DNA from: Nitrospinae bacterium bin107
Lineage (GTDB): Bacteria > UBA8248
Direction of reading: 5' to 3'
Assembly: GCA_002238965.1 (NCBI GenBank)
Contig: MPNJ01000007.1
Span: forward strand, 62,001 to 126,000
Length of the DNA: 64,000 bases
Both the position numbers and the translations under genes were made by a program. The notes under the pieces are model-generated. The model was not told where the DNA came from and searched no databases. It saw only the letters and a list, made by a program, of their open reading frames with translations. This document shows positions 1-64,000 of the stretch, one piece after another; positions within the stretch are counted from its first letter, which is position 1; each line of letters begins with the position of its first letter.

Positions 1-50
1 TGCTTGGGCACCTGAACCCTTTGGATTCAGACGCTCCCTGCATGTGGTTC

Positions 51-79
51 TTGACAATCATGGATTTGGTGGCTACTTT
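51..79 (+). promoter_or_regulatory. sigma70-type promoter upstream of rpmH
   Basis: A perfect -35 box TTGACA (51-56) is followed after exactly 17 bases by TACTTT (74-79). It lies about 85 bases ahead of the rpmH start and would drive the rpmH-rnpA-yidD-yidC unit. No transcript data are available; the call rests on box quality and spacing. Confidence 0.6.
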
Positions 80-163
80 ACGCTCGGCTTCTCGGGAAGC
101 CTTTTCTATTGTTTATATGGCGGTTTGCGTATCCGGCCTTTGGGCCGGCAGATGGAGTCTTTG

Positions 164-304
164 TTGAAAAGGACTTACCAGCCGAACAGAAGAAAACGGG
201 TGAAGACACACGGGTTTCGTCGCCGGATGAAGACCACTGGCGGACGCGCGATCATCAGGCGCCGCCGGGTAAAGGGCCGAAAGCGTCTCGGCGTTTCCGC
301 CTAA
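164..304 (+). CDS. rpmH: 50S ribosomal protein L34
   Basis: Encodes the short, very basic L34 protein of the large ribosomal subunit. The product starts [20 protein letters not shown], which is the family signature, and ends in an arginine/lysine-rich tail; at 46 residues it has the usual L34 length. I chose the TTG at 164 because it gives the canonical MKRTYQP start and has GGAG (154-157) six bases upstream. An in-frame ATG at 152 would add four residues. It is the first gene of the rpmH-rnpA-yidD-yidC block that typically lies near the replication origin. Identity is essentially certain; only the start is open. Confidence 0.97.
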
Positions 305-348
305 GCGTCTCGCCGGGCTTGCCATTCCTCGACCGGAAGGGCGCAGGC

Positions 349-696
349 ATGGACGTTAGCCTCCCGCCGGAGCGTCGAATCCGCAAAGGGAGCGAGTTCG
401 CCGCCGTTCTCAGAAAAGGGCGCAAGCGCAGGTGTCCATTATTCACGCTGTATATCCTGCCGACTCCTTCGAGGGATCGCGCGCGGCTCGGCATTATCGC
501 GTCACGCAGGGTGGGCGGCGCCGTTCAGAGAAATCGCGCCAAGCGGCTTCTCCGCGAAGTGTTTCGGCTTCATGGCTCTCAATTACCTGCGGGAGTGGAC
601 CTTGTGGCCGTGGCGAGGAACTCGATCGCCAGGGCGAGGCTAGAGGATGTTGAAAGGGCGTTCCGCAACGCTTTCCACGGAAAAACGAATTCCTGA
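349..696 (+). CDS. rnpA: Ribonuclease P protein component
   Basis: Protein subunit of RNase P, which with its RNA subunit removes the 5' leader of pre-tRNAs. The 115-residue product has the family hallmark near residues 60-75: ASRRVGGAVQRNRAKRLLRE contains the RNR motif that contacts RNA. The N-terminal stretch PERRIRKGSEFAAVLRKGRK also matches the family. The ATG at 349 gives a normal length; the open frame runs further upstream, but that part overlaps rpmH and is not conserved. It sits between rpmH and yidD, as in most bacteria, and its 3' end overlaps the yidD frame by 50 bases. Confidence 0.95.
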   Translation: MDVSLPPERRIRKGSEFAAVLRKGRKRRCPLFTLYILPTPSRDRARLGIIASRRVGGAVQRNRAKRLLREVFRLHGSQLPAGVDLVAVARNSIARARLEDVERAFRNAFHGKTNS

Positions 697-934
697 AAGA
701 GAGATTGCTCCCATCTCCCGGGCGATCTGTGTTCTGGCAACGGTTTTGATTCGGGGGTATCAGCTCATTTTGTCTCCCGTGATGCCGGGCAGTTGCCGAT
801 TTTCACCCTCTTGTTCTTGTTATGCGCTCGAGGCGTTTCGGCGCCATGCTCCCGCGCGGGCCTTGTGGCTCACCGTGCGACGCATCGGGCGTTGCCATCC
901 ATTTCACCCCGGGGGAAACGATCCGGTTCCCTGA
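647..934 (+). CDS. yidD: YidD membrane protein insertion efficiency factor
   Basis: Small membrane-associated protein that assists YidC-dependent insertion of inner-membrane proteins. The sequence has the diagnostic blocks: an amphipathic N-terminal helix, GYQLILSPVMPGSCRFSPSC, SCYALEAFRRHA and the C-terminal RCHPFHPGGNDPVP. The cysteines near residues 51-58 are family features. At 95 residues it is slightly long, so the true start may lie downstream of the ATG at 647, which sits inside rnpA (50-base overlap); no later in-frame ATG precedes the conserved core. The next gene, yidC, begins 26 bases downstream. Confidence 0.93.
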   Translation: MLKGRSATLSTEKRIPEREIAPISRAICVLATVLIRGYQLILSPVMPGSCRFSPSCSCYALEAFRRHAPARALWLTVRRIGRCHPFHPGGNDPVP

Positions 935-960
935 GGGGTCCGGCGGAGGCGCTTTACATC

Positions 961-2604
961 ATGGAAAGAAACGCGATTATCGCCGCCGTATTATCGATGG
1001 CGATACTGATCGGCTGGCAATACCTCGTCGTAAAGCCGATGGAGGACGAGCAGGTTCAGAAGGAGAAGGTGGCCAAGGCGCGCACGGCGGCCCGGAACAA
1101 GGAGCGATCGAGCGCCGCGAGCACGCCGCTCAAAGCGCCCGCCTCTGTCGCCGGCCAGCCGTCCACACCCGCCGCTCCTTCTTCGCCGACGGCAGCCGCT
1201 CCCGGCCGGCGTGTTCGGGTGGACGTGGGCGACGCGGTGTATGAGCTGACCAACCGGGGCGCGGGCTTCTTGTCCGCGCGTCTTCTGAAATACAAACAGG
1301 GCGAGAAGAACTTCGTCCAGCTCGTGCCCCCGGGCCGTCCGGACGTGCGGCCTCTTTATTTCTGGGGCGGCCAGACGGCGCAGAAGCTCAACGAGGCCTC
1401 CTACCAGGTCGAGGGCGGCGACCTCTCGCTCTCAAGGGCGAATCCGGAAGGAACGATTCGCTTCATCTACCGCGGCGCCGACGGCCTCTCGGCGGAAAAG
1501 GCGCTCACTTTCCGCCACAACGAATACAACATCCGCACGAAAATCAGCGTCACCCGGCCCTCCGGGACCGAGGCGATGGGAGTTGTCTGGGGCCCGCGTG
1601 TGGGCGGAAGCGACGGCAACACTTATGGCGGCGTCATCGAGGGGCCGATGAGCTTCGTGGGCGATGAGCTCGAATATGACTATCCCGAGGAAGGAAAGTC
1701 CGTCACCCACGGGGAGAGCCTCAAGTGGACTTCGCTCCAGTCGAAGCACTTCATCGCGGCCCTTATCCCCCGGGGCGGTGCGGGCGGAGCGGAGATTCGC
1801 CTCCTCTCCAAGACGGACGACCTCAGCGATTACGCCGCCATCGTGCCCTTCGCGCGCGGGAAGAACGTCGATGCGGACTTCGACGTCTACGTGGGGCCCA
1901 AGGCGTTGGCCCACCTCGAAAAGCTCAAGGTCAACCTCGAGGATTCCCTGGACTACGGGATGTTCTCGTTTATCGCCAAGCCGCTCATGTCGATTCTGAG
2001 GTTTTTTCACGCGTTCGTGGGCAACTGGGGGGTTGCCATCATCCTGCTGACCATCGTGGTGAAGATCATCTTCTACCCCCTCACCCACGTCAGCATGCGC
2101 AACATGAAAGAGATGCAGAAGCTCCAGCCGCGCATCACGCAGCTGCGCGAGATTTACAAGGACGACAAGAACAGGCTCAACGAGCAGACCATGGCCTTAT
2201 ATAAGGAGCACAAGGTCAACCCGATGATGGGCTGCCTGCCGATGCTGATACAGATTCCCGTCTTCTTCGGGCTGTATGAGGCGCTCCTGGTGTCGATAGA
2301 GCTTCGCAACGCGCCCTTTTTCGGCTGGGTTCAGGACCTCTCGGTGCAGGACCCCTACCACGTGTATACGATACTCATGGGCGCGTCGATGTTCCTGCAG
2401 CAGAAGATGACGCCCACCGCGGGCGACCCCACCCAGGCTAAGATGATGATGTTCATGCCCATCGTTTTCACGGGCATGTTCATCTTCTATCCCGTGCCCG
2501 TAGGGCTTGTGATCTACTGGCTCGTGAACAACCTGCTCTCCATCGCGCAGCAATTCTACGTGAATCGCTCCGTGCAGCCGCCCAAGCTGGCCGAGGAGAA
2601 TTGA
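961..2604 (+). CDS. yidC: Membrane protein insertase YidC
   Basis: Inner-membrane insertase that places proteins into the membrane alone or with SecYEG. The 547-residue product has the Gram-negative layout: one N-terminal transmembrane helix (residues about 5-22), a low-complexity Ala/Pro linker, a large periplasmic beta domain (about 85-320), then the conserved five-helix core. Core landmarks are GNWGVAIILLTIVVKIIFYP, the cytoplasmic coiled hairpin rich in K/E, NPMMGCLPMLIQIPVFFGLY and PVGLVIYWLVNN. The ATG at 961 begins MERNAIIAAVLSMAILIGWQ, a typical YidC start. It closes the rpmH-rnpA-yidD-yidC unit. Confidence 0.97.
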   Translation: MERNAIIAAVLSMAILIGWQYLVVKPMEDEQVQKEKVAKARTAARNKERSSAASTPLKAPASVAGQPSTPAAPSSPTAAAPGRRVRVDVGDAVYELTNRGAGFLSARLLKYKQGEKNFVQLVPPGRPDVRPLYFWGGQTAQKLNEASYQVEGGDLSLSRANPEGTIRFIYRGADGLSAEKALTFRHNEYNIRTKISVTRPSGTEAMGVVWGPRVGGSDGNTYGGVIEGPMSFVGDELEYDYPEEGKSVTHGESLKWTSLQSKHFIAALIPRGGAGGAEIRLLSKTDDLSDYAAIVPFARGKNVDADFDVYVGPKALAHLEKLKVNLEDSLDYGMFSFIAKPLMSILRFFHAFVGNWGVAIILLTIVVKIIFYPLTHVSMRNMKEMQKLQPRITQLREIYKDDKNRLNEQTMALYKEHKVNPMMGCLPMLIQIPVFFGLYEALLVSIELRNAPFFGWVQDLSVQDPYHVYTILMGASMFLQQKMTPTAGDPTQAKMMMFMPIVFTGMFIFYPVPVGLVIYWLVNNLLSIAQQFYVNRSVQPPKLAEEN

Positions 2605-2688
2605 CGCGGAAAATGCGCTTTCGACTCCGGAATCAACCCGGCCTGCCAGCCAGGCGAAGTTCTCCTCGGAAGTCCTGGAGACGAGAAA

Positions 2689-3780
2689 ATGAATTTTAGC
2701 GGCGATGGCTGGGCTGACGGCGGCATGGGAGGTCCGGGCTTTCATTACTTCTCCCCCGGCGAGAATCCGGACCTGAGCCCCTTCGCGGAAATGACAGGCC
2801 GTGCGCTCAGGCGCGTCATCGAGCGCATGGACCTGGAGGTCCTCGTCCTGGCGCTTCGCGATGCGCAGCCGCGCGTGGTGGAGCGGGTGCTCAGGAACGT
2901 ATCCTCCAAGAACGCGGCTCATATTCGCGAGGAAATCGAGCGCTCGGGCTCCGGGGAGAGCGAGCGGAGCGTCGAGGCGCGCCAGATGTTGATGCAGACC
3001 GCCTACGCCATGAAACACCACGGCGACATTACATTCGACGGCCCTGCCGACGACGCCATTCCCCCGTTGGACCGGGCGCTCGAAGAGGGGCTCGCCGCGT
3101 TTCACTCTTCCGAGAGCAAGGCCGAAAATGCCGTATCGCTCATTGTCGCTCTGGCCGCGCGGGCGGAGCAGCACGGGCTGCTCTCTCTGGAACCGGCGCT
3201 CGAAAGGAGCCCGGACGGGATTTTCTCCACCGGTCTTCGAATGCTTGTGGATCAGGCGCCCTGGGATGAGGCCGAGATGATCCTCGCCCGGCAAATCGAG
3301 TCCTCCCTCGCAGCAATGGTAAGAAACAATGAGGTTGCCATTGAGGGCGCGCTGGCGATACTCGAGGGCGTAAGCGAAGGCCGCGCCCGCGCGCGACTCG
3401 TCGCTTTCCTGCCCGAGGGCGAGGCGGATTACGAACGCTTGCCCGGCGTCCGCTTTTCTCCTTCGGGCCAGGCAACGGTCGACATCATCAGCCTGTGTGT
3501 GGAACTTGCAGGCCTTGCCTCCCGCGATGAGGGCGGAGCGATTGCGGAGCGGCTCGAATGGATTCAGGAACCACTCCTCAAGACGGGGCTCAAGTGGGCG
3601 CTCGAGGGCGCCACGATAGAAGACGTCGAAAGGCTCCTCAGCCGAAAGGGGCAGACGCGCCTCGACAGAGAACGCAGAAAGCTCGAATGCCTGGCGGAGG
3701 GCTTCATGCTCATCAGAGAAGGGCACCCCGAGGACTTCATCCGTGAGGCCATCGGCGGCTATCTCGAGGATGAGGCTTGA
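2689..3780 (+). CDS. Soluble protein with FliG-C-like and two MotA-like segments
   Basis: A 363-residue cytoplasmic protein with no transmembrane segment or signal peptide. By eye, residues 39-105 match the FliG C-terminal domain: an acidic-hydrophobic helix, then LALRDAQPRVVERVLRNVSS and a following I/REEIE helix. Residues 147-225 resemble the cytoplasmic part of MotA (AARAEQHGLLSLEPALE, then a GLRMLVDQAP turn). Residues 264-350 repeat that pattern and end in ECLAEGFMLIREGHPED, like MotA's region before its last conserved block. No flagellar gene lies nearby. It sits where jag/KhpB often follows yidC, but has no Jag, KH or R3H features. Its stop overlaps the next gene's TTG start. The function is unknown; a stator- or switch-like cytoplasmic scaffold is only a guess. 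Confidence 0.7.
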   Translation: MNFSGDGWADGGMGGPGFHYFSPGENPDLSPFAEMTGRALRRVIERMDLEVLVLALRDAQPRVVERVLRNVSSKNAAHIREEIERSGSGESERSVEARQMLMQTAYAMKHHGDITFDGPADDAIPPLDRALEEGLAAFHSSESKAENAVSLIVALAARAEQHGLLSLEPALERSPDGIFSTGLRMLVDQAPWDEAEMILARQIESSLAAMVRNNEVAIEGALAILEGVSEGRARARLVAFLPEGEADYERLPGVRFSPSGQATVDIISLCVELAGLASRDEGGAIAERLEWIQEPLLKTGLKWALEGATIEDVERLLSRKGQTRLDRERRKLECLAEGFMLIREGHPEDFIREAIGGYLEDEA

Positions 3781-4373
3781 GCGAGGCCGCCGCACGCAAG
3801 CAGTGGACGCTTCCCGTCCGAAACCGCCACCTCCTGCTTACCAGGGGAAGGCGGCGGGCCATGCCGCCCGTCAAGACGTTGCGCGCTATTGGCCTTAAGC
3901 GCGGCATGCGTTTCCTGGACGTTGGCTCCGGACCCGGATACTTTGCGATTCCCGCCTGCGGCGTGGTGGGGAAATACGGCCGTGTGCTCGCCTGCGACGT
4001 TTCTCCCGTGATGATCGCCGAACTTCGGGCAGGGGCCGAAAAGCGAGGCTATTCCAACCTGACGGCGAAGCGAAACCAGGGTTCCCGAATTCCGTTTCCG
4101 GATGCTTGCGCGGACTTCGTGCTCATCGCGTTCGTGCTGCACGGGTTGGCGGACATCCAGCCTCTGCTCGCAGAATCAAGGCGCGCGATGAAAAAGGGCT
4201 CCGCCATCACGCTGGTCGACTGGCACAAGAAGCCCATGGATATGGGGCCGCCCCTCGAGGCGCGCTTCGAGCCCGAAGAGCTCGTTGCGCAGTTGCGCGA
4301 TGCAGGCTTTCGCAATCCGCGCTGGTGGGATTTCGACGGCAACACGTATTTCGCTGCCGCGGAGGGGCCCTGA
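3777..4373 (+). CDS. Class I SAM-dependent methyltransferase
   Basis: Predicted small-molecule methyltransferase of 198 residues. Motif I is FLDVGSGPGYF (residues 46-56), followed by an acidic residue at the end of strand beta2 (ACDVSPVMI, about 72-80), as in UbiE/COQ5-like enzymes. The C-terminal half has the usual DFVLIAFVLHGL and LVDWHK strands. The start is TTG at 3777, whose last bases overlap the TGA stop of the preceding gene (TTGA), suggesting translational coupling. The substrate cannot be read from the sequence. Confidence 0.82.
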   Translation: MSEAAARKQWTLPVRNRHLLLTRGRRRAMPPVKTLRAIGLKRGMRFLDVGSGPGYFAIPACGVVGKYGRVLACDVSPVMIAELRAGAEKRGYSNLTAKRNQGSRIPFPDACADFVLIAFVLHGLADIQPLLAESRRAMKKGSAITLVDWHKKPMDMGPPLEARFEPEELVAQLRDAGFRNPRWWDFDGNTYFAAAEGP

Positions 4374-4376
4374 CGG

Positions 4377-4405
4377 CTGTCAGGGCGGAGGCGATGCGCT
4401 ATAAT
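4377..4405 (+). promoter_or_regulatory. sigma70-type promoter
   Basis: CTGTCA (4377-4382) and a perfect TATAAT (4400-4405) are separated by 17 bases, immediately after the methyltransferase stop and about 95 bases before the next start. It probably transcribes the small membrane protein and the SDR pair. Confidence 0.5.
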
Positions 4406-4499
4406 CCGCCCATTGCCGGCGGGCCGTGCGGGACTTCTGCTTGAGTGGCGGCGGCGTGAGACGATGAGCGGCCCGGGCGTTTCGTCGGGAGGAGGGAAC

Positions 4500-4883
4500 A
4501 TGCGCTCGCAAGGGGGTATCCTTGTTCTGGCGGTTGCGCTCGCTCTGATGCTCAACAACCTGTATTTCGCGGTCAGCCCCAAGGCGGCCAAAGGTGTTTT
4601 TCATTGGCTTGACGCAGCCGTCATCGCCGCGCTGGTTTTCGTTCTTGTCGCGAACATTCGCGGTTTGATGAGTGGCGAAGCGGTATGGCACCGGGTCGTG
4701 GCGGCGATAGCGGCTGGCGTTCTGGTGAATTTTTACGCCTATAACTATCTGGCCAAGATGGCGGGCAGCGGGCTGGAAAGCGGGACCTTGTGGCTGGTTC
4801 TGGTGCCTTTCACGGTTCCCATGCTCGCCTATGAGGGGTTTTTGATGATTCGCACGTCCGGACGGGAGCGAGATGGAAAATAA
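4500..4883 (+). CDS. Small four-helix membrane protein, unknown function
   Basis: A 127-residue integral membrane protein. Four hydrophobic stretches are visible: about residues 7-25, 37-54, 64-82 and 93-112, with a short charged C-terminal tail. I recognise no family motif. The ATG at 4500 was chosen because GGAGGAGGGA lies just upstream; a longer frame from a TTG at 4413 lacks such a site and would put charged residues before the first helix. Its stop lies inside the next gene (11-base overlap with the SDR at 4873), so the two are probably cotranscribed. Confidence 0.7.
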   Translation: MRSQGGILVLAVALALMLNNLYFAVSPKAAKGVFHWLDAAVIAALVFVLVANIRGLMSGEAVWHRVVAAIAAGVLVNFYAYNYLAKMAGSGLESGTLWLVLVPFTVPMLAYEGFLMIRTSGRERDGK

Positions 4884-5634
4884 ATCCTCGATTCAGGGAC
4901 ACGTGGCGCTCGTCACGGCGGGTGCGGTGGGAATCGGCGAAGCGACCGCCGAGCGCTTGGCGTACGAGGGCGCGCGCGTCGCGCTGCTCGACCTCGACGA
5001 GGCGAAGGGCGAGGCCGCCGCGCGGCGGATACAAGCCGAGGGCGGGGAGGCGCGCTTCATCAATACAGACGCCACTTCGTCGAACGAGATCAAGGCGGCC
5101 GTGGAGGTGGCGCTCCACGCCTGGGGACGCATCGACATTCTCGTGAACTGCGCCGGCGGTTTCGTGGAGAATCCCGCCATCGAGGATCTGGACGAAGCGC
5201 AGTGGCGCCGCGTCGTGGACCTCAACCTGAAGAGCGTCTTCCTGTGCGCGCGCGCCGTTATGCCCTTTATGAAGAAAGCGCGCTACGGCCGCATCGTGAA
5301 CATCGCCTCCCAGGCGGGCCGTGACGCCGTCGCGGAGACGGGCCTCGCCTACGGCGCGGCCAAAGCGGGCCTGTTCGGCTTTTGCAGGCGGCTGTCGGTC
5401 GAGGCGGCGCCCCACGGCGTCACCGTGAACACGGTGGCCCCGGGCGTGGTGCTCACCCCGAGGACGGCCGTGGTCCATAAGGACAGAATACCCGAGATAG
5501 TCGCGAAAATACCGGTGGGCCGCGTGGCGGACGCCGCGGACATCGCCGACGCCGTATGGTTTCTCGCCAGACCCGAAGCGCGCTACGTTACGGGCGTGAC
5601 GCTCGACGTCAACGGCGGCAGGTACGTCCACTAG
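4873..5634 (+). CDS. Short-chain dehydrogenase/reductase (first of a tandem pair)
   Basis: NAD(P)-dependent oxidoreductase of the classical SDR family, 253 residues. Visible landmarks are the N-terminal Rossmann segment VALVTAGAVGIGEATAERLA, the NCAGG motif, the IVNIAS serine segment, the YGAAK catalytic Tyr/Lys pair and NTVAPG. Oddly, the cofactor motif reads TAGAVGIG, with alanine where the first glycine of TGxxxGIG is expected. The aspartate-rich LLDLDEA after strand beta2 favours NAD over NADP. It is followed 13 bases later by a close paralogue, suggesting duplication. The substrate is unknown. Confidence 0.9.
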   Translation: MENKSSIQGHVALVTAGAVGIGEATAERLAYEGARVALLDLDEAKGEAAARRIQAEGGEARFINTDATSSNEIKAAVEVALHAWGRIDILVNCAGGFVENPAIEDLDEAQWRRVVDLNLKSVFLCARAVMPFMKKARYGRIVNIASQAGRDAVAETGLAYGAAKAGLFGFCRRLSVEAAPHGVTVNTVAPGVVLTPRTAVVHKDRIPEIVAKIPVGRVADAADIADAVWFLARPEARYVTGVTLDVNGGRYVH

Positions 5635-5647
5635 AAAGGGAATTCAC

Positions 5648-6406
5648 GTGCATGAGCGATCCTCCATCAAAGACCACGTCGCCATCGTCACCGGCGCGAC
5701 GGACGGCATCGGCCTGGCGACGGCGATACGCTTCGCGGACGAGGGCGCGAAGGTGGCCATCCTGGGGAGAGACCCCGAGCGGGGATCGGCGGCTCTGGCC
5801 CGGGTGAGTTCGCACGGCGAGGCCATTTACGTTCAGGGCGACGCCGCGCGAAAAGAGGACATCGACCTTCTATTCGCTCGTGTGCTCGGCACCTGGGACC
5901 GCCTGGACATTCTGGTGAACTGCGCGGGCGGCTTCGTGGAAGTGTCCGACATCGAGGACCTCGACGAGGCGGAGTGGGAGAAGATCGTGGACTGGAACCT
6001 CACGAGCTGCTACCTCGCCACCCGGGCGGCGGCGGTCCCCATGAAGGAGCGCGGCTATGGCCGCATCGTGAACATATCCTCCATCTCCGCGCGCGACGCC
6101 CTGGCGAACGTATCGCTGGTGTACAGCGCCGCGAAATCCGCCATGCAGGGCTTCACGCGGCGGCTCGCGGTGGAGCTCGCCCCTCACGGCATCGCCGTGA
6201 ACGCCGTGGCCCCTGGCGTAACGCTCACCAAGCGCTTTCGCCTCATCCACCAGGAACGCGTGCCGCAGATAGTGGCGAACCTGCCCGTGGGCTTCGGCGG
6301 GGAGCCGGAGGACATCGCCGACGCGATATGGTATTTCTCCACTCCCGGTTCAGGCTACGTCACGGGCGCGACCATCGACGTCAACGGCGGCCAATATGTG
6401 AACTGA
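5648..6406 (+). CDS. Short-chain dehydrogenase/reductase (second of a tandem pair)
   Basis: Classical SDR of 252 residues, closely similar to the preceding gene. The same phrases recur: DILVNCAGGFVE, IEDLDEA, YGRIVNISS, then YSAAK and NAVAPG, ending TGATIDVNGGQYVN. Unlike its neighbour it keeps the intact TGATDGIG cofactor motif. The start is GTG at 5648, preceded by AAAGGGA; no ATG gives the conserved N-terminus. The pair probably arose by duplication and may form a heteromer or act on related substrates. Confidence 0.9.
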   Translation: MHERSSIKDHVAIVTGATDGIGLATAIRFADEGAKVAILGRDPERGSAALARVSSHGEAIYVQGDAARKEDIDLLFARVLGTWDRLDILVNCAGGFVEVSDIEDLDEAEWEKIVDWNLTSCYLATRAAAVPMKERGYGRIVNISSISARDALANVSLVYSAAKSAMQGFTRRLAVELAPHGIAVNAVAPGVTLTKRFRLIHQERVPQIVANLPVGFGGEPEDIADAIWYFSTPGSGYVTGATIDVNGGQYVN

Positions 6407-6524
6407 CGGGCGCCTTCAATCATTTCGGTTCTGAACACCTGAAATTCCGAGATTTCGCGGATTCGTGGTATCATCTGAGGTCACGAGAGTTCCAAGCCGT
6501 CTAAACACCTGAGGAGCCGTGCAA

Positions 6525-6923
6525 ATGCGATATCCCCTGCTTATGTTTGGTTTGGCCTTGCTCGCCGCCGTCCTGGTTTTGCCGCAGGCCGCGACCGCCC
6601 TGGAAGGGTGGAAGCCCTATGACGCCAAGGCGTTCGCCCAGGCCCAAAAGGATGGAAAGACGATTTTCGTAGCCGTCCACACCGACTGGTGAGGGACGTG
6701 CAGGCAGCAGGTGCCGCTGCTTCAGTCACTGGTTAAAGAGAAGGAATTCGCAACCGCCGCCGCGTTCGAGTTGGACTACGACACCCAGCGCGATTTAGCG
6801 ACGGCGCTCGGCGTTCGCTGGCAGTCGACGATCATCGTCTTCAAGGGCGCGCAGGAAAAAGGCCGCTCGACGGGCGACGTGGATATTGCGAGCATCCGGA
6901 GCCTCATGGAACGCGCGCTATAG
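6525..6923 (+). CDS. Secreted thioredoxin-like selenoprotein (in-frame TGA = Sec)
   Basis: A 132-residue thioredoxin-fold protein read through one in-frame TGA. The ATG at 6525 opens a signal peptide (MRYPLLMFGLALLAAVLVLP, probable cleavage near ATA-LEG). After FVAVHTDW the TGA (6690-6692, codon 56) is followed by G-T-C-R-Q-Q-V-P-L-L, so the active site reads W-Sec-G-T-C in place of the usual WCxxC. The same frame stays open to a TAG at 6923 and keeps thioredoxin features (a buried ELDYDTQ strand, TIIVFKG, then G and a final helix). The usual cis-proline site reads QSTI. A SECIS-like hairpin follows the TGA. Expected role: thiol-disulfide or peroxide chemistry in the periplasm. The alternative is a Cys-to-stop mutation. 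The selenium genes selA, selB, selC and selD are not in this window. Confidence 0.8.
6702..6722 (+). promoter_or_regulatory. Candidate bacterial SECIS hairpin
   Basis: Directly after the in-frame TGA (6690-6692), AGGCAGC (6702-6708) pairs with GCTGCTT (6716-6722) in a 7-bp stem with one G-U pair and a 7-base loop AGGTGCC. The conserved loop guanines (6710-6711) lie 17-18 bases past the TGA. This agrees with the known spacing and loop type of bacterial SECIS elements, which recruit SelB. It lies inside the coding region, as bacterial elements do. Confidence 0.7.
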
Positions 6924-6943
6924 AACGGGCGTTCCGGCGCATC

Positions 6944-6967
6944 AAGGGCCCGCTTCGGCGGGCCTTT
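6944..6967. terminator. Terminator between convergent genes
   Basis: GGCCCGC-TTCG-GCGGGCC forms a 7-bp GC stem with a stable TTCG tetraloop, followed by CTTT. It lies in the 49-base gap between the selenoprotein gene and the convergent CapA-like gene and could stop transcription from the left. The T tract is short. Confidence 0.65.
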
Positions 6968-6972
6968 GCGTC

Positions 6973-8028
6973 TTACCCGAGCGGCGAGACGGAGACCTCC
7001 CCGTCCCTGACGGCAATTTCCGTCCCGTAAGGGGCAGAGAATCTCTGCATCATCTCCACGATCACGCGGCCCTCTCCTCGCTTCGGCGAAAGAAGCCTGG
7101 GCGCGCCGCCCACGCCGCAGTAGCAGGGAATGAGGTGGAGGTCGCTCAACCCGTCTTTGTCCATCCGCCCGCCCAGCAGAAAAGTCTGAAGCGTCGCATC
7201 CGTGAAGAAAGGTTCGACCTCGTCAAAAATCAGATTCCCGCTGCAGTGAACAATGGGCCGGCCATCGTAGAACTCGATCGCCGAGAGAACGTGCTGGTGC
7301 CCGCCGAAGACGGCGCACGCGCCCGCGTCGATTGCCGCTTGCCCGATCTCCCTTTGATGCTCATGCACCTCGTGACGCATGCTCGCCCCCCAGTGCTGGT
7401 AGACGAAAACCAGGTCGACCTGTTCCTTGAGCCGCACAATGTCTTCTTTCATCCGCGCGAGGTCCTCCGCCACCGCCCAGGAGTGGATGACGGGTTCAGA
7501 AGCCGGGTATTCGTCCAGGTTTCTGAGCGGCGTGTAGGACGTTCTGACGCGCAGCGGGTTCACGCCGGGTTCGTCCGGCCCGGCCGCGTGGCCCTGCGGC
7601 AGTACGGACGAGTAGGCGAGAAGGCCCACCCTCAACCCCCCGCGCTCCAGGACAACGGGGGCTCTCGCTTCTTCTAATTCCATTCCCGCGCCCGTAAACG
7701 GGATGGCGGCGCGTCGCAGGGTCAACATCGTTTCCTCGAGCGAGAGCACTCCGTAGTCGAGCAGGTGGTTGTTCGCGATTCCCACTGTATCGAAGCCGGC
7801 ATCCACGAGTCCCGCCACCAGCGAGGGGTGCCCCCGGTGCTTGGTCGCCTTTCCCTTCATGAGTTCGCCGCGCGTCGATAGCGCGTTCTCGAGGTTCGCG
7901 AAAGAAAAATCTGCGTCACGGAGCAGTTTTCCCAGTTGGCCGAACATTCCCTTGGCCGAAGCCCTGTCGGGCGCAATGTCACCTCCCGTGAGAAATGAGG
8001 CGGTGTTTTCCGGATTCTTTTTATTCAT
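6973..8028 (-). CDS. CapA-family metallophosphoesterase-like protein
   Basis: Member of the CapA/PgsA family (calcineurin-like fold), whose founding members act in poly-gamma-glutamate capsule synthesis. The 351-residue product shows the metal-binding blocks in order: FLTGGDIAPD (residues 12-21), FANLENAL, GIANNHLLDYG (83-93), YQHWGASM, then GGHQHV and IVHCSGNLIFD. It has no signal peptide or N-terminal membrane anchor, unlike capsule-linked CapA, so a cytosolic phosphatase role is possible. I started it at the ATG at 8028, which has AGAGGA upstream; a longer frame to 8085 would run deeper into the gene before it. The start overlaps the end of the galT-like gene by 8 bases, so the two form one minus-strand unit. 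Confidence 0.82.
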   Translation of the reverse strand: MNKKNPENTASFLTGGDIAPDRASAKGMFGQLGKLLRDADFSFANLENALSTRGELMKGKATKHRGHPSLVAGLVDAGFDTVGIANNHLLDYGVLSLEETMLTLRRAAIPFTGAGMELEEARAPVVLERGGLRVGLLAYSSVLPQGHAAGPDEPGVNPLRVRTSYTPLRNLDEYPASEPVIHSWAVAEDLARMKEDIVRLKEQVDLVFVYQHWGASMRHEVHEHQREIGQAAIDAGACAVFGGHQHVLSAIEFYDGRPIVHCSGNLIFDEVEPFFTDATLQTFLLGGRMDKDGLSDLHLIPCYCGVGGAPRLLSPKRGEGRVIVEMMQRFSAPYGTEIAVRDGEVSVSPLG

Positions 8029-9079
8029 GGCTGAGTCCTCTGTGAAAACAGGCAGAAGATGATGCGACGTGCTCCCCGGGGTCAAGGCTTCTTAGTCTAT
8101 CGGCGGCGCACTCTGGAGCCACTTCGTTGATGTGCGCGCCAAGGCCCGTCTCCAGACCCGCCAGGGGCGTGAGGCGCGGGAAAAGCTCGATGTGCCAGCG
8201 ATGCGCCTTAAGGCTTTCTTCGGAGCCATTCGCTGCGAGCAGAAACGAGAGGTTAACGGGCGGGTCGTGGAGAAGCTTCTTGTAGCGCCTTAAGGTCCGC
8301 GCCAGCGCGGCTCCGACGGTGGCGAGCGTCTCGGGCGCGCTCTCGGTGAATAAAGTTTCCGTCGGCCAGGGGGTAATGCAGGTGAGATAGGGAAAGCGCG
8401 AGCCCCAGGGGCAGAACACGGCGGCGCCTTCTTCCCCCATCTCCACCATCCTCTCTTCTTGCGCACGCTCCTCCTCTGTCATGCGGCCCAAAAGCGTGCT
8501 CTTTCGCTCCTGATAAAATACGGCTTCTTGTTCGAGTTTCTTCTCGACACCGCCCGTCCCGACCGGGAGGCCGAGTATCTGAAAATGGGAGTGGAGGATG
8601 GACGCGCCCGCCTTTGCGCCGTGATTCTTGAAGGCATAGACGCAGCGAATGCCAGAGGCCCCGGCGAGCGCCCGCGCCCTCTCCTGCAGCAGTCCGAGGA
8701 CGGCACCCGCGTGCGCCTCGCCCAGATCAGCGAGGCTCTTCGTGTGATGGGGCGAATCGATGAGGACCTCATGGCGTCCACCACCGCGCAGGGACGTAAA
8801 AAATCCCTCTCCTTCGCGTTCAATCTCCCCGCTTCCCGCGGCGGGAAATTTGTTCGCCACGCAGCGCGCGCGCCAGCCGGGCGCGTTCTCCACGCTCTCG
8901 TCCCTGATGGCTGCGACCTCGGGCGGTGTTTCGCTCTCGTTGCCCGGGCAGAATGGGCAGGCCGGGTCTTCTTCTTTGGGCGTAGCGTTCGTGAAATGCG
9001 CCGGATGGGGCCGCGCGCGCCTGCCCGGCGCGATGAGCGTCCATTCCCCGCGATGCGGATCGTATCTCGACTCGGGCAT
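8021..9079 (-). CDS. galT: Galactose-1-phosphate uridylyltransferase-like HIT-fold enzyme
   Basis: Nucleotidyltransferase of the GalT family (UDP-glucose + Gal-1-P exchange in the founding members). The 352-residue product opens MPESRYDPHRGEWTLIAPGR, a typical GalT start, and has the zinc motif CPFC with a later H (residues about 40-45). It also has NHGAKAGASILHSHFQ, where GalT normally has HPHxQ, here HSHFQ. The C-terminal HRWHIELFPRL block is also conserved. Many such proteins in environmental bacteria have unproven sugar specificity. The ATG at 9079 was chosen for the conserved start; the upstream extension is AT-rich and unrelated. The gene is divergent from the ABC transporter on its other side. 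Confidence 0.8.
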   Translation of the reverse strand: MPESRYDPHRGEWTLIAPGRRARPHPAHFTNATPKEEDPACPFCPGNESETPPEVAAIRDESVENAPGWRARCVANKFPAAGSGEIEREGEGFFTSLRGGGRHEVLIDSPHHTKSLADLGEAHAGAVLGLLQERARALAGASGIRCVYAFKNHGAKAGASILHSHFQILGLPVGTGGVEKKLEQEAVFYQERKSTLLGRMTEEERAQEERMVEMGEEGAAVFCPWGSRFPYLTCITPWPTETLFTESAPETLATVGAALARTLRRYKKLLHDPPVNLSFLLAANGSEESLKAHRWHIELFPRLTPLAGLETGLGAHINEVAPECAADRLRSLDPGEHVASSSACFHRGLSHE

Positions 9080-9459
9080 GAGCGCCTCGTTTTTTATGGA
9101 TATAAATACATAAACAATGTAGCATGATTGATGATTATTGAAAGAAAAAACAGTTGGCAGCGCAATAAAGACGAAAGCCTGTTCGTCAGGTTGCGGTTTT
9201 TGGTCCTGTGCGGTTTTCTCTTTGGTGTGCGATGGTTTCACGCATGTCCCGGACGTATGCCGGTTTGCGTTTTACCGTTGATTCGCACTAGAATTTTATG
9301 CGGCACAATAATCAGACACGGCGGCTTGAGAGTCGCCACACGTTCAGTCTGCAGCGAACTCGCAGGGGCCTTGGGAGAGGGGTTGGACTTTCTCTTGCGC
9401 GAAGGCTCCATTTTTTCTTCGAATCGACCGGCTTACACAACGAGAACAGGGGGCCAACC
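9080..9459. other. Intergenic region between divergent galT-like and proX-like genes
   Basis: This 380-base gap is AT-richer than its surroundings. Open frames through it have no recognisable protein. It holds the promoters for both directions; the best rightward candidate is listed separately. Confidence 0.6.
9265..9294 (+). promoter_or_regulatory. Possible promoter of the proX-like operon
   Basis: TTGCGT (9265-9270) and TAGAAT (9289-9294) are spaced by 18 bases, about 165 bases before the binding-protein gene. The boxes are imperfect. Confidence 0.35.
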
Positions 9460-10497
9460 ATGAAATCCAGAGTATTGCTTATCTTCGTTTTGACTCTCGC
9501 TATCGGGGCGTCAGCGCTCGTATCCCTCCCCAGCAAGGCCGATGCCGCCTGCAGTGTCCGCATCGGCGACCTGAACTGGGACAGCGCCAACTTTCACGAT
9601 CAGGTGACCGCGTTCATCCTGGAGCACGGCTACGGCTGCCGGGTGCGGCTCATCTACGGCGGCACGCTGCCGATCATGACGGCCCACTACGAGGGCAAGA
9701 ACGACATTGTCATGGAGCTTTGGTATGACAACGTGAAGGCGCAGTATGACCCCGCCATGAAGAGCGGCAAGGTCAAACAAGTGGGGGTCAACACGCCCGA
9801 CAGCATACAGGGCTGGTTCATCCCGCGCTTCGTCCAGAAGGCGAATCCGGGTCTCAAGTCGGTCTTCGACCTGCCCAAATACAAGCATCTCTTCAAGGAC
9901 CCCGAAGAACCCTCCAAAGGCCGGTTCGTGAACTGCATCCCCGGCTGGTCCTGCGAGGTCATCAACACGGTGAAGCTGCGCGCCTACGGGCTGGAAAAAC
10001 ACTTCACCAATTTCCGGCCCGGCTCGGGCGGCGCGCTCGCGGCGGCCATCAAGGGCGCGTATCTCAAGAAAAAACCCGTACTCGCCTATTACTGGGCGCC
10101 GACGCCGCTACTGGGACAACTCGATCTCGTCCAGCTCGAAGAGCCTGCATGGAACGAGGCCGACTGGAACGTTGTAGTGAAACACATGGACGCGCTCAAG
10201 AAGGGCGGAATGGAGGCTTTGGGGAACCCGAAGAAAGCGACAGCCTACCGGACGGCGGAACTGCCGAAATCGGTCACGACAAAGTTCGCGGCCAAGCATC
10301 CCGAGATCGTCGCCTTCATCGAGAAATACACGCTCCCGTCGAAAGAGGTCTCAAAGATGCTGGCCTATCTCGAGACCAAGGCAGGCGGCGACGCCAAAAC
10401 CACCGCCATCCATTTCCTGAAGACCAACAAGGTCTGGAAGAAGTGGGTTCCGGCCGACGTCGCGAAAAAGATCGAGGAGGCGCTCAAATCTGCGTAA
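9460..10497 (+). CDS. proX: ABC transporter substrate-binding protein, glycine betaine/choline type
   Basis: Periplasmic receptor of a ProXWV/OpuA-type importer for quaternary amines such as glycine betaine. The 345-residue product has a signal peptide (MKSRVLLIFVLTLAIGASAL to about residue 28, cleaving near ADA-ACS). The body follows the OpuAC pattern: SVRIGDLNWDSANFHDQVTA, then MELWYDNV and the aromatic-rich lobes that cage the ligand. The ATG at 9460 follows AGGGGG and excludes a poorly conserved N-terminal extension. Permease and ATPase follow directly, so this is a complete operon. The precise ligand is inferred from the family. Confidence 0.85.
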   Translation: MKSRVLLIFVLTLAIGASALVSLPSKADAACSVRIGDLNWDSANFHDQVTAFILEHGYGCRVRLIYGGTLPIMTAHYEGKNDIVMELWYDNVKAQYDPAMKSGKVKQVGVNTPDSIQGWFIPRFVQKANPGLKSVFDLPKYKHLFKDPEEPSKGRFVNCIPGWSCEVINTVKLRAYGLEKHFTNFRPGSGGALAAAIKGAYLKKKPVLAYYWAPTPLLGQLDLVQLEEPAWNEADWNVVVKHMDALKKGGMEALGNPKKATAYRTAELPKSVTTKFAAKHPEIVAFIEKYTLPSKEVSKMLAYLETKAGGDAKTTAIHFLKTNKVWKKWVPADVAKKIEEALKSA

Positions 10498-10558
10498 GCC
10501 GCGCCCGCGCGATGCTTTTCACTCGTGAAGCAGCGTTAAATCCCGGGGAGGTCCGCCC

Positions 10559-11467
10559 ATGATGAACTTTATCCGCGGACTGTTCCCGGAGTGGGCGGTC
10601 GAGTGGCCAAAGAATCTCAACCTGCCGCTCAACAAGTGGACCAACGATTTCGTGGAGTGGCTGGTCACCGAGTACGGGGTCATCTTCGAGACCGCCTCGG
10701 ACGCCATACTCGTGGTGCTGGTGGGCATGGAGCGCTTCCTGCGCGACCTCCCGTGGGTTGTCGTGTTCCTCGGCGTGGGTGCGCTCACCTTCTTCTCCAG
10801 TGGGCGCAAATGGGGCCTGACCGCGCTCGTGGCCGCCTGCATGTTCTTCATCGGCCTCACCGATCCCAGGCTCTGGGATTTGTCGATGATGACCCTTTCG
10901 GTGATGCTTGTCTCCACCCTCATCTGCATCGGAGTTGGCGTTCCGGTCGGTATCGCGATATCGAGAAACGACCGGATGCGCGACATGGTGCTGCCCGCAC
11001 TCGACCTGATGCAGACCATGCCGAGCTTCGTCTATCTCATTCCGGCGATCATGCTCTTCGGCCTGGGCGCGGTGCCCGCCGTCTTCGCCACGGTGATCTA
11101 CGCCATCCCGCCGGTGATACGCCTGACCGACTTGGGCATCCGCCTGGTGGATGAGGACATCGTCGAAGCTTCCGACGCCATGGGCGCGAGCAAGAGGCAG
11201 AAGCTCATTCGCGTGCAGATACCGATGGCGCTGCCCAACATCATGCAGGGGGTCAACCAGACGACGATGATGGCGCTCGCGATGGTGGTGATCGCCTCGA
11301 TGATCGGAACGCGGGGGCTCGGCACCGAGGTGCTCATCGGCCTCCAGCAGCTCAACGTCGGCCGCGCGCTCGAAGCCGGCGTGGCCATCGTGCTGCTCGC
11401 CATCGTCATGGACCGCGTCACACAGGCCTACGGCGGGCGTTTCATCCGCATGGACGGGAGGGGCTGA
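10559..11467 (+). CDS. proW: ABC transporter permease, ProW/OpuAB type
   Basis: Integral membrane subunit of the same importer, 302 residues. After an amphipathic N-terminus there are about seven hydrophobic stretches. The ATPase-contacting EAA loop is visible as EASDAMGASKRQKLIRVQIP. ALDLMQTMPSFVYLIPAIML is the typical ProW signature. The start ATG (or the adjacent ATG at 10562) follows GGGGAGG with good spacing. The ATPase begins 4 bases after the stop. Confidence 0.9.
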   Translation: MMNFIRGLFPEWAVEWPKNLNLPLNKWTNDFVEWLVTEYGVIFETASDAILVVLVGMERFLRDLPWVVVFLGVGALTFFSSGRKWGLTALVAACMFFIGLTDPRLWDLSMMTLSVMLVSTLICIGVGVPVGIAISRNDRMRDMVLPALDLMQTMPSFVYLIPAIMLFGLGAVPAVFATVIYAIPPVIRLTDLGIRLVDEDIVEASDAMGASKRQKLIRVQIPMALPNIMQGVNQTTMMALAMVVIASMIGTRGLGTEVLIGLQQLNVGRALEAGVAIVLLAIVMDRVTQAYGGRFIRMDGRG

Positions 11468-11471
11468 GCCG

Positions 11472-12500
11472 ATGGCGCTGATCGAGGTGCGAAACGTCTA
11501 CAAGATATTCGGAACGGGACGCGCGCTGGACACGGCGCTCGACATGGCCCAAACGGGAGCTGAGAAGAACGACGTGCTGGTCGAGACCGGCTGCACCCTG
11601 GGCTTAAAGGACGTGAGCCTCTCCGTCGAGCGAGGTGAGATATTCGTGGTCATGGGCCTTTCGGGTTCGGGAAAATCGACCCTGATCCGCCACATCAACC
11701 GGCTGATCGACCCGACGACGGGCCAGATACTCGTCGACGGGCGGGACGTTCTCGAATTCTCGACCGAGGAGTTGCTCGCCTTCCGGCGGGGCGCCGTGAG
11801 CATGGTCTTTCAGCGTTTCGCGCTCTTTCCGCACTTGACGGTCATAGAGAACGTGGGCTACGGCCTGGAAGTCCAGGGGGTGGAACCTGCCGAGCGGCGC
11901 CGGCGCGCGATGCGGTGGATAGAGGACGTGGGCCTCATCGGCTATGAAAACGCCTACCCGGCCCAGCTATCGGGCGGCATGCAGCAGCGCGTGGGTCTGT
12001 CGCGCGCGCTGTGCACGGACCCCGAGATTCTCCTCATGGACGAGCCATTCAGCGCCCTGGATCCGTTGATCCGCAAGCAGATGCAGGAACACCTCATCGC
12101 GCTCCAGCGCGACCTCAAGAAGACCATCGTGTTCATCACCCATGATCTGGACGAGGCGCTCAAGCTGGGCGATGACGTCGCCATCCTGAAGGACGGCGTG
12201 ATCGACCAGATAGGCGGGCCGGAGGAGATTCTGCTCAACCCGGCCACCGAATACGTGCGCGAGTTCGTGCGCGACGTGAAGCGGGGCCGCGTGGTGACGG
12301 CGGCCTCCATCATGACGCCGCCGAAAGGCGACGCGAACGGGCCAACCGTTTCGTACGACACCGTGCTTCAGGACATGCTGCCCAAGTGTATCGATAGCGA
12401 TGCGCCGCTGCGGGTGGTGGACGAGGCAGGAGCCGTCGTCGGCGCCGTTTCACGCAGAACCCTCCTTCGCGGACTGGCGGACCATGGCGTGAAAAAGTAG
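11472..12500 (+). CDS. proV: ABC transporter ATP-binding protein, ProV type
   Basis: ATPase of the glycine-betaine-type importer, 342 residues. Walker A is GLSGSGKST, the signature is LSGGMQQRVGLSRAL, and Walker B is ILLMDEPFSALDP, followed by the H-loop FITHD. The long N-terminal insert before strand 1 (GTGRALDTALDMAQTGAEKN) is typical of ProV. After the nucleotide-binding domain, residues from about 270 onward form one short CBS-like region (MTPPKG, then LRVVDEAGAVVGAVSRRTLL); only one repeat is clear, whereas OpuAA usually has two. It is the last gene of the operon. Confidence 0.92.
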   Translation: MALIEVRNVYKIFGTGRALDTALDMAQTGAEKNDVLVETGCTLGLKDVSLSVERGEIFVVMGLSGSGKSTLIRHINRLIDPTTGQILVDGRDVLEFSTEELLAFRRGAVSMVFQRFALFPHLTVIENVGYGLEVQGVEPAERRRRAMRWIEDVGLIGYENAYPAQLSGGMQQRVGLSRALCTDPEILLMDEPFSALDPLIRKQMQEHLIALQRDLKKTIVFITHDLDEALKLGDDVAILKDGVIDQIGGPEEILLNPATEYVREFVRDVKRGRVVTAASIMTPPKGDANGPTVSYDTVLQDMLPKCIDSDAPLRVVDEAGAVVGAVSRRTLLRGLADHGVKK

Positions 12501-12809
12501 GGGCGGGTTCCAGCGTCCGAGATGACGGTGTTCCAAAAAGGTTTGTAGGGACAGGTCGCGACCTGTCCCTGCATATTCCAGACAGGCAGACCGGATTATG
12601 CCCCACCTTTGCGCGGGCCGTTCGCGGACGCCCCTACGGCCTCTCCCTGATTGCCGGAATCGACCCCACGGGCCGCATGCCTGCGGCCCTCCCCCCATAC
12701 GCCTACGCCCGCGCGGCCTTGCAATAAAGCCGTAAATCCGCTTCATTACGGACGAATGCGGCCCATGAGGGCCTGCGTGCATCCTCAAGCGATGGAGACG
12801 ATAAGGCGG
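12501..12809. repeat. Intergenic region with a GGGACAGG-type palindrome
   Basis: The gap before mnmE carries the perfect 22-base palindrome at 12548-12569 (core GGACAGGTCGCGACCTGTCC). The same core recurs in degenerate form near 17126, 17697, 22325, 25170 and 45315. A second short palindrome-rich part lies at 12725-12770. No protein-coding sequence is recognisable. Hairpins like these often mark REP-type or terminator-like repeats. Confidence 0.6.
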
Positions 12810-14234
12810 ATGAGCGATTTCAAGAGAGAGACCATCGTCGCGCTCTCGACGGCCCCCGGGCGCGGGGCCATTGCGGTCGTCCGCCTGAGCGGAGCGGAAT
12901 CGCTACCCATCCTCACCGGAATCTTCAGGCCCAGAAAGCAGAGAAACGTCTTTCCCAGAGGACGGCCCGTACTGGGGCGCTTTGTGGATGGAGCCCAGGC
13001 GTTCGATGAGGGCCTCGCGCTCTATCATCAGGCGCCTGAATCCGTCACCGGCGAGGACGTGGTAGAGATGCACTGCCACGGCGGACCGGCCATCGTGGGG
13101 GCGATTCTACGCCTCGCCCGAGAGATGGGAGCCAGGCCGGCCGCAGAGGGCGAATTCACCCGGCGCGCCTTCCTGGAGGGCAAGATAGACCTGGTGCAGG
13201 CCGAAGCGGTGGCGGACCTTGTGACCGCACAGACCGAAAAGGCGGCGAAGGCCGCGCTCTATCACCTGGAAGGACGCCTCTCGAAGGCGCTGGAAGGCGT
13301 GTGGGAGAAAATCGTGGAGGCGGGGGCGCACATCGAGGCGGCCATTGATTTTCCCGATGAATTCGAGCCGGGTGCAGGCCCCTCGGTTTCGGGCGCGCCG
13401 ATGGGAAGCGCAGAGCTGGTCGCGCTTTTCGCGGAGATTGAAGAAGCGCTCGGGAGGCTCGTCGAGAGCTACCGCTCCGGCAGAATTTTACGAGAAGGCG
13501 CGCGCGTGGCCATACTCGGCAGGCCCAACGCGGGGAAATCCACCCTTCTGAACGCGCTTCTGGGGGCGGATCGAGCCATCACGAGCGAGATTCCGGGTAC
13601 TACGCGGGACACGGTGGAGGAAGTCTGCGACTTCGGCGGTGCGCCTGTCCGCCTCATCGACACGGCGGGCCTGCGCGACACGGGCGACCCGGTGGAACTC
13701 GAAGGCACCGAGCGCGCCCGGAAGGCGGCGGAAGAGGCGGACTTGAGCCTGATGGTCCTGGACGTCACGGCGGGCGATTCGGAAGTGGCGTGGGCGACCA
13801 AGGAGTCGGACGGGCTGAATAGCGATAACCTTTATATATTCAATAAGATGGATAAATCCTCCTTCGAGGTGAAAGAGCGAGCCTGCGCGTTTCTCAGCGA
13901 GCTTGCGCCGGATGCCTGTGAGCCGCTCTTCATCTCGGCGCTCACGGGCGAGGGGCTGCCAAAGTTGCGCGAAGAGGTGGCGCGTGTTCTGATGGATGAG
14001 GATGGGCTTTCGGGCGCGGTGTCGGTGCTCACGCGGGAGCGGCACCACGGCCAGATCGCGAAGTGCCTGAAAGCCGTGAGAAGCGCCAGGGCGGGGGCGG
14101 AAGGAGATCTTTCCCCCGAACTGGTGGCGGTTCACCTGAACGAGGCGCAAACCGCGCTCTCGGAACTCCTGGGCAGGGACTACGGGAAAGCGCTTCTGGA
14201 CAGGATATTTTCCACGTTCTGCATCGGAAAATGA
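12810..14234 (+). CDS. mnmE: tRNA modification GTPase MnmE
   Basis: With MnmG it makes the carboxymethylaminomethyl (or aminomethyl) group at U34 of certain tRNAs, using a formyl-folate donor. The 474-residue product has the N-terminal folate-binding domain (ETIVALSTAPGRGAIAVVRL), a helical domain, and an inserted G domain. Its motifs are GRPNAGKST (G1), GTTRD, DTAGLRDT (G3) and NKMD (G4), and the protein ends in the catalytic CIGK. The ATG at 12810 gives the conserved start; an ATG at 12792 would add six residues. A hypothetical secreted-protein gene separates it from mnmG. Confidence 0.97.
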   Translation: MSDFKRETIVALSTAPGRGAIAVVRLSGAESLPILTGIFRPRKQRNVFPRGRPVLGRFVDGAQAFDEGLALYHQAPESVTGEDVVEMHCHGGPAIVGAILRLAREMGARPAAEGEFTRRAFLEGKIDLVQAEAVADLVTAQTEKAAKAALYHLEGRLSKALEGVWEKIVEAGAHIEAAIDFPDEFEPGAGPSVSGAPMGSAELVALFAEIEEALGRLVESYRSGRILREGARVAILGRPNAGKSTLLNALLGADRAITSEIPGTTRDTVEEVCDFGGAPVRLIDTAGLRDTGDPVELEGTERARKAAEEADLSLMVLDVTAGDSEVAWATKESDGLNSDNLYIFNKMDKSSFEVKERACAFLSELAPDACEPLFISALTGEGLPKLREEVARVLMDEDGLSGAVSVLTRERHHGQIAKCLKAVRSARAGAEGDLSPELVAVHLNEAQTALSELLGRDYGKALLDRIFSTFCIGK

Positions 14235-14307
14235 AAATAATATAATTTATGGCGTTTCTTGCGACACTTACTCATTGTTAGATGAGGACAACCACGAGGA
14301 GAAGGAC

Positions 14308-14973
14308 ATGAAGAACCTGCGCACGATAATGCTGACTCTTCTTGTCAGTGGGTTGTTTTTTGGATTCGTAACGTCAACATGGGCCGAGGAGACGGCGGCC
14401 CGGAGTTTTCACAAGCTCGCATGCGCGGATTATCCGCCGAGCAAGTCCCCATGGCGCGTCAAAAACATCTACGATTGCAAGACACGCGAACTGTTCGTGC
14501 CGTATCAGCTCTGGACCGGCGCAAAGTGGAATGGCCGAAAAGACGGGCCATGTATGCACAAGGCCGATACCACCTTCACGGTCAACAACAGGAGCGAGAC
14601 GAGGATATGGGGCCCAAAGAAATGGATGAATCCCAAAACGGACAAGGAAGAAATGGTTTGGGTCCGGGAAAAGGTTCAAGGGTGGAAGGAGCAGTACTTC
14701 ACCTGCCACGAAAAGGGGATCGGCAGGCTGTATGACAGCCGGAAGCCACGATATTACCGGGTTGGGCGTTGCAAGTTCCCGGCCGGTCATGGCTGGAAAA
14801 TTGGCGTTAAGACGGACTGCGTCAAGACTTCGTTGAAAATCACCCACGTCGGTCTGGATGATAAAGGCCACTTGAGTGAGATAAAGTTCGAGTATTGGTC
14901 CAGGAGGGACAGGCTGGATCATATTTATCGCTACGTCCCCAACCAGGGCATGACGAACGCTTGGAAACAGTGA
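14308..14973 (+). CDS. Secreted cysteine-containing protein, unknown function
   Basis: A 221-residue protein with a clear signal peptide (MKNLRTIMLTLLVSGLFFGF, cleavage likely after STWAE). I recognise no family. The mature part is rich in Trp, Tyr and Lys and has six cysteines spread along it (LACADY, YDCKT, GPCMH, FTCHEK, GRCKFP, TDCVK), which could form three disulfides. The ATG at 14308 follows GAGGAGAAGG. It lies between mnmE and mnmG, which are normally adjacent, and its codon use appears AT-richer than theirs, suggesting an insertion into the operon. Confidence 0.75.
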   Translation: MKNLRTIMLTLLVSGLFFGFVTSTWAEETAARSFHKLACADYPPSKSPWRVKNIYDCKTRELFVPYQLWTGAKWNGRKDGPCMHKADTTFTVNNRSETRIWGPKKWMNPKTDKEEMVWVREKVQGWKEQYFTCHEKGIGRLYDSRKPRYYRVGRCKFPAGHGWKIGVKTDCVKTSLKITHVGLDDKGHLSEIKFEYWSRRDRLDHIYRYVPNQGMTNAWKQ

Positions 14974-15131
14974 AGGCGACGTGAATCATAAATGAGCGGC
15001 GATAGTTCCAGGGGTTGTATATTTTTCGTTATTCAAGCAAGAGAGCGGTATCACTTTGGATGGGGCATGCATAAATATAGACAATCCTGTGCTGCATTAA
15101 AAACAATTTGTGATTTTCTGGAGGTTTTCGG

Positions 15132-17051
15132 TTGAAAAATCCGTATGACGTCATCGTCGTGGGCGGCGGGCACGCCGGATGCGAGGCGGCCCTGGCAGCG
15201 GCGCGCATGGGCGCGCGGACCATGATGCTCACGATGAACCTGGACACGGTGGGCTTGATGTCGTGCAACCCGGCTATCGGCGGTCTGGCGAAGGGCGTCC
15301 TGGTGCGCGAGGTGGACGCTCTCGGAGGCGAGATGGCCCGCGCCATCGACGCCACGGGCATCCAGTTCCGGATGCTCAACACGAAAAAAGGCCCAGCCGT
15401 GCAGGCCCTGCGCGCCCAGGCGGACAAGCAGCGCTACCGCGCGTATATGAAAAACGCGGTCGAAAGCCAGGCGGGCCTCGATCTCAAGCAGGGGATGGTG
15501 CAAAAACTCCTGGTGAAAGACGGGGCGGTAGCGGGCCTTCAGGATCATTTTGGCGTTACCTGGGAGGCCAAGGCTGTCGTCCTGACGCCGGGCACCTTCA
15601 CGCGCGGGCTTCTCCACTACGGGGACAGGAAGGTGGAAGGCGGACGCGCGGGAGAGGGTTCCGCGAACGAACTCACAAAGCAACTCGTCTCGTTCGGCTT
15701 CGCCATTGGCCGCATGAAGACGGGAACGCCGCCCCGTCTGGACGCGAAATCCATTGATTTTCAAATACTTGACGTTCAGCCCGGCGACGAACCCCCGCTT
15801 CCGTTCTCATACCGCACAAAGGCCATCGAACAGGAGCAGATACCCTGCTGGATCACCTATACGAACCCGGCGACGCACGAGGTCATCCGGCAGAACATCG
15901 AGCGCGCACCCATGTACAACGGGCAGATCGACGCGATCGGCGTGCGCTATTGCCCGAGCATCGAAGATAAAATCATGCGCTTCGAGGGCAAGCAGGAGCA
16001 CCAGATATTCCTGGAGCCCGAAGGACGCGAGACATGCGAGATCTACGTGAACGGGCTTTCCACCAGTCTGCCGGTGGACGTGCAAACCCGTATGTTAAGA
16101 ACAATCAAAGGCTTGGAGCGAGCCGAAATGATGCGTCCGGGCTACGCCGTCGAGTACGACCACGTGGAGCCGACCGAACTGGGGCCGAGCCTGATGACGA
16201 AAAAGATGCCGGGGCTCTTCCATGCCGGGCAGATCAACGGAACGACCGGCTATGAAGAGGCCGCCGCCCAGGGGATCATGGCGGGGATCAACGCCGTTCA
16301 CTACCTGGGCGATGAGGAGCCTGTCGTTTTAAGCCGTGAAGAGGCCTACATCGGCGTTCTGATAGACGATCTCATCACCAAGGGAACGGCCGAGCCTTAC
16401 CGGATGTTCACCAGCCGGGCCGAGCACAGGCTCCTGCTCCGCCACGACAACGCGGATTTCCGGCTGATGGAGCTCGGCCACAGGGTTGGTTCCCTGGATG
16501 AGGCCACCTGGTGCGCCTTTGAAGACAAGTCGAAACAGGCGAAAGAGGCCATCGCGTATCTCGAAAGCACGACTGTGAATCCCAAACCGGACGTGCGGAG
16601 CGCGATGGAGACGGCGGGTTCCCGGCCGCTCAAGAAGCCCTCCACGCTTGCCGATATCCTGAGGCGACCCGAATCGGGGCCGGAACTGGCGATTCGGGTC
16701 GATTCCATTGATAAAGGCCGTTTCCAGGCGATTTGGGAGGCCCTGTGCCGCGAATCGCGGCGATACGTGCTGGCGGAAGTGAAATACAAGGAGTATTTCG
16801 AGCGGGAATACCAGCAGGTTCACCACCTGAGGATGGCGGACCGGGTGAAGATACCCGAGAGCATCTCCTATTCAGACGTGGGCCACCTGACGGCGGAAGT
16901 AAGGCAGCGGCTCGAGCAGATACGCCCCAAAACCCTCGGACAGGCGAGCCGCATCTCGGGCGTGACGCCCGCCGCCGTCGCCGTGCTGGAGGTCTACATC
17001 CGCAAACAGAGGGGAAATTCGCGGGAAGAGGCCGCCTCGACGGTCTCGTGA
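15132..17051 (+). CDS. mnmG: tRNA uridine-5-carboxymethylaminomethyl modification enzyme MnmG
   Basis: FAD enzyme that works with MnmE on wobble uridine 34. The 639-residue product has the N-terminal FAD motif [19 protein letters not shown] and family signatures [21 protein letters not shown] and [19 protein letters not shown], plus the C-terminal HTH-like region [17 protein letters not shown] that binds MnmE and tRNA. Its length is normal. The start is TTG at 15132, preceded by GGAGG with good spacing. In many genomes rsmG follows at once; here 860 bases of repeats and parS sites precede parA instead. Confidence 0.97.
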
Positions 17052-17206
17052 GCGTCGTCGTTTAAAAAAGCATTTCTCGCTGAGCGGGCATCGAAGAAAT
17101 TCTCCCATTTTTGCCGATATTGCCCCGTAGGGACAGGTCGCGACCTCGGACAGGCACGGGGGCCTGTCCCTACAAGGGCGCACCCCCTGCAACGCTAAAG
17201 CCTCAC

Positions 17207-17222
17207 CGTTCCACGTGGAACG
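17207..17222. promoter_or_regulatory. parS-like site 1
   Basis: CGTTCCACGTGGAACG is a 16-base perfect palindrome matching the parS core GTTCCACGTGGAAC, with C and G at the outer positions. It would be a ParB loading site. Confidence 0.75.
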
Positions 17223-17343
17223 TTTTTGGGGTTTTATGGCGAACCGGAATTGCGCTTAAATGGTGCAATTCCGGACCACTCGCGTGGGCCTGTTGAAAAT
17301 GTCTTAGAGCGGGTAATGTCAACCCCCTTGAGAGCGAAACCCC

Positions 17344-17489
17344 AAAAAGCAACCCCCCCTACCCCCCTTGTCAGGGGGGCAAGAAAAAGCAAAGCCTCCT
17401 CTGCCTGGCGGGGCGCATCGCCTTGCAAAACCTCCTTCCTTGGTCGGTTTTGACCTTGACAAGGGGGGGTAGGGGGGGGTTGCTTTTTC
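17344..17489. repeat. Miniature inverted-repeat element
   Basis: An arm at 17344-17374 (AAAAAGCAACCCCCCCTACC and onward) is repeated in inverted orientation at 17454-17489, nearly perfectly with a single-base length difference. The 80-base centre has no protein. It belongs to the C/G-run intergenic elements found elsewhere in the window. Confidence 0.65.
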
Positions 17490-17779
17490 AGCCGAGAGGA
17501 GCGTTCCCTCTATCTCCTAAAAAGGAGTCTGTCGAAAAACCTCTCTCCGCCTCATCCTGCGTAGCGGTAATACCGTATATCGAAGGTCAAATCCGACTAA
17601 TAGAAGGAGGAATTGCATTCTCGTCCCGGCGCGAGGTGTTCGACTCCCCTCGCCCTACGAAATTCCCGCAATCCTCCCTTTTAGACCGTTCGCACACGTA
17701 GGGGCTGGTCGCGACCTCGGACAGACACGGGGGCCTGTCCCTACGAGAGCCCACCCACCGCTTCGCCAAAATTCCTCAT

Positions 17780-17795
17780 TGTTCCACGTGGAACA
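17780..17795. promoter_or_regulatory. parS site 2
   Basis: TGTTCCACGTGGAACA is a perfect 16-base palindrome that fits the bacterial parS consensus. It lies 121 bases upstream of parA. Confidence 0.88.
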
Positions 17796-17822
17796 TTTTC
17801 TCCTCTTATCAGCCGAAAAATA

Positions 17823-17838
17823 TGTTCCACGTGAAACA
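17823..17838. promoter_or_regulatory. parS site 3
   Basis: TGTTCCACGTGAAACA differs by one base from its neighbour and matches the consensus TGTTTCACGTGAAACA closely. It lies 28 bases from site 2 and close to the parA promoter, so ParB bound here could also repress parAB. Confidence 0.88.
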
Positions 17839-17915
17839 TCCGGTTGTATTTTCGGGTGTGGTGTGAGAATCTTTGCTTATCGGTAGCCGTTTTCACCCGC
17901 CCTGAAACAGAATAT

Positions 17916-18761
17916 ATGGAAATCACACCCGGAGCGACCATCTCCCGTAGTGTCCCTGAGGTCGAAACGAGCGATAGCGCGTGTACGGTCGTGGCCGTCG
18001 TGAACCAGAAAGGCGGCGTCGGCAAGACCACGACGGCCGTCAACCTGGCGGCCTGCCTCGCCGTGGCGGACCAGCCAACCCTTCTGGTCGACATGGACCC
18101 GCAATCGAACGCAACGAGCAATTTCGGTATATTTTCGCCTTCGTCTTCTCTCTACCGGGCGCTCGTGCTGGGTGAGCCGGTAGACGAAGAATCCTTGTAT
18201 AATACTGATACTAAAGGCCTTAAGGTTTTTCCTTCCTCCATCGATCTGGCGGGAGCGGAGGTGGAAATCGCGGATTTGCCCCAAAGGGAAAGCCGTTTGC
18301 GGAACGTCATCGAGCCGCTCCGGAGCCGGTTCCGCTACATCCTCATCGACTGCCCCCCTTCTCTGGGCTTTCTCACGCTCAACGGCCTGCGGGCGGCGGA
18401 TGAGGTGCTCATTCCCATTCAGGCGGAGTATTTCGCGCTCGAGGGGCTGGCCCGGCTGATGAAGACGGTGGAGCGGATACGCGGGAGCGTTCATCCGGGC
18501 TTGAAAATAGGCGGAATCCTGCTCACGATGTATGATTCGAGGACGAACCTTTCGCGTCAGGTGAGCGAGGACTTGCGCTCCCATCTGCCGGAGTTGACCT
18601 ACCGGGTCGTGATTCCCAGGAACGTGCGCCTCGCCGAGGCGCCGAGCCACGGGAAGCCGGTAATCACCTACGACATCTCCTCGCCGGGCGCGCAGGCGTA
18701 TCTCGCGCTGGCGAGCGAGTTCATCATGCGCTCGAAGGAAAGGATGAGAAACCAGATATGA
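17916..18761 (+). CDS. parA: Chromosome-partitioning ATPase ParA (Soj-type)
   Basis: Deviant Walker ATPase that moves ParB-parS complexes and segregates the origin region. The 281-residue product has NQKGGVGKTTTAVNLA (deviant Walker A with signature lysine), VDMDPQSNAT, YILIDCPPSLG and PIQAEYFALEGL, all standard for Soj. An ATG at 17916 gives about 20 residues before the P-loop strand, within the family range; the Shine-Dalgarno is weak. It partners with parB, whose start overlaps its stop (ATGA). Confidence 0.95.
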   Translation: MEITPGATISRSVPEVETSDSACTVVAVVNQKGGVGKTTTAVNLAACLAVADQPTLLVDMDPQSNATSNFGIFSPSSSLYRALVLGEPVDEESLYNTDTKGLKVFPSSIDLAGAEVEIADLPQRESRLRNVIEPLRSRFRYILIDCPPSLGFLTLNGLRAADEVLIPIQAEYFALEGLARLMKTVERIRGSVHPGLKIGGILLTMYDSRTNLSRQVSEDLRSHLPELTYRVVIPRNVRLAEAPSHGKPVITYDISSPGAQAYLALASEFIMRSKERMRNQI

Positions 18762-19684
18762 CGACCATTCGGAAAAAAGTGCTCGGACGCGGCCTGGACG
18801 CGCTCCTGGCCTCCCAGGACACGCAAGACCCCGCGCCGGCGGTGCTGGACCCTCCGAGAACCGCCGCTGAAGAAGCGGGGATTCTGATGCGGCTCTCTCC
18901 CGCCCGCCTCACCCCCGGCGTTCACCAGCCGCGCGTTGATTTCGACGAGGAAGACCTGGCCGAACTGGCCGAATCCGTGAAGCGCCACGGAGTTATCCAG
19001 CCCCTTCTTATCCGGCGTGCCGCGAGCGGGGGATACGAGATCGTTGCCGGGGAGCGGCGCTGGCGTGCCGCGCGGATGGCGGAAGTCGACGAGGTTCCCG
19101 CCATCCTCACCGACGCGGGGGGAGACGAAGCGCTCGAACTCGCCATCGTCGAGAACGTGCAGCGCGCCGACCTGAACCCCATGGAAGAGGCGGCTGCATA
19201 CGCGAGCATGATGGAGCGCCTCGGCCTCACGCAGGAGCAAGTCGCCGCGCGCGTGGGCAAGGATCGCTCCACCGTAGCGAACTACATCCGCCTGCTCAAT
19301 CTGCCCCCCTCGGTTCAGGAGAGCGTGGCCGCTGAACTCCTCTCCATGGGGCATGCCAGGGCGCTCCTGTCCTTGCGTACGGATGAAGAAATGGAGGGCC
19401 ATGCCAGGGCCGCCACAGAAAAAAGACTCTCCGTGCGCCAGTTGGAGATGCGCGTGAGAAAAGCGCTTGAGGGGAAAAATGAGGCGAAGGAAGCCTTCCG
19501 TCAACCCGCTCCGCAGAACGGGCCGTCGGGGCCGCAGGCGCTTTATCTGCGCGAGGCGGCGGGGCGGCTCAGAAGCGCGCTGGGAACGAAAGTCGCAATT
19601 TCAGGCGATGAGGAGAACGGAAAGATAGAAATAGAGTATTATACGAGAGAAACACTCGAGGGGTTGCTCCAGCGGCTTTGTTAG
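18758..19684 (+). CDS. parB: Chromosome-partitioning protein ParB (Spo0J/Noc family)
   Basis: CTP-dependent DNA clamp that loads at parS sites. The 308-residue protein starts with the typical KVLGRGLDALLAS, then the CTP-binding N-domain (HGVIQPLLIRR, GERRWRAARMA, ENVQRADLNPMEEA). Next comes a helix-turn-helix for parS (TQEQVAARVGKDRSTVANYI), then a low-complexity linker and the C-terminal dimerisation region. The start overlaps the parA stop by 4 bases, showing coupling. The three parS sites upstream are its likely targets. Confidence 0.96.
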   Translation: MTTIRKKVLGRGLDALLASQDTQDPAPAVLDPPRTAAEEAGILMRLSPARLTPGVHQPRVDFDEEDLAELAESVKRHGVIQPLLIRRAASGGYEIVAGERRWRAARMAEVDEVPAILTDAGGDEALELAIVENVQRADLNPMEEAAAYASMMERLGLTQEQVAARVGKDRSTVANYIRLLNLPPSVQESVAAELLSMGHARALLSLRTDEEMEGHARAATEKRLSVRQLEMRVRKALEGKNEAKEAFRQPAPQNGPSGPQALYLREAAGRLRSALGTKVAISGDEENGKIEIEYYTRETLEGLLQRLC

Positions 19685-19723
19685 CTCTGGTTTTTCTATC
19701 GGGATTCATGCGAGGATCGTTGG

Positions 19724-20164
19724 ATGGCGAAAAACTACGAGAAGAGTATTCGCGCCTTCCTGGGAGAAGGCACCGAGTTCAAGGGCGTCATCACCTTCGA
19801 GGGAACCGTGCGCGTGGACGGCATCCTCGAGGGAGAGGTTATCACGGATGACACCTTCATCATCGGGACGGCGGCGAAGGTGAAGGCCGAGGTCAAGGCC
19901 GGCGTCGTCATCGTGATGGGCCGGATGGAAGGCAAGATAGAAGCGAAGGAAAAGTGCGAGGTGAGGGTCGGCTCCCACGTGAGCGGGGAGATTTACACGC
20001 CGAGCATCTACATCGAAGAAGGCGCGGTGTTCGAGGGGACCTGCCACATGACGGGCGACGGCAGGGGCTCGATTTCGAGCGCCGAGGAAGCGGAGGAGAA
20101 CTCCGGGGTGGAGGAGGCTCCCGGGGAGGGTGAACCCCCGGCGCCCGCTCCCGAGGCGGACTGA
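19724..20164 (+). CDS. Bactofilin family cytoskeletal protein
   Basis: Bactofilins polymerise without nucleotide into beta-helical filaments that organise cell shape, stalks or chromosome-segregation partners. The 146-residue product has the family core EFKGVITFEGTVRVDGILEG and repeated valine/glycine turns to about residue 115 (GSHVSGEIYTPSIYIEEGAV), followed by an acidic, proline-rich disordered tail. It follows parB by about 40 bases; in Myxococcus, bactofilins bind the ParABS system, so this arrangement is meaningful. Confidence 0.92.
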   Translation: MAKNYEKSIRAFLGEGTEFKGVITFEGTVRVDGILEGEVITDDTFIIGTAAKVKAEVKAGVVIVMGRMEGKIEAKEKCEVRVGSHVSGEIYTPSIYIEEGAVFEGTCHMTGDGRGSISSAEEAEENSGVEEAPGEGEPPAPAPEAD

Positions 20165-20201
20165 GCGCCCGCTTCGGGACGGCTAAAGAAGGCGGCTGGA
20201 G

Positions 20202-20471
20202 ATGGCAAACGGTCGATCGGCTCTGGGAATTTTAGCAGGGTTTGTTTTCTGGTTGGGCATCGCATACTACTTCTACCAACGAGATTTTACGGGAGCGCTC
20301 TGGTTCGTCGCGGCCTTCGGTCTGATATACGGCGTCTATCGTTTGATCGCCCACCTGCTGGCCTCGAACCCGAAGCCCCGCCACATGCAGGATGAGGACG
20401 TCGACCCGCCGCCCCGCTCGGATCTGCCCGAGTATGATTTCAAAGACGTGGAACCGAAGGATTTTGAATAA
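20202..20471 (+). CDS. Small two-helix membrane protein
   Basis: An 89-residue protein of unknown function with two hydrophobic helices (about residues 5-23 and 30-50) and a charged, proline-rich C-terminal tail (QDEDVDPPPRSDLPEYDF). I recognise no family. It starts 37 bases after the bactofilin and is probably in the same transcript. Confidence 0.65.
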   Translation: MANGRSALGILAGFVFWLGIAYYFYQRDFTGALWFVAAFGLIYGVYRLIAHLLASNPKPRHMQDEDVDPPPRSDLPEYDFKDVEPKDFE

Positions 20472-20524
20472 TGTGGCTCGAGGATCGGATTTCCGTGTCT
20501 CGTAAGAAGAGGTGTATCTGAAAT

Positions 20525-20736
20525 CACTCCCCCTTTTGGGGTTGTTGAAAAAGCCCTGATGAACGATGGTTTGGCGAAACCGGGAGGGGGACGGTTTTTG
20601 TAGGGGCCGCATAAATGCGGCCCATGAGAGGCGACGAAAAAGGCAGGGTCGCATATATGTCGGACATATATGTCCGACCTACACACAAACAAATTTCTCC
20701 TCTCCAGGTTTTTCAACAACCCCAAAAGGGGGAGTG
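20525..20736. mobile_element. MITE-like element with perfect 28-bp terminal inverted repeats
   Basis: Positions 20525-20552 (CACTCCCCCTTTTGGGG then TTGTTGAAAAA) are the exact reverse complement of 20709-20736. The 212-base unit encodes no transposase. Inside it is another perfect palindrome around 20657-20678 (GGACATATATGTCC core). The size and perfect ends fit a miniature inverted-repeat transposable element that needs a transposase in trans. It is the best-preserved member of the intergenic repeat family in this window. Confidence 0.75.
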
Positions 20737-20843
20737 GTTATTCCTCTTTCTTCCGTTGCCAATGACCTTCAAGGGGAGAATAATATTTAACCTCGGTGGC
20801 GCCGATCTTTCCCAGAGTCCTCCTCGTAACCAATAAGGCCCAT

Positions 20844-21218
20844 ATGTCCCAGTTCGTCATATACGCCCACAGCGGCGAGCCCGAGCGCATCCACCAGATA
20901 GCCACCCTGTCGGCGAGCGCCGCCGCGAACGGGGACGAGGCGCACGTGATCCTCTTCTTCGGTGCGCTCAGGCGATTCGTGGACGACGAGCTGGACTCAT
21001 GCCTTCCGGCGGGAGAGGGCGCGCGCGGGGCGCATTCGGCGGAGGAACTCATTGAGTCCGCCAGAAGGCTCGGCAAGCTCAAGATATACGCCTGCGCCGC
21101 GCAGCCCAAGCTCCTGGGCCTCGCGCCCGAGGACGTGGCGGACGTCGTGGACGAGGTAATCAGCCTCCCTGAGTTCATGCGGAAAACAAAAGGGGCGGAG
21201 ACCAAGCTTTTCATATAA
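20844..21218 (+). CDS. DsrE/DsrF-like protein
   Basis: A 124-residue single-domain protein of the DsrE/F fold. It shows the pattern of an early beta strand (SQFVIYAHSGEPERIHQIAT), a GDEAHVILFFGALRRF strand, and LKIYACAAQPKLLGLAPED, where DsrE-type sulfur carriers have an active cysteine. Some members carry sulfur in persulfide relay or work in tRNA thiolation; others lack such evidence. The ATG at 20844 was chosen because the upstream extension is in repeat sequence. Confidence 0.7.
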   Translation: MSQFVIYAHSGEPERIHQIATLSASAAANGDEAHVILFFGALRRFVDDELDSCLPAGEGARGAHSAEELIESARRLGKLKIYACAAQPKLLGLAPEDVADVVDEVISLPEFMRKTKGAETKLFI

Positions 21219-21358
21219 GCAGGTTCCTTCGCAGATTTCCCGCGCCGGTTTTCTCCCGGTGCTTATAATGTGCTAGACAAGGATGAGCGCGGCGGCGTTA
21301 CATGCCGCAATGCGCATGACGTTTTGAATTTCTTATCCAATCTCGACAGGAAGACGAC

Positions 21359-22219
21359 ATGAAATTTCTGGCGGCGGCGGCCCAGATAGGGCCGAGGCTT
21401 GGAAATCTCGACGCGAACCGTGAACTGCTGGTCGAAGAAGTGAGAAAGGCCGAGGCGGAAGGCGTCGACCTCCTCGTTTTTCCCGAACTCTCGCTCACCG
21501 GCTATTTTCTGAAGGACATGGTCCCCGAGGTGGCCGTCCGGCGCAACACCTCGGCGATAAAGGAAATCGCCGCCTTGAGCCAGAACCTCTCCCTGGTGGT
21601 GGGCTTCGTGGAGGAATCCGGCAGGCACGGGTTTTTCAATTCCGCCGCCTATTTCGAAAACGGCGAGCTGCTCCACGTGCACCGCAAGGTGTACCTGCCG
21701 ACATACGGGCTGTTCGACGAGAACCGCTACGTGGGCAAGGGAGACAAGGTGCGCGCCTTCGACACGCGGTTCGGGCGCGCGGCCATCCTCATCTGCGAGG
21801 ACGCCTGGCACCCGAGCCTGGCGGGCATCGCCTCGTTGGACGGGGCGGATTTGCTCATCGTTCCCTCGGCGAGTCCTGCGCGCGGGGTGAGCAAGGCGAA
21901 CGGCGAGGGCGGCCTCGCGATACAGCGCGTCTGGCAGTCGCTCACGAGAACCTACGCCGCGTCCTACAACCAGCACGTCGTCTTCAGCAACCGGGTGGGG
22001 TATGAGGACGGCATCAACTTCTGGGGCGGTTCGGAAATCCTCGCGCCCAGCGGGGAGCCCCTCGCCCAGGCGGAGCGCGCGAGCGAGCAACTGCTCGTGA
22101 CCGAAGTGGATACGGCGAACGTGCGGCGTGCGCGCATCGCATCCCCCACGCTCCGGGATGAGGACCTGCACCTCACGCTGCGCGAACTCCGCCGCATCCA
22201 GCGCTCGCGCGAGGGGTGA
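21359..22219 (+). CDS. Nitrilase-superfamily amidohydrolase, probable NAD synthetase glutaminase partner
   Basis: Carbon-nitrogen hydrolase of 286 residues. The Glu-Lys-Cys triad is visible: LLVFPELSLTGY (E), VHRKVYLPTYG (K) and AILICEDAWHP (C). The YFLKD and LPTYGLFDENRYVGKGD phrasing matches the glutaminase domain of NadE. Here it is a separate gene from NadE (23595-24416), so the two may make a split glutamine-dependent NAD synthetase with ammonia passed between subunits. The ATG is preceded by GGAAGACG. Confidence 0.85.
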   Translation: MKFLAAAAQIGPRLGNLDANRELLVEEVRKAEAEGVDLLVFPELSLTGYFLKDMVPEVAVRRNTSAIKEIAALSQNLSLVVGFVEESGRHGFFNSAAYFENGELLHVHRKVYLPTYGLFDENRYVGKGDKVRAFDTRFGRAAILICEDAWHPSLAGIASLDGADLLIVPSASPARGVSKANGEGGLAIQRVWQSLTRTYAASYNQHVVFSNRVGYEDGINFWGGSEILAPSGEPLAQAERASEQLLVTEVDTANVRRARIASPTLRDEDLHLTLRELRRIQRSREG

Positions 22220-22632
22220 GTTTTTTGGGAGCGGCGACTGCCCCGACACCGCCTGGTCCCGCTATTTTATTTGATCGTTATTACGGATTTGTAGGGGCGG
22301 CCCCCCGTGGCCGCCCTTGATTGTCCAGGACAGGCACAGGGGCCTGTCCCTACCAAACCGGGTTACTTGCTCAGTCCGCAAAGCAGTTCCTCCTTCCTCA
22401 GCCGGGTAGTTCCTCCCTGCTCGGTTGGAATTGACCCCCGCAGACGCGAACTGCGCCCTTCGATACGCGGCTTCGCCGCTACTCAGGGTGAAGCGGAGCG
22501 GCGGGTTGCTCAGGGGGAGGGAGATATTACGCGCCGTAGCGGCGAATGCATCGCAGGCATTTCCCACTGAGAGGGTTTTTCAACAATCTCTCAGCATTCG
22601 GAAGAATTCCACGCTCATCACTCGGAATTCAC
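22220..22632. repeat. Intergenic repeats downstream of the nitrilase gene
   Basis: The convergent gap contains a GGGACAGG-type repeat (about 22290-22360), a second CGGCTTCGCCG-centred palindromic segment (22460-22500), and a TTTTTCAACAA-type end (22571-22582) like those bounding the MITEs. No protein is recognisable. Confidence 0.55.
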
Positions 22633-23412
22633 TTACGCGTCGCGCCATTCGGTTCTGGAGGGCAGCGAGCCGCCCCGGAAGTTGAACAAGGTGGCGGGAG
22701 CGTCGCTCGCGTTGTGCACGGTGTGCCAAGCGCCGCCGGGGGTGTGGACGAGGTCGCCCACCGACGCCTCGATGGTCTCGTCTTCGATAATGATGTTCAT
22801 GCGTCCTTCCAGAACGAGTGTTCCCTCGTCAATCGTTTCCTGGTGACGATGGACGTGCGGTCTCCCGCCGGGCGGGAAGGAGACGATCTGGCATTCCAGG
22901 AATTCGGTGGCGATGGCGCGCGTGAGACCCTTCTCCTTCACGGAGCCTGCGTCGAACGGCCCCGTGAGCGAGGCGACGTCGCCCTTGATGTAGGGAACGG
23001 GAGGCGCCATGGGATTTTCCACCGACTCGGGATCGGGACTGGGGGGCGGATCGCCCGGCGGCATGAGGAAGCCCGAAGGCATACGGCCGCCCCTGAAGTT
23101 GAACTCGATCAGCTCGTCGTCGCTTATGTTCTTCATGTTGTGCATCGCGCCGCGGGGATTCAGGAGCACGTCGCCCTTCGAGACTTCGAACGTCTCCCCA
23201 TTGTTGAGGATAAGCCCGCGCCCGTTATAGATGAGGTAGCCCTCGTCCATCTCTTCGTGATGCGCGTGATAGGGAGGGTAGGCGCCGGGCGGAAGGACGA
23301 TGGCCCGTACTTCCAGGTTCGGCGTATTGATGAGGATGGGCGAGCCTTTCTCTCTCGCTTCTTCCTCGTCGTAGACCCATTTTACGTCTTCGATGTTTCC
23401 CACGTATGGCAT
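22633..23412 (-). CDS. Bicupin (two-domain cupin protein)
   Basis: A 259-residue protein with two cupin barrels. Domain 1 (residues about 30-105) has PYHAHHEEMDEGYLIYNGRG and GAMHNMKN; domain 2 (about 175-255) has PHVHRHQETIDEGTLVLEGR and GAWHTVHN. Both carry histidines in the order expected for a metal centre, so the protein may be an oxygenase, isomerase or decarboxylase, or only a sugar- or acid-binding scaffold. It is convergent with the nitrilase gene and divergent from NadE. Confidence 0.8.
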   Translation of the reverse strand: MPYVGNIEDVKWVYDEEEAREKGSPILINTPNLEVRAIVLPPGAYPPYHAHHEEMDEGYLIYNGRGLILNNGETFEVSKGDVLLNPRGAMHNMKNISDDELIEFNFRGGRMPSGFLMPPGDPPPSPDPESVENPMAPPVPYIKGDVASLTGPFDAGSVKEKGLTRAIATEFLECQIVSFPPGGRPHVHRHQETIDEGTLVLEGRMNIIIEDETIEASVGDLVHTPGGAWHTVHNASDAPATLFNFRGGSLPSRTEWRDA

Positions 23413-23594
23413 AAGGACTCCAGATATTCGGTGGATGGATGAGAGAAAGGTATCTCCGGGACTCGTGCGGGGTCAATGGCCAGGCGGCGTTGCGCAGCGC
23501 GCGGACGGGAGGCATGATAGGGCTTGGTTTGTCACGCGATCACATTTTGTTCTGGAGATACGGTTTGCTGGACGATGGACTCATCGAAGGCGCG

Positions 23595-24416
23595 ATGACG
23601 GAACTGGAGCTCGACGGCGAACTCGCCGCCGGCCTGCTGGCGGGCTTCATCAGGGACGAAGTCACGAAAGTAGGCGTGAAAAAGCTCGTCCTGGGCCTTT
23701 CGGGCGGGATTGACAGCGCGCTCTCCGCATTCCTGGCCGCACGCGCCATGGGGCCAGAGAACGTGACGGGCGTCATCATGCCCTACCGCCTCTCGAACCC
23801 CCAGAGCGAAGCCGACGCGCGCGAGGTGGCCGAGGCGAGCGGCATCCACATCGAAGTTGTGGACATCTCCCCCCAGGTGGACGCGTATTACGAGCGCTTC
23901 CCGGACGCGGACAACCTCCGCCGGGGCAACAAGATGGCGCGCGAGCGGATGACGATTCTCTATGATCACTCCGCCTTCCTCGGCGCGCTGGTCGTTGGCA
24001 CGAGCAACAAGACCGAACTCCTGCTCGGCTACGGGACGCTCTTCGGCGACATGGCGAGCGCGGTGAACCCCATCGGCGATCTGTTCAAGACGCAGGTGCG
24101 CCAGCTCTCGCGCCACGTCGGCGTGCCCGCGGAGGTGGTGGAGAAAGCGCCGAGCGCGGACCTCTGGGTGGGCCAGACCGACGAGCAGGAACTCGGCTAC
24201 ACCTACGAGGTGGCGGACGCCGTCCTGTACCGGATGATCGACTGCCGCTACACGCGCGAGGAGCTGCTGGGCGAGGGCTTCCCGCCCGAACTCGTGGACG
24301 GCATTCAGCGCCTCGTGCAGCGCAGCCAGTACAAAAGACGCCTGCCGCTCATCGCCAAGCTCAGCCAGCGCACCATCGACCGCGACTTCCGCTACGCGCG
24401 CGATTGGGGGCTCTAA
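23595..24416 (+). CDS. nadE: NAD+ synthetase, ammonia-type NadE domain
   Basis: ATP-dependent amidation of nicotinate adenine dinucleotide to NAD. The 273-residue product has the PP-loop [15 protein letters not shown] and NADS landmarks [33 protein letters not shown] and the C-terminal YKRRLP. The ATG at 23595 follows AAGG and gives the normal length of a stand-alone NadE; the open frame extends upstream without conservation. The stand-alone nitrilase-like gene upstream could supply ammonia from glutamine. Confidence 0.94.
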
Positions 24417-24555
24417 CGCCGGACGCGCTTGAAGTCTGCTCTCACCTGTGGCATTATAATCACCCGAACGTCGATTACTCCTGCAATATCTCAAACATGC
24501 GGCTTAATGCGCGTGGTTTTTTTGAACTCTAGAACTGCAACGACAGGGGGGCGAA

Positions 24556-25014
24556 ATGGCAGCGTTAAAAGAAGGAGCGAAAGCCCCCGCCTTCGCCTTG
24601 AGGGATGAGAACGGCAAAGTGCACCGGCTCTCGAAATACAAGGGCCAGAAGGTCGTGCTTTACTTCTACCCGAAGGACAACACGCCCGGATGCACGGCGG
24701 AGGCGCGGGACTTCAACAAGCAACTGCAAAGGATACAGAAGAAGAACGCGACCGTAATCGGCGTCAGTCCGGACAACGAGGTCAGCCACAAGAAGTTCTC
24801 CCAGCAACTGGAACTGGACTTCACCCTGCTGGCGGACCCCGACGGTTTGATCTCCTCAAAATACGGGGCCTACGGCGAGAAGACGCTGTTCGGCGAGAAG
24901 TTCAACGGCATCTACCGCACGACCTACATCATCGATGAGACGGGCGTCATCGAGAAAGTCTTCAAGGACGTCAAGGTAGCCGGACATACGAAGGACGTGC
25001 TGAAGGCGCTTTAG
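24556..25014 (+). CDS. bcp: Thioredoxin-dependent peroxiredoxin, Bcp/PrxQ type
   Basis: Reduces hydrogen peroxide and organic hydroperoxides with thioredoxin. The 152-residue protein has the peroxidatic site YPKDNTPGCTAEARDF (cysteine at about residue 46) and a GVSPDNEVSHKKF helix. The second cysteine five residues on, typical of many PrxQ, is an aspartate here (CTAEAR-D), so it may work as a one-Cys enzyme. Start at 24556 follows GGGGGG. A perfect TATAAT at 24455-24460 lies upstream, though its -35 is unclear. It ends in a strong terminator. Confidence 0.92.
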   Translation: MAALKEGAKAPAFALRDENGKVHRLSKYKGQKVVLYFYPKDNTPGCTAEARDFNKQLQRIQKKNATVIGVSPDNEVSHKKFSQQLELDFTLLADPDGLISSKYGAYGEKTLFGEKFNGIYRTTYIIDETGVIEKVFKDVKVAGHTKDVLKAL

Positions 25015-25033
25015 GCGAGCTTATTAAATCCAT

Positions 25034-25069
25034 ATCGCCTCGCTCTTCCGGGAGCGGGGCGATTTTTTT
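25034..25069 (+). terminator. Rho-independent terminator after the peroxiredoxin gene
   Basis: ATCGCCTCGCTC (25034-25045) pairs with GAGCGGGGCGAT (25052-25063) around a short TTCCGG loop and is followed by TTTTTTT. It is a textbook intrinsic terminator, 20 bases after the stop codon. Confidence 0.88.
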
Positions 25070-25530
25070 GTGGTACGGAGCTGTTGAGGGCCGGGCTTTC
25101 CGAGGGGAATGCCCGATGAAAAAGTTCCGATTTCGCGACCAGGCGAATGAAACCAACCGGGGGGTCCATAAGGACAGGTCACGACCTGTCCGAGGCAAAT
25201 GTCTTTCTCGATGAACAGCACCTCGTTGAATCGCGGGTCGCCCGCTCCGCCGCGGCGGTTCGAGAACCCCCGCCCCCGGGCCGCGCCCCGGAACAGGGAA
25301 TGCCGATAGAACCGGAAGAACTTGACGCGCCATGCCGAAATCCCCCGTGCAAGCCTTCTGGCCGCTCCCTCATCTTCTTTGAGAGGCTTTCAGCGCGAAT
25401 CCACCTCCCCCGGTTCCGAATTTCCGAAAAATTAGATAAAATCAGATAAATTCACAATGTTTTCTGATAAATAACCGAAAATTCACAATGCTCTAAGTGT
25501 CTGAATAGTAACCGGATAAGGGGTTTTGGG
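25070..25530. other. Gene-poor region with repeats and an AT-rich end
   Basis: No gene is recognisable. It has a degenerate GGACAGGTC palindrome at 25170-25192. Bases 25420-25500 are AT-rich with repeated GATAAA units and two TTCACAATG copies (25451 and 25481), immediately ahead of the monooxygenase start. The latter could hold its promoter. Confidence 0.5.
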
Positions 25531-27177
25531 TTGAAAGGTAAGGTGAAGACGGATCTGGACGCTCTCATCGTCGGCGCGGGCGTCGCCGGTCTTTTCATAC
25601 TCTACAGGCTGCGCTCGCGCGGCTTCAGGGCGCGCGTGTACGAGGCGGGCGGCGACGTGGGCGGCACCTGGTACTGGAACCGCTACCCGGGCGCGCGATG
25701 CGATACGGAGAGCGTCCAGTATTCCTACCAGTTCTCCGATGAACTCCAGCAGGAATGGGAATGGAGCGAGCGCTACGCGAGCCAGCCGGAGATCCTGCGC
25801 TATGTCAACCACGTGGCCGAACGATTCGATTTGCGGAAGGATGTCGTCTTCAACACGCGAATCGTCTCCGCCGTTTTCGATGAGGAGGCGAGCCACTGGG
25901 TCGTCGAGACAGACGGCGGCGAGCGAATTTCGGCCAACTTCTGCGTGATGGCCACCGGGTGCCTCTCCTCTCCCAATATCCCCGCCTTCGAGGGCCTGGA
26001 CGATTTCGACGGCCCCGTGCACCACACCGGCCTCTGGCCGCACGAGAAGGTGGATTTCTCGGGAAAACGCGTGGGCGTCATCGGCACGGGCTCATCCGCC
26101 ATGCAGTCCGTCCCCATCATCGCGCGCGAGGCGGACGAAGTGTTCGTCTTCCAGAGGACGGCGCACTACGCCGTACCCGCGCAAAACGGCCCCATCCGTG
26201 AGGAGCGGGTGCGCGAGGTGAAGGCGAATTACGCGCAAATCAGGGCGAGAGCCAAGCGATCCGCCACCGGATTCGACCAGACCTTTGGCGAGAAGAAGGC
26301 TATGAAGGTCAGCGAAGAAGAGCGCGAGCGCGAATTCGAGAAGCGCTGGGCGCACGGGGGGCTGCCCTTCCTCTCCGCCTTCACGGATTTGCGCTACAGC
26401 GAGGAAGCGAACCAGATGGCGGGTGAATTCGTCCGGAACAAGATTCGGGAAATCGTGAAGGATCCCGAAACAGCGGAACTGCTTTGCCCCACGACGGTCA
26501 TCGGATGCAAGCGCTTATGTGTGATTACGGAGTATTTCGAGACCTATAACCGTCCGAACGTACACCTGATCGACGTGAGCGAATCTCCCATCGAGAGGAT
26601 AACGCCGGAAGGGGTGGTGACCGGGGGGCGGGTGTATGAATTCGACATGCTCATTCTGGCCACGGGGTTCGACGCCATGACGGGGACCCTGCTCAGAATC
26701 GACATACGCGGGCGCGGCGGGCGCACCATACAAGACAAATGGAAGGAAGGCCCCCGCACGTATCTCGGTCTCATGACGGCGGGCTTCCCGAACATGTTCA
26801 CCATCACGGGTCCAGGAAGCCCCTCGGTGCTGACGAACATGCAGACTTCCATCGACCATCACGTCGAGTGGATCGGCGCGTGCCTCGTGTATCTACGCGA
26901 AAACGGGATGAAATCCATCGAGGCGTCCGTGGAGGCGGAGGACGCCTGGGTGGCGCACAACAACGAGGAGACCGCCAAGACGATTCGTTACAAGTGCACC
27001 TCCTGGTATCTGGGGGCGAACATACCGGGCAAGCCGCGCGTGTTCATGCCCTACATCGCCGGGTTCGACGTCTATTCACAAAAATGCAGACAAATCGTGG
27101 AGGCGGGATACGAGGGATTTCATCTGATGCCGCACGAAAACGAACGGGTGGATGCGGCAATCGGCCATTCCGGGTAA
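25531..27177 (+). CDS. Flavin-dependent monooxygenase, Baeyer-Villiger type
   Basis: A 548-residue class B flavoprotein monooxygenase. It has an FAD Rossmann motif IVGAGVAGLF (about residues 13-22), GGDVGGTWYWNRYPGARCDT, the BVMO fingerprint FDGPVHHTGLWP and a second nucleotide motif VGVIGTGSSAMQ for NADPH. Such enzymes turn ketones into esters or lactones; the substrate is unknown. The start is TTG at 25531, which lies after a GGGTTTTGGG stretch with a weak Shine-Dalgarno. Its neighbours do not form an obvious operon with it. Confidence 0.9.
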   Translation: MKGKVKTDLDALIVGAGVAGLFILYRLRSRGFRARVYEAGGDVGGTWYWNRYPGARCDTESVQYSYQFSDELQQEWEWSERYASQPEILRYVNHVAERFDLRKDVVFNTRIVSAVFDEEASHWVVETDGGERISANFCVMATGCLSSPNIPAFEGLDDFDGPVHHTGLWPHEKVDFSGKRVGVIGTGSSAMQSVPIIAREADEVFVFQRTAHYAVPAQNGPIREERVREVKANYAQIRARAKRSATGFDQTFGEKKAMKVSEEEREREFEKRWAHGGLPFLSAFTDLRYSEEANQMAGEFVRNKIREIVKDPETAELLCPTTVIGCKRLCVITEYFETYNRPNVHLIDVSESPIERITPEGVVTGGRVYEFDMLILATGFDAMTGTLLRIDIRGRGGRTIQDKWKEGPRTYLGLMTAGFPNMFTITGPGSPSVLTNMQTSIDHHVEWIGACLVYLRENGMKSIEASVEAEDAWVAHNNEETAKTIRYKCTSWYLGANIPGKPRVFMPYIAGFDVYSQKCRQIVEAGYEGFHLMPHENERVDAAIGHSG

Positions 27178-27277
27178 AAACACCTCGAACAGCTTACATT
27201 CTTGATGGATATGGAATAGGATAAGCAGATAACCAATATAAAATCATATTTATCGCACTCATGAATAGGAACTCTGC

Positions 27278-28372
27278 ATGGCGGAAGTAGTTGTAAAGGA
27301 CCTGGTCAAACGCTTCGGTACGGAAACGCTGGCGGTAGACAACGTCAGTTTCACTGTGGGCGAAGGTGAATTCGTTACCCTGCTGGGTCCCAGCGGTTGC
27401 GGGAAAACGACGACGCTTCGCTGCATCGCAGGACTCGAGACCCCGGATGAGGGGGATATCCTCATTGCGGACGAAGTATTTACTTCGAGCCACAACGGGG
27501 TTTGCCTGCCCCCGGAAAAACGCCGGCTCGGCATGGTGTTTCAGTCTTACGCCATATGGCCTCACATGTCGGTTTCAGAGAACGTGGCTTACGGCATTCA
27601 GGCCCAGGGAGCGAGTCGCGCAGAAGTCAACGAAAAAGTCGCCAATGCGCTCGAACTCGTCGGCCTGAGCGGTCTGGGGGAGAGAAACGCCACCAAACTC
27701 TCCGGCGGCCAGCAACAGCGGGTGTCCCTCGCCCGCGCATTGGCCTACAACCCCCGCGTTCTTCTTTTTGATGAGCCGCTCAGCAACCTCGATGCGAAAT
27801 TGCGTGAGCGCATGCGGGTCGAGTTGGCGAACCTGATAAAAGAACTCAAATTGACGGCCATTTACGTGACCCACGATCAGGCCGAGGCCATGGTCATGAG
27901 CGACCGGATCATCGTCATGAAGGACGGCAGGATACAGCAGGAAGGGGATCCACATTCGACATACAATGAGCCGTCCAACAGTTTCGTCGCCGATTTCATC
28001 GGTGTGACGAACATTCTCGAAGGCAAAGCCGGTGAAAGAGAAAACGGCAAAGGCCTTTGGGTGGAAGTGCCGTCCCTCGAATCGAAAATTCTTTGCGCGA
28101 AGGGAATTGAGCGCGATATTCCAGCCGGCTCCGATTTGCTGGTCACCGTGCGGCCCGAATACATCGAACTTGGAGAAGATGGGTCGAGCGATGAAAACGT
28201 TTTAAGAGGCCAGGTGAGTGACGCGGTTTATCTGGGACAATCCTGGGATTGTCTGGTCCAATCCGGGAATTTTGAATTGAGGGTGCACGTTCGTGGAGAC
28301 GCGGATATCCGGGCGGGCCAGTCCGTCACCATGAACATATCCCCTTCAAGATGCGTGGTGTTGAGCGATTGA
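27278..28372 (+). CDS. ABC transporter ATP-binding protein, iron(III)/spermidine-putrescine type
   Basis: ATPase subunit of an importer, 364 residues. Walker A GPSGCGKTT, signature KLSGGQQQRVSLARAL, Walker B LLFDEPLSNLDA and the H-loop YVTHDQAEA are all present. The C-terminal ~120 residues form a TOBE-type regulatory domain. The sequence class is PotA/FbpC-like. The binding protein and a fused double permease follow directly, so the importer is complete. The start codon at 27278 follows a weak AGGAAC. Confidence 0.9.
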   Translation: MAEVVVKDLVKRFGTETLAVDNVSFTVGEGEFVTLLGPSGCGKTTTLRCIAGLETPDEGDILIADEVFTSSHNGVCLPPEKRRLGMVFQSYAIWPHMSVSENVAYGIQAQGASRAEVNEKVANALELVGLSGLGERNATKLSGGQQQRVSLARALAYNPRVLLFDEPLSNLDAKLRERMRVELANLIKELKLTAIYVTHDQAEAMVMSDRIIVMKDGRIQQEGDPHSTYNEPSNSFVADFIGVTNILEGKAGERENGKGLWVEVPSLESKILCAKGIERDIPAGSDLLVTVRPEYIELGEDGSSDENVLRGQVSDAVYLGQSWDCLVQSGNFELRVHVRGDADIRAGQSVTMNISPSRCVVLSD

Positions 28373-28444
28373 GTGGAGGGTGAGTTGAACGGCCCACCTG
28401 CGCGGAACCGGTATTTTGTTTACTTTTCTCTGGGAGAAGATTCG

Positions 28445-29587
28445 ATGAAAAAAAGGTTGAGTTGCTCGGTAGGAATGGCGGTATTGCTGGCGGTTACGTT
28501 CACGCTGGGCGGGACCGCCCGCGCTGCAGAGGCGCCTATCCTGAAAGAGTTGAAAGGCGCGGAAAAAGCCCGCGTCGCGAAATTGATTGAAGGCGCCAGA
28601 AAAGAAGGTAATTTCTCCTGGGCCACGAACCTTGCTCCCGTGAAGGCGGCCAAAGAGATGGAGAAGGCCTTCAAGAAGCTATATGGGCTGCCGAAGGTGA
28701 AATTCCGTTTCGCCAACAGGCGCTCGGGTACGCTCATCAAGCGTTTCGAGCAGGAGATCAAGGCGAACAAGCTGTCCGTCGACGTGGTCGTGCTTGCCGC
28801 AGCCTCCTGGCTGCACTCGATGAAGCGTCGCGGGAATCTGATGAAATACGTCTCGCCGGAAGACAAGCATTACAGCCTGGCGGAAAAGGCGAACATGAAC
28901 GGCGACGGGTATTGGGTTTCCGATGCGCAAATCAACACCATGGCGGTCAACCGGGATTTGGCGGGCAACGTCAAGCTGACGAGTTGGTATGATTTGCTGA
29001 AGCCCGAGTTCAAGGGCAAGGTGCTGGTCGGCGATGCGAGGCCCTCCGAGACGTATACCCTTTGGTACAAGGGACTTCGTGAGCGGCTGCCGAAGAGCTA
29101 CTTCCAGAAATTAAGCGCTTCGGGCGCGGGCGTGATGGCGAGAGGGTCGGCGCAGAGGCGCTCCCTCATGGCGGGAGAGTACTGGCTCGGAACGACGATT
29201 ATGGCCAGGCATAACTGGATTGCCAAAAAAGCCGGCGTAAAAATGGACCCCATCTATCCTAAAGAAGGTGTAGTGGCGCTTCCCATCGGTTCCGTGATCA
29301 TGGCGAAGGCGAAAAACCCCAACATGGCGAAACTTTTCGTCGATTACTGGCGGAGCGTGAGGGGGCATCATATGCTCCTCAATTACAATCCGCTGAATTC
29401 CGGCAGGCCGCTTCCGCCGCACAAGGATGAGAAAATCAACAAGCTCATCCTGGCGAAAGACGGCATTGCGCCTCCCATCGACAAGATCAACGTCATCCCG
29501 ACCGACTGGAGCAAAGTCACGCCGGCGGACGTGAAGAAATGGAAGGCGGAATTCATCGAAGTTTTCGGATCGGGCACGAAGAAATAA
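28445..29587 (+). CDS. ABC transporter periplasmic substrate-binding protein
   Basis: Type II periplasmic receptor, 380 residues, related to the iron/putrescine/2-aminoethylphosphonate receptors. It has a signal peptide (MKKRLSCSVGMAVLLAVTFT, cleavage near ARA-AEA) and the usual mixed alpha/beta body with the NTMAVNRDL and YLP-like hinge phrases. The ATG at 28445 follows GGGAGAAG. It sits between the ATPase and the permease. The ligand cannot be named. Confidence 0.85.
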   Translation: MKKRLSCSVGMAVLLAVTFTLGGTARAAEAPILKELKGAEKARVAKLIEGARKEGNFSWATNLAPVKAAKEMEKAFKKLYGLPKVKFRFANRRSGTLIKRFEQEIKANKLSVDVVVLAAASWLHSMKRRGNLMKYVSPEDKHYSLAEKANMNGDGYWVSDAQINTMAVNRDLAGNVKLTSWYDLLKPEFKGKVLVGDARPSETYTLWYKGLRERLPKSYFQKLSASGAGVMARGSAQRRSLMAGEYWLGTTIMARHNWIAKKAGVKMDPIYPKEGVVALPIGSVIMAKAKNPNMAKLFVDYWRSVRGHHMLLNYNPLNSGRPLPPHKDEKINKLILAKDGIAPPIDKINVIPTDWSKVTPADVKKWKAEFIEVFGSGTKK

Positions 29588-29614
29588 AGATGTGACATAC
29601 TTGAGGGTCATGCA

Positions 29615-31375
29615 TTGAGCAGCGTATCGAAATCGGAATTGGAGGCCAGAGGCGACGGGGCGAGCCCCGTCGCTTCGGCCTCCACCCCAGGGGGACGTTT
29701 TTTCAACTCTGAAAATTCATTGAAACTCGGTTCCCTGGGTCTGCTAACCATTCTCGCCATTTTGCCTGTATCGGTGTTCCTGTACAGCGCATTCGTGACT
29801 CACCCCGAAGCCGGGGATTCCATCTTCACGTTCACGAACTTCACGAAAAATTTTTCCACATCCGAGGTGTTCGACGCTTCACTGAATACCCTGATCATTG
29901 CGCTGGGCACGTCCATTTTTTCATGTCTGACGGGTGTTTCGCTCGCCTGGTTCCATGCGCGCACCGATATGCCGTTCCGCAGACCCTTGGAGGCGCTGAC
30001 CCTGATCCCCTTCTTCCTGTCTTCTTTCCTGGGGGCCGTCGCGTGGTGGGCGCTGGCCGCCCCGAGGACGGGCATATTGAACCGCTGGATGATCGATCTC
30101 TTCGGGTTGTCGGCCCCGCCGTTCAACATCTATTCGATGACCGGGATCGTCATGGTGATGGCGCTGTTTTATACGCCCTATATGTATCTTTTTACGATAG
30201 GCTCCCTGAACCGGATGGATCCGGCCCTCGAGGAATCCGCGCGGGTTTGCGGGACCGGCGTTTTGCGCACGGCCCTGAGGGTGACGATTCCATTATCCAC
30301 ACCCGCGATGCTCTCCGGAGCGGTGATTATTTTCGTGGTGAGCATGGGTGTTTTCGGCGTGCCCAGCTTGTTGGGACCCATCGCGCGAATATCGACGCTC
30401 TCGACGATCATCTACACGAAGATGGAGGAATATCCGCTGGACATCGGCGGGGCGGCCGCACTGGGAAGCGTTTTGATGGTGTTCACCGCGTTGGGCCTTT
30501 ACATCCAGCGAAAGATAATCGCGCCGAGAAGTTACGTGACCGTGACGGGGAAAGGCTACCGCCCCAGCCGCGTTTCTTTGGGACCCTGGAAATACGTCGC
30601 GCTCGCCATCAATTGTTTCTACGTTCTTCTGGCGGTCATCCTTCCGCTGGGAGCGCTCCTGCTGGCGTCGTTCAACCGCGCCTGGCTGGGCGGTTTCCGG
30701 TGGAGCCAGCTTTCCATCTACAACTGGGCGTATGTCTTGTTTGAATACGAATACGCGATTCAGGCGACAAAAAACAGTCTCATCCTGGGGCTGGTGGGCG
30801 GATTCATCACGGTGGTTCTTTGTACGTTCCTCGCCATGGTGATTCTCAGGGGCAGGAACAAGAGGCTCAGCGGCGCCGTCGATTACCTGAGCACCCTGCC
30901 CATCGGCGTGCCGGGCCTCATCATGGGAATGGCTTTTCTCATCACGTGGATCAAGACGCCACTTTATGGATTCCCCATGCTCTTGCTCATGATGGCGTAT
31001 ATGACGCGCTATCTGCCCTATGGCCTCAGGACAATATCTTCGGTGCTTCAATCGTTGAGTTCCGAACTCGAGGAAAGCGCCAGAATCTGCGGTTCCTCGT
31101 TCGTTGCGACGATAAAGAAAATCACGGTACCGCTCTTGAGGCCGGGAATCTTTGCCGCTTATCTGATGCTGTTCATCATGTTCATCAGGGAATTGCCGGT
31201 GTCTGTGCTCCTGGCGACGGAAGACAGCGCCCCCATGGCGGTGGCGCTATACATCCTGCAGGAAAACGAGGCATTGGGCGTCGTGGCGGCATTCGCGCTG
31301 GTTCAGACCGCGCTCCTCCTGCTGGGAACGATTGTCTTCAGAAAGCTCGGAAGCATGGAAGAACTCTCGGTGTAG
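29615..31375 (+). CDS. ABC transporter permease with two fused permease units
   Basis: A 586-residue membrane protein with about 12 transmembrane segments arranged as two homologous halves. Each half has an EAA-type loop: ALEESARVCGTGVLRTALRV (near residue 205) and ELEESARICGSSFVATIKK (near 487). FbpB-like importers often have this fused layout. The start is TTG at 29615 with GAGGG upstream. The DapA-like gene follows 78 bases later, suggesting that the imported compound is its substrate. Confidence 0.9.
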   Translation: MSSVSKSELEARGDGASPVASASTPGGRFFNSENSLKLGSLGLLTILAILPVSVFLYSAFVTHPEAGDSIFTFTNFTKNFSTSEVFDASLNTLIIALGTSIFSCLTGVSLAWFHARTDMPFRRPLEALTLIPFFLSSFLGAVAWWALAAPRTGILNRWMIDLFGLSAPPFNIYSMTGIVMVMALFYTPYMYLFTIGSLNRMDPALEESARVCGTGVLRTALRVTIPLSTPAMLSGAVIIFVVSMGVFGVPSLLGPIARISTLSTIIYTKMEEYPLDIGGAAALGSVLMVFTALGLYIQRKIIAPRSYVTVTGKGYRPSRVSLGPWKYVALAINCFYVLLAVILPLGALLLASFNRAWLGGFRWSQLSIYNWAYVLFEYEYAIQATKNSLILGLVGGFITVVLCTFLAMVILRGRNKRLSGAVDYLSTLPIGVPGLIMGMAFLITWIKTPLYGFPMLLLMMAYMTRYLPYGLRTISSVLQSLSSELEESARICGSSFVATIKKITVPLLRPGIFAAYLMLFIMFIRELPVSVLLATEDSAPMAVALYILQENEALGVVAAFALVQTALLLLGTIVFRKLGSMEELSV

Positions 31376-31453
31376 GTGAAAACAAGAAGCTTTGAAGCAG
31401 TCGCAAGGAGCGCATGAATTTCGGAATCGAACACCTTCAGGGGGGGAGACCGA

Positions 31454-32356
31454 ATGAAGCTCAAGGGCATCATGGGAGCGCCCACGACGGCGTTCAAACC
31501 CTGTGGCGGCGTCGATTACGACACATTCGGAAGCCAGGTCGATTTTCTGATCGAACAGGGATTTCCCTTCATCGCCCATCCCATGCACATCGGCGAGTCC
31601 TTGAATCTGAGCGATCACGAGCGCAAGGAGCTGGCGAAGCGCCTCGTGGAAACCGCCGCCGGCCGCGTTCCCGCCTTCGTGAACGTGACCGCTTCGGGAC
31701 CGGACAATTCCATTGATTTGGCGAAGCACTCCGAGGCGATAGGCGCAACGGGAATCGTCGTGCTCTCACCCTATCATTGGGCGCCCGAGGACGAAGCCCA
31801 TCTGGATTATTTCCTGACGTTGGGAAGAAGTACGGATATCGCGATGATCGCCTATAACAACCCCAGGCTCCAGGTGACCATCTCCCACGACATGCTCGAA
31901 GAGATGCTCGAAAAACTCCCGAACTTACACGCTCTAAAAGACGCCAGCTTCGACATGAACTACTTTACGGGCGCTTGCCGCATCGCATCCGGCGCCCGAG
32001 CGGATTTTTCCGTGTTCACCGGCATCGAATGGCTGCTCACGTCGATTCCCGTCGGCGGTTCGGGGTCGTTTTCCAATTGCGGCGAGGTCGCTCCGAGGAT
32101 GGTTCTCTCCCTGTTCGATGCGTGTATTTCCGGGGACTACGAAAAAGCGCGCTCGCTGCAGTACAAGATGAACACGCTCTTGCACCTGCTGCAGACGAAC
32201 TACCCGGCTACGGTGAAATACGCGATGGAACTGATGGGCCGGCCCGTCGGCGAGACGCGAAAACCCATCCTTCCCCTGGATGATGACGCCAAGGCCCACA
32301 CGAGAAAGACGCTCGAATCGCTAGGCATCTTCGAGAACGAGCCGTCAGGCTGGTAG
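31454..32356 (+). CDS. DapA-family class I aldolase/lyase
   Basis: Member of the dihydrodipicolinate synthase/N-acetylneuraminate lyase family, 300 residues. The Schiff-base lysine is in LHALKDASFD and the conserved catalytic tyrosine in MIAYNNPRLQ. Length and the N-terminal GIMGAPTTAF are typical. Because it directly follows an ABC importer, it is more likely to act on a sugar acid or keto acid than in lysine synthesis. The start follows GGGGGGAGA. It converges on the TRAP gene and overlaps it by 12 bases at the 3' end. Confidence 0.87.
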   Translation: MKLKGIMGAPTTAFKPCGGVDYDTFGSQVDFLIEQGFPFIAHPMHIGESLNLSDHERKELAKRLVETAAGRVPAFVNVTASGPDNSIDLAKHSEAIGATGIVVLSPYHWAPEDEAHLDYFLTLGRSTDIAMIAYNNPRLQVTISHDMLEEMLEKLPNLHALKDASFDMNYFTGACRIASGARADFSVFTGIEWLLTSIPVGGSGSFSNCGEVAPRMVLSLFDACISGDYEKARSLQYKMNTLLHLLQTNYPATVKYAMELMGRPVGETRKPILPLDDDAKAHTRKTLESLGIFENEPSGW

Positions 32357-34492
32357 TTCGGAGCGTTCCTGCTCTCGTCCGACACTCCTTTTTTGCCAGG
32401 CATAGATCAGAAGCAGCAGAGCCGCTCCCGCTGCGTTGGCGAGGTATGCGGAGAAACCGCCTGGTAGCTGGAATTTCGCCGGCAGAAAACAGAACACGGT
32501 GGCGACGCCCAGGAGCAGCCATTCGGGAGGGGAAGTCTTTCTCTTGAGGTAGCCCATCGTCCAGGCGGAAAAAGCAATGGTGCCGAACAACGCCGCTCCC
32601 ATCGTCCAGATTGTGAGTTTCACCGAACCCGTCAGCAGAATGGGCGTATAGGCGAATAAAATCGGCATGACGTAAAGCATTTTGGCGAACCGGAAACTCG
32701 CCCATCCCGTCTGCCAGGGGTCCGCTCTTGCGATGGAGGCGGCGACGTAGGCCCCCAGGCAGACAGGCGGCGTGATGTTCGAATCCTGACTCAGCCAGAA
32801 GACGATCATGTGCGCGGCGATGAGGGGAACGCCGAGGTTCTCGAGGGCGGGACCCGCGAGTACGGCCAGAACGAGGTATGAGGCGGTTATGGGCAAGGCC
32901 ATGCCCAGGACGAGAGACGCCACCGCCACGAGAAACAGGGCGAACAGAAGGCTTCCGCCCGATAGCGCCACCAGCAAGTAGCTCATTTTGAGGCCGAGAC
33001 CCGTCAGGGCCACCATCCCGACGATGATCCCCACCGCAGCTGCGGCCGAGCCGACGACGAGAGAATTTTGCGTGCCCTCCACCATGGCGCCGAAGACGCC
33101 TCGTATATTCAACCGCTCTTGCGGGGTTTGGAATTGATCGGGAAAGAGCCGCGCCAGCGCCATGCGAATCCAGTTGATCGCCAGTATGGAGAAGATGGCC
33201 ATGACGGCGCACCAATCCGGCGAGTAACCGGCGATGAGGAAAGCCAGGAGAATCGCGAGCGGCAGGAGATGGAACCAGCCGGATACGAAAACATCCCTGG
33301 GACTCGAAAGTTCATTTTCGGCGATTCCCTGTATTCCCTGTCGCTTCGCTTCGAAATGAACGATGGCGCTGATCGACAGCAGGTAGAGCAGCGCGGGCAC
33401 CGCGGCGATGGCCATGATGCGCACGTAGGGCACGCCGGTTATCTCCGCCATGACGAATGCGCCCGAGCCCATGACGGGAGGCAGAAGCTGGCCGCCCAGA
33501 GAAGCGCTGTTTTCCACAGCACCCGCCACATGGGGCCGGAAGCCCACCTTTTTCATGAGCGGGATGGTGAAGGTGCCCGTCGAGACGACGTTTGCGATGC
33601 TGCTGCCCGAGATCGAGCCGAATATGGCGGAGGCGATGACCGCCACCTTGGCGGGTCCGCCCACCGTCCGTCCGGCGAGCGCCATGGGCATATCGATGAA
33701 GAACCTGCCCATCCCGGATTGATTCATGAACGCGCCCAGATAGATGAATATCAGGACGTAACTGGCCATGACGGAAGTCATGACGCCGAAGATGCCCTCT
33801 TGCGAATAGAAGGTGTAGTTCACGATCTGGTGAACCGTGGAGCCCCGGTGAGCGAGTGGACCGGGCGCATAAGCGCCGAAATGGGCGAACAATAGCGCAA
33901 TGACGGCGAGGGCCGGAATCCATAGCCCCAGTCCGCGTCTCGCCGCCTCCAGGGCGAGTACGATGGCGACGAAGGCCATCCAGAAGTCCGTCTGATGCCA
34001 GGCGCCCGGCCTGTCCTGGAGTTCCAGGTAGTTGAAAACGAAATAGCTCAGACAAAGGCAGGCCAGGCCCATCAGGGTGAGGTTCAGGGCGCGCGGGCGT
34101 GCCAGCGCGACCGCACCCAGGACGATGCAGCCGCTCCACGCAGCCCAATCAACCATCAGTGCGCCTTCTTCCGAAACACTTTCCGCGCGGTAGATCGCAA
34201 CGGCGAGCAGCGCCACGAGGAGGAGGGCTACGCCCCAATCCAGGATTTCCGGCGGTTTCCAGGTTGTTCCCTTGCGCCAGGGGTAGACGAGGAAGCTCAT
34301 GATCCACATGACGAGGGTGAAGATGCCCAGGTGGAGATTGTCCTCGGGGATGCCGGGTCCCGCCGCCCAGAGGGCGAAAAACGCGAAAGCGACGCAGACG
34401 GCCTGGTGAAAATACTTCCAGGCTCCGCTCAAGTCCGAAGCGCGACTACCGCTCGCGTCATGCGCGACTTGGATTTCATCGCTTGCGGTCAT
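32345..34492 (-). CDS. TRAP transporter fused permease (DctQM type, TAXI-associated)
   Basis: A 715-residue membrane protein in which the small (4-TM) and large (12-TM) TRAP subunits are fused, giving about 17 hydrophobic helices. The large-subunit part has GSISGSSIANVVSTGTFTIP and MGSGAFVMAEITGVPY, hallmarks of DctM/TAXI permeases. TRAP systems use an ion gradient to import organic acids. The receptor gene lies just upstream in the same direction, 80 bases away, separated by a strong hairpin. Confidence 0.93.
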   Translation of the reverse strand: MTASDEIQVAHDASGSRASDLSGAWKYFHQAVCVAFAFFALWAAGPGIPEDNLHLGIFTLVMWIMSFLVYPWRKGTTWKPPEILDWGVALLLVALLAVAIYRAESVSEEGALMVDWAAWSGCIVLGAVALARPRALNLTLMGLACLCLSYFVFNYLELQDRPGAWHQTDFWMAFVAIVLALEAARRGLGLWIPALAVIALLFAHFGAYAPGPLAHRGSTVHQIVNYTFYSQEGIFGVMTSVMASYVLIFIYLGAFMNQSGMGRFFIDMPMALAGRTVGGPAKVAVIASAIFGSISGSSIANVVSTGTFTIPLMKKVGFRPHVAGAVENSASLGGQLLPPVMGSGAFVMAEITGVPYVRIMAIAAVPALLYLLSISAIVHFEAKRQGIQGIAENELSSPRDVFVSGWFHLLPLAILLAFLIAGYSPDWCAVMAIFSILAINWIRMALARLFPDQFQTPQERLNIRGVFGAMVEGTQNSLVVGSAAAAVGIIVGMVALTGLGLKMSYLLVALSGGSLLFALFLVAVASLVLGMALPITASYLVLAVLAGPALENLGVPLIAAHMIVFWLSQDSNITPPVCLGAYVAASIARADPWQTGWASFRFAKMLYVMPILFAYTPILLTGSVKLTIWTMGAALFGTIAFSAWTMGYLKRKTSPPEWLLLGVATVFCFLPAKFQLPGGFSAYLANAAGAALLLLIYAWQKRSVGREQERSELPA

Positions 34493-34511
34493 GGAGATCC
34501 CCGAAATCTCC

Positions 34512-34537
34512 CCGCGCGGGCGGGCAAGCCCGCGCGG
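34512..34537 (-). terminator. Intercistronic hairpin between TAXI receptor and TRAP permease
   Basis: CCGCGCGGGC (34512-34521) pairs with GCCCGCGCGG (34528-34537) around a 6-base loop. No long T tract follows on the minus strand. Such hairpins after a receptor gene usually protect the upstream mRNA or partly stop transcription, giving more receptor than permease. Confidence 0.6.
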
Positions 34538-34572
34538 AGAGGTTCGTGCGTGTCACAACGGTGACGAGGAGG

Positions 34573-35562
34573 CTACATGAGTTCTTTCGGAATCTTCTTG
34601 CCCGCTTCTTTCCAGAAACGGATTGCCCCTTTGTGGAGCGGCGCGTTGATGAGCTTGAGGCCGTTTTTAATGGAGAGTTCCTTCGCCACCTTGCCGGCGG
34701 CGGAGACGATGTATTTGCGGCCCTTCTCGGAGTACATGGCTTTCATGATGTTGTAAACCAGATCGGCGGAAACCTTGCTTCCCGCGATCATGACGGTGCC
34801 CGTGCCGAATGTCGGGGTGTCCACGTTCACGTTGGGGTAGACGCCTGCGGGAATCATGGTGGGTCCGAAGAAGGGAAATTTCTTGTAGAATCCGGACTTG
34901 CCGGCCGGAGCGTCCATGTTGATGAAGCGAATCTTCATCATGGTGGCCGTATCGCGGATCATCGCGTTGCCGAGACCCGGGTGCCAGTTGTAGCCGGCGA
35001 TCTTGCCGTTGCGCATCGCTTCGGGGCTTTTACGACCCAAGTAAACGGGCTTGAACGTGCCCCAGATGCCCAGGTGCTTGAGAAGCGCCGTCAGGTTTTT
35101 GGCCGAGCCCGAGCCCGGACCGCCCATCGAGATGGTCTTTCCCTTCAAGTCCTCGATTTTCTTGATCGGGCTGTTCGCGGGCACCAGCAGATGACCGACC
35201 GAACCGAAAAGGTATGTCATGGTTCGCATGTTCTTCTGGGGTTTCTTGAAATGTCCCTGGCCCCGGTAGCCCAGGAAGGAGTCGCTCGAGAACGTCAAGG
35301 CCACTTCCACGGAGCCTGAATGGATCGCCCGCACGTTTTCAACAGAGCCTGTGGAAGACTCGGAGGAAACCTGAACTCCCTTGAGTTCTTTCGTCAGGTA
35401 TACGGCGTACGCGCTGGTCCATCGGTTGTAGGCGCCGCGAATCTGGCCGCCCTTCATCGTGATACGTTGTTGAGCCGAAGCGTCCGGCAGCGTTGCGCCG
35501 AAATGTGTGAGGAACATGAACGCTGCCGCGCTCAGTAGTGAGGCCCATCGTGTTCTGGTCAT
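34573..35562 (-). CDS. TAXI-family TRAP transporter solute-binding protein
   Basis: Secreted receptor of the adjacent TRAP system, 329 residues. It has a signal peptide (MTRTRWASLLSAAAFMFLTH, cleaving near ASA-QQ) and the TAXI pattern: MKGGQIRGAYNRWTSAYAVY, the STGSVENVRAI motif and later KGKTISMGGPGSGSAKNL. TAXI receptors bind dicarboxylates, amino acids or related acids. The permease gene follows downstream. Confidence 0.9.
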   Translation of the reverse strand: MTRTRWASLLSAAAFMFLTHFGATLPDASAQQRITMKGGQIRGAYNRWTSAYAVYLTKELKGVQVSSESSTGSVENVRAIHSGSVEVALTFSSDSFLGYRGQGHFKKPQKNMRTMTYLFGSVGHLLVPANSPIKKIEDLKGKTISMGGPGSGSAKNLTALLKHLGIWGTFKPVYLGRKSPEAMRNGKIAGYNWHPGLGNAMIRDTATMMKIRFINMDAPAGKSGFYKKFPFFGPTMIPAGVYPNVNVDTPTFGTGTVMIAGSKVSADLVYNIMKAMYSEKGRKYIVSAAGKVAKELSIKNGLKLINAPLHKGAIRFWKEAGKKIPKELM

Positions 35563-35710
35563 GGTTCTGTTCTCCTTGATGAATGGATGGAATGAAAACT
35601 TCTACTGATTGAACCAATTACCTCGAACGTCGGTCGAGAAAACCGGCAAGATTCAAATGCTGTGCACCGGGCGAAGAGAGAAGTCATCCGCCCTTGGGCG
35701 CATCGTCAAA

Positions 35711-35739
35711 TTGACAGGGTTCACATGACTTTCTACAGT
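35711..35739 (+). promoter_or_regulatory. sigma70-type promoter
   Basis: TTGACA (35711-35716) and TACAGT (35734-35739) are separated by 17 bases, ending 43 bases before the ThDP-enzyme start at 35783. Confidence 0.55.
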
Positions 35740-35782
35740 CTCATCGTATAACTCCATATCTTATCTTACAAGGAGATGTATT

Positions 35783-37570
35783 TTGACCCGCATGAATGGT
35801 GGCCAGATCATCGTCGATTATCTCGTTCAGGAAGACGTCCCCTACGTCTTCGGTCTGTGCGGTCACGGGAACATCAGCTTTCTGGATGCGCTCCATGAGC
35901 GCGCCGACGAGATCAAGACGCTCTCGGTGCGCCACGAATCGCTCTCGGGCTTCATGGCCGACGTGTATTACCGCGTGGCGGGCAGGCCGGTGGCTACCTT
36001 CACCTCCTGCGGGCCGGGTTCGGCCAACATGCCGATTTCCCTGGCGAACGCATTTTTCGATTCCGTCCCCTTTCTGGCCGTGACGGGCAACATTCCCACC
36101 AACCAGTTCAACCGGGGCGCGTTCCAGGAGACCTACCGCCACTACCAGGCGGATTTTCCCTCCACCGTGCAGGCCTACTGCAAGCGGGTGTACCAGCCCA
36201 CGCGGGCGGAGATGGTGCCGCAGTTCACCCGCCAGGCGTGGAAGACGATGATGACGGGAAGGCGCGGCCCCGTCGTGCTCGACGTGCCTTTCGACATCTT
36301 CAAGGAGGAAACTGAAGTCGAGATGCCCCAGGCGTCTGAGTGGAACGCGAACATCTCCTGCCGATGCGGGGCGGACCCCGATGGTGTGAAAAAGGCTGTA
36401 GAAATGCTCACTTCCGCCGAGCGGCCCGTGATTCTCGTGGGCCAGGGCGTCAAATACGCAGGCGCCGCCGCGAAAATGGTCGCGCTCGCCGAGAAGTTGA
36501 ACATCCCGGTGGCTTGTTCATCGAGCGGGATGGGCGCGGTCGACGCGAAACACCCTCTGGCTCTGGGCCTCATCGCGAGAAACGGGACTTATCCTGCGAA
36601 CCACGCCGCGCGCCAGGCCGACGTTCTGTTCGCGCTCGGCGTTCGCTTCGACGATCGCACCTCGAGCAGCTGGCTGCCCGGCTATTCGTTCAACATCCCG
36701 CCCACGAAGCTGATTCACGTGGATATCGACCCCGAGGAGATCGCCCGCAACTACCCGGTGGCCTTAGGGTTAATGGCGGACGTGGACGTCTTTCTCGATC
36801 AGGTGGGTGAAGCGCTCGGGGCCGGGGAGAGCGTGGATATCCCTGAAGCGCGGGAGGCGTGGCTCCGCCGGATCGACGGCTGGCGCAACGAGTGGGAGGA
36901 GTTCACGGCTCCCGGCTACCGCGAGGACACCGAGCCCATCCACCCCCAGCGGGCGGCTTTTGAGATCGACAAGGCCCTGCCCGACGACGCCATCCTCATC
37001 AGTGACGTCGGCGTCCACCACAACTGGCTGATCCAGTGCTGCCGCCCCAAGGGGCCGCAATCACTCATTGGCTCGATGGGCTTCGGCGCGATGGGTTTCG
37101 GGGTCGCGGGCGTGCTGGGGGCCAAGCTGGCCGCGCCGGAGCGGCCCTGCGTCGCGGTGTGCGGAGACGGCGCTTTCGCCATGCACCTGAGCGCCATCAT
37201 GACGGCGGTGGAGTACGACATCCCCGCCGTCTGGGTCGTATGGAACAACTACGCCTTCGCCTCCATCCGGGGGCTTCAGCGCGGCTATCTGGAAGGCCGG
37301 GAGCTCGCCACCGACTTTCAGGAGCACGCCTCCGCCACGCCGTATAATCCAGATTTCGCCGCCATGGCCGAATCTGCAGGCATCGCGGGCGTGCGGGTGG
37401 ACAAGGCGGCCGATTTGAGTGCGGCGGTGGATGAAGCGGTGAAGGCCGGGCGTCCCTACGTGATCGACGCGAACATCCAGGGAGAGCAAAATCCAAGCGG
37501 CGCAGGCGCCTGGGAGTTGCCCGGCCTGGGGTATGGAGAACCAGCTATCGGCGAGCGGACCATTCTTTAG
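35783..37570 (+). CDS. Thiamine-diphosphate enzyme, acetolactate synthase-like
   Basis: A 595-residue ThDP enzyme with the three-domain layout of acetolactate synthase, oxalyl-CoA decarboxylase and relatives. The N-terminal catalytic glutamate is in SVRHESLSGFMADVYYR, followed by FTSCGPGSAN. The C-terminal ThDP/Mg motif runs from CGDGAFAMHL to WNNYAF. There is no small regulatory subunit gene, so an anabolic branched-chain role is unlikely; IlvB-like enzymes of catabolic clusters are a better fit. The TTG at 35783 has AGGAG 7 bases upstream and is preferred over the ATG at 35792. Confidence 0.88.
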   Translation: MTRMNGGQIIVDYLVQEDVPYVFGLCGHGNISFLDALHERADEIKTLSVRHESLSGFMADVYYRVAGRPVATFTSCGPGSANMPISLANAFFDSVPFLAVTGNIPTNQFNRGAFQETYRHYQADFPSTVQAYCKRVYQPTRAEMVPQFTRQAWKTMMTGRRGPVVLDVPFDIFKEETEVEMPQASEWNANISCRCGADPDGVKKAVEMLTSAERPVILVGQGVKYAGAAAKMVALAEKLNIPVACSSSGMGAVDAKHPLALGLIARNGTYPANHAARQADVLFALGVRFDDRTSSSWLPGYSFNIPPTKLIHVDIDPEEIARNYPVALGLMADVDVFLDQVGEALGAGESVDIPEAREAWLRRIDGWRNEWEEFTAPGYREDTEPIHPQRAAFEIDKALPDDAILISDVGVHHNWLIQCCRPKGPQSLIGSMGFGAMGFGVAGVLGAKLAAPERPCVAVCGDGAFAMHLSAIMTAVEYDIPAVWVVWNNYAFASIRGLQRGYLEGRELATDFQEHASATPYNPDFAAMAESAGIAGVRVDKAADLSAAVDEAVKAGRPYVIDANIQGEQNPSGAGAWELPGLGYGEPAIGERTIL

Positions 37571-37614
37571 TGAAGTGATAGATAGCGGGTTATGCCCGCA
37601 AAAGGAGAGGATAG

Positions 37615-38235
37615 ATGAACGATGAGGCGAGGCTGCGCGCGGCGGCGGACAAGCTCGAGATGATGGAGGTGTGCATGTTCTCGCACGTCTGTCGGGACGT
37701 TGGCGACTGGGATGGACTGCTGGATTGCTTTCACCCGGATGCGGACATCACCACCTCGTGGTTCATGGGCAACGCGCATGCGTTCATCACCGAATCGCGC
37801 GATATGATGGAAGGCCATCACACCGATGACACCCAGAAACACATTGCGGGGAACACGCGCGTTCGCGTGAGTGGTGAGCGCGGGGTTTGTGAGTATTACC
37901 TGACCCTCCACCAGAGGCGGACGATGGACGGCTATGATTTCGACTTCTCGACCTGGAGCAGCGTGGTGGATCTGTTCGAGCGCAGGGACGGGCGGTGGCG
38001 CGTCATCAAGCGCACGATGATATACGAGAAAGACAGGATGGACCCCCACAAGCCCGGCGAGGTGCCCGCGTCCTACTTCGAGGCGATGGACCTGACGCCC
38101 TACCCCAGGGCGCTTCGCTACCATTGCTGGCGGAACGAAAAATTCAGCGGCAGCCCGCCATCCGAGAACCTGGTGATGGAAGGAACCGAAAAGTCGCGGG
38201 CTATCCGGGAAGAAGCGCGCCGCTGGGTGTCGTGA
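37615..38235 (+). CDS. SnoaL/NTF2-like fold protein
   Basis: A 206-residue protein. The N-terminal 140 residues look like a SnoaL-like polyketide-cyclase/ring-hydroxylase-beta fold (CMFSHVCRDVGDWDGLLDCF, then FHPDADITTSWFMG, later RDGRWRVIKRTMIYEKDRMD). The C-terminal part is an unassigned extension. Such proteins are isomerases, hydratases or dioxygenase small subunits, so the function is open. It follows the ThDP enzyme by 44 bases with a good AAAGGAGAGG site and is probably cotranscribed. Confidence 0.72.
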   Translation: MNDEARLRAAADKLEMMEVCMFSHVCRDVGDWDGLLDCFHPDADITTSWFMGNAHAFITESRDMMEGHHTDDTQKHIAGNTRVRVSGERGVCEYYLTLHQRRTMDGYDFDFSTWSSVVDLFERRDGRWRVIKRTMIYEKDRMDPHKPGEVPASYFEAMDLTPYPRALRYHCWRNEKFSGSPPSENLVMEGTEKSRAIREEARRWVS

Positions 38236-38248
38236 TGCGCCGGAAAGC

Positions 38249-39403
38249 CTACATCAACTCCAGATAAATCCGCTTCATGTCCTCCGCGTCTGCGGGTACG
38301 GGGTTCGTCGCCACGGTGGTGCTGGCGGCCGCCTCGTGCGCCATGCGGTCGAGGTATTCCATCTCTGCGCCGATGGCCGCGAGTGATTCGGGAACCTCGA
38401 TGTCGTCCGCCAGGGCGCGTACGCGCTCGACCGCTAGTTCCGCGTCCTGCGTGTCGTCCGCGCCCTCCTCGGGGTTCGCCAGGAGCGGGGCCAGCCGGGC
38501 GAAGGTTTCGCGCATGGCGGGCAGGTTGAAGCGCATCACGGGGGCGAGGAGTATCCCGTTCGTGGTGCCGTGGTGACCGCCGAAGAAGTTGAAGACCGGG
38601 TGCGTGAGTCCGTGGACGATGCCGAGGCCCGTGTTCGTGAAGGAAGCGCCCGCGAGGCAAGCTCCAAGCGCCACGGGGTCTGCGGCGTCCGGGTCGGCGG
38701 GGTCGGCGACGAAGCGCCGCGCATTCTGTCCGATCAGGCCGATCGCCTGGAAGCAGAGCGCCTGTGACCAGGGGTTCGCGCGCGGGGAGCCGAGCGATTC
38801 CACCGCGTGGGTCAGGGCGTCCATCAGCGCGCCCGCGGCGAAGAATTTTGGCAGCGTGGCGAGCAGGGAGGAATCCACCACCGCCACGTCGGAGTAGAGC
38901 GCATCCGAGTGAATGCTCGATTTGGTGCCGCGCTCGATGTCGGTGATGATGGAGGCGCGCGTCACCTCGCTGCCCGTGCCCGCCGTGGTCGGAGCCGTGA
39001 TGAAGGGCGGAATGGATTTTTCCACCTTGTCCGCGCCGTAGTAATCGCTTATCTTCCCGCCGTTCGCGAGGAGCGCCCCCATCGCCTTGGCGGTGTCGAT
39101 GGCGCTTCCTCCGCCCACGGCGATTATGCCGGAACATTGGTTCGCCTCATAAAACGCCTGTGCGCGCGTGATGCTCGGGTCAGACGGGTTGGGCTCCACA
39201 TCTTCATACAGGCGGTAATCGACGCCCGCTGCAACGAGGCCCTCCGTCACGGAGTCGAGCACACCGGCGCCAGAAAGACCTGGGTCCGCGAGCAGCATGG
39301 GGCGCGTCATCTCCAGGCTCTTCGCTTCGGCGCCGATAGAGGCGGCCTCCCCCCTGCCGAAGCGCACGCGCGGCACGGCGGACATGCGGAAAGGATCGAT
39401 CAT
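38249..39403 (-). CDS. Iron-containing alcohol dehydrogenase (group III)
   Basis: A 384-residue NAD(P)-dependent dehydrogenase. The dinucleotide loop is IAVGGGSAIDTAKAMGA; the metal-binding histidines are in MDALTHAVES and GLTHPVFNFFGGHHGTTNG. Members reduce or oxidise alcohols, glycerol, hydroxyacids or maleylacetate. The protein is closer to the maleylacetate reductase-like group by its short form, but I cannot fix the substrate. The convergent neighbour ends 13 bases away. Confidence 0.9.
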   Translation of the reverse strand: MIDPFRMSAVPRVRFGRGEAASIGAEAKSLEMTRPMLLADPGLSGAGVLDSVTEGLVAAGVDYRLYEDVEPNPSDPSITRAQAFYEANQCSGIIAVGGGSAIDTAKAMGALLANGGKISDYYGADKVEKSIPPFITAPTTAGTGSEVTRASIITDIERGTKSSIHSDALYSDVAVVDSSLLATLPKFFAAGALMDALTHAVESLGSPRANPWSQALCFQAIGLIGQNARRFVADPADPDAADPVALGACLAGASFTNTGLGIVHGLTHPVFNFFGGHHGTTNGILLAPVMRFNLPAMRETFARLAPLLANPEEGADDTQDAELAVERVRALADDIEVPESLAAIGAEMEYLDRMAHEAAASTTVATNPVPADAEDMKRIYLELM

Positions 39404-39448
39404 GGCTGGATTCTCCTTCTGGAAGTTTTCATTCGGCCCGGCAAGGGG

Positions 39449-39765
39449 CTGTTGAAAAAGCCCTTGCCGGGCGTCTTCAATTCACGAGAATGGACAGAAC
39501 CACTCCCCCCTTGAGGGTCGGTCTCCCTCGGGGAAGACCGACAACGAGACAAGGGCGAAGCCCGCAGGCGAGTTGGTGGGGGGAGCTTTTATCCGTGGCA
39601 TGTCCCCCCACCGAATCGGCCTTCGCATAAACCGCTCGGCCTCTTCGACTCCCCCTCAAGGGGGGAGTGAACTTCAAGATCCTCAAGGAAGGAGTGTTGT
39701 CTCCTCTCTCATCGCTCGGTTCCATACCCCGAATCACGAAATGAGGTCTTTTTCAACAGCCCGGT
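39449..39765. mobile_element. MITE-like composite repeat, copy A
   Basis: The unit is bounded by GGGCTGTTGAAAAAGCCC-like sequence at 39446-39463 and its inverted form TTTTTCAACAGCCC at 39752-39765. A 130-base core (39539-39670) recurs in inverted orientation at 55692-55822 with roughly 90% identity by eye. The core includes the right terminal repeat ACTCCCCCTCAAGGGGGGAG at 39649-39669. It is non-coding. Confidence 0.7.
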
Positions 39766-39773
39766 GCTGCCGG

Positions 39774-40139
39774 TCATTCTCCGTCCGCTTCACTTGTTAG
39801 CGCCTCTCGCGGCGGCCAGTCTCCGGATCGGTTCTTGAATGACAGATAGACGAGAACGTCGTCGCCGGGATTCTTTAATTCATGCTCCACGCCTAAGGGT
39901 ATGTGGACCACCTCGCCCGCGCCCAGGGTCTTCTCTTCATCCCCGACGCGGAACCAGCCTGCGCCTTCCAGTATGTGGATGATCTGCTCGCAACCGTGGC
40001 TGTGCGGTCGGGTCGCCTTTCCGGGCGGCTGCTCCTGGCGCGTCAGGGTGGTGAACGCGCCGAGAACCATGCTGCCGCGAGAATCCGTTGTGGAGACGAT
40101 GTTGCGCTTTTTCATGTCGTCCCAGCGGTAAAAGGGCAT
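39774..40139 (-). CDS. Single-domain cupin protein
   Basis: A 121-residue cupin. The metal motif is RPHSHGCEQIIHILEGAGWF (cupin 1) with GAGEVVHIPLGVEHELKNPG (cupin 2), so two His, one Glu and a third His are in place. Such proteins act as dioxygenases, isomerases or small ligand sensors. The ATG at 40139 is preferred over the GTG at 40148, since AGAAGG lies 8 bases before it. It is followed by the PanE-like gene in the same orientation upstream. Confidence 0.8.
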   Translation of the reverse strand: MPFYRWDDMKKRNIVSTTDSRGSMVLGAFTTLTRQEQPPGKATRPHSHGCEQIIHILEGAGWFRVGDEEKTLGAGEVVHIPLGVEHELKNPGDDVLVYLSFKNRSGDWPPREALTSEADGE

Positions 40140-40176
40140 GGCGGGCACCTTCTCTTATCGGCGAGAGACGTACGGA

Positions 40177-41214
40177 CTAGACCAGTTCGGCGATTTTCGC
40201 CTGTAGAAGCTCGTAGTTCGGGCGGCCCATCTCGATTTCGCCGTCGTCTATCATCCTTGCGATCTCTGTCACCGAGTCGTTGAAGGGGGTGGGGATGCCG
40301 AGCTCCCTGGCCCTGCGCGAGACGAGTCCGTTGATGTATTCCATCTCGCTCTTCCGGCCTTTGATGTGGTCCTGAATCGGGGCCGTGCGCGAACGCGGCC
40401 CCACATGGCCGAGCAGCGTCTTCATGGCCGTGACGAGCACCTGATCGTCCGAACCCGCGAAATCATCCGAAGAGAGTCCGAACACCGGCTCCACCCCGTA
40501 GCCCAGCGCTTCGCCCACCGCCATCGCCTCTTTCCCGAGCCCGACCGAAAGGTCGATGACGCCCGGAAGCTCGCGAGTCTCGGCGTTCTTGAGTCCCAGA
40601 AGGCCGAATGGCCCCATGGTCATGCAGTTGGCGATGAGCTTCGTCCACTTGGTGCCCTCGATGTTCGTGCTTACCTCAGTGACGGCGACGTGAGCGAAGA
40701 TGTCGCGCACTTCTTCCGCGCGCGGGGTGACCGAGCCGTCCAGTTCCCCCACGGCGAACCAGGTGCCCTTGCGCGGGGTGTTCCGCTGGATGAGGCCGGG
40801 CGTGAATATCTCCGCCGACAGCTCCACGCAGCAGCCCACCACGCGCTCGCGCCCGATGATGGAGGTGATCATATCGTTGTTCATGCTGTTCTGCGCCCCG
40901 ACGAATATACCGTCGCTCTTGAGGTAGGGCTTGATGAGTTCGCACATCCAGCGGGTGTCGTAGGATTTGACGATGAGGAGGACGATGTCGAAGGTCGTCC
41001 GGAGCGAGGCCAGCTCGCAGAGATGGTGCGCACGCAGGGGCGGCGTTTTGAGGTCCAGGTCGGGCATCTGGACGTGCAGGCCCTTCTCGCGCATCACCTC
41101 CACGTGCTCGGGCCATTGGTCGATGACGGTGACGTCGAGACCGGCGTCGGTCAGATCGGCGGACACGCTGCCGCCGATGGCGCCTGCGCCGAGAACGGCG
41201 ATCTTCTTGTTCAT
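40177..41214 (-). CDS. Ketopantoate reductase family protein (ApbA/PanE-like)
   Basis: NADP-dependent 2-dehydropantoate 2-reductase-like enzyme, 345 residues. It has the N-terminal AVLGAGAIGGSVSADL nucleotide loop, the conserved lysine and asparagine segment (NIEGTKWTKLIANCMTMGPF), and the C-terminal helical domain with GRKSEMEYINGLV. The length fits. In a catabolic cluster it could reduce another 2-keto acid, so pantothenate synthesis is not certain. Confidence 0.85.
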   Translation of the reverse strand: MNKKIAVLGAGAIGGSVSADLTDAGLDVTVIDQWPEHVEVMREKGLHVQMPDLDLKTPPLRAHHLCELASLRTTFDIVLLIVKSYDTRWMCELIKPYLKSDGIFVGAQNSMNNDMITSIIGRERVVGCCVELSAEIFTPGLIQRNTPRKGTWFAVGELDGSVTPRAEEVRDIFAHVAVTEVSTNIEGTKWTKLIANCMTMGPFGLLGLKNAETRELPGVIDLSVGLGKEAMAVGEALGYGVEPVFGLSSDDFAGSDDQVLVTAMKTLLGHVGPRSRTAPIQDHIKGRKSEMEYINGLVSRRARELGIPTPFNDSVTEIARMIDDGEIEMGRPNYELLQAKIAELV

Positions 41215-41285
41215 GCTGCACCTTGCCTTTCGGGGCTTTCGCCCTCAAGAGAATGAGAATCGCGACGAATACATGCGTTTCGTGA

Positions 41286-42461
41286 TTAAAAATACTTCAT
41301 TGTGCGGATGCGCTGCGCCTGGTTGGTGCCGGCCGAGTGGAGGAAGCTGATGACGTCGCGCAGGTATTTCTCCATCGGCGCGTCCGTCATATAGCCCGTT
41401 CCGCCCCAGACCTCGAGCGCGCGCGTGGCGATGCGGAAACCGGCCTCCGAAGTATAGGCTTTGGCCATGTAGCCGAGCTTGGGGTCGTAGTTATCGCGCA
41501 TCGCCCGCCAGGCGGCGTAGTGGAGCAACTGGCGTGAAGCCTCGTACTCGACGAAGCAATCCGCCAGCATGAAGCCCACGCCCTGGTGTTCGATGATGGG
41601 TTTTCCGCCCTGGATTCTCGTTTTGGCGAATTCGAGCGCGTCTTCATAGGCGGCGCGGGCGGGGCCCAGGTTCGTGGCGGCGGACTCGATGACCGAGCCG
41701 CGCGAGAAAGGACCCGAACGGGCCGCCACGCCACCGCCGACCGGCGTGACGCGGTAGTCATCCGAAACGCGGCAGTTCTCGAAAATGAGTTCCGCGTTCT
41801 GGGAGAGCTGCTGGCCCATCTTCTCGTGGATCTTGCCGATGGAAAATCCTTCCATGTCCGGCGTGACCATGAAGTAGGTGACGCCCTGCGAGACGCCGAC
41901 GGTGGGATCGGTGCGGCAGACGAGCACGTAGAGCTTGGCGACCCCCCCGTTGCTGATGTAGTGCTTCTTGCCGTTGATGATCCAGTCCTCCCCGTCTCGC
42001 ACCGCGCTCGTGCGGACGCCGAGGTCGGGGCCTTCTTCGGGGATAAAATTCTCCGAACCCACCTCGGGCTCCGTCATGCCGACGGCGAGGTGGAAGCGGT
42101 GATCCTCCAGGAATCGGGGAAGGAATTTCGCGCGCTGCTCCTCGTTCCAGACGATGTCGAGGAAATGGATGATCTTCCAGGTCTGGTCGAAGGTGACGGC
42201 CACGCCCAGATCCCCCCAGCCGATCTCCTCCCCCACGATGCAGAGCGTGAGAATGTCGGCCCCGCCGCCGCCAATCTCCTCGGGGATGGAGAGGGTTCTC
42301 AGGCCGAGCCTGCTCCCGGACTCGAGGATGTCCCAGGGGAATCTCTCTACCGGGTCGGTAATTCGCTCGCGCTCGCGAACGTGGGGTTTGAGTTCATCTC
42401 TGGCGTAGTCGTGCGCCAGTTTCTGCAGTTCAAGCTGCCGTTCGGTGAGGGTGAAATCCAT
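41286..42461 (-). CDS. Acyl-CoA dehydrogenase-like flavoprotein (no canonical catalytic Glu), copy 1
   Basis: A 391-residue member of the acyl-CoA dehydrogenase family. FAD motifs are readable (MTEPEVGSEN, WIINGKKHYISNGG, and GGTGYMTDAPMEKYLRD). In medium-chain enzymes the base is the E of IYEGT; here that stretch reads FLHSAGTNQ, with alanine. The enzyme must use another base (as isovaleryl-CoA dehydrogenase does), or has a different reaction. It lies beside an alcohol dehydrogenase and a PanE-like gene. Two paralogues lie nearby. Confidence 0.85.
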   Translation of the reverse strand: MDFTLTERQLELQKLAHDYARDELKPHVRERERITDPVERFPWDILESGSRLGLRTLSIPEEIGGGGADILTLCIVGEEIGWGDLGVAVTFDQTWKIIHFLDIVWNEEQRAKFLPRFLEDHRFHLAVGMTEPEVGSENFIPEEGPDLGVRTSAVRDGEDWIINGKKHYISNGGVAKLYVLVCRTDPTVGVSQGVTYFMVTPDMEGFSIGKIHEKMGQQLSQNAELIFENCRVSDDYRVTPVGGGVAARSGPFSRGSVIESAATNLGPARAAYEDALEFAKTRIQGGKPIIEHQGVGFMLADCFVEYEASRQLLHYAAWRAMRDNYDPKLGYMAKAYTSEAGFRIATRALEVWGGTGYMTDAPMEKYLRDVISFLHSAGTNQAQRIRTMKYF

Positions 42462-42492
42462 CGCTCGCCTTCAGGTTAAGGAGAAAATTCGC

Positions 42493-43527
42493 TCAGTCCA
42501 TCACGATGGCCGCGCGGCCCGTAATCGCGCCCGCTTCCAGGCGTTCGTGCACTTTTTCGGCCTCTTCGAGCCGGTAGGTTTCCGTGACAAGCGGCCAGAC
42601 TTCTCCGCGCGCGCAAAGCTCGAGAGATTCGATGATCTCCTGCTTGGTGAACGAGCGGCTGCCCATGACTTCGAGTTCTCCGTTCAGGAGGCTTCCGGCG
42701 GATAGGCGGAACGGCTTGGGCGTAAACCCGCCCAGGGTCACCAGGCGGCCGCCCTTGTCGAGAGCCTCGGCAGCGGCCTCGAGCGTGGTGTCATGGGAGA
42801 CGAAATCGACAGCCACGTTCACGCCTACGCCGCCCGTGAGTTCGAGCAGCGCTTCCTTCACGTCGTCCTTCGAGGCGTCGACCGTGGCTTCCGCCCCGAG
42901 TTCCTTGCACTGGGCCAGTTTTTGTTCGGAGACGTCCACGGCGATGACGCGCGCGTTCGCCCAGCGGGCGAGCATGACCATGTGGATACCCACGCCGCCG
43001 CCCGCCCCGATGACGGCGACGGTTTCCATCGGCTCGATCCGCGCGCGGCGCACCACCTTGTAGGGGGTGACGATGGCGTCGCAGATGACGGCCGCCTCGG
43101 CGGGATGGGCCTTGTAGTCCAGGCTCTCGGGCAGGTGAACGTAAACCTGCGAGGGGAGGTTGATGTATTCGGCATAGCCGCCGTCGCGGTGCCTGCCGAC
43201 GAAGCCGGCCATGTTGTCGCAGAGGGGTTCCCTGTTCACCCGGCACCAGCGGCAATACCCGCAGGTGAGATAGCAGTGGAAGGTGACAATGTCGCCCGCT
43301 TTTACGTTCGAGACCCCGGCGCCCGTCTCGACGATCTCGCCCACCACCTCGTGGCCGATGATCATGGGGTAGTCGATGTCCACGCGGCCCGCGCGCGCGT
43401 GGTGAATCGTGAGGCCCGAGCCGCAGGCGATGACGCGCGCCACGGCCTCGCCCGGTCCGGGCGTCGGGTCGGGCACGTCTTCATATGAAAATGGCGCTCC
43501 TTTTTCCCGCAACACCATGGCTTTCAT
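42493..43527 (-). CDS. Zinc-dependent alcohol dehydrogenase (MDR family)
   Basis: A 344-residue medium-chain dehydrogenase. The structural zinc loop is CGYCRWCRVNREPLC, the catalytic zinc site is HxxxGHEVVGEI with an upstream CGSGLTIHH, and the nucleotide fold has VIGAGGGVGIHMVML. The ATG at 43527 follows GAAGGAGG and gives the standard MKAMVL start. Neighbouring genes encode acyl-CoA-type dehydrogenases, so an alcohol or aldehyde intermediate is a fair guess. Confidence 0.92.
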   Translation of the reverse strand: MKAMVLREKGAPFSYEDVPDPTPGPGEAVARVIACGSGLTIHHARAGRVDIDYPMIIGHEVVGEIVETGAGVSNVKAGDIVTFHCYLTCGYCRWCRVNREPLCDNMAGFVGRHRDGGYAEYINLPSQVYVHLPESLDYKAHPAEAAVICDAIVTPYKVVRRARIEPMETVAVIGAGGGVGIHMVMLARWANARVIAVDVSEQKLAQCKELGAEATVDASKDDVKEALLELTGGVGVNVAVDFVSHDTTLEAAAEALDKGGRLVTLGGFTPKPFRLSAGSLLNGELEVMGSRSFTKQEIIESLELCARGEVWPLVTETYRLEEAEKVHERLEAGAITGRAAIVMD

Positions 43528-43769
43528 GAGAGCCTCCTTCCGAGAGAACCTCCGCGCGCAATGCGAAGACGCGAGCATGTGTGATTGACGGCGGACAATA
43601 TATCGGGATTGTGAAAAAATTAGTAGTGAAGAAGCGAAGAAGAGAAAGCAGCGAGATTTGTAGTGGAATGGGTGTGGATGGAAATGCTCTGCGCATAACT
43701 TGTATTGCTTTTATCATAGCAGGTAATGTCTAAGAGTCAGTTTCGTGTATCTCTCAGAAAGGGGGGGAG
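43528..43769. other. Intergenic region between divergent genes
   Basis: The stretch is AT-rich (about 43590-43730) and includes no recognisable protein. It must hold the promoters of the alcohol dehydrogenase (minus) and the metalloprotease (plus). Confidence 0.5.
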
Positions 43770-45191
43770 ATGAAACTTCCGGGCATCATCCTTACGAGTC
43801 TTCTCGTCATCACATCGCTGAATGGCTGCGGAGGCGGTGGAGGAGGTGGCGGCGCAAGTGCGCCTCCGCCGATGGTGATGCCGCAGCCAGTAATGCCGCT
43901 GCCGGTAACGCCGCCGGCAACGCTGCAGCCTTCCGATCTGGCGGCGCAGGCGCCCCTTTTCGATTTCGGCGCTTCCCTGCATATCGGGATGGTTGCTGCG
44001 CCTCCAGCTTATGCACTTGAAAAGACGGGCGAGCGCAACGGGGCGGAAGTCTCGGAGGGGTCGGTGCGGGACGGCTCGAGAGCCGCCGACGTCATCGCGT
44101 ATCTAGAGCCCAGAACGATGCATCCCGAAGTCACGGGACTCGCGACGTTCACTCGCCCGCCGACAGTCAGCGTCGTCGAGGGCACGAGCGAGAAATACAC
44201 CGGCTATGCGATGCGCGCCGTTCAGATCGTCAACGCCGCCCTGCCTCACGATGCGCGCATTTCGTTTGGCGATGCCCCCGCTCCGGATCCGCTGGACGTC
44301 AACGACGTGCCGAGCGGCAACCTCTACGTCGAGTTCATCCCGCAGGCGCAATGGCCGGAGGGGAGCGTCAAGGGCGAGAGGGCGGTCGGCCATACGCAAT
44401 CCCAAATCACCTATCATTCCCGAACGCAACGGAACGAAGTCGTGGAAGCCGACTCTTCTCATATATTGATCGACAGCGCAGAAGTTCGAAATTTCCCTGA
44501 AGAAAAAACCGTCTACGTCCTCGTTCACGAACTTCTCCACGCCCTGGGGTTTTCCGGCCATACCGATCCGGCGCGCTTTCCGGACGCCACCCTGAACCCC
44601 TATGTCCCTCGGAATTTGCCGCGGTTTCTGCTTTCCAGGATTGACAGCGATGCGCTGCTCGCGGCGTATGCAAGGTTCAGGCCCGGCGCGCAGCCCGAAG
44701 AGATATCGGCGCAAAGCCTCGGACCCTGGACTGAGGCGTCGTCGCACGTGCGGGGGGATCTGGGGATTCCGTTTGGGGCGGTTTCCTTCGGCGTCGCATA
44801 CCGTAACGGCCTGGCGCAACCCTGGGCCTCGGGGCCGGAGCCGTCGATAGAGCTGGCGCAAAACAGGGGGTTGTCGGGGACGGCCATTTGGAGCGGCGCG
44901 CTGCTGGGCATGACGCCCTCGGAGCAAGTGGTCGCCGGCGATGCCAGCCTCGACGTCAATCTGGCGAACCTGAACGGGCAACTCGATTTCACAAATATGC
45001 AGTACGACGATGGCGGAACCTGGGGGGACGGCGATCTCGGCTACTCTATCGAAGTGCGCGGCAACACCTTTATTCGCACGGGCGGGGATGACGGGGTGGT
45101 CACGGGCGCCTTCTTCGGGTTCCGGCACGAGGGGATGGGCGGCGTTCTCGAACGCAGCGATATCTCCGCCGGTTTCGGGGGCAAGCGGTAG
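43770..45191 (+). CDS. Lipoprotein zinc metalloprotease with TbpB-like C-terminal domain
   Basis: A 473-residue surface-type protein. The signal sequence ends in a lipobox (ITSLNGC, then a Gly-run and Pro/Met-rich linker), so it is a lipoprotein. The catalytic zinc site HELLHALGFSGH (near residue 252) is a metzincin HExxHxxGxxH motif; the Met-turn is not obvious. The last ~100 residues (GTAIWSG onward) end GAFFGFRHEGMGGVLERSDI with AGFGGKR, the ending of transferrin-binding-protein-B-like slam-exported barrels. The combination suggests a surface-anchored protease. Confidence 0.82.
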   Translation: MKLPGIILTSLLVITSLNGCGGGGGGGGASAPPPMVMPQPVMPLPVTPPATLQPSDLAAQAPLFDFGASLHIGMVAAPPAYALEKTGERNGAEVSEGSVRDGSRAADVIAYLEPRTMHPEVTGLATFTRPPTVSVVEGTSEKYTGYAMRAVQIVNAALPHDARISFGDAPAPDPLDVNDVPSGNLYVEFIPQAQWPEGSVKGERAVGHTQSQITYHSRTQRNEVVEADSSHILIDSAEVRNFPEEKTVYVLVHELLHALGFSGHTDPARFPDATLNPYVPRNLPRFLLSRIDSDALLAAYARFRPGAQPEEISAQSLGPWTEASSHVRGDLGIPFGAVSFGVAYRNGLAQPWASGPEPSIELAQNRGLSGTAIWSGALLGMTPSEQVVAGDASLDVNLANLNGQLDFTNMQYDDGGTWGDGDLGYSIEVRGNTFIRTGGDDGVVTGAFFGFRHEGMGGVLERSDISAGFGGKR

Positions 45192-45435
45192 GCGCTCGAT
45201 ACGAGCTCCGTTTCTTATCCATCCTGCATGTAAGCGGAGTGTCTTGCTCGCTTCCTCTCTATGGCGGTTGTTGAAAAAGCCCACTATACGTCCGGTCGGC
45301 GACATGATGATCGCGTAGGGACAGGCCTCCGTGCCTGTCCGAAGTCCCCCGCGCCTGTTTTGATTGCAACCATCCTGCAAAGGACAACCACGGAGGGTTG
45401 TCCCTACAACCGCCATTCCTCCTTCTGCGGACTTT
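45192..45435. repeat. MITE-like composite repeat with GGGACAGG palindromes
   Basis: It is bounded by GGTTGTTGAAAAAGCCC (about 45264-45280) and an inverted GGACTTTTCAACAGCCC (45429-45445). In between are GGGACAGG-type palindromes (45319-45342) and a related hairpin (45384-45408). There is no coding sequence. Confidence 0.6.
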
Positions 45436-46362
45436 TCAACAGCCCTCGATGGCGGCCAAGGATTTCGCCGCCCAGTCGCAGCCCACCTGGCTCGCCCACA
45501 GATCCATGAGGCGCTTGGTGACGGGGCCGGGCGCGCCGTGCGCCATCTTGGTTCCGTCGACCGAGGAGACCGGGAGGATGCAGATGCTGTTCCCGGTGTG
45601 GAAGGCCTCGTCGGCGATCAGCAGGTCGTAGCGCGTCAAGTTCATCTCGCGGACCGGGATGCCGAGCTCCTTCGCCATGTCGATGACGTGGGTGCGCGTT
45701 ACGCCGACCAGGCAGTTGTAATCCGTGGGGGTGAGGATTTCGCCGTCTCTCACGAAAAAGCAGTTGTAGCCCGACCCCTCGGCCACGAAGCCGTTCATGT
45801 CGAGCATGATGGGCCATGCGCCCGCCTCCTGCGCCTGGAAGTCGGCCTGCACGTGGTTCATCTTGTTGCCCACCTTCGCGCGCGGTTCGATGCACTCGGG
45901 CGGAATGCGGCGCACGCCGGTGACGACCGAGGGCACGCCCTCCCTGTAGCCGTGGGCGTAGCGCGAATAGTCCATCGGCAGGGTGAAGATGACCAGCGTG
46001 TGCGCGCCGTGCGTGTGGGTGGCGGCGGAGCTGATGCCGCCCCCGCGCGTCACCCAGTGGTTGATGCGGAATTCCTCTCCCTCGACGTAAACGCCGCGGT
46101 TTCGCTCAATGAGTTCCATCGTTAGGGATTCCATCTCGTCTGCGCTCATGCCGGGGTCGAGCCGCGCGTAGCGGCACGAAAGATAGAGCCTGTCGATGTG
46201 CGCCCGCAGGTGCCAGGGCTGGCCGCCAAAGGTGCGCGATGCGTCGTACACGCTGTCGCCGTAGAGGAAGCCCCGATCCAGGATGGACACGTTCGCTTCG
46301 GTTTCCGGCACGAACCGGCCCTTGACGTAGGCGATTCTCTCACTCAATTTCGCATCCTCCAT
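45436..46362 (-). CDS. Class IV aminotransferase (branched-chain/D-amino acid type)
   Basis: PLP enzyme of fold type IV, 308 residues. RGFLYGDSVYDA matches the N-terminal signature, AKVGNKMNHVQA is near the PLP lysine, and the C-terminal EGSGYNCFFVRDGEILTP with the VGVTRTHV block is typical of BCAT, D-alanine aminotransferase and ADC lyase. It could serve branched-chain, D-amino-acid or R-selective amine transamination. A strict assignment is not possible. It is followed 33 bases upstream by a divergent-family acyl-CoA dehydrogenase in the same direction. Confidence 0.88.
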   Translation of the reverse strand: MEDAKLSERIAYVKGRFVPETEANVSILDRGFLYGDSVYDASRTFGGQPWHLRAHIDRLYLSCRYARLDPGMSADEMESLTMELIERNRGVYVEGEEFRINHWVTRGGGISSAATHTHGAHTLVIFTLPMDYSRYAHGYREGVPSVVTGVRRIPPECIEPRAKVGNKMNHVQADFQAQEAGAWPIMLDMNGFVAEGSGYNCFFVRDGEILTPTDYNCLVGVTRTHVIDMAKELGIPVREMNLTRYDLLIADEAFHTGNSICILPVSSVDGTKMAHGAPGPVTKRLMDLWASQVGCDWAAKSLAAIEGC

Positions 46363-46395
46363 CGTTTCGCATCATCGCGTCATTCCGGGTTTGTC

Positions 46396-47550
46396 CTATA
46401 GCAGGTCCATTGCGGCGGAGCGCGCGGCGTGGCCCACCCCGAAGGCGTGGGAGAAGGCCACGATGTCACGCACCAGACGTTCCATGGGTGCTTCGGTCAT
46501 GTAGCCGGCGCCTCCCCAGACCTCCATCGCGCGGCGCGCGACGCGCTCGCATGATTCCGCCGCGAAGGCTTTTGCGAGAAAACTCCGCCAGGGTTCCGCG
46601 TCCCCACCCTGCTCCGCCGCCCAGGCCGCCGCCTGGAGGCTTCTCCTGGCGGCGTCTAGTTCCATCAAATTATCGCAGAGCATGAAGCCGACCGTCTGGT
46701 GCTCGATGATGGGTTTCCCCCCCTGCACCCGTTCACGCGCGTGGTCGAGGGCGTGATCGTGGGATTTCCTCGCCGTTCCGACCCCCGCCGCTACAGGGAG
46801 TATGCGGGTGGCGTGCGTAGCGTCCCGCCAATCCTCCTCCGCGCAATCGAACGGGTGGTCGAGCTTTACGTCATTGAAACCCAGGTCGACGTCCTGGCAG
46901 GCGCGCATCCCCATCGGGTCATGGTAACGGGCGACAGTGATTCCTGCGGCCTCGTCGTTTGTAACGAGAAAAACCTGCCTGCCAGTCCCATCCGTGGAGC
47001 TTGATTCCAGCAGATACAGGCCGGCGGCCGCGCCGTTCAGCACGTGCCGCGCGCCGCCATTGAGAAGTCCGCTGCCTCCATTTTGCGCGATGGATGCGCC
47101 CTGGCGTTCTTCCGTCGGATAGGGGCTTTTATGCTCGGGAGCGGGCGTATCTGCGATTTTCACGTGGGCCAGATGGAGCGTATGATCTTGCGTGAATTTT
47201 TCCGCGAACGCATCGAACCTCACCTCGTCCCACAGGCGGGATACGGCGTTTGCGAGCGCCCAGTCCTGCGCGTAGATGACGCCGACGCCCAGATCACCCC
47301 AGCCGATCTCCTCCGCCACGAAGCAAAGGCTCAGCAGATCAGCCCCTCCTCCGCCGAGGCTCTCCGGGACGGGCAGGGTGCGCAGGCCCAGCGTGTCGCC
47401 TTTTTCCAGAATATCTCCGGGAACACGGTTTTCCGGGGCCTTTTCCTGATCGAGCGCATCCGTGCGCGGAGCGATCTCCTGACGCGCGAAATCGCGCGCC
47501 AAGCCCTGGAGCGCAAGAGTGGCCTCTGCGGGAGCGAAGTCCATGCGCAA
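46396..47550 (-). CDS. Acyl-CoA dehydrogenase-like flavoprotein (no canonical catalytic Glu), copy 2
   Basis: A 384-residue family member, more diverged than copy 1. The region for substrate-linked FAD binding is short and Ala/Gly-rich, and the signature GGAGYMTEAPMERLVRD is clear. The site of the catalytic glutamate reads FSHAFGVGH, with phenylalanine in place of E. Where other acyl-CoA dehydrogenases have MTEPxxGSD it has a weak LAHVKIADTPAP. It may be inactive as a dehydrogenase or have another base. It sits between an aminotransferase and a DapA-like gene. Confidence 0.78.
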   Translation of the reverse strand: MRMDFAPAEATLALQGLARDFARQEIAPRTDALDQEKAPENRVPGDILEKGDTLGLRTLPVPESLGGGGADLLSLCFVAEEIGWGDLGVGVIYAQDWALANAVSRLWDEVRFDAFAEKFTQDHTLHLAHVKIADTPAPEHKSPYPTEERQGASIAQNGGSGLLNGGARHVLNGAAAGLYLLESSSTDGTGRQVFLVTNDEAAGITVARYHDPMGMRACQDVDLGFNDVKLDHPFDCAEEDWRDATHATRILPVAAGVGTARKSHDHALDHARERVQGGKPIIEHQTVGFMLCDNLMELDAARRSLQAAAWAAEQGGDAEPWRSFLAKAFAAESCERVARRAMEVWGGAGYMTEAPMERLVRDIVAFSHAFGVGHAARSAAMDLL

Positions 47551-47579
47551 ACCCTTATGAACGCGAGAAGTTCAGCGAG

Positions 47580-48548
47580 CTAGTCGATGAGGCCCACGCT
47601 CTTCAAGTCCGAGGTAAGCTCCGCCTTCTCATCCGTGCTCAGGGGAATCATCGGCGCGCGCGAGGGGCCGCCGTGCATGCCCATCAGGTCCATCCAGTCC
47701 TTGAGGGCGGCGATGGGGAACGCTCCCCGCGCCCAGGGCTCCCAGAGCCACTTGTCGGCCACGCGGCGGATCGGGTTCATGGACTCGCGCGCGGTCCAGG
47801 CTTCCTCGAGGTTCCCCTCGTCGATCAGGTCGGTGTATCTCTGCATCCCGAGGTTGCCGGTGCGCTGTAAGAGAAACGGGTCGGGGCCGCTCATATAGGT
47901 CTGCTGCTTGTGATATGCCCGGTTGAAGAACCACTGGGTCTCCATCGGGTCGCTCACGACGATGTCATCCCCCACGGCTTCGCGCACCTCGTCGCAATGA
48001 TACTTGGGCTGCGCGTTCTTGATGCAGCAGAGGTTCTCGTTGTCCTCTACGATCGCCTTGACCAGGGGCGCCGAGAGGGAATAGCCGGTCGCCGCCGTGT
48101 TGAACAGGGACACGCCGATATCCACGTTGCTGCAGAATTCCTTGAAAAACGCACGCACGCGCTCGGGAATCCCCTGCGCGCCGAGGTAGGGATTCGCCAG
48201 AATGGCATAGGTCGCGCCGGCGTCTATCGCCGCGTTGGTCAGCTCGATGGCCTCTTTGGCCGAGGTGTGGCCGGTGTGCGCGATGATGGGCACGTCCCCC
48301 GCCTCGTCGCAGGCGATTTCCTGTCCGCGAAGGCGCTCTTCTTTCGTGAGGCACCAGAATTCACCAATCATCCCGCCGACGAAAAACCCCTTGATGTCGA
48401 GGTTGTCGATGTAATGTCGGATGTCGGCGCGAAAGCTCGCCTCGTCGATGTTGTCGTTCTCATCGAAGGGATAGGGGATGGCGGCCCAGATTCCCCGCAT
48501 GTTCTCCTTGCAGTAGGCGCGTGAGTCCGATTTCCTGTAAGAGGGCAT
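47580..48548 (-). CDS. DapA-family lyase-like protein with Tyr-to-Phe change
   Basis: A 322-residue member of the DHDPS/NAL family. The Schiff-base lysine is present (LCCIKNAQPKYH), but where the family has catalytic Tyr in YNxP this one reads SLFNTAATG, with phenylalanine and no proline. This suggests a changed reaction. It begins MPSYRKSDSRAYCKENMRGI and runs to LKSVGLID. It shares its operon direction with an acyl-CoA dehydrogenase-like gene 29 bases downstream. Confidence 0.82.
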   Translation of the reverse strand: MPSYRKSDSRAYCKENMRGIWAAIPYPFDENDNIDEASFRADIRHYIDNLDIKGFFVGGMIGEFWCLTKEERLRGQEIACDEAGDVPIIAHTGHTSAKEAIELTNAAIDAGATYAILANPYLGAQGIPERVRAFFKEFCSNVDIGVSLFNTAATGYSLSAPLVKAIVEDNENLCCIKNAQPKYHCDEVREAVGDDIVVSDPMETQWFFNRAYHKQQTYMSGPDPFLLQRTGNLGMQRYTDLIDEGNLEEAWTARESMNPIRRVADKWLWEPWARGAFPIAALKDWMDLMGMHGGPSRAPMIPLSTDEKAELTSDLKSVGLID

Positions 48549-48596
48549 TGCTGTCTCCTTCTCGGGTGTGTGACGGAAACATCCGTCAATTTGAGT

Positions 48597-49790
48597 TTAC
48601 CATTCATCCTCACCGGCGGGGGCGAGAAGCGGCGCGGCCTTGAGCTTCACCGCCTCGTTCGTGCCGAAACCGTGCAGATAGCTCAACACGTCACGCCAGC
48701 ATTTCTCGGGCGTCGGCCTGTCGTCGCGCCAGGTCGCGCCCGATCTCCCCCAGACCTCCATCGCGGTGCGGCAGACCTTGATGCCCGCCTCAGACGCGAA
48801 CACCTTGGACATGAGGCGGCGCTTCGAATCGTCCGTCGGCTTCTCCGCATGCCAGGCCGCAGAATACAGGTACGTTCTCGAAGCCTCAATCAGCATATAC
48901 ATTTCCGTGAGCGCCATCTGCGCCCACTGCTCGCTCGCCGCGCCGCTCTCCTGCGCGGCCGTCCGCGCGAGGTCGTACGCGAGGCGCGAGGGACCCATCA
49001 CCGGGATGAGCGCGCCGCTCACCATGCGCTTCAGGATAGAGAGGCCGCCGTTCCATTCGCCGAAGAGATTATGCGCGGGCACGCGGCAGTTCCTGAGCAC
49101 GAGTTCGCCGTTTTGAAGAAGCCGCCTGCCGAGCTTCGAGTGCGCCTCACCGATCTCGAAGCCTTCCGTATCGCGCGGCACGAGGAAGCAGGTGAGCCCC
49201 TCGCTCATCTTCTTCTCGGGCGCCGTCCTCGCGAAGATGAAGTAATATTTCGCCAGGCCGCCGTTTGAAATGTAGTGCTTCGTGCCGTTCAGGATATAGA
49301 AGCCGCCCTCTTGTTTCGCCGTCATGCGCGGGCCTGCGCCCGGTTCGTCGTGCATCAAGAAGGTGTCGGTCCCGCTCTGGGGCTCCGTGGTGGCGAGGGC
49401 GAGCAAGGCTCTCGGGTCGTTCATGAAGTCATCGAGGTACAAGTCGCGCTGTTTTTGGGTGGTCTCGACCGTGAGCAGTTGGGCGAACTTGTAGGTCTGG
49501 TCCATCGAGACGGCGACGCCGAGATCGCCGTATGCGAGCTCTTCGGCCACCATGGCCTGCACGAGATGGCGCGCGCCGAAGCCGCCGTATTTTTCGGGTA
49601 CGGTGAGCGTTCTCAAGCCCGCGGCGTCCAGTTTATCGGCGATATGCCAGGGATAGGCCTCGCCGGGCGCGTAGTTCCTGTCCCTCGCCGCGGCGATGGG
49701 CAGGATGTCCTCACGCGCAATCGCACGCGCGCGGCGTACCATCTCGGATTCTTCGGGGCTTAGGTCCGGCATCATGGCGTTTAGGCGCAT
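48597..49790 (-). CDS. Acyl-CoA dehydrogenase-like flavoprotein (no canonical catalytic Glu), copy 3
   Basis: A family member of about 397 residues. TEPQSGTDTFLMHDE, FYILNGTKHYISNGGLAKYY and a C-terminal WGRSGATWRDDRPTPEKCWRD follow the family order. The catalytic Glu site reads YLHGFGTNEA, so again F stands for E. The WGRSGA segment is also unusual, where GGxGY is normal. Start: the ATG at 49790 is shown, but ATGs at 49775 or 49772 are as likely because the Shine-Dalgarno is crowded; the open frame reaches 49865. Confidence 0.8.
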   Translation of the reverse strand: MRLNAMMPDLSPEESEMVRRARAIAREDILPIAAARDRNYAPGEAYPWHIADKLDAAGLRTLTVPEKYGGFGARHLVQAMVAEELAYGDLGVAVSMDQTYKFAQLLTVETTQKQRDLYLDDFMNDPRALLALATTEPQSGTDTFLMHDEPGAGPRMTAKQEGGFYILNGTKHYISNGGLAKYYFIFARTAPEKKMSEGLTCFLVPRDTEGFEIGEAHSKLGRRLLQNGELVLRNCRVPAHNLFGEWNGGLSILKRMVSGALIPVMGPSRLAYDLARTAAQESGAASEQWAQMALTEMYMLIEASRTYLYSAAWHAEKPTDDSKRRLMSKVFASEAGIKVCRTAMEVWGRSGATWRDDRPTPEKCWRDVLSYLHGFGTNEAVKLKAAPLLAPAGEDEW

Positions 49791-49953
49791 CCTTCTGGAA
49801 GCGAGACAAGTCAATGGTGATTTGCCCGATTCCGTACCACTACTTGAGACGCTATGTTCTGTCAATCATATTGGGGTATACCGTGGATGCGTAAACCCAT
49901 GAACGGACAGGGCGAATTGCCTCCGGCGAAACTGAGACTTAAGGCGAGTGAAT

Positions 49954-50916
49954 GTGAAAATCGTGATTCCGGATGACTACGGGGGCGTCTTCTCGAACTC
50001 GGCCCAGCTCACGCGCCTGGAGAGCCTGGGCGAGGTGGCCCATTTCACCGGGCGGCCTGCGAGTGAAGAGGAGATGGCCGAGCGCATAGCCGATGCGGAA
50101 ATTATACTGACCGTGCGCTTTCAGACGGATTTCAAGAACACCGCGCTGCTCGATGCCGCGCGGGAGCTTCGCTTTATCTCCATTTGGGGTACACGCCCCC
50201 GTGTGGTGGACATGAAGCGCGCCGGTGAGCGGGGCGTTTCGGTTTCCGTGACGCCGGGGGCGGGGAGTCCCTCGGTGGCCGAGCACACGATGATGATGGC
50301 CCTGGCCCTAGCGAAGCGGCTGCCCTATCAGGGACCGGCCATGCGGGCGGGGGCGTGGGAACGCGTACAGGGCGTGGAGCTTCTGGGCAAGACGCTCTCC
50401 GTTATCGGCTTCGGGCACATCGGAAGCAAGGTCGTCCCCATGGCGCGGGGCTTCGGGATGGAGGTGCTCGCGTGGTCGAAGCGCATGACGCCTGAGCGCG
50501 CGGCGAAAGAAGGAGCGCGCGCGGCATCGCTCGATGCGTGCATGGGCTGTGATTTCGTGACGATACAGCTTCACGTGACACCAGAGACCAGGGGCATCAT
50601 ATCCAAGGAGCGCATCGCGGGGATGAAGTCCACGGCGTTTCTGATAAACACCTCGCGCGCGGGCCTGGTTGACATGGACGCCCTGCTCGAAGCGCTGCGG
50701 GATAAGAGGATCGCGGGGGCGGGCCTGGACGTGTTCGAGCCGGAGGAGCCCCTGCCGGTGGATTCGCCGTTCAGAGCGCTCGATAACGTGATCCTCACAC
50801 CGCACGTCGCCGCGCATACCGAGGGGGCAGTTGAGCGGGAGGCGCGCATAACTGTGGACAACGTGGAGGCTTTCATTCGGGGAGAGCCTGAGAACCTGGT
50901 GTTCGAGGACGCCTAG
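49954..50916 (+). CDS. D-2-hydroxyacid dehydrogenase (NAD-dependent)
   Basis: A 320-residue enzyme of the SerA/GyaR family that interconverts 2-keto acids and D-2-hydroxyacids. The dinucleotide loop VIGFGHIGSKVVPMARGFGM is followed by catalytic residues: Arg in INTSRAGLVD, Glu in DVFEPEEPLP and His in LTPHVAAHTEGA. The GTG at 49954 has AAGG nine bases upstream and is preferred to the GTG at 49948. It is divergent from the acyl-CoA dehydrogenase-like gene. Confidence 0.93.
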   Translation: MKIVIPDDYGGVFSNSAQLTRLESLGEVAHFTGRPASEEEMAERIADAEIILTVRFQTDFKNTALLDAARELRFISIWGTRPRVVDMKRAGERGVSVSVTPGAGSPSVAEHTMMMALALAKRLPYQGPAMRAGAWERVQGVELLGKTLSVIGFGHIGSKVVPMARGFGMEVLAWSKRMTPERAAKEGARAASLDACMGCDFVTIQLHVTPETRGIISKERIAGMKSTAFLINTSRAGLVDMDALLEALRDKRIAGAGLDVFEPEEPLPVDSPFRALDNVILTPHVAAHTEGAVEREARITVDNVEAFIRGEPENLVFEDA

Positions 50917-50977
50917 TATTTCGCGTGTGGGGCGTTTTCAACCATTCACGTAAATTAAAATGACTTATAGTAATGTG

Positions 50978-50997
50978 AAGAAAACTTAAGTTTTCTT
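50978..50997. other. Perfect 20-bp AT-rich palindrome
   Basis: AAGAAAACTTAAGTTTTCTT is self-complementary and followed by ATTTTT. It could be an intrinsic terminator for the hydroxyacid dehydrogenase or an operator site ahead of the dienelactone hydrolase, whose start lies 24 bases downstream. Confidence 0.45.
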
Positions 50998-51020
50998 ATT
51001 TTTCAAAAGAGAGGGAAAAG

Positions 51021-51740
51021 ATGAGCTACCGAATCGAGATGACGGAAGTCCAGGGCAGCGAGATGGAGATTTTCCTGTATGAGCCGGAAGGCGACGGCCC
51101 CCATCCGGGACTCGTGCTCTGCCAGCACATTCCGGGGCACGGGGGAATCGAGGGGGACCCCTTCACGGTGAAATCGGCGGAGCGCTTCCGGGCGAACGGC
51201 TACGCGGTGTCGGTTCCGTTTCTCTACCACTGGTGGTCGAAGAGTGACGACATGCAGATAAAGCGCGACGAGTTCAACGACGCGCAGACGGCGCAGGACT
51301 TGAAAGCGGGCTTCGACGCCCTGGCGGCGATTGAGAGCGTGGATGCGGGCCGGATCGGGGTCGTCGGGCACTGCTGGGGCGGGCGTGTGAGCTGGCTTGC
51401 CGCGTGTACGGATTCGCGCTACGCCGCTTGCGCGGTCTTCTACGGCGGGGGGGTGAAGGAAGTGCGCGGTGCGGGCAACCCGCCCGCCATCGAGCTGACG
51501 GGAAACATCGCGTGCCCGGTCATCGGCATTTTCGGCAATGAGGACCAGAACCCCTCGCCGGAGGACGTGGACGACTACGAGGCGGCGCTCAAGAGCGCGG
51601 GCGCGGAATACGTCTTCCACCGCTACGACGGCGCGGGACACGCATTCCAGTGGGAGGACAACCCCGAGCGCTTCCGCGCCGAACAGAGCGAGGATTCCTG
51701 GGAGAAAACGCTCGCGTTTTTCGCCGAGAAGCTGGGGTGA
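51021..51740 (+). CDS. Dienelactone hydrolase family protein
   Basis: Alpha/beta hydrolase of 239 residues with the Cys-His-Asp triad of dienelactone hydrolase: nucleophile in VGHCWGGR (cysteine at about residue 118), aspartate near GNEDQNPSPEDVD, histidine in GAGHAFQW. The start follows GAGAGGGAAAAG. Dienelactone hydrolase acts after ortho-cleavage of aromatics, which suits the presence of LigAB-like genes later in the window, but the family also has other esterases. Confidence 0.88.
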   Translation: MSYRIEMTEVQGSEMEIFLYEPEGDGPHPGLVLCQHIPGHGGIEGDPFTVKSAERFRANGYAVSVPFLYHWWSKSDDMQIKRDEFNDAQTAQDLKAGFDALAAIESVDAGRIGVVGHCWGGRVSWLAACTDSRYAACAVFYGGGVKEVRGAGNPPAIELTGNIACPVIGIFGNEDQNPSPEDVDDYEAALKSAGAEYVFHRYDGAGHAFQWEDNPERFRAEQSEDSWEKTLAFFAEKLG

Positions 51741-51775
51741 GGGGAGGTTTGAAGGAGATTACGCCGCAGCGATTC

Positions 51776-52504
51776 TCAGGTCGCATGAACCCCTTGTAAA
51801 ACCGGTTCGATATCGGCCATGACGAATAGCCGTGGATAGGCGGAACGACCGTTTACCCTGAACACGCGGGCGTCCACACTTCCGCTATTGAGCCACTCGC
51901 TAACCGTTTGAGCTTGCAGGCGGTTGATGTAGCCGAGCCGAACGCCGCTCTTGCGAGTCACCGCTACCGCATGAGGGTCATACTCGTTGGTCGGGTCGTG
52001 TTGGAAGACCACCGGTTCGTCGATGGAGATATCCGGCGCGCCATCCCGGTAGTGTCGATAGCCCGAGATGTCGAAAACGTAGCGGAAAGGACGGTCGAAA
52101 CCCTCGAAAGTCTCGGTGACCCCGAAGCTGTCGCCGGTTAAGCGGGCACCCGTATAGGCCAGCAGGCTAAGGTCGGAGAAATCGGCTTGAGGAGAGAGGC
52201 CGAACGTCTCCATGAAGTCATGGAAATCGGGCCGATCCCGGGGCGGGAGTCGTCGCGCCAGCACGTCGAGCGCTATATAGGCTTCGTGTGCATCGCCGAG
52301 CGCGAGGCCGGGATAACCGCCGAATCCGGTTTCCAGGGCAGGCGCGAGGCGCGCCTCATCCAGATACGAAAACGCCACGCCTTCTTCGCATTGCGCCAAC
52401 TCGGCCACCGCGAACCTGTCGCGGGAACCGGGCTGCTCCAGAGGGCGCTGCCACGTCAACAAAGCCCGGCGCGTCTGTATGGGGTCAGTGATCAAATCCG
52501 TCAT
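51776..52504 (-). CDS. HIRAN-domain protein
   Basis: A 242-residue protein. The C-terminal ~100 residues match the HIRAN domain: VFQHDPTNEYDPHAVAVTRK, then GVRLGYINRLQAQTVSEWLN. HIRAN domains in Rad5/HLTF recognise 3'-DNA ends. The N-terminal part resembles an HipA-like N-terminal cap only weakly (ALLTWQRPLEQPGSRDRFAV), so I do not name it. It is a stand-alone gene next to the AT-rich T5orf172 gene. Bacterial HIRAN genes often accompany restriction or mobile-element loci. Confidence 0.75.
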   Translation of the reverse strand: MTDLITDPIQTRRALLTWQRPLEQPGSRDRFAVAELAQCEEGVAFSYLDEARLAPALETGFGGYPGLALGDAHEAYIALDVLARRLPPRDRPDFHDFMETFGLSPQADFSDLSLLAYTGARLTGDSFGVTETFEGFDRPFRYVFDISGYRHYRDGAPDISIDEPVVFQHDPTNEYDPHAVAVTRKSGVRLGYINRLQAQTVSEWLNSGSVDARVFRVNGRSAYPRLFVMADIEPVLQGVHAT

Positions 52505-52645
52505 TTTTTGGTCTCGCGAAGGATGTTCTTGATGCGTTGCGTACCTAGTTTCAAGATAGCAAAGAGGTTTCCTGTCAAAGAGGCTGGTCTTTCAAATTAA
52601 AATTGAACAAAATGGGGAAACTAAAGTATCCACTGTCTCAAGACA

Positions 52646-53998
52646 TCAGATTTCCGTAGGGAATTTTTCTGAAACTTCAGTTGTTACTTGGTTTTCAGCC
52701 TTCATTATAGCAAGGGTTTCAAAGTATTCCTGCGCCTCAATGCCCTTGATGAATTCAACGCGGGGGTCAATCTTGCTAACCTCGTTTTCTATTTCTTCAA
52801 GAGAAACTTTAAAAAATTCCTTGCGCCCGTTGGCCCGATTTACACGATTCTTATCAAATAATTTGTGAAGCTCTTTTTCAACTGTCGGAGCGTCCTTACA
52901 GTAGAACATGGCGTGAGTGTCAAAAAGGAATGGTACACTCGCATCCCCAAGTTCACGAACGCGATCAGTTGGCTCAATGCGACGGGTCATACCGATTTTA
53001 TGTACTCCATTTCCGAAAGACCCGATATTCGATAAGACGTAAATATAGCCCGCTCTGGTTTGCTCTGCCATGGATTTCGCTCGGTAGGCTTTTGCATGGG
53101 CGGCATCCAACTCTTTCGTAAGCTCAGCAATTTGAGCTTCGTAATTTTTTGCATCTGCACCAACAGCTTGAGCAGCCTCCCTTTTGGCCTTATCGAGTAG
53201 TTTCTGATAGCGGATCTCTTCTTTCTCAGCCGCAGCTGCGTCCCTGATAAGACGTTCTTCTTCTCGCTTTAGCCGGTTCATTTCGGTTTTATGGTCGCGT
53301 TCTTCTTTTTGTTTCTCGCGATATTCATGTGTGAGCCAAAGTTCTTTCAGCTTTAGTTGATAGTATTCCATGGTAACTTCGATATTCAGGCTTTCGTTAA
53401 GTTTGTTAATTTGCTCAAAGGCCCGCTGGATGCGTTTCTCCATGGTTGATACATTATTCCAACGAACGTTTGTCAGTGCAGCTTCACATTCATTATTGAA
53501 GGCTCGCAGGCTCAGCCGAACCGCCCTGTTTGTCATCTTCTTACCTTCACTTTTGCTACCACCAACTTCCCAATCGGTATAGGCTTTGATGGCAGTCTTC
53601 GCAGATACCAATGCTTTTTGCTCAGCACGAACGGTTTCGATTTGTGCCTTGAACTGATCGGAATCGGAGAAGTCGAAGTGAGGGCTGTATACACCTAGCT
53701 GGGACATCGCGATTTTTTCATCAAAGATTGCAACTTCCTTGATAAGTTCGTCATAGATTTTCTTTTTATCTGCATAAGAAGTTCTAAGGTCTTGGATAGA
53801 TTGCTCGACTTTGATTTTTTCTTCCTTCACAGCATCGACTTCTTTCTCAACATCAATGACCGAAGAAAAGCGCTCTTCTATTTTTCGTTTTTCGGCAATG
53901 CAATGCTTGAGTCTTTTTCGAGATCGAAACCAGAGCACGAACAAAATGAAAGGAAGAAAAATCAGGGAGAGAGTAAATACAACGGCGAAAGCTTCCAT
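52646..53998 (-). CDS. DUF4041 / T5orf172 (GIY-YIG-like) protein
   Basis: A 450-residue protein. It begins with one transmembrane helix (about residues 5-22), then a long coiled coil (30-110), a DUF4041-like helical core (about 125-235) that includes VRWNNVSTMEKRIQRAFEQI, another coiled coil (215-305) and a C-terminal T5orf172 domain (318-410). The last shows YIYVLSN, VHKIGMTRR, RELGDAS and a conserved E (EKELHKLF), the GIY-YIG-type nuclease pattern. The gene is visibly AT-richer than its neighbours, suggesting acquisition. Homologues are common in phages, prophages and defence regions; the cellular role is unknown. Confidence 0.8.
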   Translation of the reverse strand: MEAFAVVFTLSLIFLPFILFVLWFRSRKRLKHCIAEKRKIEERFSSVIDVEKEVDAVKEEKIKVEQSIQDLRTSYADKKKIYDELIKEVAIFDEKIAMSQLGVYSPHFDFSDSDQFKAQIETVRAEQKALVSAKTAIKAYTDWEVGGSKSEGKKMTNRAVRLSLRAFNNECEAALTNVRWNNVSTMEKRIQRAFEQINKLNESLNIEVTMEYYQLKLKELWLTHEYREKQKEERDHKTEMNRLKREEERLIRDAAAAEKEEIRYQKLLDKAKREAAQAVGADAKNYEAQIAELTKELDAAHAKAYRAKSMAEQTRAGYIYVLSNIGSFGNGVHKIGMTRRIEPTDRVRELGDASVPFLFDTHAMFYCKDAPTVEKELHKLFDKNRVNRANGRKEFFKVSLEEIENEVSKIDPRVEFIKGIEAQEYFETLAIMKAENQVTTEVSEKFPTEI

Positions 53999-54114
53999 AA
54001 AAACATTCGTCCTTCTTTTTGAATTCAGTATAGATTTTTCAGAAGAGTGGATTTACCTATCATATGTGATTTAAGACTTGCAAAGGGTTCCAATTTGCCT
54101 GTGTTGTGTTCCCC
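53999..54114. other. AT-rich gap
   Basis: Short intergenic part after the acquired gene; AT-rich, no gene or repeat seen. Confidence 0.5.
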
Positions 54115-55437
54115 CTAAAAATCGGACTCCAGTATCCACACGCCGGCGCCCAGGCGTTCGCTGATGTAGGCCCTGCCGTCGGCGGCCATGTAGACGTCGT
54201 CCACCTGGAGTTGCAGGAGTTCGTAGTCTCTCCCCCACAGGGGGCGGATGGGGTCGCGCTTTGGCGTTTCGGGCACGTAGTGGGCGACTTCTCTGGGATT
54301 CAGCGGGTCTTCGATGTCGAATACGCGCAGGCCCCCGTTGAACCAGGTCATGTAGACCCGGTTGTGATCGATCAGCGAATCCGGGCGGTTCTCGTGCAGG
54401 TTGTGCGGGCCGGAGCGTCCGCCGCGCTCGGCGTAATCGCCCTCGGGGTGCGGGAAGGTGGATAAGACTTTCGGGTTTTTCTCATCTGATATATCCATCA
54501 CGCGGATTTGCTTTTCGATGTCCTCCATATCCTCCGCCGTGCATTCATCCGACACGATGCAGAGGTTCCGCTCGGGGAGGGGCAATATCGAATGGGTGGC
54601 CGAGCTCTCCTCGGGCGGCCACTGAGTGTGGCTGATGAGGGTTGGGTTCGTGATGTCGGCGATGTCCAGGATGATGAAGCCCGAATCCCACCACGCGCCG
54701 TAGCACCTCTCGCCCACGTTCATGGACATGTGAACGCAGGCGCGTTTTTTCCGCACGCCCTCGGGCGCCTCGCCGCCGAGCGGGATGTATTCGCCCTGTC
54801 TGTTTTTCTTGAAGCGGAACTGGCCCATCTGGTACCAGTCGCGCTCCTCGTCGTTCCGCATGCCCGGCATCGCCCAGCGGCCCACCTCCCTGGGCCGGGT
54901 GGGGTCCTTGAGATCGATGATCTTCAGGAGCTGATCGATGTAATCATCATCGCCCGCGGTCAGGAAGGCGTAGCGCCCGTCGCCGAACCAGAACCGGTGC
55001 ACCCCGCGTCCGCCGGTGTGGAAATAGCCCAGCGGGCGGAGTTCGGGCAGGTTCGATACGTCGTAGATGTCGATGCCCGCCTTGAAGGGCTCGAAATCGG
55101 GGCCGCGTCCGCCGAACTGCTCGTTGTTCACGACCATGATGTCGCCGACGATCTGGAGCTTGTTGTTGTGCGTGTTGCGCGGGGCGGGTATCTGGTTCAC
55201 GACCTTCGGCTTCCGGGGGTCCGAGGCGTCGATGACGCTCGTGCCCGCGCCGGACATGCCCACGTGGCCGCAGAGGATGAAGTCGTCCTTGACGAGAAGC
55301 TGCATGACGTCGCCCTTGTTGCGGCCGCCGAAATCGCAGTGGCCCAGGAGCTTGAAGCCGTTCGCTTCCTCGGGGGTCATCTCTTTGCCCGGTTTCCCGC
55401 GCCCCGGCGGGATGGCCGGGTCCGGCGTGCATTCCAT
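54115..55437 (-). CDS. LVIVD-repeat protein
   Basis: A 440-residue protein built from beta-propeller-type LVIVD repeats (LLKIIDLKDPTRPREVGRWA, VIDASDPRKPKVV, GLRVFDIEDPLNPREVAHYV and others). No signal peptide or transmembrane helix is visible, so it is probably cytoplasmic; many homologues are secreted. Function is unknown. I chose the ATG at 55437 because GGGGAATGAC lies just before it and the upstream part of the frame is poorly conserved. Confidence 0.8.
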   Translation of the reverse strand: MECTPDPAIPPGRGKPGKEMTPEEANGFKLLGHCDFGGRNKGDVMQLLVKDDFILCGHVGMSGAGTSVIDASDPRKPKVVNQIPAPRNTHNNKLQIVGDIMVVNNEQFGGRGPDFEPFKAGIDIYDVSNLPELRPLGYFHTGGRGVHRFWFGDGRYAFLTAGDDDYIDQLLKIIDLKDPTRPREVGRWAMPGMRNDEERDWYQMGQFRFKKNRQGEYIPLGGEAPEGVRKKRACVHMSMNVGERCYGAWWDSGFIILDIADITNPTLISHTQWPPEESSATHSILPLPERNLCIVSDECTAEDMEDIEKQIRVMDISDEKNPKVLSTFPHPEGDYAERGGRSGPHNLHENRPDSLIDHNRVYMTWFNGGLRVFDIEDPLNPREVAHYVPETPKRDPIRPLWGRDYELLQLQVDDVYMAADGRAYISERLGAGVWILESDF

Positions 55438-56601
55438 GTCATTCCCCTTGCTCGATGAGATGGCGGGATTATACCCGCGCCTGCGGCGAATCGGCCAGAG
55501 CACCTTTGCCCCGGCGGGCTCTCATCTTCGAGTGATGTCTGCGGTTCTCGGATGATTTATCGGATAATATATATTTCTGTTGACGACTTTTTTGTGCGGA
55601 TTGGCTTTTTTTCACTCCTCCCTTGAGGGGGATTGTTGAAAAACCCCGTTTCGAGACCGGGCGTATATTACCTACCGGGGAGAGAGAAGAATCACTCCCC
55701 CCTTGAGGGGGAGTCGATGAAGCCGAGCGAATTTTGCGAAGGCTGAATCGGTGGGGGGACATGCCACGGATAAAAGCTCCCCCCACCAACTCGCCTGCGG
55801 GCTTCGCCCTTGTCTCGTTGACTCCCCCTCAAGGGGGGAGTGAAATTCAGCGCGCTCCCTCTGTAGGACTTTTTCAACAACCCCTTGAAGGTCAATTCCG
55901 ACCAAGGCGGTTTGTTGAAAAATCTCTCCTCGCTCCTTGCTCGGAATTCATCCCGGCCCGCTTCGACCCCGCATTTGCGCGCATTTGCGGTTATCGCCCG
56001 GCGTCGGGGTGCGGCAGAATCTCCGCCAAGGAGCGAAGAGGAGACGTTCTCATGGATGCGAGGAACCCGGAAAAGGGAAAGCGGCGGCAGGCCCCTCACC
56101 AGGGAAGACCGGCCGGCTCCGTTCGGCCGGCAATCCTTCTCCCGGTGCTCGGGACCGCTCTTTCGCGCCCGGGGACCGGCCGCGAAGAACGCGCCGGGAA
56201 TTTCGATAAAATTCCGAACAATACGATAAATATCGATAAATTCACGGGGTATTTCGATAAAAAAAGAAAGCGGAAAATATCGTAACGCATTGTAATAAAA
56301 TGATTTGTTTCATATATCCGAGCGCGGGCGATTCAAATATGAGCGCAAATTTTTTTCGCGCGCCGCATTTGCGATGAATTGCGCGGCTCTCCCCGCATTT
56401 GCCCGCAACTGCCCGCAGGAAGGCTCGGCGGGCCGCCGCGTGAGCCGCCATGCCGCCCGCCGCGTGAGCCGGGTCGTTCAACAGCCCCCAGGGGGGAGTG
56501 ACTGCATCGTTCCCTGTCAGGTCCGGACCCTCCTCCCCCACGGTCGGGACATGTATGTAATTCCCGTTTATTTTCACGGGCTTTTTATGTAGGCTCCCTC
56601 C
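55438..56601. repeat. Long gene-poor region with repeat elements
   Basis: No protein is recognisable over 1.1 kb. It contains the copy-B MITE-like element (55630-55880), a TTGTTGAAAAA-type end at 55912-55922, GCGCATTTGCG repeats (55971-55990 and 56330-56420), an AT-rich GATAAA stretch (56200-56270) and a repeated GCCGCGTGAGCCG (56436-56448, 56459-56471). Confidence 0.6.
55630..55885. mobile_element. MITE-like composite repeat, copy B
   Basis: The unit is bounded by TTGTTGAAAAACCCC (55634-55648) and inverted TTTTTCAACAACCCC (55871-55885). Its core (55692-55842) has perfect 23-bp terminal inverted repeats (55692-55714 and 55820-55842; TCACTCCCCCCTTGAGGGG). The core matches copy A at 39539-39670 in the opposite orientation. 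Confidence 0.72.
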
Positions 56602-56880
56602 ATGCCGAAACTATCCCTGAACCGCTTGATCCACGACATCCAGCCGCTCGATAAGCGCGAGGCGTTCCTGCGCGACCCGCACGAGTTCGCGCACGGCTAT
56701 GACGTCACAGATGCGGAACTGGCGGCGGTCCGCGATTCCGACATGCGCGCGCTGTGGAGCTTCGGCGCGAACCCCTACCTGCTGCGGGTGCTGCAGATGC
56801 GCTCAGGCATATCGGATGAAGACTTCCGGGCGGCGCTGGTGGGCCTCTCCTATCCGAGGCCCGATGAGGGGGAGATATAG
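56602..56880 (+). CDS. LigA-like small subunit of extradiol dioxygenase
   Basis: Short helical subunit (92 residues) of LigAB-type class III extradiol ring-cleavage dioxygenases. It shows the LigA-like pattern LNRLIHDIQPLDKREAFLRD with later GYDVTDAELAAV, then DMRALWSFGANPYLLRVLQM and DEDFRAALVGL. LigA closes over the LigB active site. The catalytic subunit gene starts two bases after its stop, showing that they are coupled. Confidence 0.82.
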   Translation: MPKLSLNRLIHDIQPLDKREAFLRDPHEFAHGYDVTDAELAAVRDSDMRALWSFGANPYLLRVLQMRSGISDEDFRAALVGLSYPRPDEGEI

Positions 56881-56881
56881 C

Positions 56882-57709
56882 GTGGCCGAGATCGTAGGCG
56901 CCTTCGCGGCCAGCCACACGCCCCTGTTCCTGCTGCGGCACGATGCGCCCGCAGAGGAGGTGAGGGAAGAGGTTTTCTCCGCCTACCGCCGGATGGCGCG
57001 GGAGATTGTGGACAGAGGGGCCGAGGCGATGGTGCTTCTGGGAAACGACCACCTGCACGCCTTCTCGATGGACAGATACCCCGCCTTGGCAATCGGCGCG
57101 GGGCCTCGCTTCGGGCCGGTCGAGACGGAACCTTTCCTGCCGAGCGATGTATACGAAGGGGCCGAGGAGCTGGCTTCCCACCTGGCGCGCGGTCTGCTGG
57201 CGAACGGCTTCGACCCCCTGGTTTGCCGCGAACTGCCGCTCGATCATTCCTTCGTCTCGCCACTGGCGCTCATGGGCGATACGGGTCTCCCCATCGTGCC
57301 TGTGCTTCAAAACACGGTGGCCCCGCCTCTGCCGCCCGCCGCGCGATCATACCAGCTCGGCGTATCGCTCAGGCGGTTGATAGAAGGATATACGGGCCTA
57401 GAGCGCGTGGCCGTCGTGGCGACGGGCGCGCCTTCGCACTGGATAGGGACCCCCGAGCAGGGGGAAATCGACGAGGCGTGGGACCGCGATGTGATCGACA
57501 TGCTTTGCCGGGCGGACGCGAAGGGTCTTTCCGCGTGGCCGCAGGCCAGAATCGATGAGGGCGGCAACGGGGGCAATGAGATCAGGACGTGGATATCCGC
57601 CGCCGCCATGAGCGGGGACACGGAGGCGAATCTTTGGGTATACAGGATAGAACCCCTGTGGTTTCTGGGGGTGACGGTAATCGAGTGGCCCATCGGGCCT
57701 GCTCTTTGA
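56882..57709 (+). CDS. LigB-like catalytic subunit of extradiol dioxygenase
   Basis: Catalytic subunit of 275 residues. The metal-binding and catalytic histidines of LigB are readable: H12 (FAASHTPLF), H57/H59 (LGNDHLHAF), H186 (GAPSHWIG), as well as DHSFVSPL around residue 121. The start is GTG at 56882, two bases after the LigA stop. The family cleaves protocatechuate, gallate, methylgallate or 2,3-diol substrates at the 4,5 position; the exact substrate is open. Confidence 0.88.
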   Translation: MAEIVGAFAASHTPLFLLRHDAPAEEVREEVFSAYRRMAREIVDRGAEAMVLLGNDHLHAFSMDRYPALAIGAGPRFGPVETEPFLPSDVYEGAEELASHLARGLLANGFDPLVCRELPLDHSFVSPLALMGDTGLPIVPVLQNTVAPPLPPAARSYQLGVSLRRLIEGYTGLERVAVVATGAPSHWIGTPEQGEIDEAWDRDVIDMLCRADAKGLSAWPQARIDEGGNGGNEIRTWISAAAMSGDTEANLWVYRIEPLWFLGVTVIEWPIGPAL

Positions 57710-57733
57710 GCGACAGCAAAGGAGGATGAGGGA

Positions 57734-58723
57734 ATGCCGAAAGCGGTACTTTTTGACGAACTCGGCGGCGCGGACGTGCTCCGCGTGGCGGAGGTTCCGG
57801 AGCTCGAGCCGGGAGAGGGCGAGGTGCGCATCAAAGTTGAGACGATAGGACTCAACCGGGCGGAGATTCTTTTCCGCGAAGGCCGCTACCACGACAAGCC
57901 CGAGTTCCCCTCCCGTATCGGTTACGAGGCTTGCGGGGCGATAGACGCCGTGGGGCGCGGCGTGGAGGACCTTGCGTTGGGCGATCGCGTGAGTACGATT
58001 CCCTGCTTCTCGATGGTGGAGTACGGCGTGTGCGGTGAGCAGGCGGTCGTGCCGGCGTTCGCCGCCGCCCGCTATCCGGACAGACTGACGCCCGCCGAGG
58101 GCGCTTCCATCTGGATGCAGTATTTCACCGCATACGGCGCGCTCATCGAGTTCGGGAAGGTGGGGGAAGGCGACACCGTGTTGCTCACCGCGGCGAGCAG
58201 CAGCGTCGGGGTCGCGGCGATCCAGATAGCGAAATCAGTGGGCGCGCGCGTCATCGCCACGACGCGCGGAGGGGGAAAGAAGGATTTTCTCCTGAACATC
58301 GGTGCTGATCGCGTTGTCGTGACGGATGAGGAGGATCTGGCCGAGCGGGTGATGGAGATCACGGGCGGCGCGGGCGCCGACGTCGTCTTCGACCCCGTCG
58401 TCGGGTCTACGCTGCCGAAACTCGCCGATGCGGCGGCATACCAGGGCTCGATTTTCCTCTATGGCCGACTCTCACCCGAGCCTGCGGAAATTCCACTGTT
58501 CCCGGCTCTCCGGAGAGGGCTGACCTTCCGGTGCTATACGATCATGGAGATCACCAAATTCCCGGAAAAAAGAGAGCGTGGGAAGAAATTCATCTACGAC
58601 GGCCTCGAATCGGGCGCGCTCAAGCCCATCATCGCCAAGACGTTTCCGCTGGACGAGGCGGCGGGGGCGTACGAGTACATGGCGTCGAACCAGCAGATGG
58701 GCAAGATAGTCGTCGAGGTGTAG
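57734..58723 (+). CDS. Quinone-oxidoreductase/MDR-family reductase
   Basis: A 329-residue zinc-free medium-chain reductase. The N-terminal FDELGGADVLRVAEVPELEP is typical of quinone oxidoreductases, as is VLLTAASSSVGVAAIQIAKS for the cofactor. No zinc-binding cysteine cluster is seen. It follows ligB by 24 bases in the same direction and may be in the aromatic operon. Confidence 0.87.
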   Translation: MPKAVLFDELGGADVLRVAEVPELEPGEGEVRIKVETIGLNRAEILFREGRYHDKPEFPSRIGYEACGAIDAVGRGVEDLALGDRVSTIPCFSMVEYGVCGEQAVVPAFAAARYPDRLTPAEGASIWMQYFTAYGALIEFGKVGEGDTVLLTAASSSVGVAAIQIAKSVGARVIATTRGGGKKDFLLNIGADRVVVTDEEDLAERVMEITGGAGADVVFDPVVGSTLPKLADAAAYQGSIFLYGRLSPEPAEIPLFPALRRGLTFRCYTIMEITKFPEKRERGKKFIYDGLESGALKPIIAKTFPLDEAAGAYEYMASNQQMGKIVVEV

Positions 58724-58729
58724 GCCGGT

Positions 58730-60385
58730 CTATCCGAACGGACGGGGGTGGGAGTAGCCCATCTCCTCGCTCGTGATGAACTCGAGCAGAGCGGGCGTTC
58801 CCTCTTCGGTTTTTATTCTCGCCTCTATGAACGCTGCGCCGACCTCACCAGGCTCCTCCACGCGCTTCGCCCAGCCGCCCAGCGCTCTGGCGATGTCGGC
58901 ATATTCGCCGCCCACGTCGCGCGTGCCGTATTTCTCGTGAGAAAGCGCCATGTGGCTGGTCTCGACCGCCATGGTGGAGTTTTTGAGCACCACCGTGCAG
59001 ATGGGGAGGTTCTCGCGCACGGCGGTCTCGAAATCGAGCCCGGTCATGCCGAACGCCGCATCGCCCATGAAGTTCACGCAGAATTTATCAGGCGCAGCCA
59101 GCTTGGCGCCCATGGCGAGGCCGAGTCCCGTGCCGAGCTGGTGGGATTTCCCCCAGCCGAGGTAAGACCTCGGCGTGTCGCACAGATACATGGGCAGCAT
59201 CTCGTACCGCGGGTTCCCCGAATCGTGGGTGGCGATGGCTTCTGCGGGCGGGATGTTCTGCATCAACTCCCAGATGATGCGATAAGGGTTGATGGGTTTT
59301 TCGTTTGAGGTGAGCTTGGGCGCCCATTCATCGAGCCAGGCCTTTCGCGCATTCGCCACCTGCGCCTGCACCCCTTCGCGCTCGCTTCTTTCTGTTCCCT
59401 TCACCTGCTCGGCGCAACAGTCGATGAACTGGCGCAGCACGAGCTTCGCATCGCCGAGCACGGGATGATCGGCGGCGTAGTTCTTGTTGATGTCGACGGG
59501 GTCGTTCGTCGCGTGGATGATGGTTTTTCCGCCGGGCACGCGCGTGGCGAGGCCGTGGTCGGTTAGACTCGTGCCGACGGCGAATACGAGGTCCGCGTCT
59601 TTTAGAAAATGATAGGCGGGACCCGCCATGACGCTCGAGCCGACGCCGAGGGCGAGGGGATGGTTCCTCTCCGAAATGGCGCTTTTGCCCTCCATGGTGG
59701 TCAACACGGGAATCTGGAGGAGTTCCGCCAACTCACGCAGCTCATCGGTGGCCTCGGCGTAGAGCACGCCCGCGCCCGCCAGAATCACCGGGCGCTCAGC
59801 CACCAGCAGCGCTTGGATTGCGCTCTCGACGTCCTTTGGGTCGCCCTGTGCGCGTGTTCGCTTCACGGGTTTGTAGCCGTTTAGCATATCTTCCGAGACT
59901 TCCGCGCCGGCCACGTCTTCCGGCAACTCCACGAGCACGGGGCCGGGACGTCCGTTCCTCATCGCATGAAAGGCGCGGCGCATGGCGTCCGCTGCCCGTT
60001 CGGGCACGTTGATCTGCTCGGCTGATTTCGTCACCGAGGCGTAGGAGTCGACGGAACTGAACATGGGGAACACGCGGTCGCGCCCCCTGGCGTGGCCCAG
60101 GGGGAGCAGCAGCATGGGTGTGGAATCCGAATACGCGGTGGAGATGCCTGGAAAGGCGTTTTCCGCCCCCGGCCCGTACTGCATGGTGAACACCGAAGGC
60201 GCTGCGCCGTTGGTGACGCGGGCGAAGCCGTCCGCGATGCCCACCCCCACGCGCTCCTGGCGGCAGACGATAGGGCGGATTCCGACCGCGGCGGCCGCTT
60301 CGATCTGGACGGTGGTAGGGTAGCAGTTCAGATGTTCCGCCCCTTCGCGCTTCAGGATTCCGGCGATGACGTCGACGACGCGCAT
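58730..60385 (-). CDS. Thiamine-diphosphate-binding enzyme, second copy
   Basis: A 551-residue ThDP enzyme. It has the N-terminal glutamate in CRQERVGVGIADGFARV, QYGPGAENAFPG for the pyrimidine-domain, and the metal motif MGDAAFGMTGLDFETAVREN ending LKNSTMA. The motif starts GDA rather than GDG. It resembles benzoylformate decarboxylase, oxalyl-CoA decarboxylase or acetolactate-synthase relatives. The start at ATG 60385 has AGGAGAAGCC upstream. Its stop is 6 bases from the convergent reductase gene's stop. Confidence 0.87.
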   Translation of the reverse strand: MRVVDVIAGILKREGAEHLNCYPTTVQIEAAAAVGIRPIVCRQERVGVGIADGFARVTNGAAPSVFTMQYGPGAENAFPGISTAYSDSTPMLLLPLGHARGRDRVFPMFSSVDSYASVTKSAEQINVPERAADAMRRAFHAMRNGRPGPVLVELPEDVAGAEVSEDMLNGYKPVKRTRAQGDPKDVESAIQALLVAERPVILAGAGVLYAEATDELRELAELLQIPVLTTMEGKSAISERNHPLALGVGSSVMAGPAYHFLKDADLVFAVGTSLTDHGLATRVPGGKTIIHATNDPVDINKNYAADHPVLGDAKLVLRQFIDCCAEQVKGTERSEREGVQAQVANARKAWLDEWAPKLTSNEKPINPYRIIWELMQNIPPAEAIATHDSGNPRYEMLPMYLCDTPRSYLGWGKSHQLGTGLGLAMGAKLAAPDKFCVNFMGDAAFGMTGLDFETAVRENLPICTVVLKNSTMAVETSHMALSHEKYGTRDVGGEYADIARALGGWAKRVEEPGEVGAAFIEARIKTEEGTPALLEFITSEEMGYSHPRPFG

Positions 60386-60566
60386 GTGGCTTCTCCTATC
60401 GGTTCGGTGGGTGTGTCTCGTCCGGTGGGTCGAGTTTCTCACAAGTTGTGCTTTAAGGAAATTTCCGCGCACGGGAGCGCGCACGGGCGGATTTCGCTAC
60501 AATGCGCGCCCATCTTGTGAAAATTCACGGAGCGATAGCGACTTTTCAGCAAAAGGAAACCCGGCC

Positions 60567-61334
60567 ATGGCGAATCGAGAAGCAACCACGTATGAAGTGA
60601 AAAACCACGTCGCGTATCTCACCCTGAACAGGCCCGAGAAGAAAAACGCCATCAACTACGCCATGCGCAAGGAAGTGCAGGACGCCTACGTGGACATCAA
60701 GCACAACCCGGACATCTGGGTGGCCATCATCACGGCGGCGGGAGACGTTTTCTGCTCGGGCAAGGACATCGTGGAGAAGATGCCCGAGAGCGATGCTCAA
60801 GTGATGTCGAACGATGAGCTCTATCTTTATCTCCGGTATCTCTACAAGCCCGTCATCTGCGCGATCAACGGCCCCTGCCTGGCCCAGGGGGCGGGCTTTG
60901 CGCTGAACTCCGACATCCTGATTTTTTCAGAGCGCGGCTCCATGGGTTGGCCGCAGGTGCTGAGGGGGATATCTTCCGTGAGCGGCCCCGCCATGTGCGC
61001 GCACGCGATTCCCTGGACGCAGGCGATGAGCTACCTGATGCGCGGGAAGTTCATCCCTGCGGATGAGTGCCTTCGCCTGGGCATAGCCACCGAGGTGGTA
61101 CCGCACGAGGAGCTTCTGCCGACGGCTGTGCGCTACGCGCACGAAATCCTGGAAGCCGCGCCCATGGCGGTTTGCGCCATCAAAGAGGCGGCGCGCCGGG
61201 GCGAGGACCTGGGCTATAAGGACAGGGTCTACATGTCGCGCGACGTGGCGGACCGCATCCTGAACACGGAGGATTCGAAAGAGGGAATCCTCGCCTTCCG
61301 CGAGAAGAGAAAGCCCGAATGGCGCGGTAGATAG
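60567..61334 (+). CDS. Enoyl-CoA hydratase/isomerase family protein
   Basis: Crotonase-fold protein of 255 residues. VAYLTLNRPEKKNAINYAMR, the oxyanion-hole segment VFCSGKDIVE, and AINGPCLAQGAGFALNSDIL follow the family. The Glu-containing block (usually PDAGGTQ) reads ISSVSGPAMC, so neither catalytic glutamate of hydratases is clear; a hydrolase, dehalogenase or isomerase-type reaction is possible. The ATG at 60567 follows AAAAGGAAACC. Confidence 0.88.
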   Translation: MANREATTYEVKNHVAYLTLNRPEKKNAINYAMRKEVQDAYVDIKHNPDIWVAIITAAGDVFCSGKDIVEKMPESDAQVMSNDELYLYLRYLYKPVICAINGPCLAQGAGFALNSDILIFSERGSMGWPQVLRGISSVSGPAMCAHAIPWTQAMSYLMRGKFIPADECLRLGIATEVVPHEELLPTAVRYAHEILEAAPMAVCAIKEAARRGEDLGYKDRVYMSRDVADRILNTEDSKEGILAFREKRKPEWRGR

Positions 61335-61396
61335 GCTGCAATTTCCCTTATTTTTCTCAATACAGACAAGAACGAATGAAATGGAGATGAAAGCGG

Positions 61397-62398
61397 ATGA
61401 GCGATAAACCCGTGGTCTGGGTGGGAACCCCATTTATCCTGAATTTCGATGACCCGATGGAGATTTTTCAGCCCTTGGTGGAGGAGGGGCTGGAAGTTCG
61501 CCTGGACGAGTGCAGGGGCTACATGCCCGAGGAAGACGTGATCGCGGCCCTGCCGGACGTCACCGCCGTCATCGCGGGGGCGGAGCCTTATACGGCCAAA
61601 GTGATGGACAACGCGCCCGAGGTGAGATTCATCGTGCGCGCCGGCGTGGGCCTGAACAACGTCGACATCCCGGCGGCCACCGAGAGAGGCATACTCGTGG
61701 CGAACTCGGCGGGACAGAACTCCCAGTCCGTGGCGGAGCACCTCTTCGGCCTGCTGCTCTGCGCCGTCCGGCGCATCGGCTGGCTGGACGTGAACATCCG
61801 CAAGGGCCTCTGGCGGGAGATTCAGCCGCCCATGCGCCCTTTGAACGGAATGACCATGGGGATACTGGGATTCGGGAACATCGGCAAGCAGGTGGCGAAA
61901 CGGGCCGTCGCCTTCGACATGAACGTGATCGCCCACGACGTCGTGCAAGATGAGGAGACGGCGAATGCGCTGGGCGTGCGCTTCGTGAGCCTGGAAGAAC
62001 TGGCGAGGGAATCGGACTACCTCACCTGCCACGTTCCCCTGACGCCCGAGACGACGCACATCATAAACCGTGAGATTTTAAGCCTCATGAAGCCCGATGC
62101 CTACGTCTTCAACACCTCTCGGGGTCCCGTCTTCGACCTGGACGCTGTTACGGAGGCTCTGCAAGAGGGTGTCATCCGGGGCGCAGGAATCGACGTGTTC
62201 CCCGAGGAGCCGCCCGATTATTCGCATCCCGTATTCGCGCTCGAGAATGCCGTGCTCGCCCCCCACTTGGGCGGCCGGGGCGAGGATGCGATTCGCAACA
62301 CGCTCCACCACGCGACCAGGTGCGTGCTCGCCTACTTCCGGGGCGAGCGGCCTTCCACCCTCGTAAACCCCGAAGCCTACGGGGTGCGGGGGAGGTGA
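61397..62398 (+). CDS. D-3-phosphoglycerate dehydrogenase-like 2-hydroxyacid dehydrogenase
   Basis: A 333-residue family member of the NAD-dependent 2-hydroxyacid dehydrogenases. The Rossmann loop is MGILGFGNIGKQVAKRAVAF; the catalytic Arg is in FNTSRGPVFDL, the Glu in DVFPEEPPDY and the His in LAPHLGGRGEDA. Its length matches the short SerA-like/lactate-type enzymes that lack the regulatory ACT domain. It follows the crotonase-family gene by 62 bases with GAGAT-like spacing. Convergent with ytoQ. Confidence 0.92.
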   Translation: MSDKPVVWVGTPFILNFDDPMEIFQPLVEEGLEVRLDECRGYMPEEDVIAALPDVTAVIAGAEPYTAKVMDNAPEVRFIVRAGVGLNNVDIPAATERGILVANSAGQNSQSVAEHLFGLLLCAVRRIGWLDVNIRKGLWREIQPPMRPLNGMTMGILGFGNIGKQVAKRAVAFDMNVIAHDVVQDEETANALGVRFVSLEELARESDYLTCHVPLTPETTHIINREILSLMKPDAYVFNTSRGPVFDLDAVTEALQEGVIRGAGIDVFPEEPPDYSHPVFALENAVLAPHLGGRGEDAIRNTLHHATRCVLAYFRGERPSTLVNPEAYGVRGR

Positions 62399-62404
62399 GG
62401 CCTG

Positions 62405-62863
62405 CTACAAAGTGCCGTTGATGGCGTAGTTGAGTATGCGCACCACCTGTTCGGGCTCTTCGGCCACGGCCATGGCGGCAGCATCGACTTCCTTGAGCGC
62501 GTGGGTGTGGCCCGGGTCGTGCAGAGTGATGACGGGTTTTCCCAGAGCCGCTGCGTAGCCCGCATCGAAAGCGGCGTTCCACTGCCTGTATTTCTCACCG
62601 AAGCGCACGACCACTACGTCGGCCTTCTCGATGAGCGTGCGGGTTCTGATGGCGTTCACGCCAGCACCCTTGCGGTCTTTCCAGAACGGTTTTTCCTCAT
62701 CTCCGAGGATGGACACGCCGCAATCGTCACTCGCGTCGTGGTCAGTTACGGGGGCGAGAAAGGTTACCGGCAGACCCGCCTTTTCCGCGCCCTCGGTGAT
62801 CCGCTCGCGCCAGTCGGTGTGCACTTCTCCCGAAAGATAGACCGTCCAACTTGTCTGAGACAT
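62405..62863 (-). CDS. ytoQ: YtoQ family protein
   Basis: A 152-residue protein of the YtoQ family, with nucleoside 2-deoxyribosyltransferase-like fold. Features include the N-terminal WTVYLSGEVHTDWRERI, NAIRTRTLIEKADVVVVRFG and GKPVITLHDPGHTHAL. The ATG at 62863 follows AAAGGAG (minus strand). Function is not established; a nucleotide-hydrolase role is inferred from the fold. Upstream on the same strand is the terminator-bounded structured segment. Confidence 0.88.
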   Translation of the reverse strand: MSQTSWTVYLSGEVHTDWRERITEGAEKAGLPVTFLAPVTDHDASDDCGVSILGDEEKPFWKDRKGAGVNAIRTRTLIEKADVVVVRFGEKYRQWNAAFDAGYAAALGKPVITLHDPGHTHALKEVDAAAMAVAEEPEQVVRILNYAINGTL

Positions 62864-62933
62864 GGAACGCGCTCCTTTATGCTTTGAATTAAATGATGTG
62901 AAAGATGAAGGTTTCTCGTTTATTGAAGAAGTG

Positions 62934-62963
62934 AAAAACCCCGGCCCTCGCGGACCGGGGTTT
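62934..62963 (-). terminator. Strong Rho-independent terminator (minus strand)
   Basis: On the minus strand, AAACCCCGG pairs with CCGGGGTTTTTC around a GC-rich loop, ending in TTTTT. It stops transcription arriving from upstream (63100 side) before ytoQ, which therefore needs its own promoter. Confidence 0.8.
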
Positions 62964-63097
62964 CCCATCGTTCGGTGGTCTGGTGGGGATTCGCCTGGGC
63001 GAAGATGAACCCGGTGAATCTCCTCAGGGCTCTCTCCCCTAGGCTCCAGCCACCTCGTCCCTACAGTCTATTTTCATATTAGGATCACCTCCTTTCT
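62964..63097 (-). ncRNA. Candidate structured transcript with a perfect anti-16S Shine-Dalgarno and 12-codon ORF
   Basis: On the minus strand, AGAAAGGAGGTGATCC (63097-63082) is fully complementary to the 3' end of 16S rRNA. Four bases on, an ATG (63077) opens MKIDCRDEVAGA and a TAG (63039). The 70 bases before the terminator can fold: TTCGCC pairs with GGCGAA (around 62987-63004), and GGTGG with CCACC. The terminator at 62934-62963 bounds it. I do not recognise the family; it could be a regulatory leader, a small RNA or a translated short peptide. Confidence 0.5.
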
Positions 63098-63236
63098 GAC
63101 GTACCTGGGATCATCGAAAAAGTGAGCGGAAAAGTCAAGGCGCGATCTTGGCGGCGGACTGACAGGCCCGCGCCGTCCGTGATATACAAACCACCGCGTG
63201 GCCAATTCGCGCTTTCACGCCACGGCCCCACCCCGC

Positions 63237-63329
63237 GGAGAGGTGTCCGAGAGGCCGAAGGAGTACGACTGGAAATCGTATAGGTGCCCACAAGGTGCCT
63301 CGAGGGTTCGAATCCCTCCCTCTCCGCCA
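63237..63329 (+). tRNA. tRNA-Ser (anticodon GGA)
   Basis: A 93-base cloverleaf with a long variable arm. Acceptor GGAGAGG (63237-63243) pairs with CCTCTCC (63319-63325), followed by encoded G-CCA. Anticodon arm TACGA-CTGGAAA-TCGTA gives GGA (63271-63273), which reads UCC/UCU. The variable-arm stem (about 63282-63299, GGTGCC...GGTGCC segment) and GGTTCGAATCC T-loop are present. It reads rightward, toward the mobile-element remnants. Confidence 0.95.
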
Positions 63330-63480
63330 GTTTGATTCTTTCAGCCTGGTATACGAACGGCACATATTTATATCTAATTGTATTTATTATGTTTATTTTT
63401 TTATGCTTTGATTGAAATCTGCTGACCGATGCTTGTAATCAAAGCGAAAGCGGATTGATAATAATTTGCGCGTATCCCTG
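63330..63480. other. Gap after tRNA-Ser
   Basis: AT-rich stretch at 63360-63410. No gene or terminator clearly seen. Confidence 0.4.
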
Positions 63481-63690
63481 TGGCGCTCAGCGCCTCCGGA
63501 CACCACGCCCCAGGAGGTGCCCGCCCGGATCGTGAGGCCCCTGTCCCCGGAGCCTGCGGAGTAAAAGAGCGTGGCGCTCACGCCCCATTCCTCATAGTAC
63601 GCCTGTTCGTGCGCGATGAGACCCCGTGCGCCCATCTCCACCGTGAGGCCGGTGGGATTCGAGTAGCGGAACCCGAGGCGAAGCCCGTGC
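63481..63690 (-). pseudogene. Autotransporter beta-barrel fragment
   Basis: On the minus strand a reading frame gives LGFRYSNPTGLTVEMGARGL, then IAHEQAYYEEWGVSATLFYS and a segment rich in G/S/R. This is the beta-barrel pattern of autotransporter translocator domains (strand, LLAHED-like turn, EEWG, GRGL). Only about 70 residues remain, with no start or signal peptide; the upstream part of the frame is unrelated sequence. It is a remnant of a larger secreted protein. Confidence 0.5.
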
Positions 63691-63761
63691 GCACCACCCG
63701 CCTGTCCGCGATCAGCGCGAGCGTCGGCGTGCCGCCGGAAGTGTCCACCACAACCGCCGCC

Positions 63762-64000
63762 GAGAACGTCACCGTCGCCTGGGCCTCGACCGTGCACGCC
63801 TTCCAGTACCGGACGTTCGATACCGTCATCGCCGCCATGGAGGCCAACCATCCCAACCTCACCAACCAGAAGACACACTACGTCGAGATCAGCCGCGCCC
63901 GGGACCGGGCGAAACTCGTGACCGACGATGCGAAGGCCCTACGCGAACGGCTCGAAGCCGCGACGGGGGGGCGGATAACGGCGCTCGAGGCGTTCGGCGA
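63762..64000 (+). pseudogene. MobF-type relaxase (TraA/TrwC) C-terminal fragment, runs off the window
   Basis: In one frame, VAWASTVHAFQYRTFDTVIA is followed by MEANHPNLTNQKTHYVEISR and DRAKLVTDDAKALRERLEA. This matches the region just after the last helicase motifs of MobF relaxases, which nick and unwind DNA for conjugation. The usual VHAFQGRT reads VHAFQYRT. The catalytic tyrosines, Walker motifs and a start codon are not present. The frame is open to the window edge, so the 3' end may continue. Probably a remnant of an integrative element at tRNA-Ser. Confidence 0.65.

What the first reader, a model, noticed from the sequence alone, without database searches (positions are those of the whole stretch)
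6525..6923. Unannotated thioredoxin-like selenoprotein with a W-Sec-G-T-C active site
Seen directly: a single continuous frame from ATG 6525 to TAG 6923 broken only by TGA at 6690. The TGA sits exactly where the first cysteine of WCxxC should be, and the resolving cysteine (GTC) remains. There is a signal peptide and a SECIS-like hairpin (6702-6722) at proper spacing with loop guanines. Ordinary gene finders truncate this gene to 70 residues after the stop. From family knowledge, bacterial Sec is inserted at UGA by SelB bound to a nearby hairpin. Inference: a periplasmic Sec-thioredoxin, whose low-pKa selenol would give high reactivity.
Basis: partly seen in the sequence, partly recalled or inferred. 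Interest (0 to 1): 0.9.

Follow-up and report, generated by a model that had tools for sequence, protein, structure and literature searches.

The report
Probable exported selenocysteine thioredoxin
A short gene that looks broken by a stop codon most likely makes a small exported redox protein with selenium in its active site; related bacteria keep the same codon at that place.

Summary
The frame 6525-6923 is open except for TGA at codon 56, where the first cysteine of W-C-x-x-C belongs. The genome has selA, selB, tRNA-Sec and selD. Fourteen of the 18 held genomes of the phylum carry the gene, 15 copies; every copy has TGA at that codon and none has Cys. Codons after the TGA are under purifying selection. 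A hairpin fitting the bacterial SECIS rules follows, with one mostly silent compensatory pair, but its stability alone is not exceptional. Selenocysteine insertion is very likely, unproven chemically.

In all eight loci of Cys relatives that I opened, a CcdA-type membrane electron carrier gene follows directly. The Sec gene has no CcdA beside it in six loci checked, but all 18 genomes match the CcdA domain elsewhere. Best reading: an exported selenothioredoxin, reduced through CcdA, that reduces oxidised thiols outside the cytoplasm. The Sec copies form one group among Cys relatives, suggesting one Cys-to-Sec change. Sec-thioredoxins (UxxC, PF00085) are a known kind; this is a new variant.

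The parts
6525..6923 (+). Coding sequence of the probable selenothioredoxin, 132 aa, one Sec codon
   Evidence: 15 of 15 orthologous copies keep the frame with one TGA
6511..6516 (+). Shine-Dalgarno-like GAGGAG, 8 nt before the ATG
   Evidence: read by eye
6525..6599 (+). Signal peptide, residues 1-25, probable cleavage after ATA (inferred)
   Evidence: sequence, by eye; A25 nearly invariant; first 20 residues modelled at pLDDT about 50
6690..6692 (+). UGA codon 56, read as selenocysteine; first residue of the U-G-T-C motif
6699..6701 (+). Codon 59, resolving cysteine, present in all 15 copies
6702..6722 (+). bSECIS-like hairpin, 7 bp, loop AGGUGCC at 6709-6715
   Evidence: stability not significant alone
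6822..6830 (+). Codons 100-102 Q-S-T, where thioredoxins have x-cisPro-T
   Evidence: alignment

Best explanation
The gene encodes an exported thioredoxin whose attacking residue is selenocysteine. SelB with tRNA-Sec(UCA) reads UGA 6690-6692 with the help of the hairpin at 6702-6722. The protein leaves the cytoplasm by its signal peptide and folds as a thioredoxin with a U56-G-T-C59 active site and Ser in place of the cis-proline. The selenolate of U56 attacks an oxidised substrate, C59 resolves the intermediate, and the resulting selenenylsulfide is reduced by a CcdA-type membrane carrier that brings electrons from cytoplasmic thioredoxin. The substrate is probably an extracytoplasmic disulfide, or a thiol peroxidase or methionine sulfoxide reductase. 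Shown here: the frame, the conserved UGA, the Sec machinery, the fold by prediction, the missing cis-Pro by alignment, CcdA linkage in Cys relatives. Inferred: Sec insertion itself (I put it at about 0.95), export, CcdA as donor, the substrate.
For: Sec machinery in the own genome; selB over cut-off in 14 of 18 genomes of the phylum. In-frame TGA at the same codon in 15 of 15 copies from 14 of 18 genomes, no Cys version. dN/dS over 76 codons after the TGA: median 0.35, range 0.02-0.72, in 100 of 105 pairs that could be scored. UGA is an ordinary stop here: 6 of 10 long window ORFs examined end in TGA. Hairpin: in the 9 copies outside the genus, pair 16-27 is A-U in 6 and C-G in 3, through Arg AGG/CGG and Pro CCU/CCG codons in 8 of 9 (Ser UCU in one); Leu codon +7 is UUG in 8 of 8 copies that have Leu there, against 7% of Leu codons in ten window ORFs. 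Fold: block means of pLDDT 90-97 from residue 31 on; best solved match 5zf2, Z 18.9, 1.1 A over 103 residues, whose paper reports a thioredoxin fold and DTNB and insulin assays (passages of PMC6636751). A CcdA-type gene directly downstream in 8 of 8 Cys loci opened: annotated in 5, an ORF in 3, of which one was scanned and passes DsbD_TM (L101). DsbD_TM matches in 18 of 18 genomes of the phylum, over cut-off in 16; the own-genome protein scores 45.7 bits. CcdA-Etrx-MsrAB2 pathways are described in Streptococcus pneumoniae (abstract and headings of PMC3914529).
Against: No chemical proof of Sec. Hairpin: shuffle z 0.00 to -1.42; codon-redraw p below 0.05 in only 7 of 15 genes, 0.055-0.07 in 7, 0.30 in one; the scan gives -5.0 and -5.4 kcal/mol for two of seven Cys relatives, more than the weakest Sec copy (-4.4), the other five being 0 to -1.8. 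Covariation is one pair, possibly one or two events; 10 of 500 shuffles reach the score, and 385 of 500 reach the count of pairs changed on both sides; over all 15 copies the shared helix is weak (-3.4 kcal/mol) because the window's genus pairs in another register. Three genomes with the gene show no selB over cut-off (G004, G013, G015) and G014 only a partial one at a contig edge (drafts, 67-91% complete). Four genomes with selB lack the gene (G002, G007, G009, G011; 91-96% complete). CcdA is not beside the Sec gene in the six loci whose neighbours were listed and is present also in genomes without the gene.
Confidence: 0.72

Rival explanations
1. UGA is a true stop and the gene is a decaying or mis-assembled thioredoxin.
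For: Table 11 gives only a truncated 70-aa ORF; the hairpin alone is not significant; four genomes of the phylum lack the gene.
Against: The same TGA codon in 15 of 15 copies from 14 genomes, no other stop inside, no Cys version; purifying selection after the TGA; full Sec machinery.
Confidence: 0.03
2. It is a selenothioredoxin but works as an oxidase or isomerase (DsbA/DsbC-like) or as a selenol peroxidase, not as a CcdA-fed reductase.
For: The cis-Pro position is Ser or Thr in all 15 copies; no CcdA beside the Sec gene in six loci; in peroxiredoxins that position is not Pro either (passage of PMC2757866).
Against: No helical insertion in the model's secondary structure; Pfam's best family is Thioredoxin; Cys relatives sit with CcdA in 8 of 8 loci opened; the resolving Cys is kept in every copy.
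Confidence: 0.2
3. The UGA is read as cysteine or tryptophan by a suppressor or by mischarged tRNA-Sec.
For: No tool here tells Sec from other read-through products.
Against: UGA ends 6 of 10 long window ORFs examined; the Trp before it is TGG in all 15 copies; SelA and SelD are present.
Confidence: 0.03

Closest known systems
Sec-containing thioredoxin (Trx, PF00085, UxxC), under 'experimentally verified' in Table 1 of PMC13188914
   Same: PF00085 domain, UxxC active site
   Different: This one has a probable signal peptide and no cis-Pro. The verified protein's sequence was not compared; its paper (PMC5094351) is not held.
Cys 'thioredoxin family protein' encoded just before CcdA on plasmids of Rhizobium, Methylobacterium, Mesorhizobium, Sphingomonas and Paraburkholderia
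   Same: 35-38% or 39% identity to the window protein, QST loop
   Different: CPTC or CPVC instead of UGTC; CcdA adjacent
Trxlp of Edwardsiella piscicida (5zf2, 5zpv)
   Same: closest solved fold, Z 18.9; QST loop
   Different: Cys protein, reported as translocated into host cells (passage of the abstract); no such role is suggested here
Etrx1/Etrx2 with CcdA and MsrAB2 of Streptococcus pneumoniae
   Same: extracytoplasmic thioredoxin-fold proteins in CcdA pathways (abstract and headings)
   Different: lipoproteins; sequences not compared here

Membership tests
Bacterial selenoprotein | In-frame UGA conserved at a redox position across orthologues | tested here: met
   15 of 15 copies, 14 genomes
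Bacterial selenoprotein | selA, selB, selD and tRNA-Sec in the genome | tested here: met
   tRNA-Sec model passes in 5 of 14 control genomes, so the second program's call matters
Bacterial selenoprotein | bSECIS hairpin: G in first two loop positions, loop 16-37 nt after UGA | tested here: met
   loop AGGUGCC, 16 nt after the UGA; rule from PMC13188914
Bacterial selenoprotein | Hairpin more stable than chance | tested here: inconclusive
   z 0.00 to -1.42; codon-redraw p under 0.05 in 7 of 15 genes
Bacterial selenoprotein | Selenium in the protein | not testable with these tools
   needs 75Se labelling or mass spectrometry
Thioredoxin (PF00085) | Profile above curated cut-off | tested here: met
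   41 bits against 23.5, window protein
Thioredoxin (PF00085) | Thioredoxin fold | tested here: met
   predicted model
Classical thioredoxin (TIGR01068 equivalog) | Score above the curated cut-off | tested here: not met
   49.3 bits against 96.8
Classical thioredoxin (TIGR01068 equivalog) | cis-Pro before the third core strand | tested here: not met
   by alignment: Ser or Thr in all 15 copies
CcdA-linked extracytoplasmic thioredoxin | CcdA gene adjacent | tested here: not met
   absent beside the Sec gene in the six loci listed; present in 8 of 8 Cys loci opened
CcdA-linked extracytoplasmic thioredoxin | CcdA in the genome | tested here: met
CcdA-linked extracytoplasmic thioredoxin | Signal peptide | not tested
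   read by eye only; no predictor

The most novel reading that the evidence does not exclude
With selenolate and thiolate in the active site and Ser in place of the cis-Pro, the protein may bind a metal or a [2Fe-2S] cluster through Se outside the cytoplasm, a natural counterpart of the human TRX1 P75S/T/A variants that take up a cluster (passage of PMC6210436). It would then be a metal-handling or redox-sensing selenoprotein rather than a plain reductase.
Probability: 0.08. Interest if true: 0.75.

Novelty: new variant of a known kind. Interest (0 to 1): 0.45.

Why it matters
It adds a probable exported selenothioredoxin, whose frame table 11 cuts to 70 residues, in a lineage for which one full-text search of the held open-licence library found no paper with both 'selenoprotein' and 'Nitrospinota'. 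It offers a Cys-to-Sec pair (Sec group beside Cys relatives) to ask what selenium buys in an extracytoplasmic thioredoxin that also lacks the cis-proline. The existing annotation of the 14 genomes was not seen; they may need correcting.

Tried and rejected
Rejected: reassigned UGA code (6 of 10 long window ORFs end in TGA). Rejected: sequencing error (15 of 15 copies). Of no use: a scan of GGCAGNTGCC over the own genome gave 48 hits against 61 for the reversed control, and the pattern does not match the window's own hairpin. A constant neighbour of the Sec gene was sought and not found: SDR genes upstream and a PGA_cap gene downstream in the window; genes like sdhA and sdhB upstream in L031, L035 and L037 (Pfam for both in L031 and for the second in L037); other genes in L036 and L033. 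Literature searches on Sec-thioredoxins (15 of 45 listed), selenoprotein plus CcdA (2 papers) and sponge symbionts (3 papers): listings and abstracts' starts only, nothing on this family in them. PMC1088965 and PMC9312934: passages only; both list thioredoxin UxxC, neither passage names this lineage. In NCBIfam no family passes its cut-off for this protein. Of 5 genome-contig loci, L055-L058 have the contig lengths of genomes already counted and were not counted again; L059 (25 residues matched) was dropped. One search translated some loci on the wrong strand and was replaced for the Sec genes; one search likewise. Beyond the own phylum, 5 of 386 genomes matched at E 1e-10, none with a TGA; in G080's phylum 2 of 24 matched at E 1e-15, both Cys. 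No signal-peptide predictor or co-folding was available.

Full report
Observation. The frame from ATG 6525 to TAG 6923 is open except for TGA at 6690-6692, codon 56, giving W55-U56-G-T-C59. Table 11 alone yields a 70-aa ORF from GTG 6711. The hairpin 6702-6722, 7 bp with loop AGGUGCC, is the best fold in 3 of 4 stretches tried; in 6685-6740 another fold wins, and no stretch is unusually stable (z 0.00 to -1.42).

Machinery. The own genome (4.37 Mb, 60 contigs, 95.9% complete) has selB at 385.7 bits against a cut-off of 242.25, tRNA-Sec at 75.9 bits against 47 (the same model passes in 5 of 14 control genomes) with anticodon UCA by ARAGORN, selA at 576 bits, upstream of selB on contig 14, and selD at 333.9 bits. 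selD has its own in-frame TGA, in U-G-S-K, the UxxK motif that Table 1 of PMC13188914 gives for SelD, followed by a hairpin. UGA remains a stop: 6 of 10 long window ORFs examined end in TGA.

Conservation. Among 61 genomes searched with the protein, 14 genomes of the own family gave 15 copies with exactly one TGA and no other stop; every other row has no stop inside and is far weaker (E 7.9e-12 or worse). A profile of 14 copies over the class and the phylum (the same 18 genomes) found the same 15 and no Cys orthologue. Identity to the window protein is 45-84% for the 13 other rows aligned. Genome G012 has two tandem copies, the second with W-U-W-Q-C. Four genomes lack the gene: G002, G007, G009, G011, all with selB over cut-off; G004, G013 and G015 have the gene but no selB over cut-off, and G014 a partial one. 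Over 76 codons after the TGA, dN/dS was scorable in 100 of 105 pairs, median 0.35, range 0.02-0.72; distant pairs are near saturation. Four named records, three titled Nitrospinota bacterium and one bacterium, have the contig lengths of four of these genomes. Some isolate names suggest sponge samples; that is recalled, not tested.

Hairpin. In the nine copies outside the window's genus a helix 14-19/24-29 with loop AGUU or AGGU pairs in 96.3% of cells, and pair 16-27 is A-U in six, C-G in three. The changes lie in Arg (AGG/CGG) and Pro (CCU/CCG) codons in eight of nine, Ser UCU in one, so they are mostly silent. Ten of 500 shuffles reach the covariation score; 385 of 500 reach the count of pairs changed on both sides; the change may be one or two events. 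In the window's genus the 5' strand keeps its distance from the UGA but pairs three bases further on, so the fold shared by all 15 is weak (-3.4 kcal/mol). With synonymous codons redrawn at window frequencies, the best bSECIS-type hairpin is as stable in under 5% of draws for 7 of 15 genes, 5.5-7% for 7, and 30% for one. Copies are related, so these are not independent. The same scan on seven Cys relatives gives 0 in four, -1.8, -5.0 and -5.4 kcal/mol, against -4.4 to -10.6 in the Sec copies: a tendency with overlap.

What protein it is. PF00085 passes (41 bits against 23.5); the thioredoxin equivalog TIGR01068 does not (49.3 against 96.8). The predicted model (14-row alignment, mean pLDDT 85.3) is a thioredoxin; the closest solved chain is 5zf2 at Z 18.9, the next rows at about 16. 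Where thioredoxins have x-P-T, all 15 copies have Ser or Thr before the Thr: QST, QTT or, once, RTT (placed by the alignment). [quoted passage not shown]

Cys relatives. The window protein finds 108 plasmid records; six, chosen from the top rows for variety, were opened. The profile finds five matches outside the phylum among 386 genomes at E 1e-10, all without a TGA; G080 stands out at 137 bits, the others at 42-56. One more turned up in G080's phylum, 2 of 24 genomes in all. In all eight loci opened (six plasmids, G080, G388) a CcdA-type gene starts within 10 bases of the thioredoxin's end or overlaps it: annotated in five, an ORF in L101, L106 and L132. Pfam was run on two of the eight, L101 and L107; both pass DsbD_TM. 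Seven have QST and L132 has QAT. A tree of 24 rows puts the 15 Sec copies in one group (92/91; 93% of 200 bootstrap trees; below the program's 95/80 star), next to the two Cys genes of G080's phylum. With eight Cys rows and one long outgroup this suggests, without proving, one Cys-to-Sec change.

Partner. No CcdA lies beside the Sec gene in the six loci listed, but all 18 genomes match DsbD_TM, 16 over the cut-off. In the own genome it is a 298-aa protein of 45.7 bits after a purA-like and before an acylphosphatase-like ORF (neighbours named by eye). Genomes without the Sec gene have it too, so co-occurrence does not single it out.

Mechanism. Most likely: an exported selenothioredoxin, reduced through CcdA, that reduces oxidised thiols outside the cytoplasm. 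Sec insertion is strongly supported; export and relay are inferred. Trx with UxxC is in the list of verified prokaryotic selenoproteins (Table 1 of PMC13188914, seen); I could not compare that sequence. Hence a new variant of a known kind.

Noticed in passing
L019:1528-1530: selD of the own genome carries an in-frame TGA (U-G-S-K) with a hairpin downstream, so SelD is itself a likely selenoprotein.
   Followed up: partly
L037, minus strand, UGA codons at 1720-1722 and 1305-1307: Genome G012 has two tandem Sec-thioredoxins; the second has W-U-W-Q-C and R-T-T in place of Q-S-T.
   Followed up: partly
L031, L035, L037: In these loci the Sec-thioredoxin closely follows genes like succinate dehydrogenase or fumarate reductase flavoprotein and iron-sulfur subunits.
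   Followed up: partly
9298-12500: A set that reads by eye as a glycine betaine/choline-type ABC transporter (binding protein, permease, ATPase) lies between a yidC-like region and mnmE/mnmG-like genes.
   Followed up: no
L101:2169-3341 and L132:7-906: Upstream of the Cys thioredoxin-CcdA pair in both genomes of a second phylum lies a gene for a CxxCH-rich, multihaem-cytochrome-like protein (by eye).
   Followed up: no
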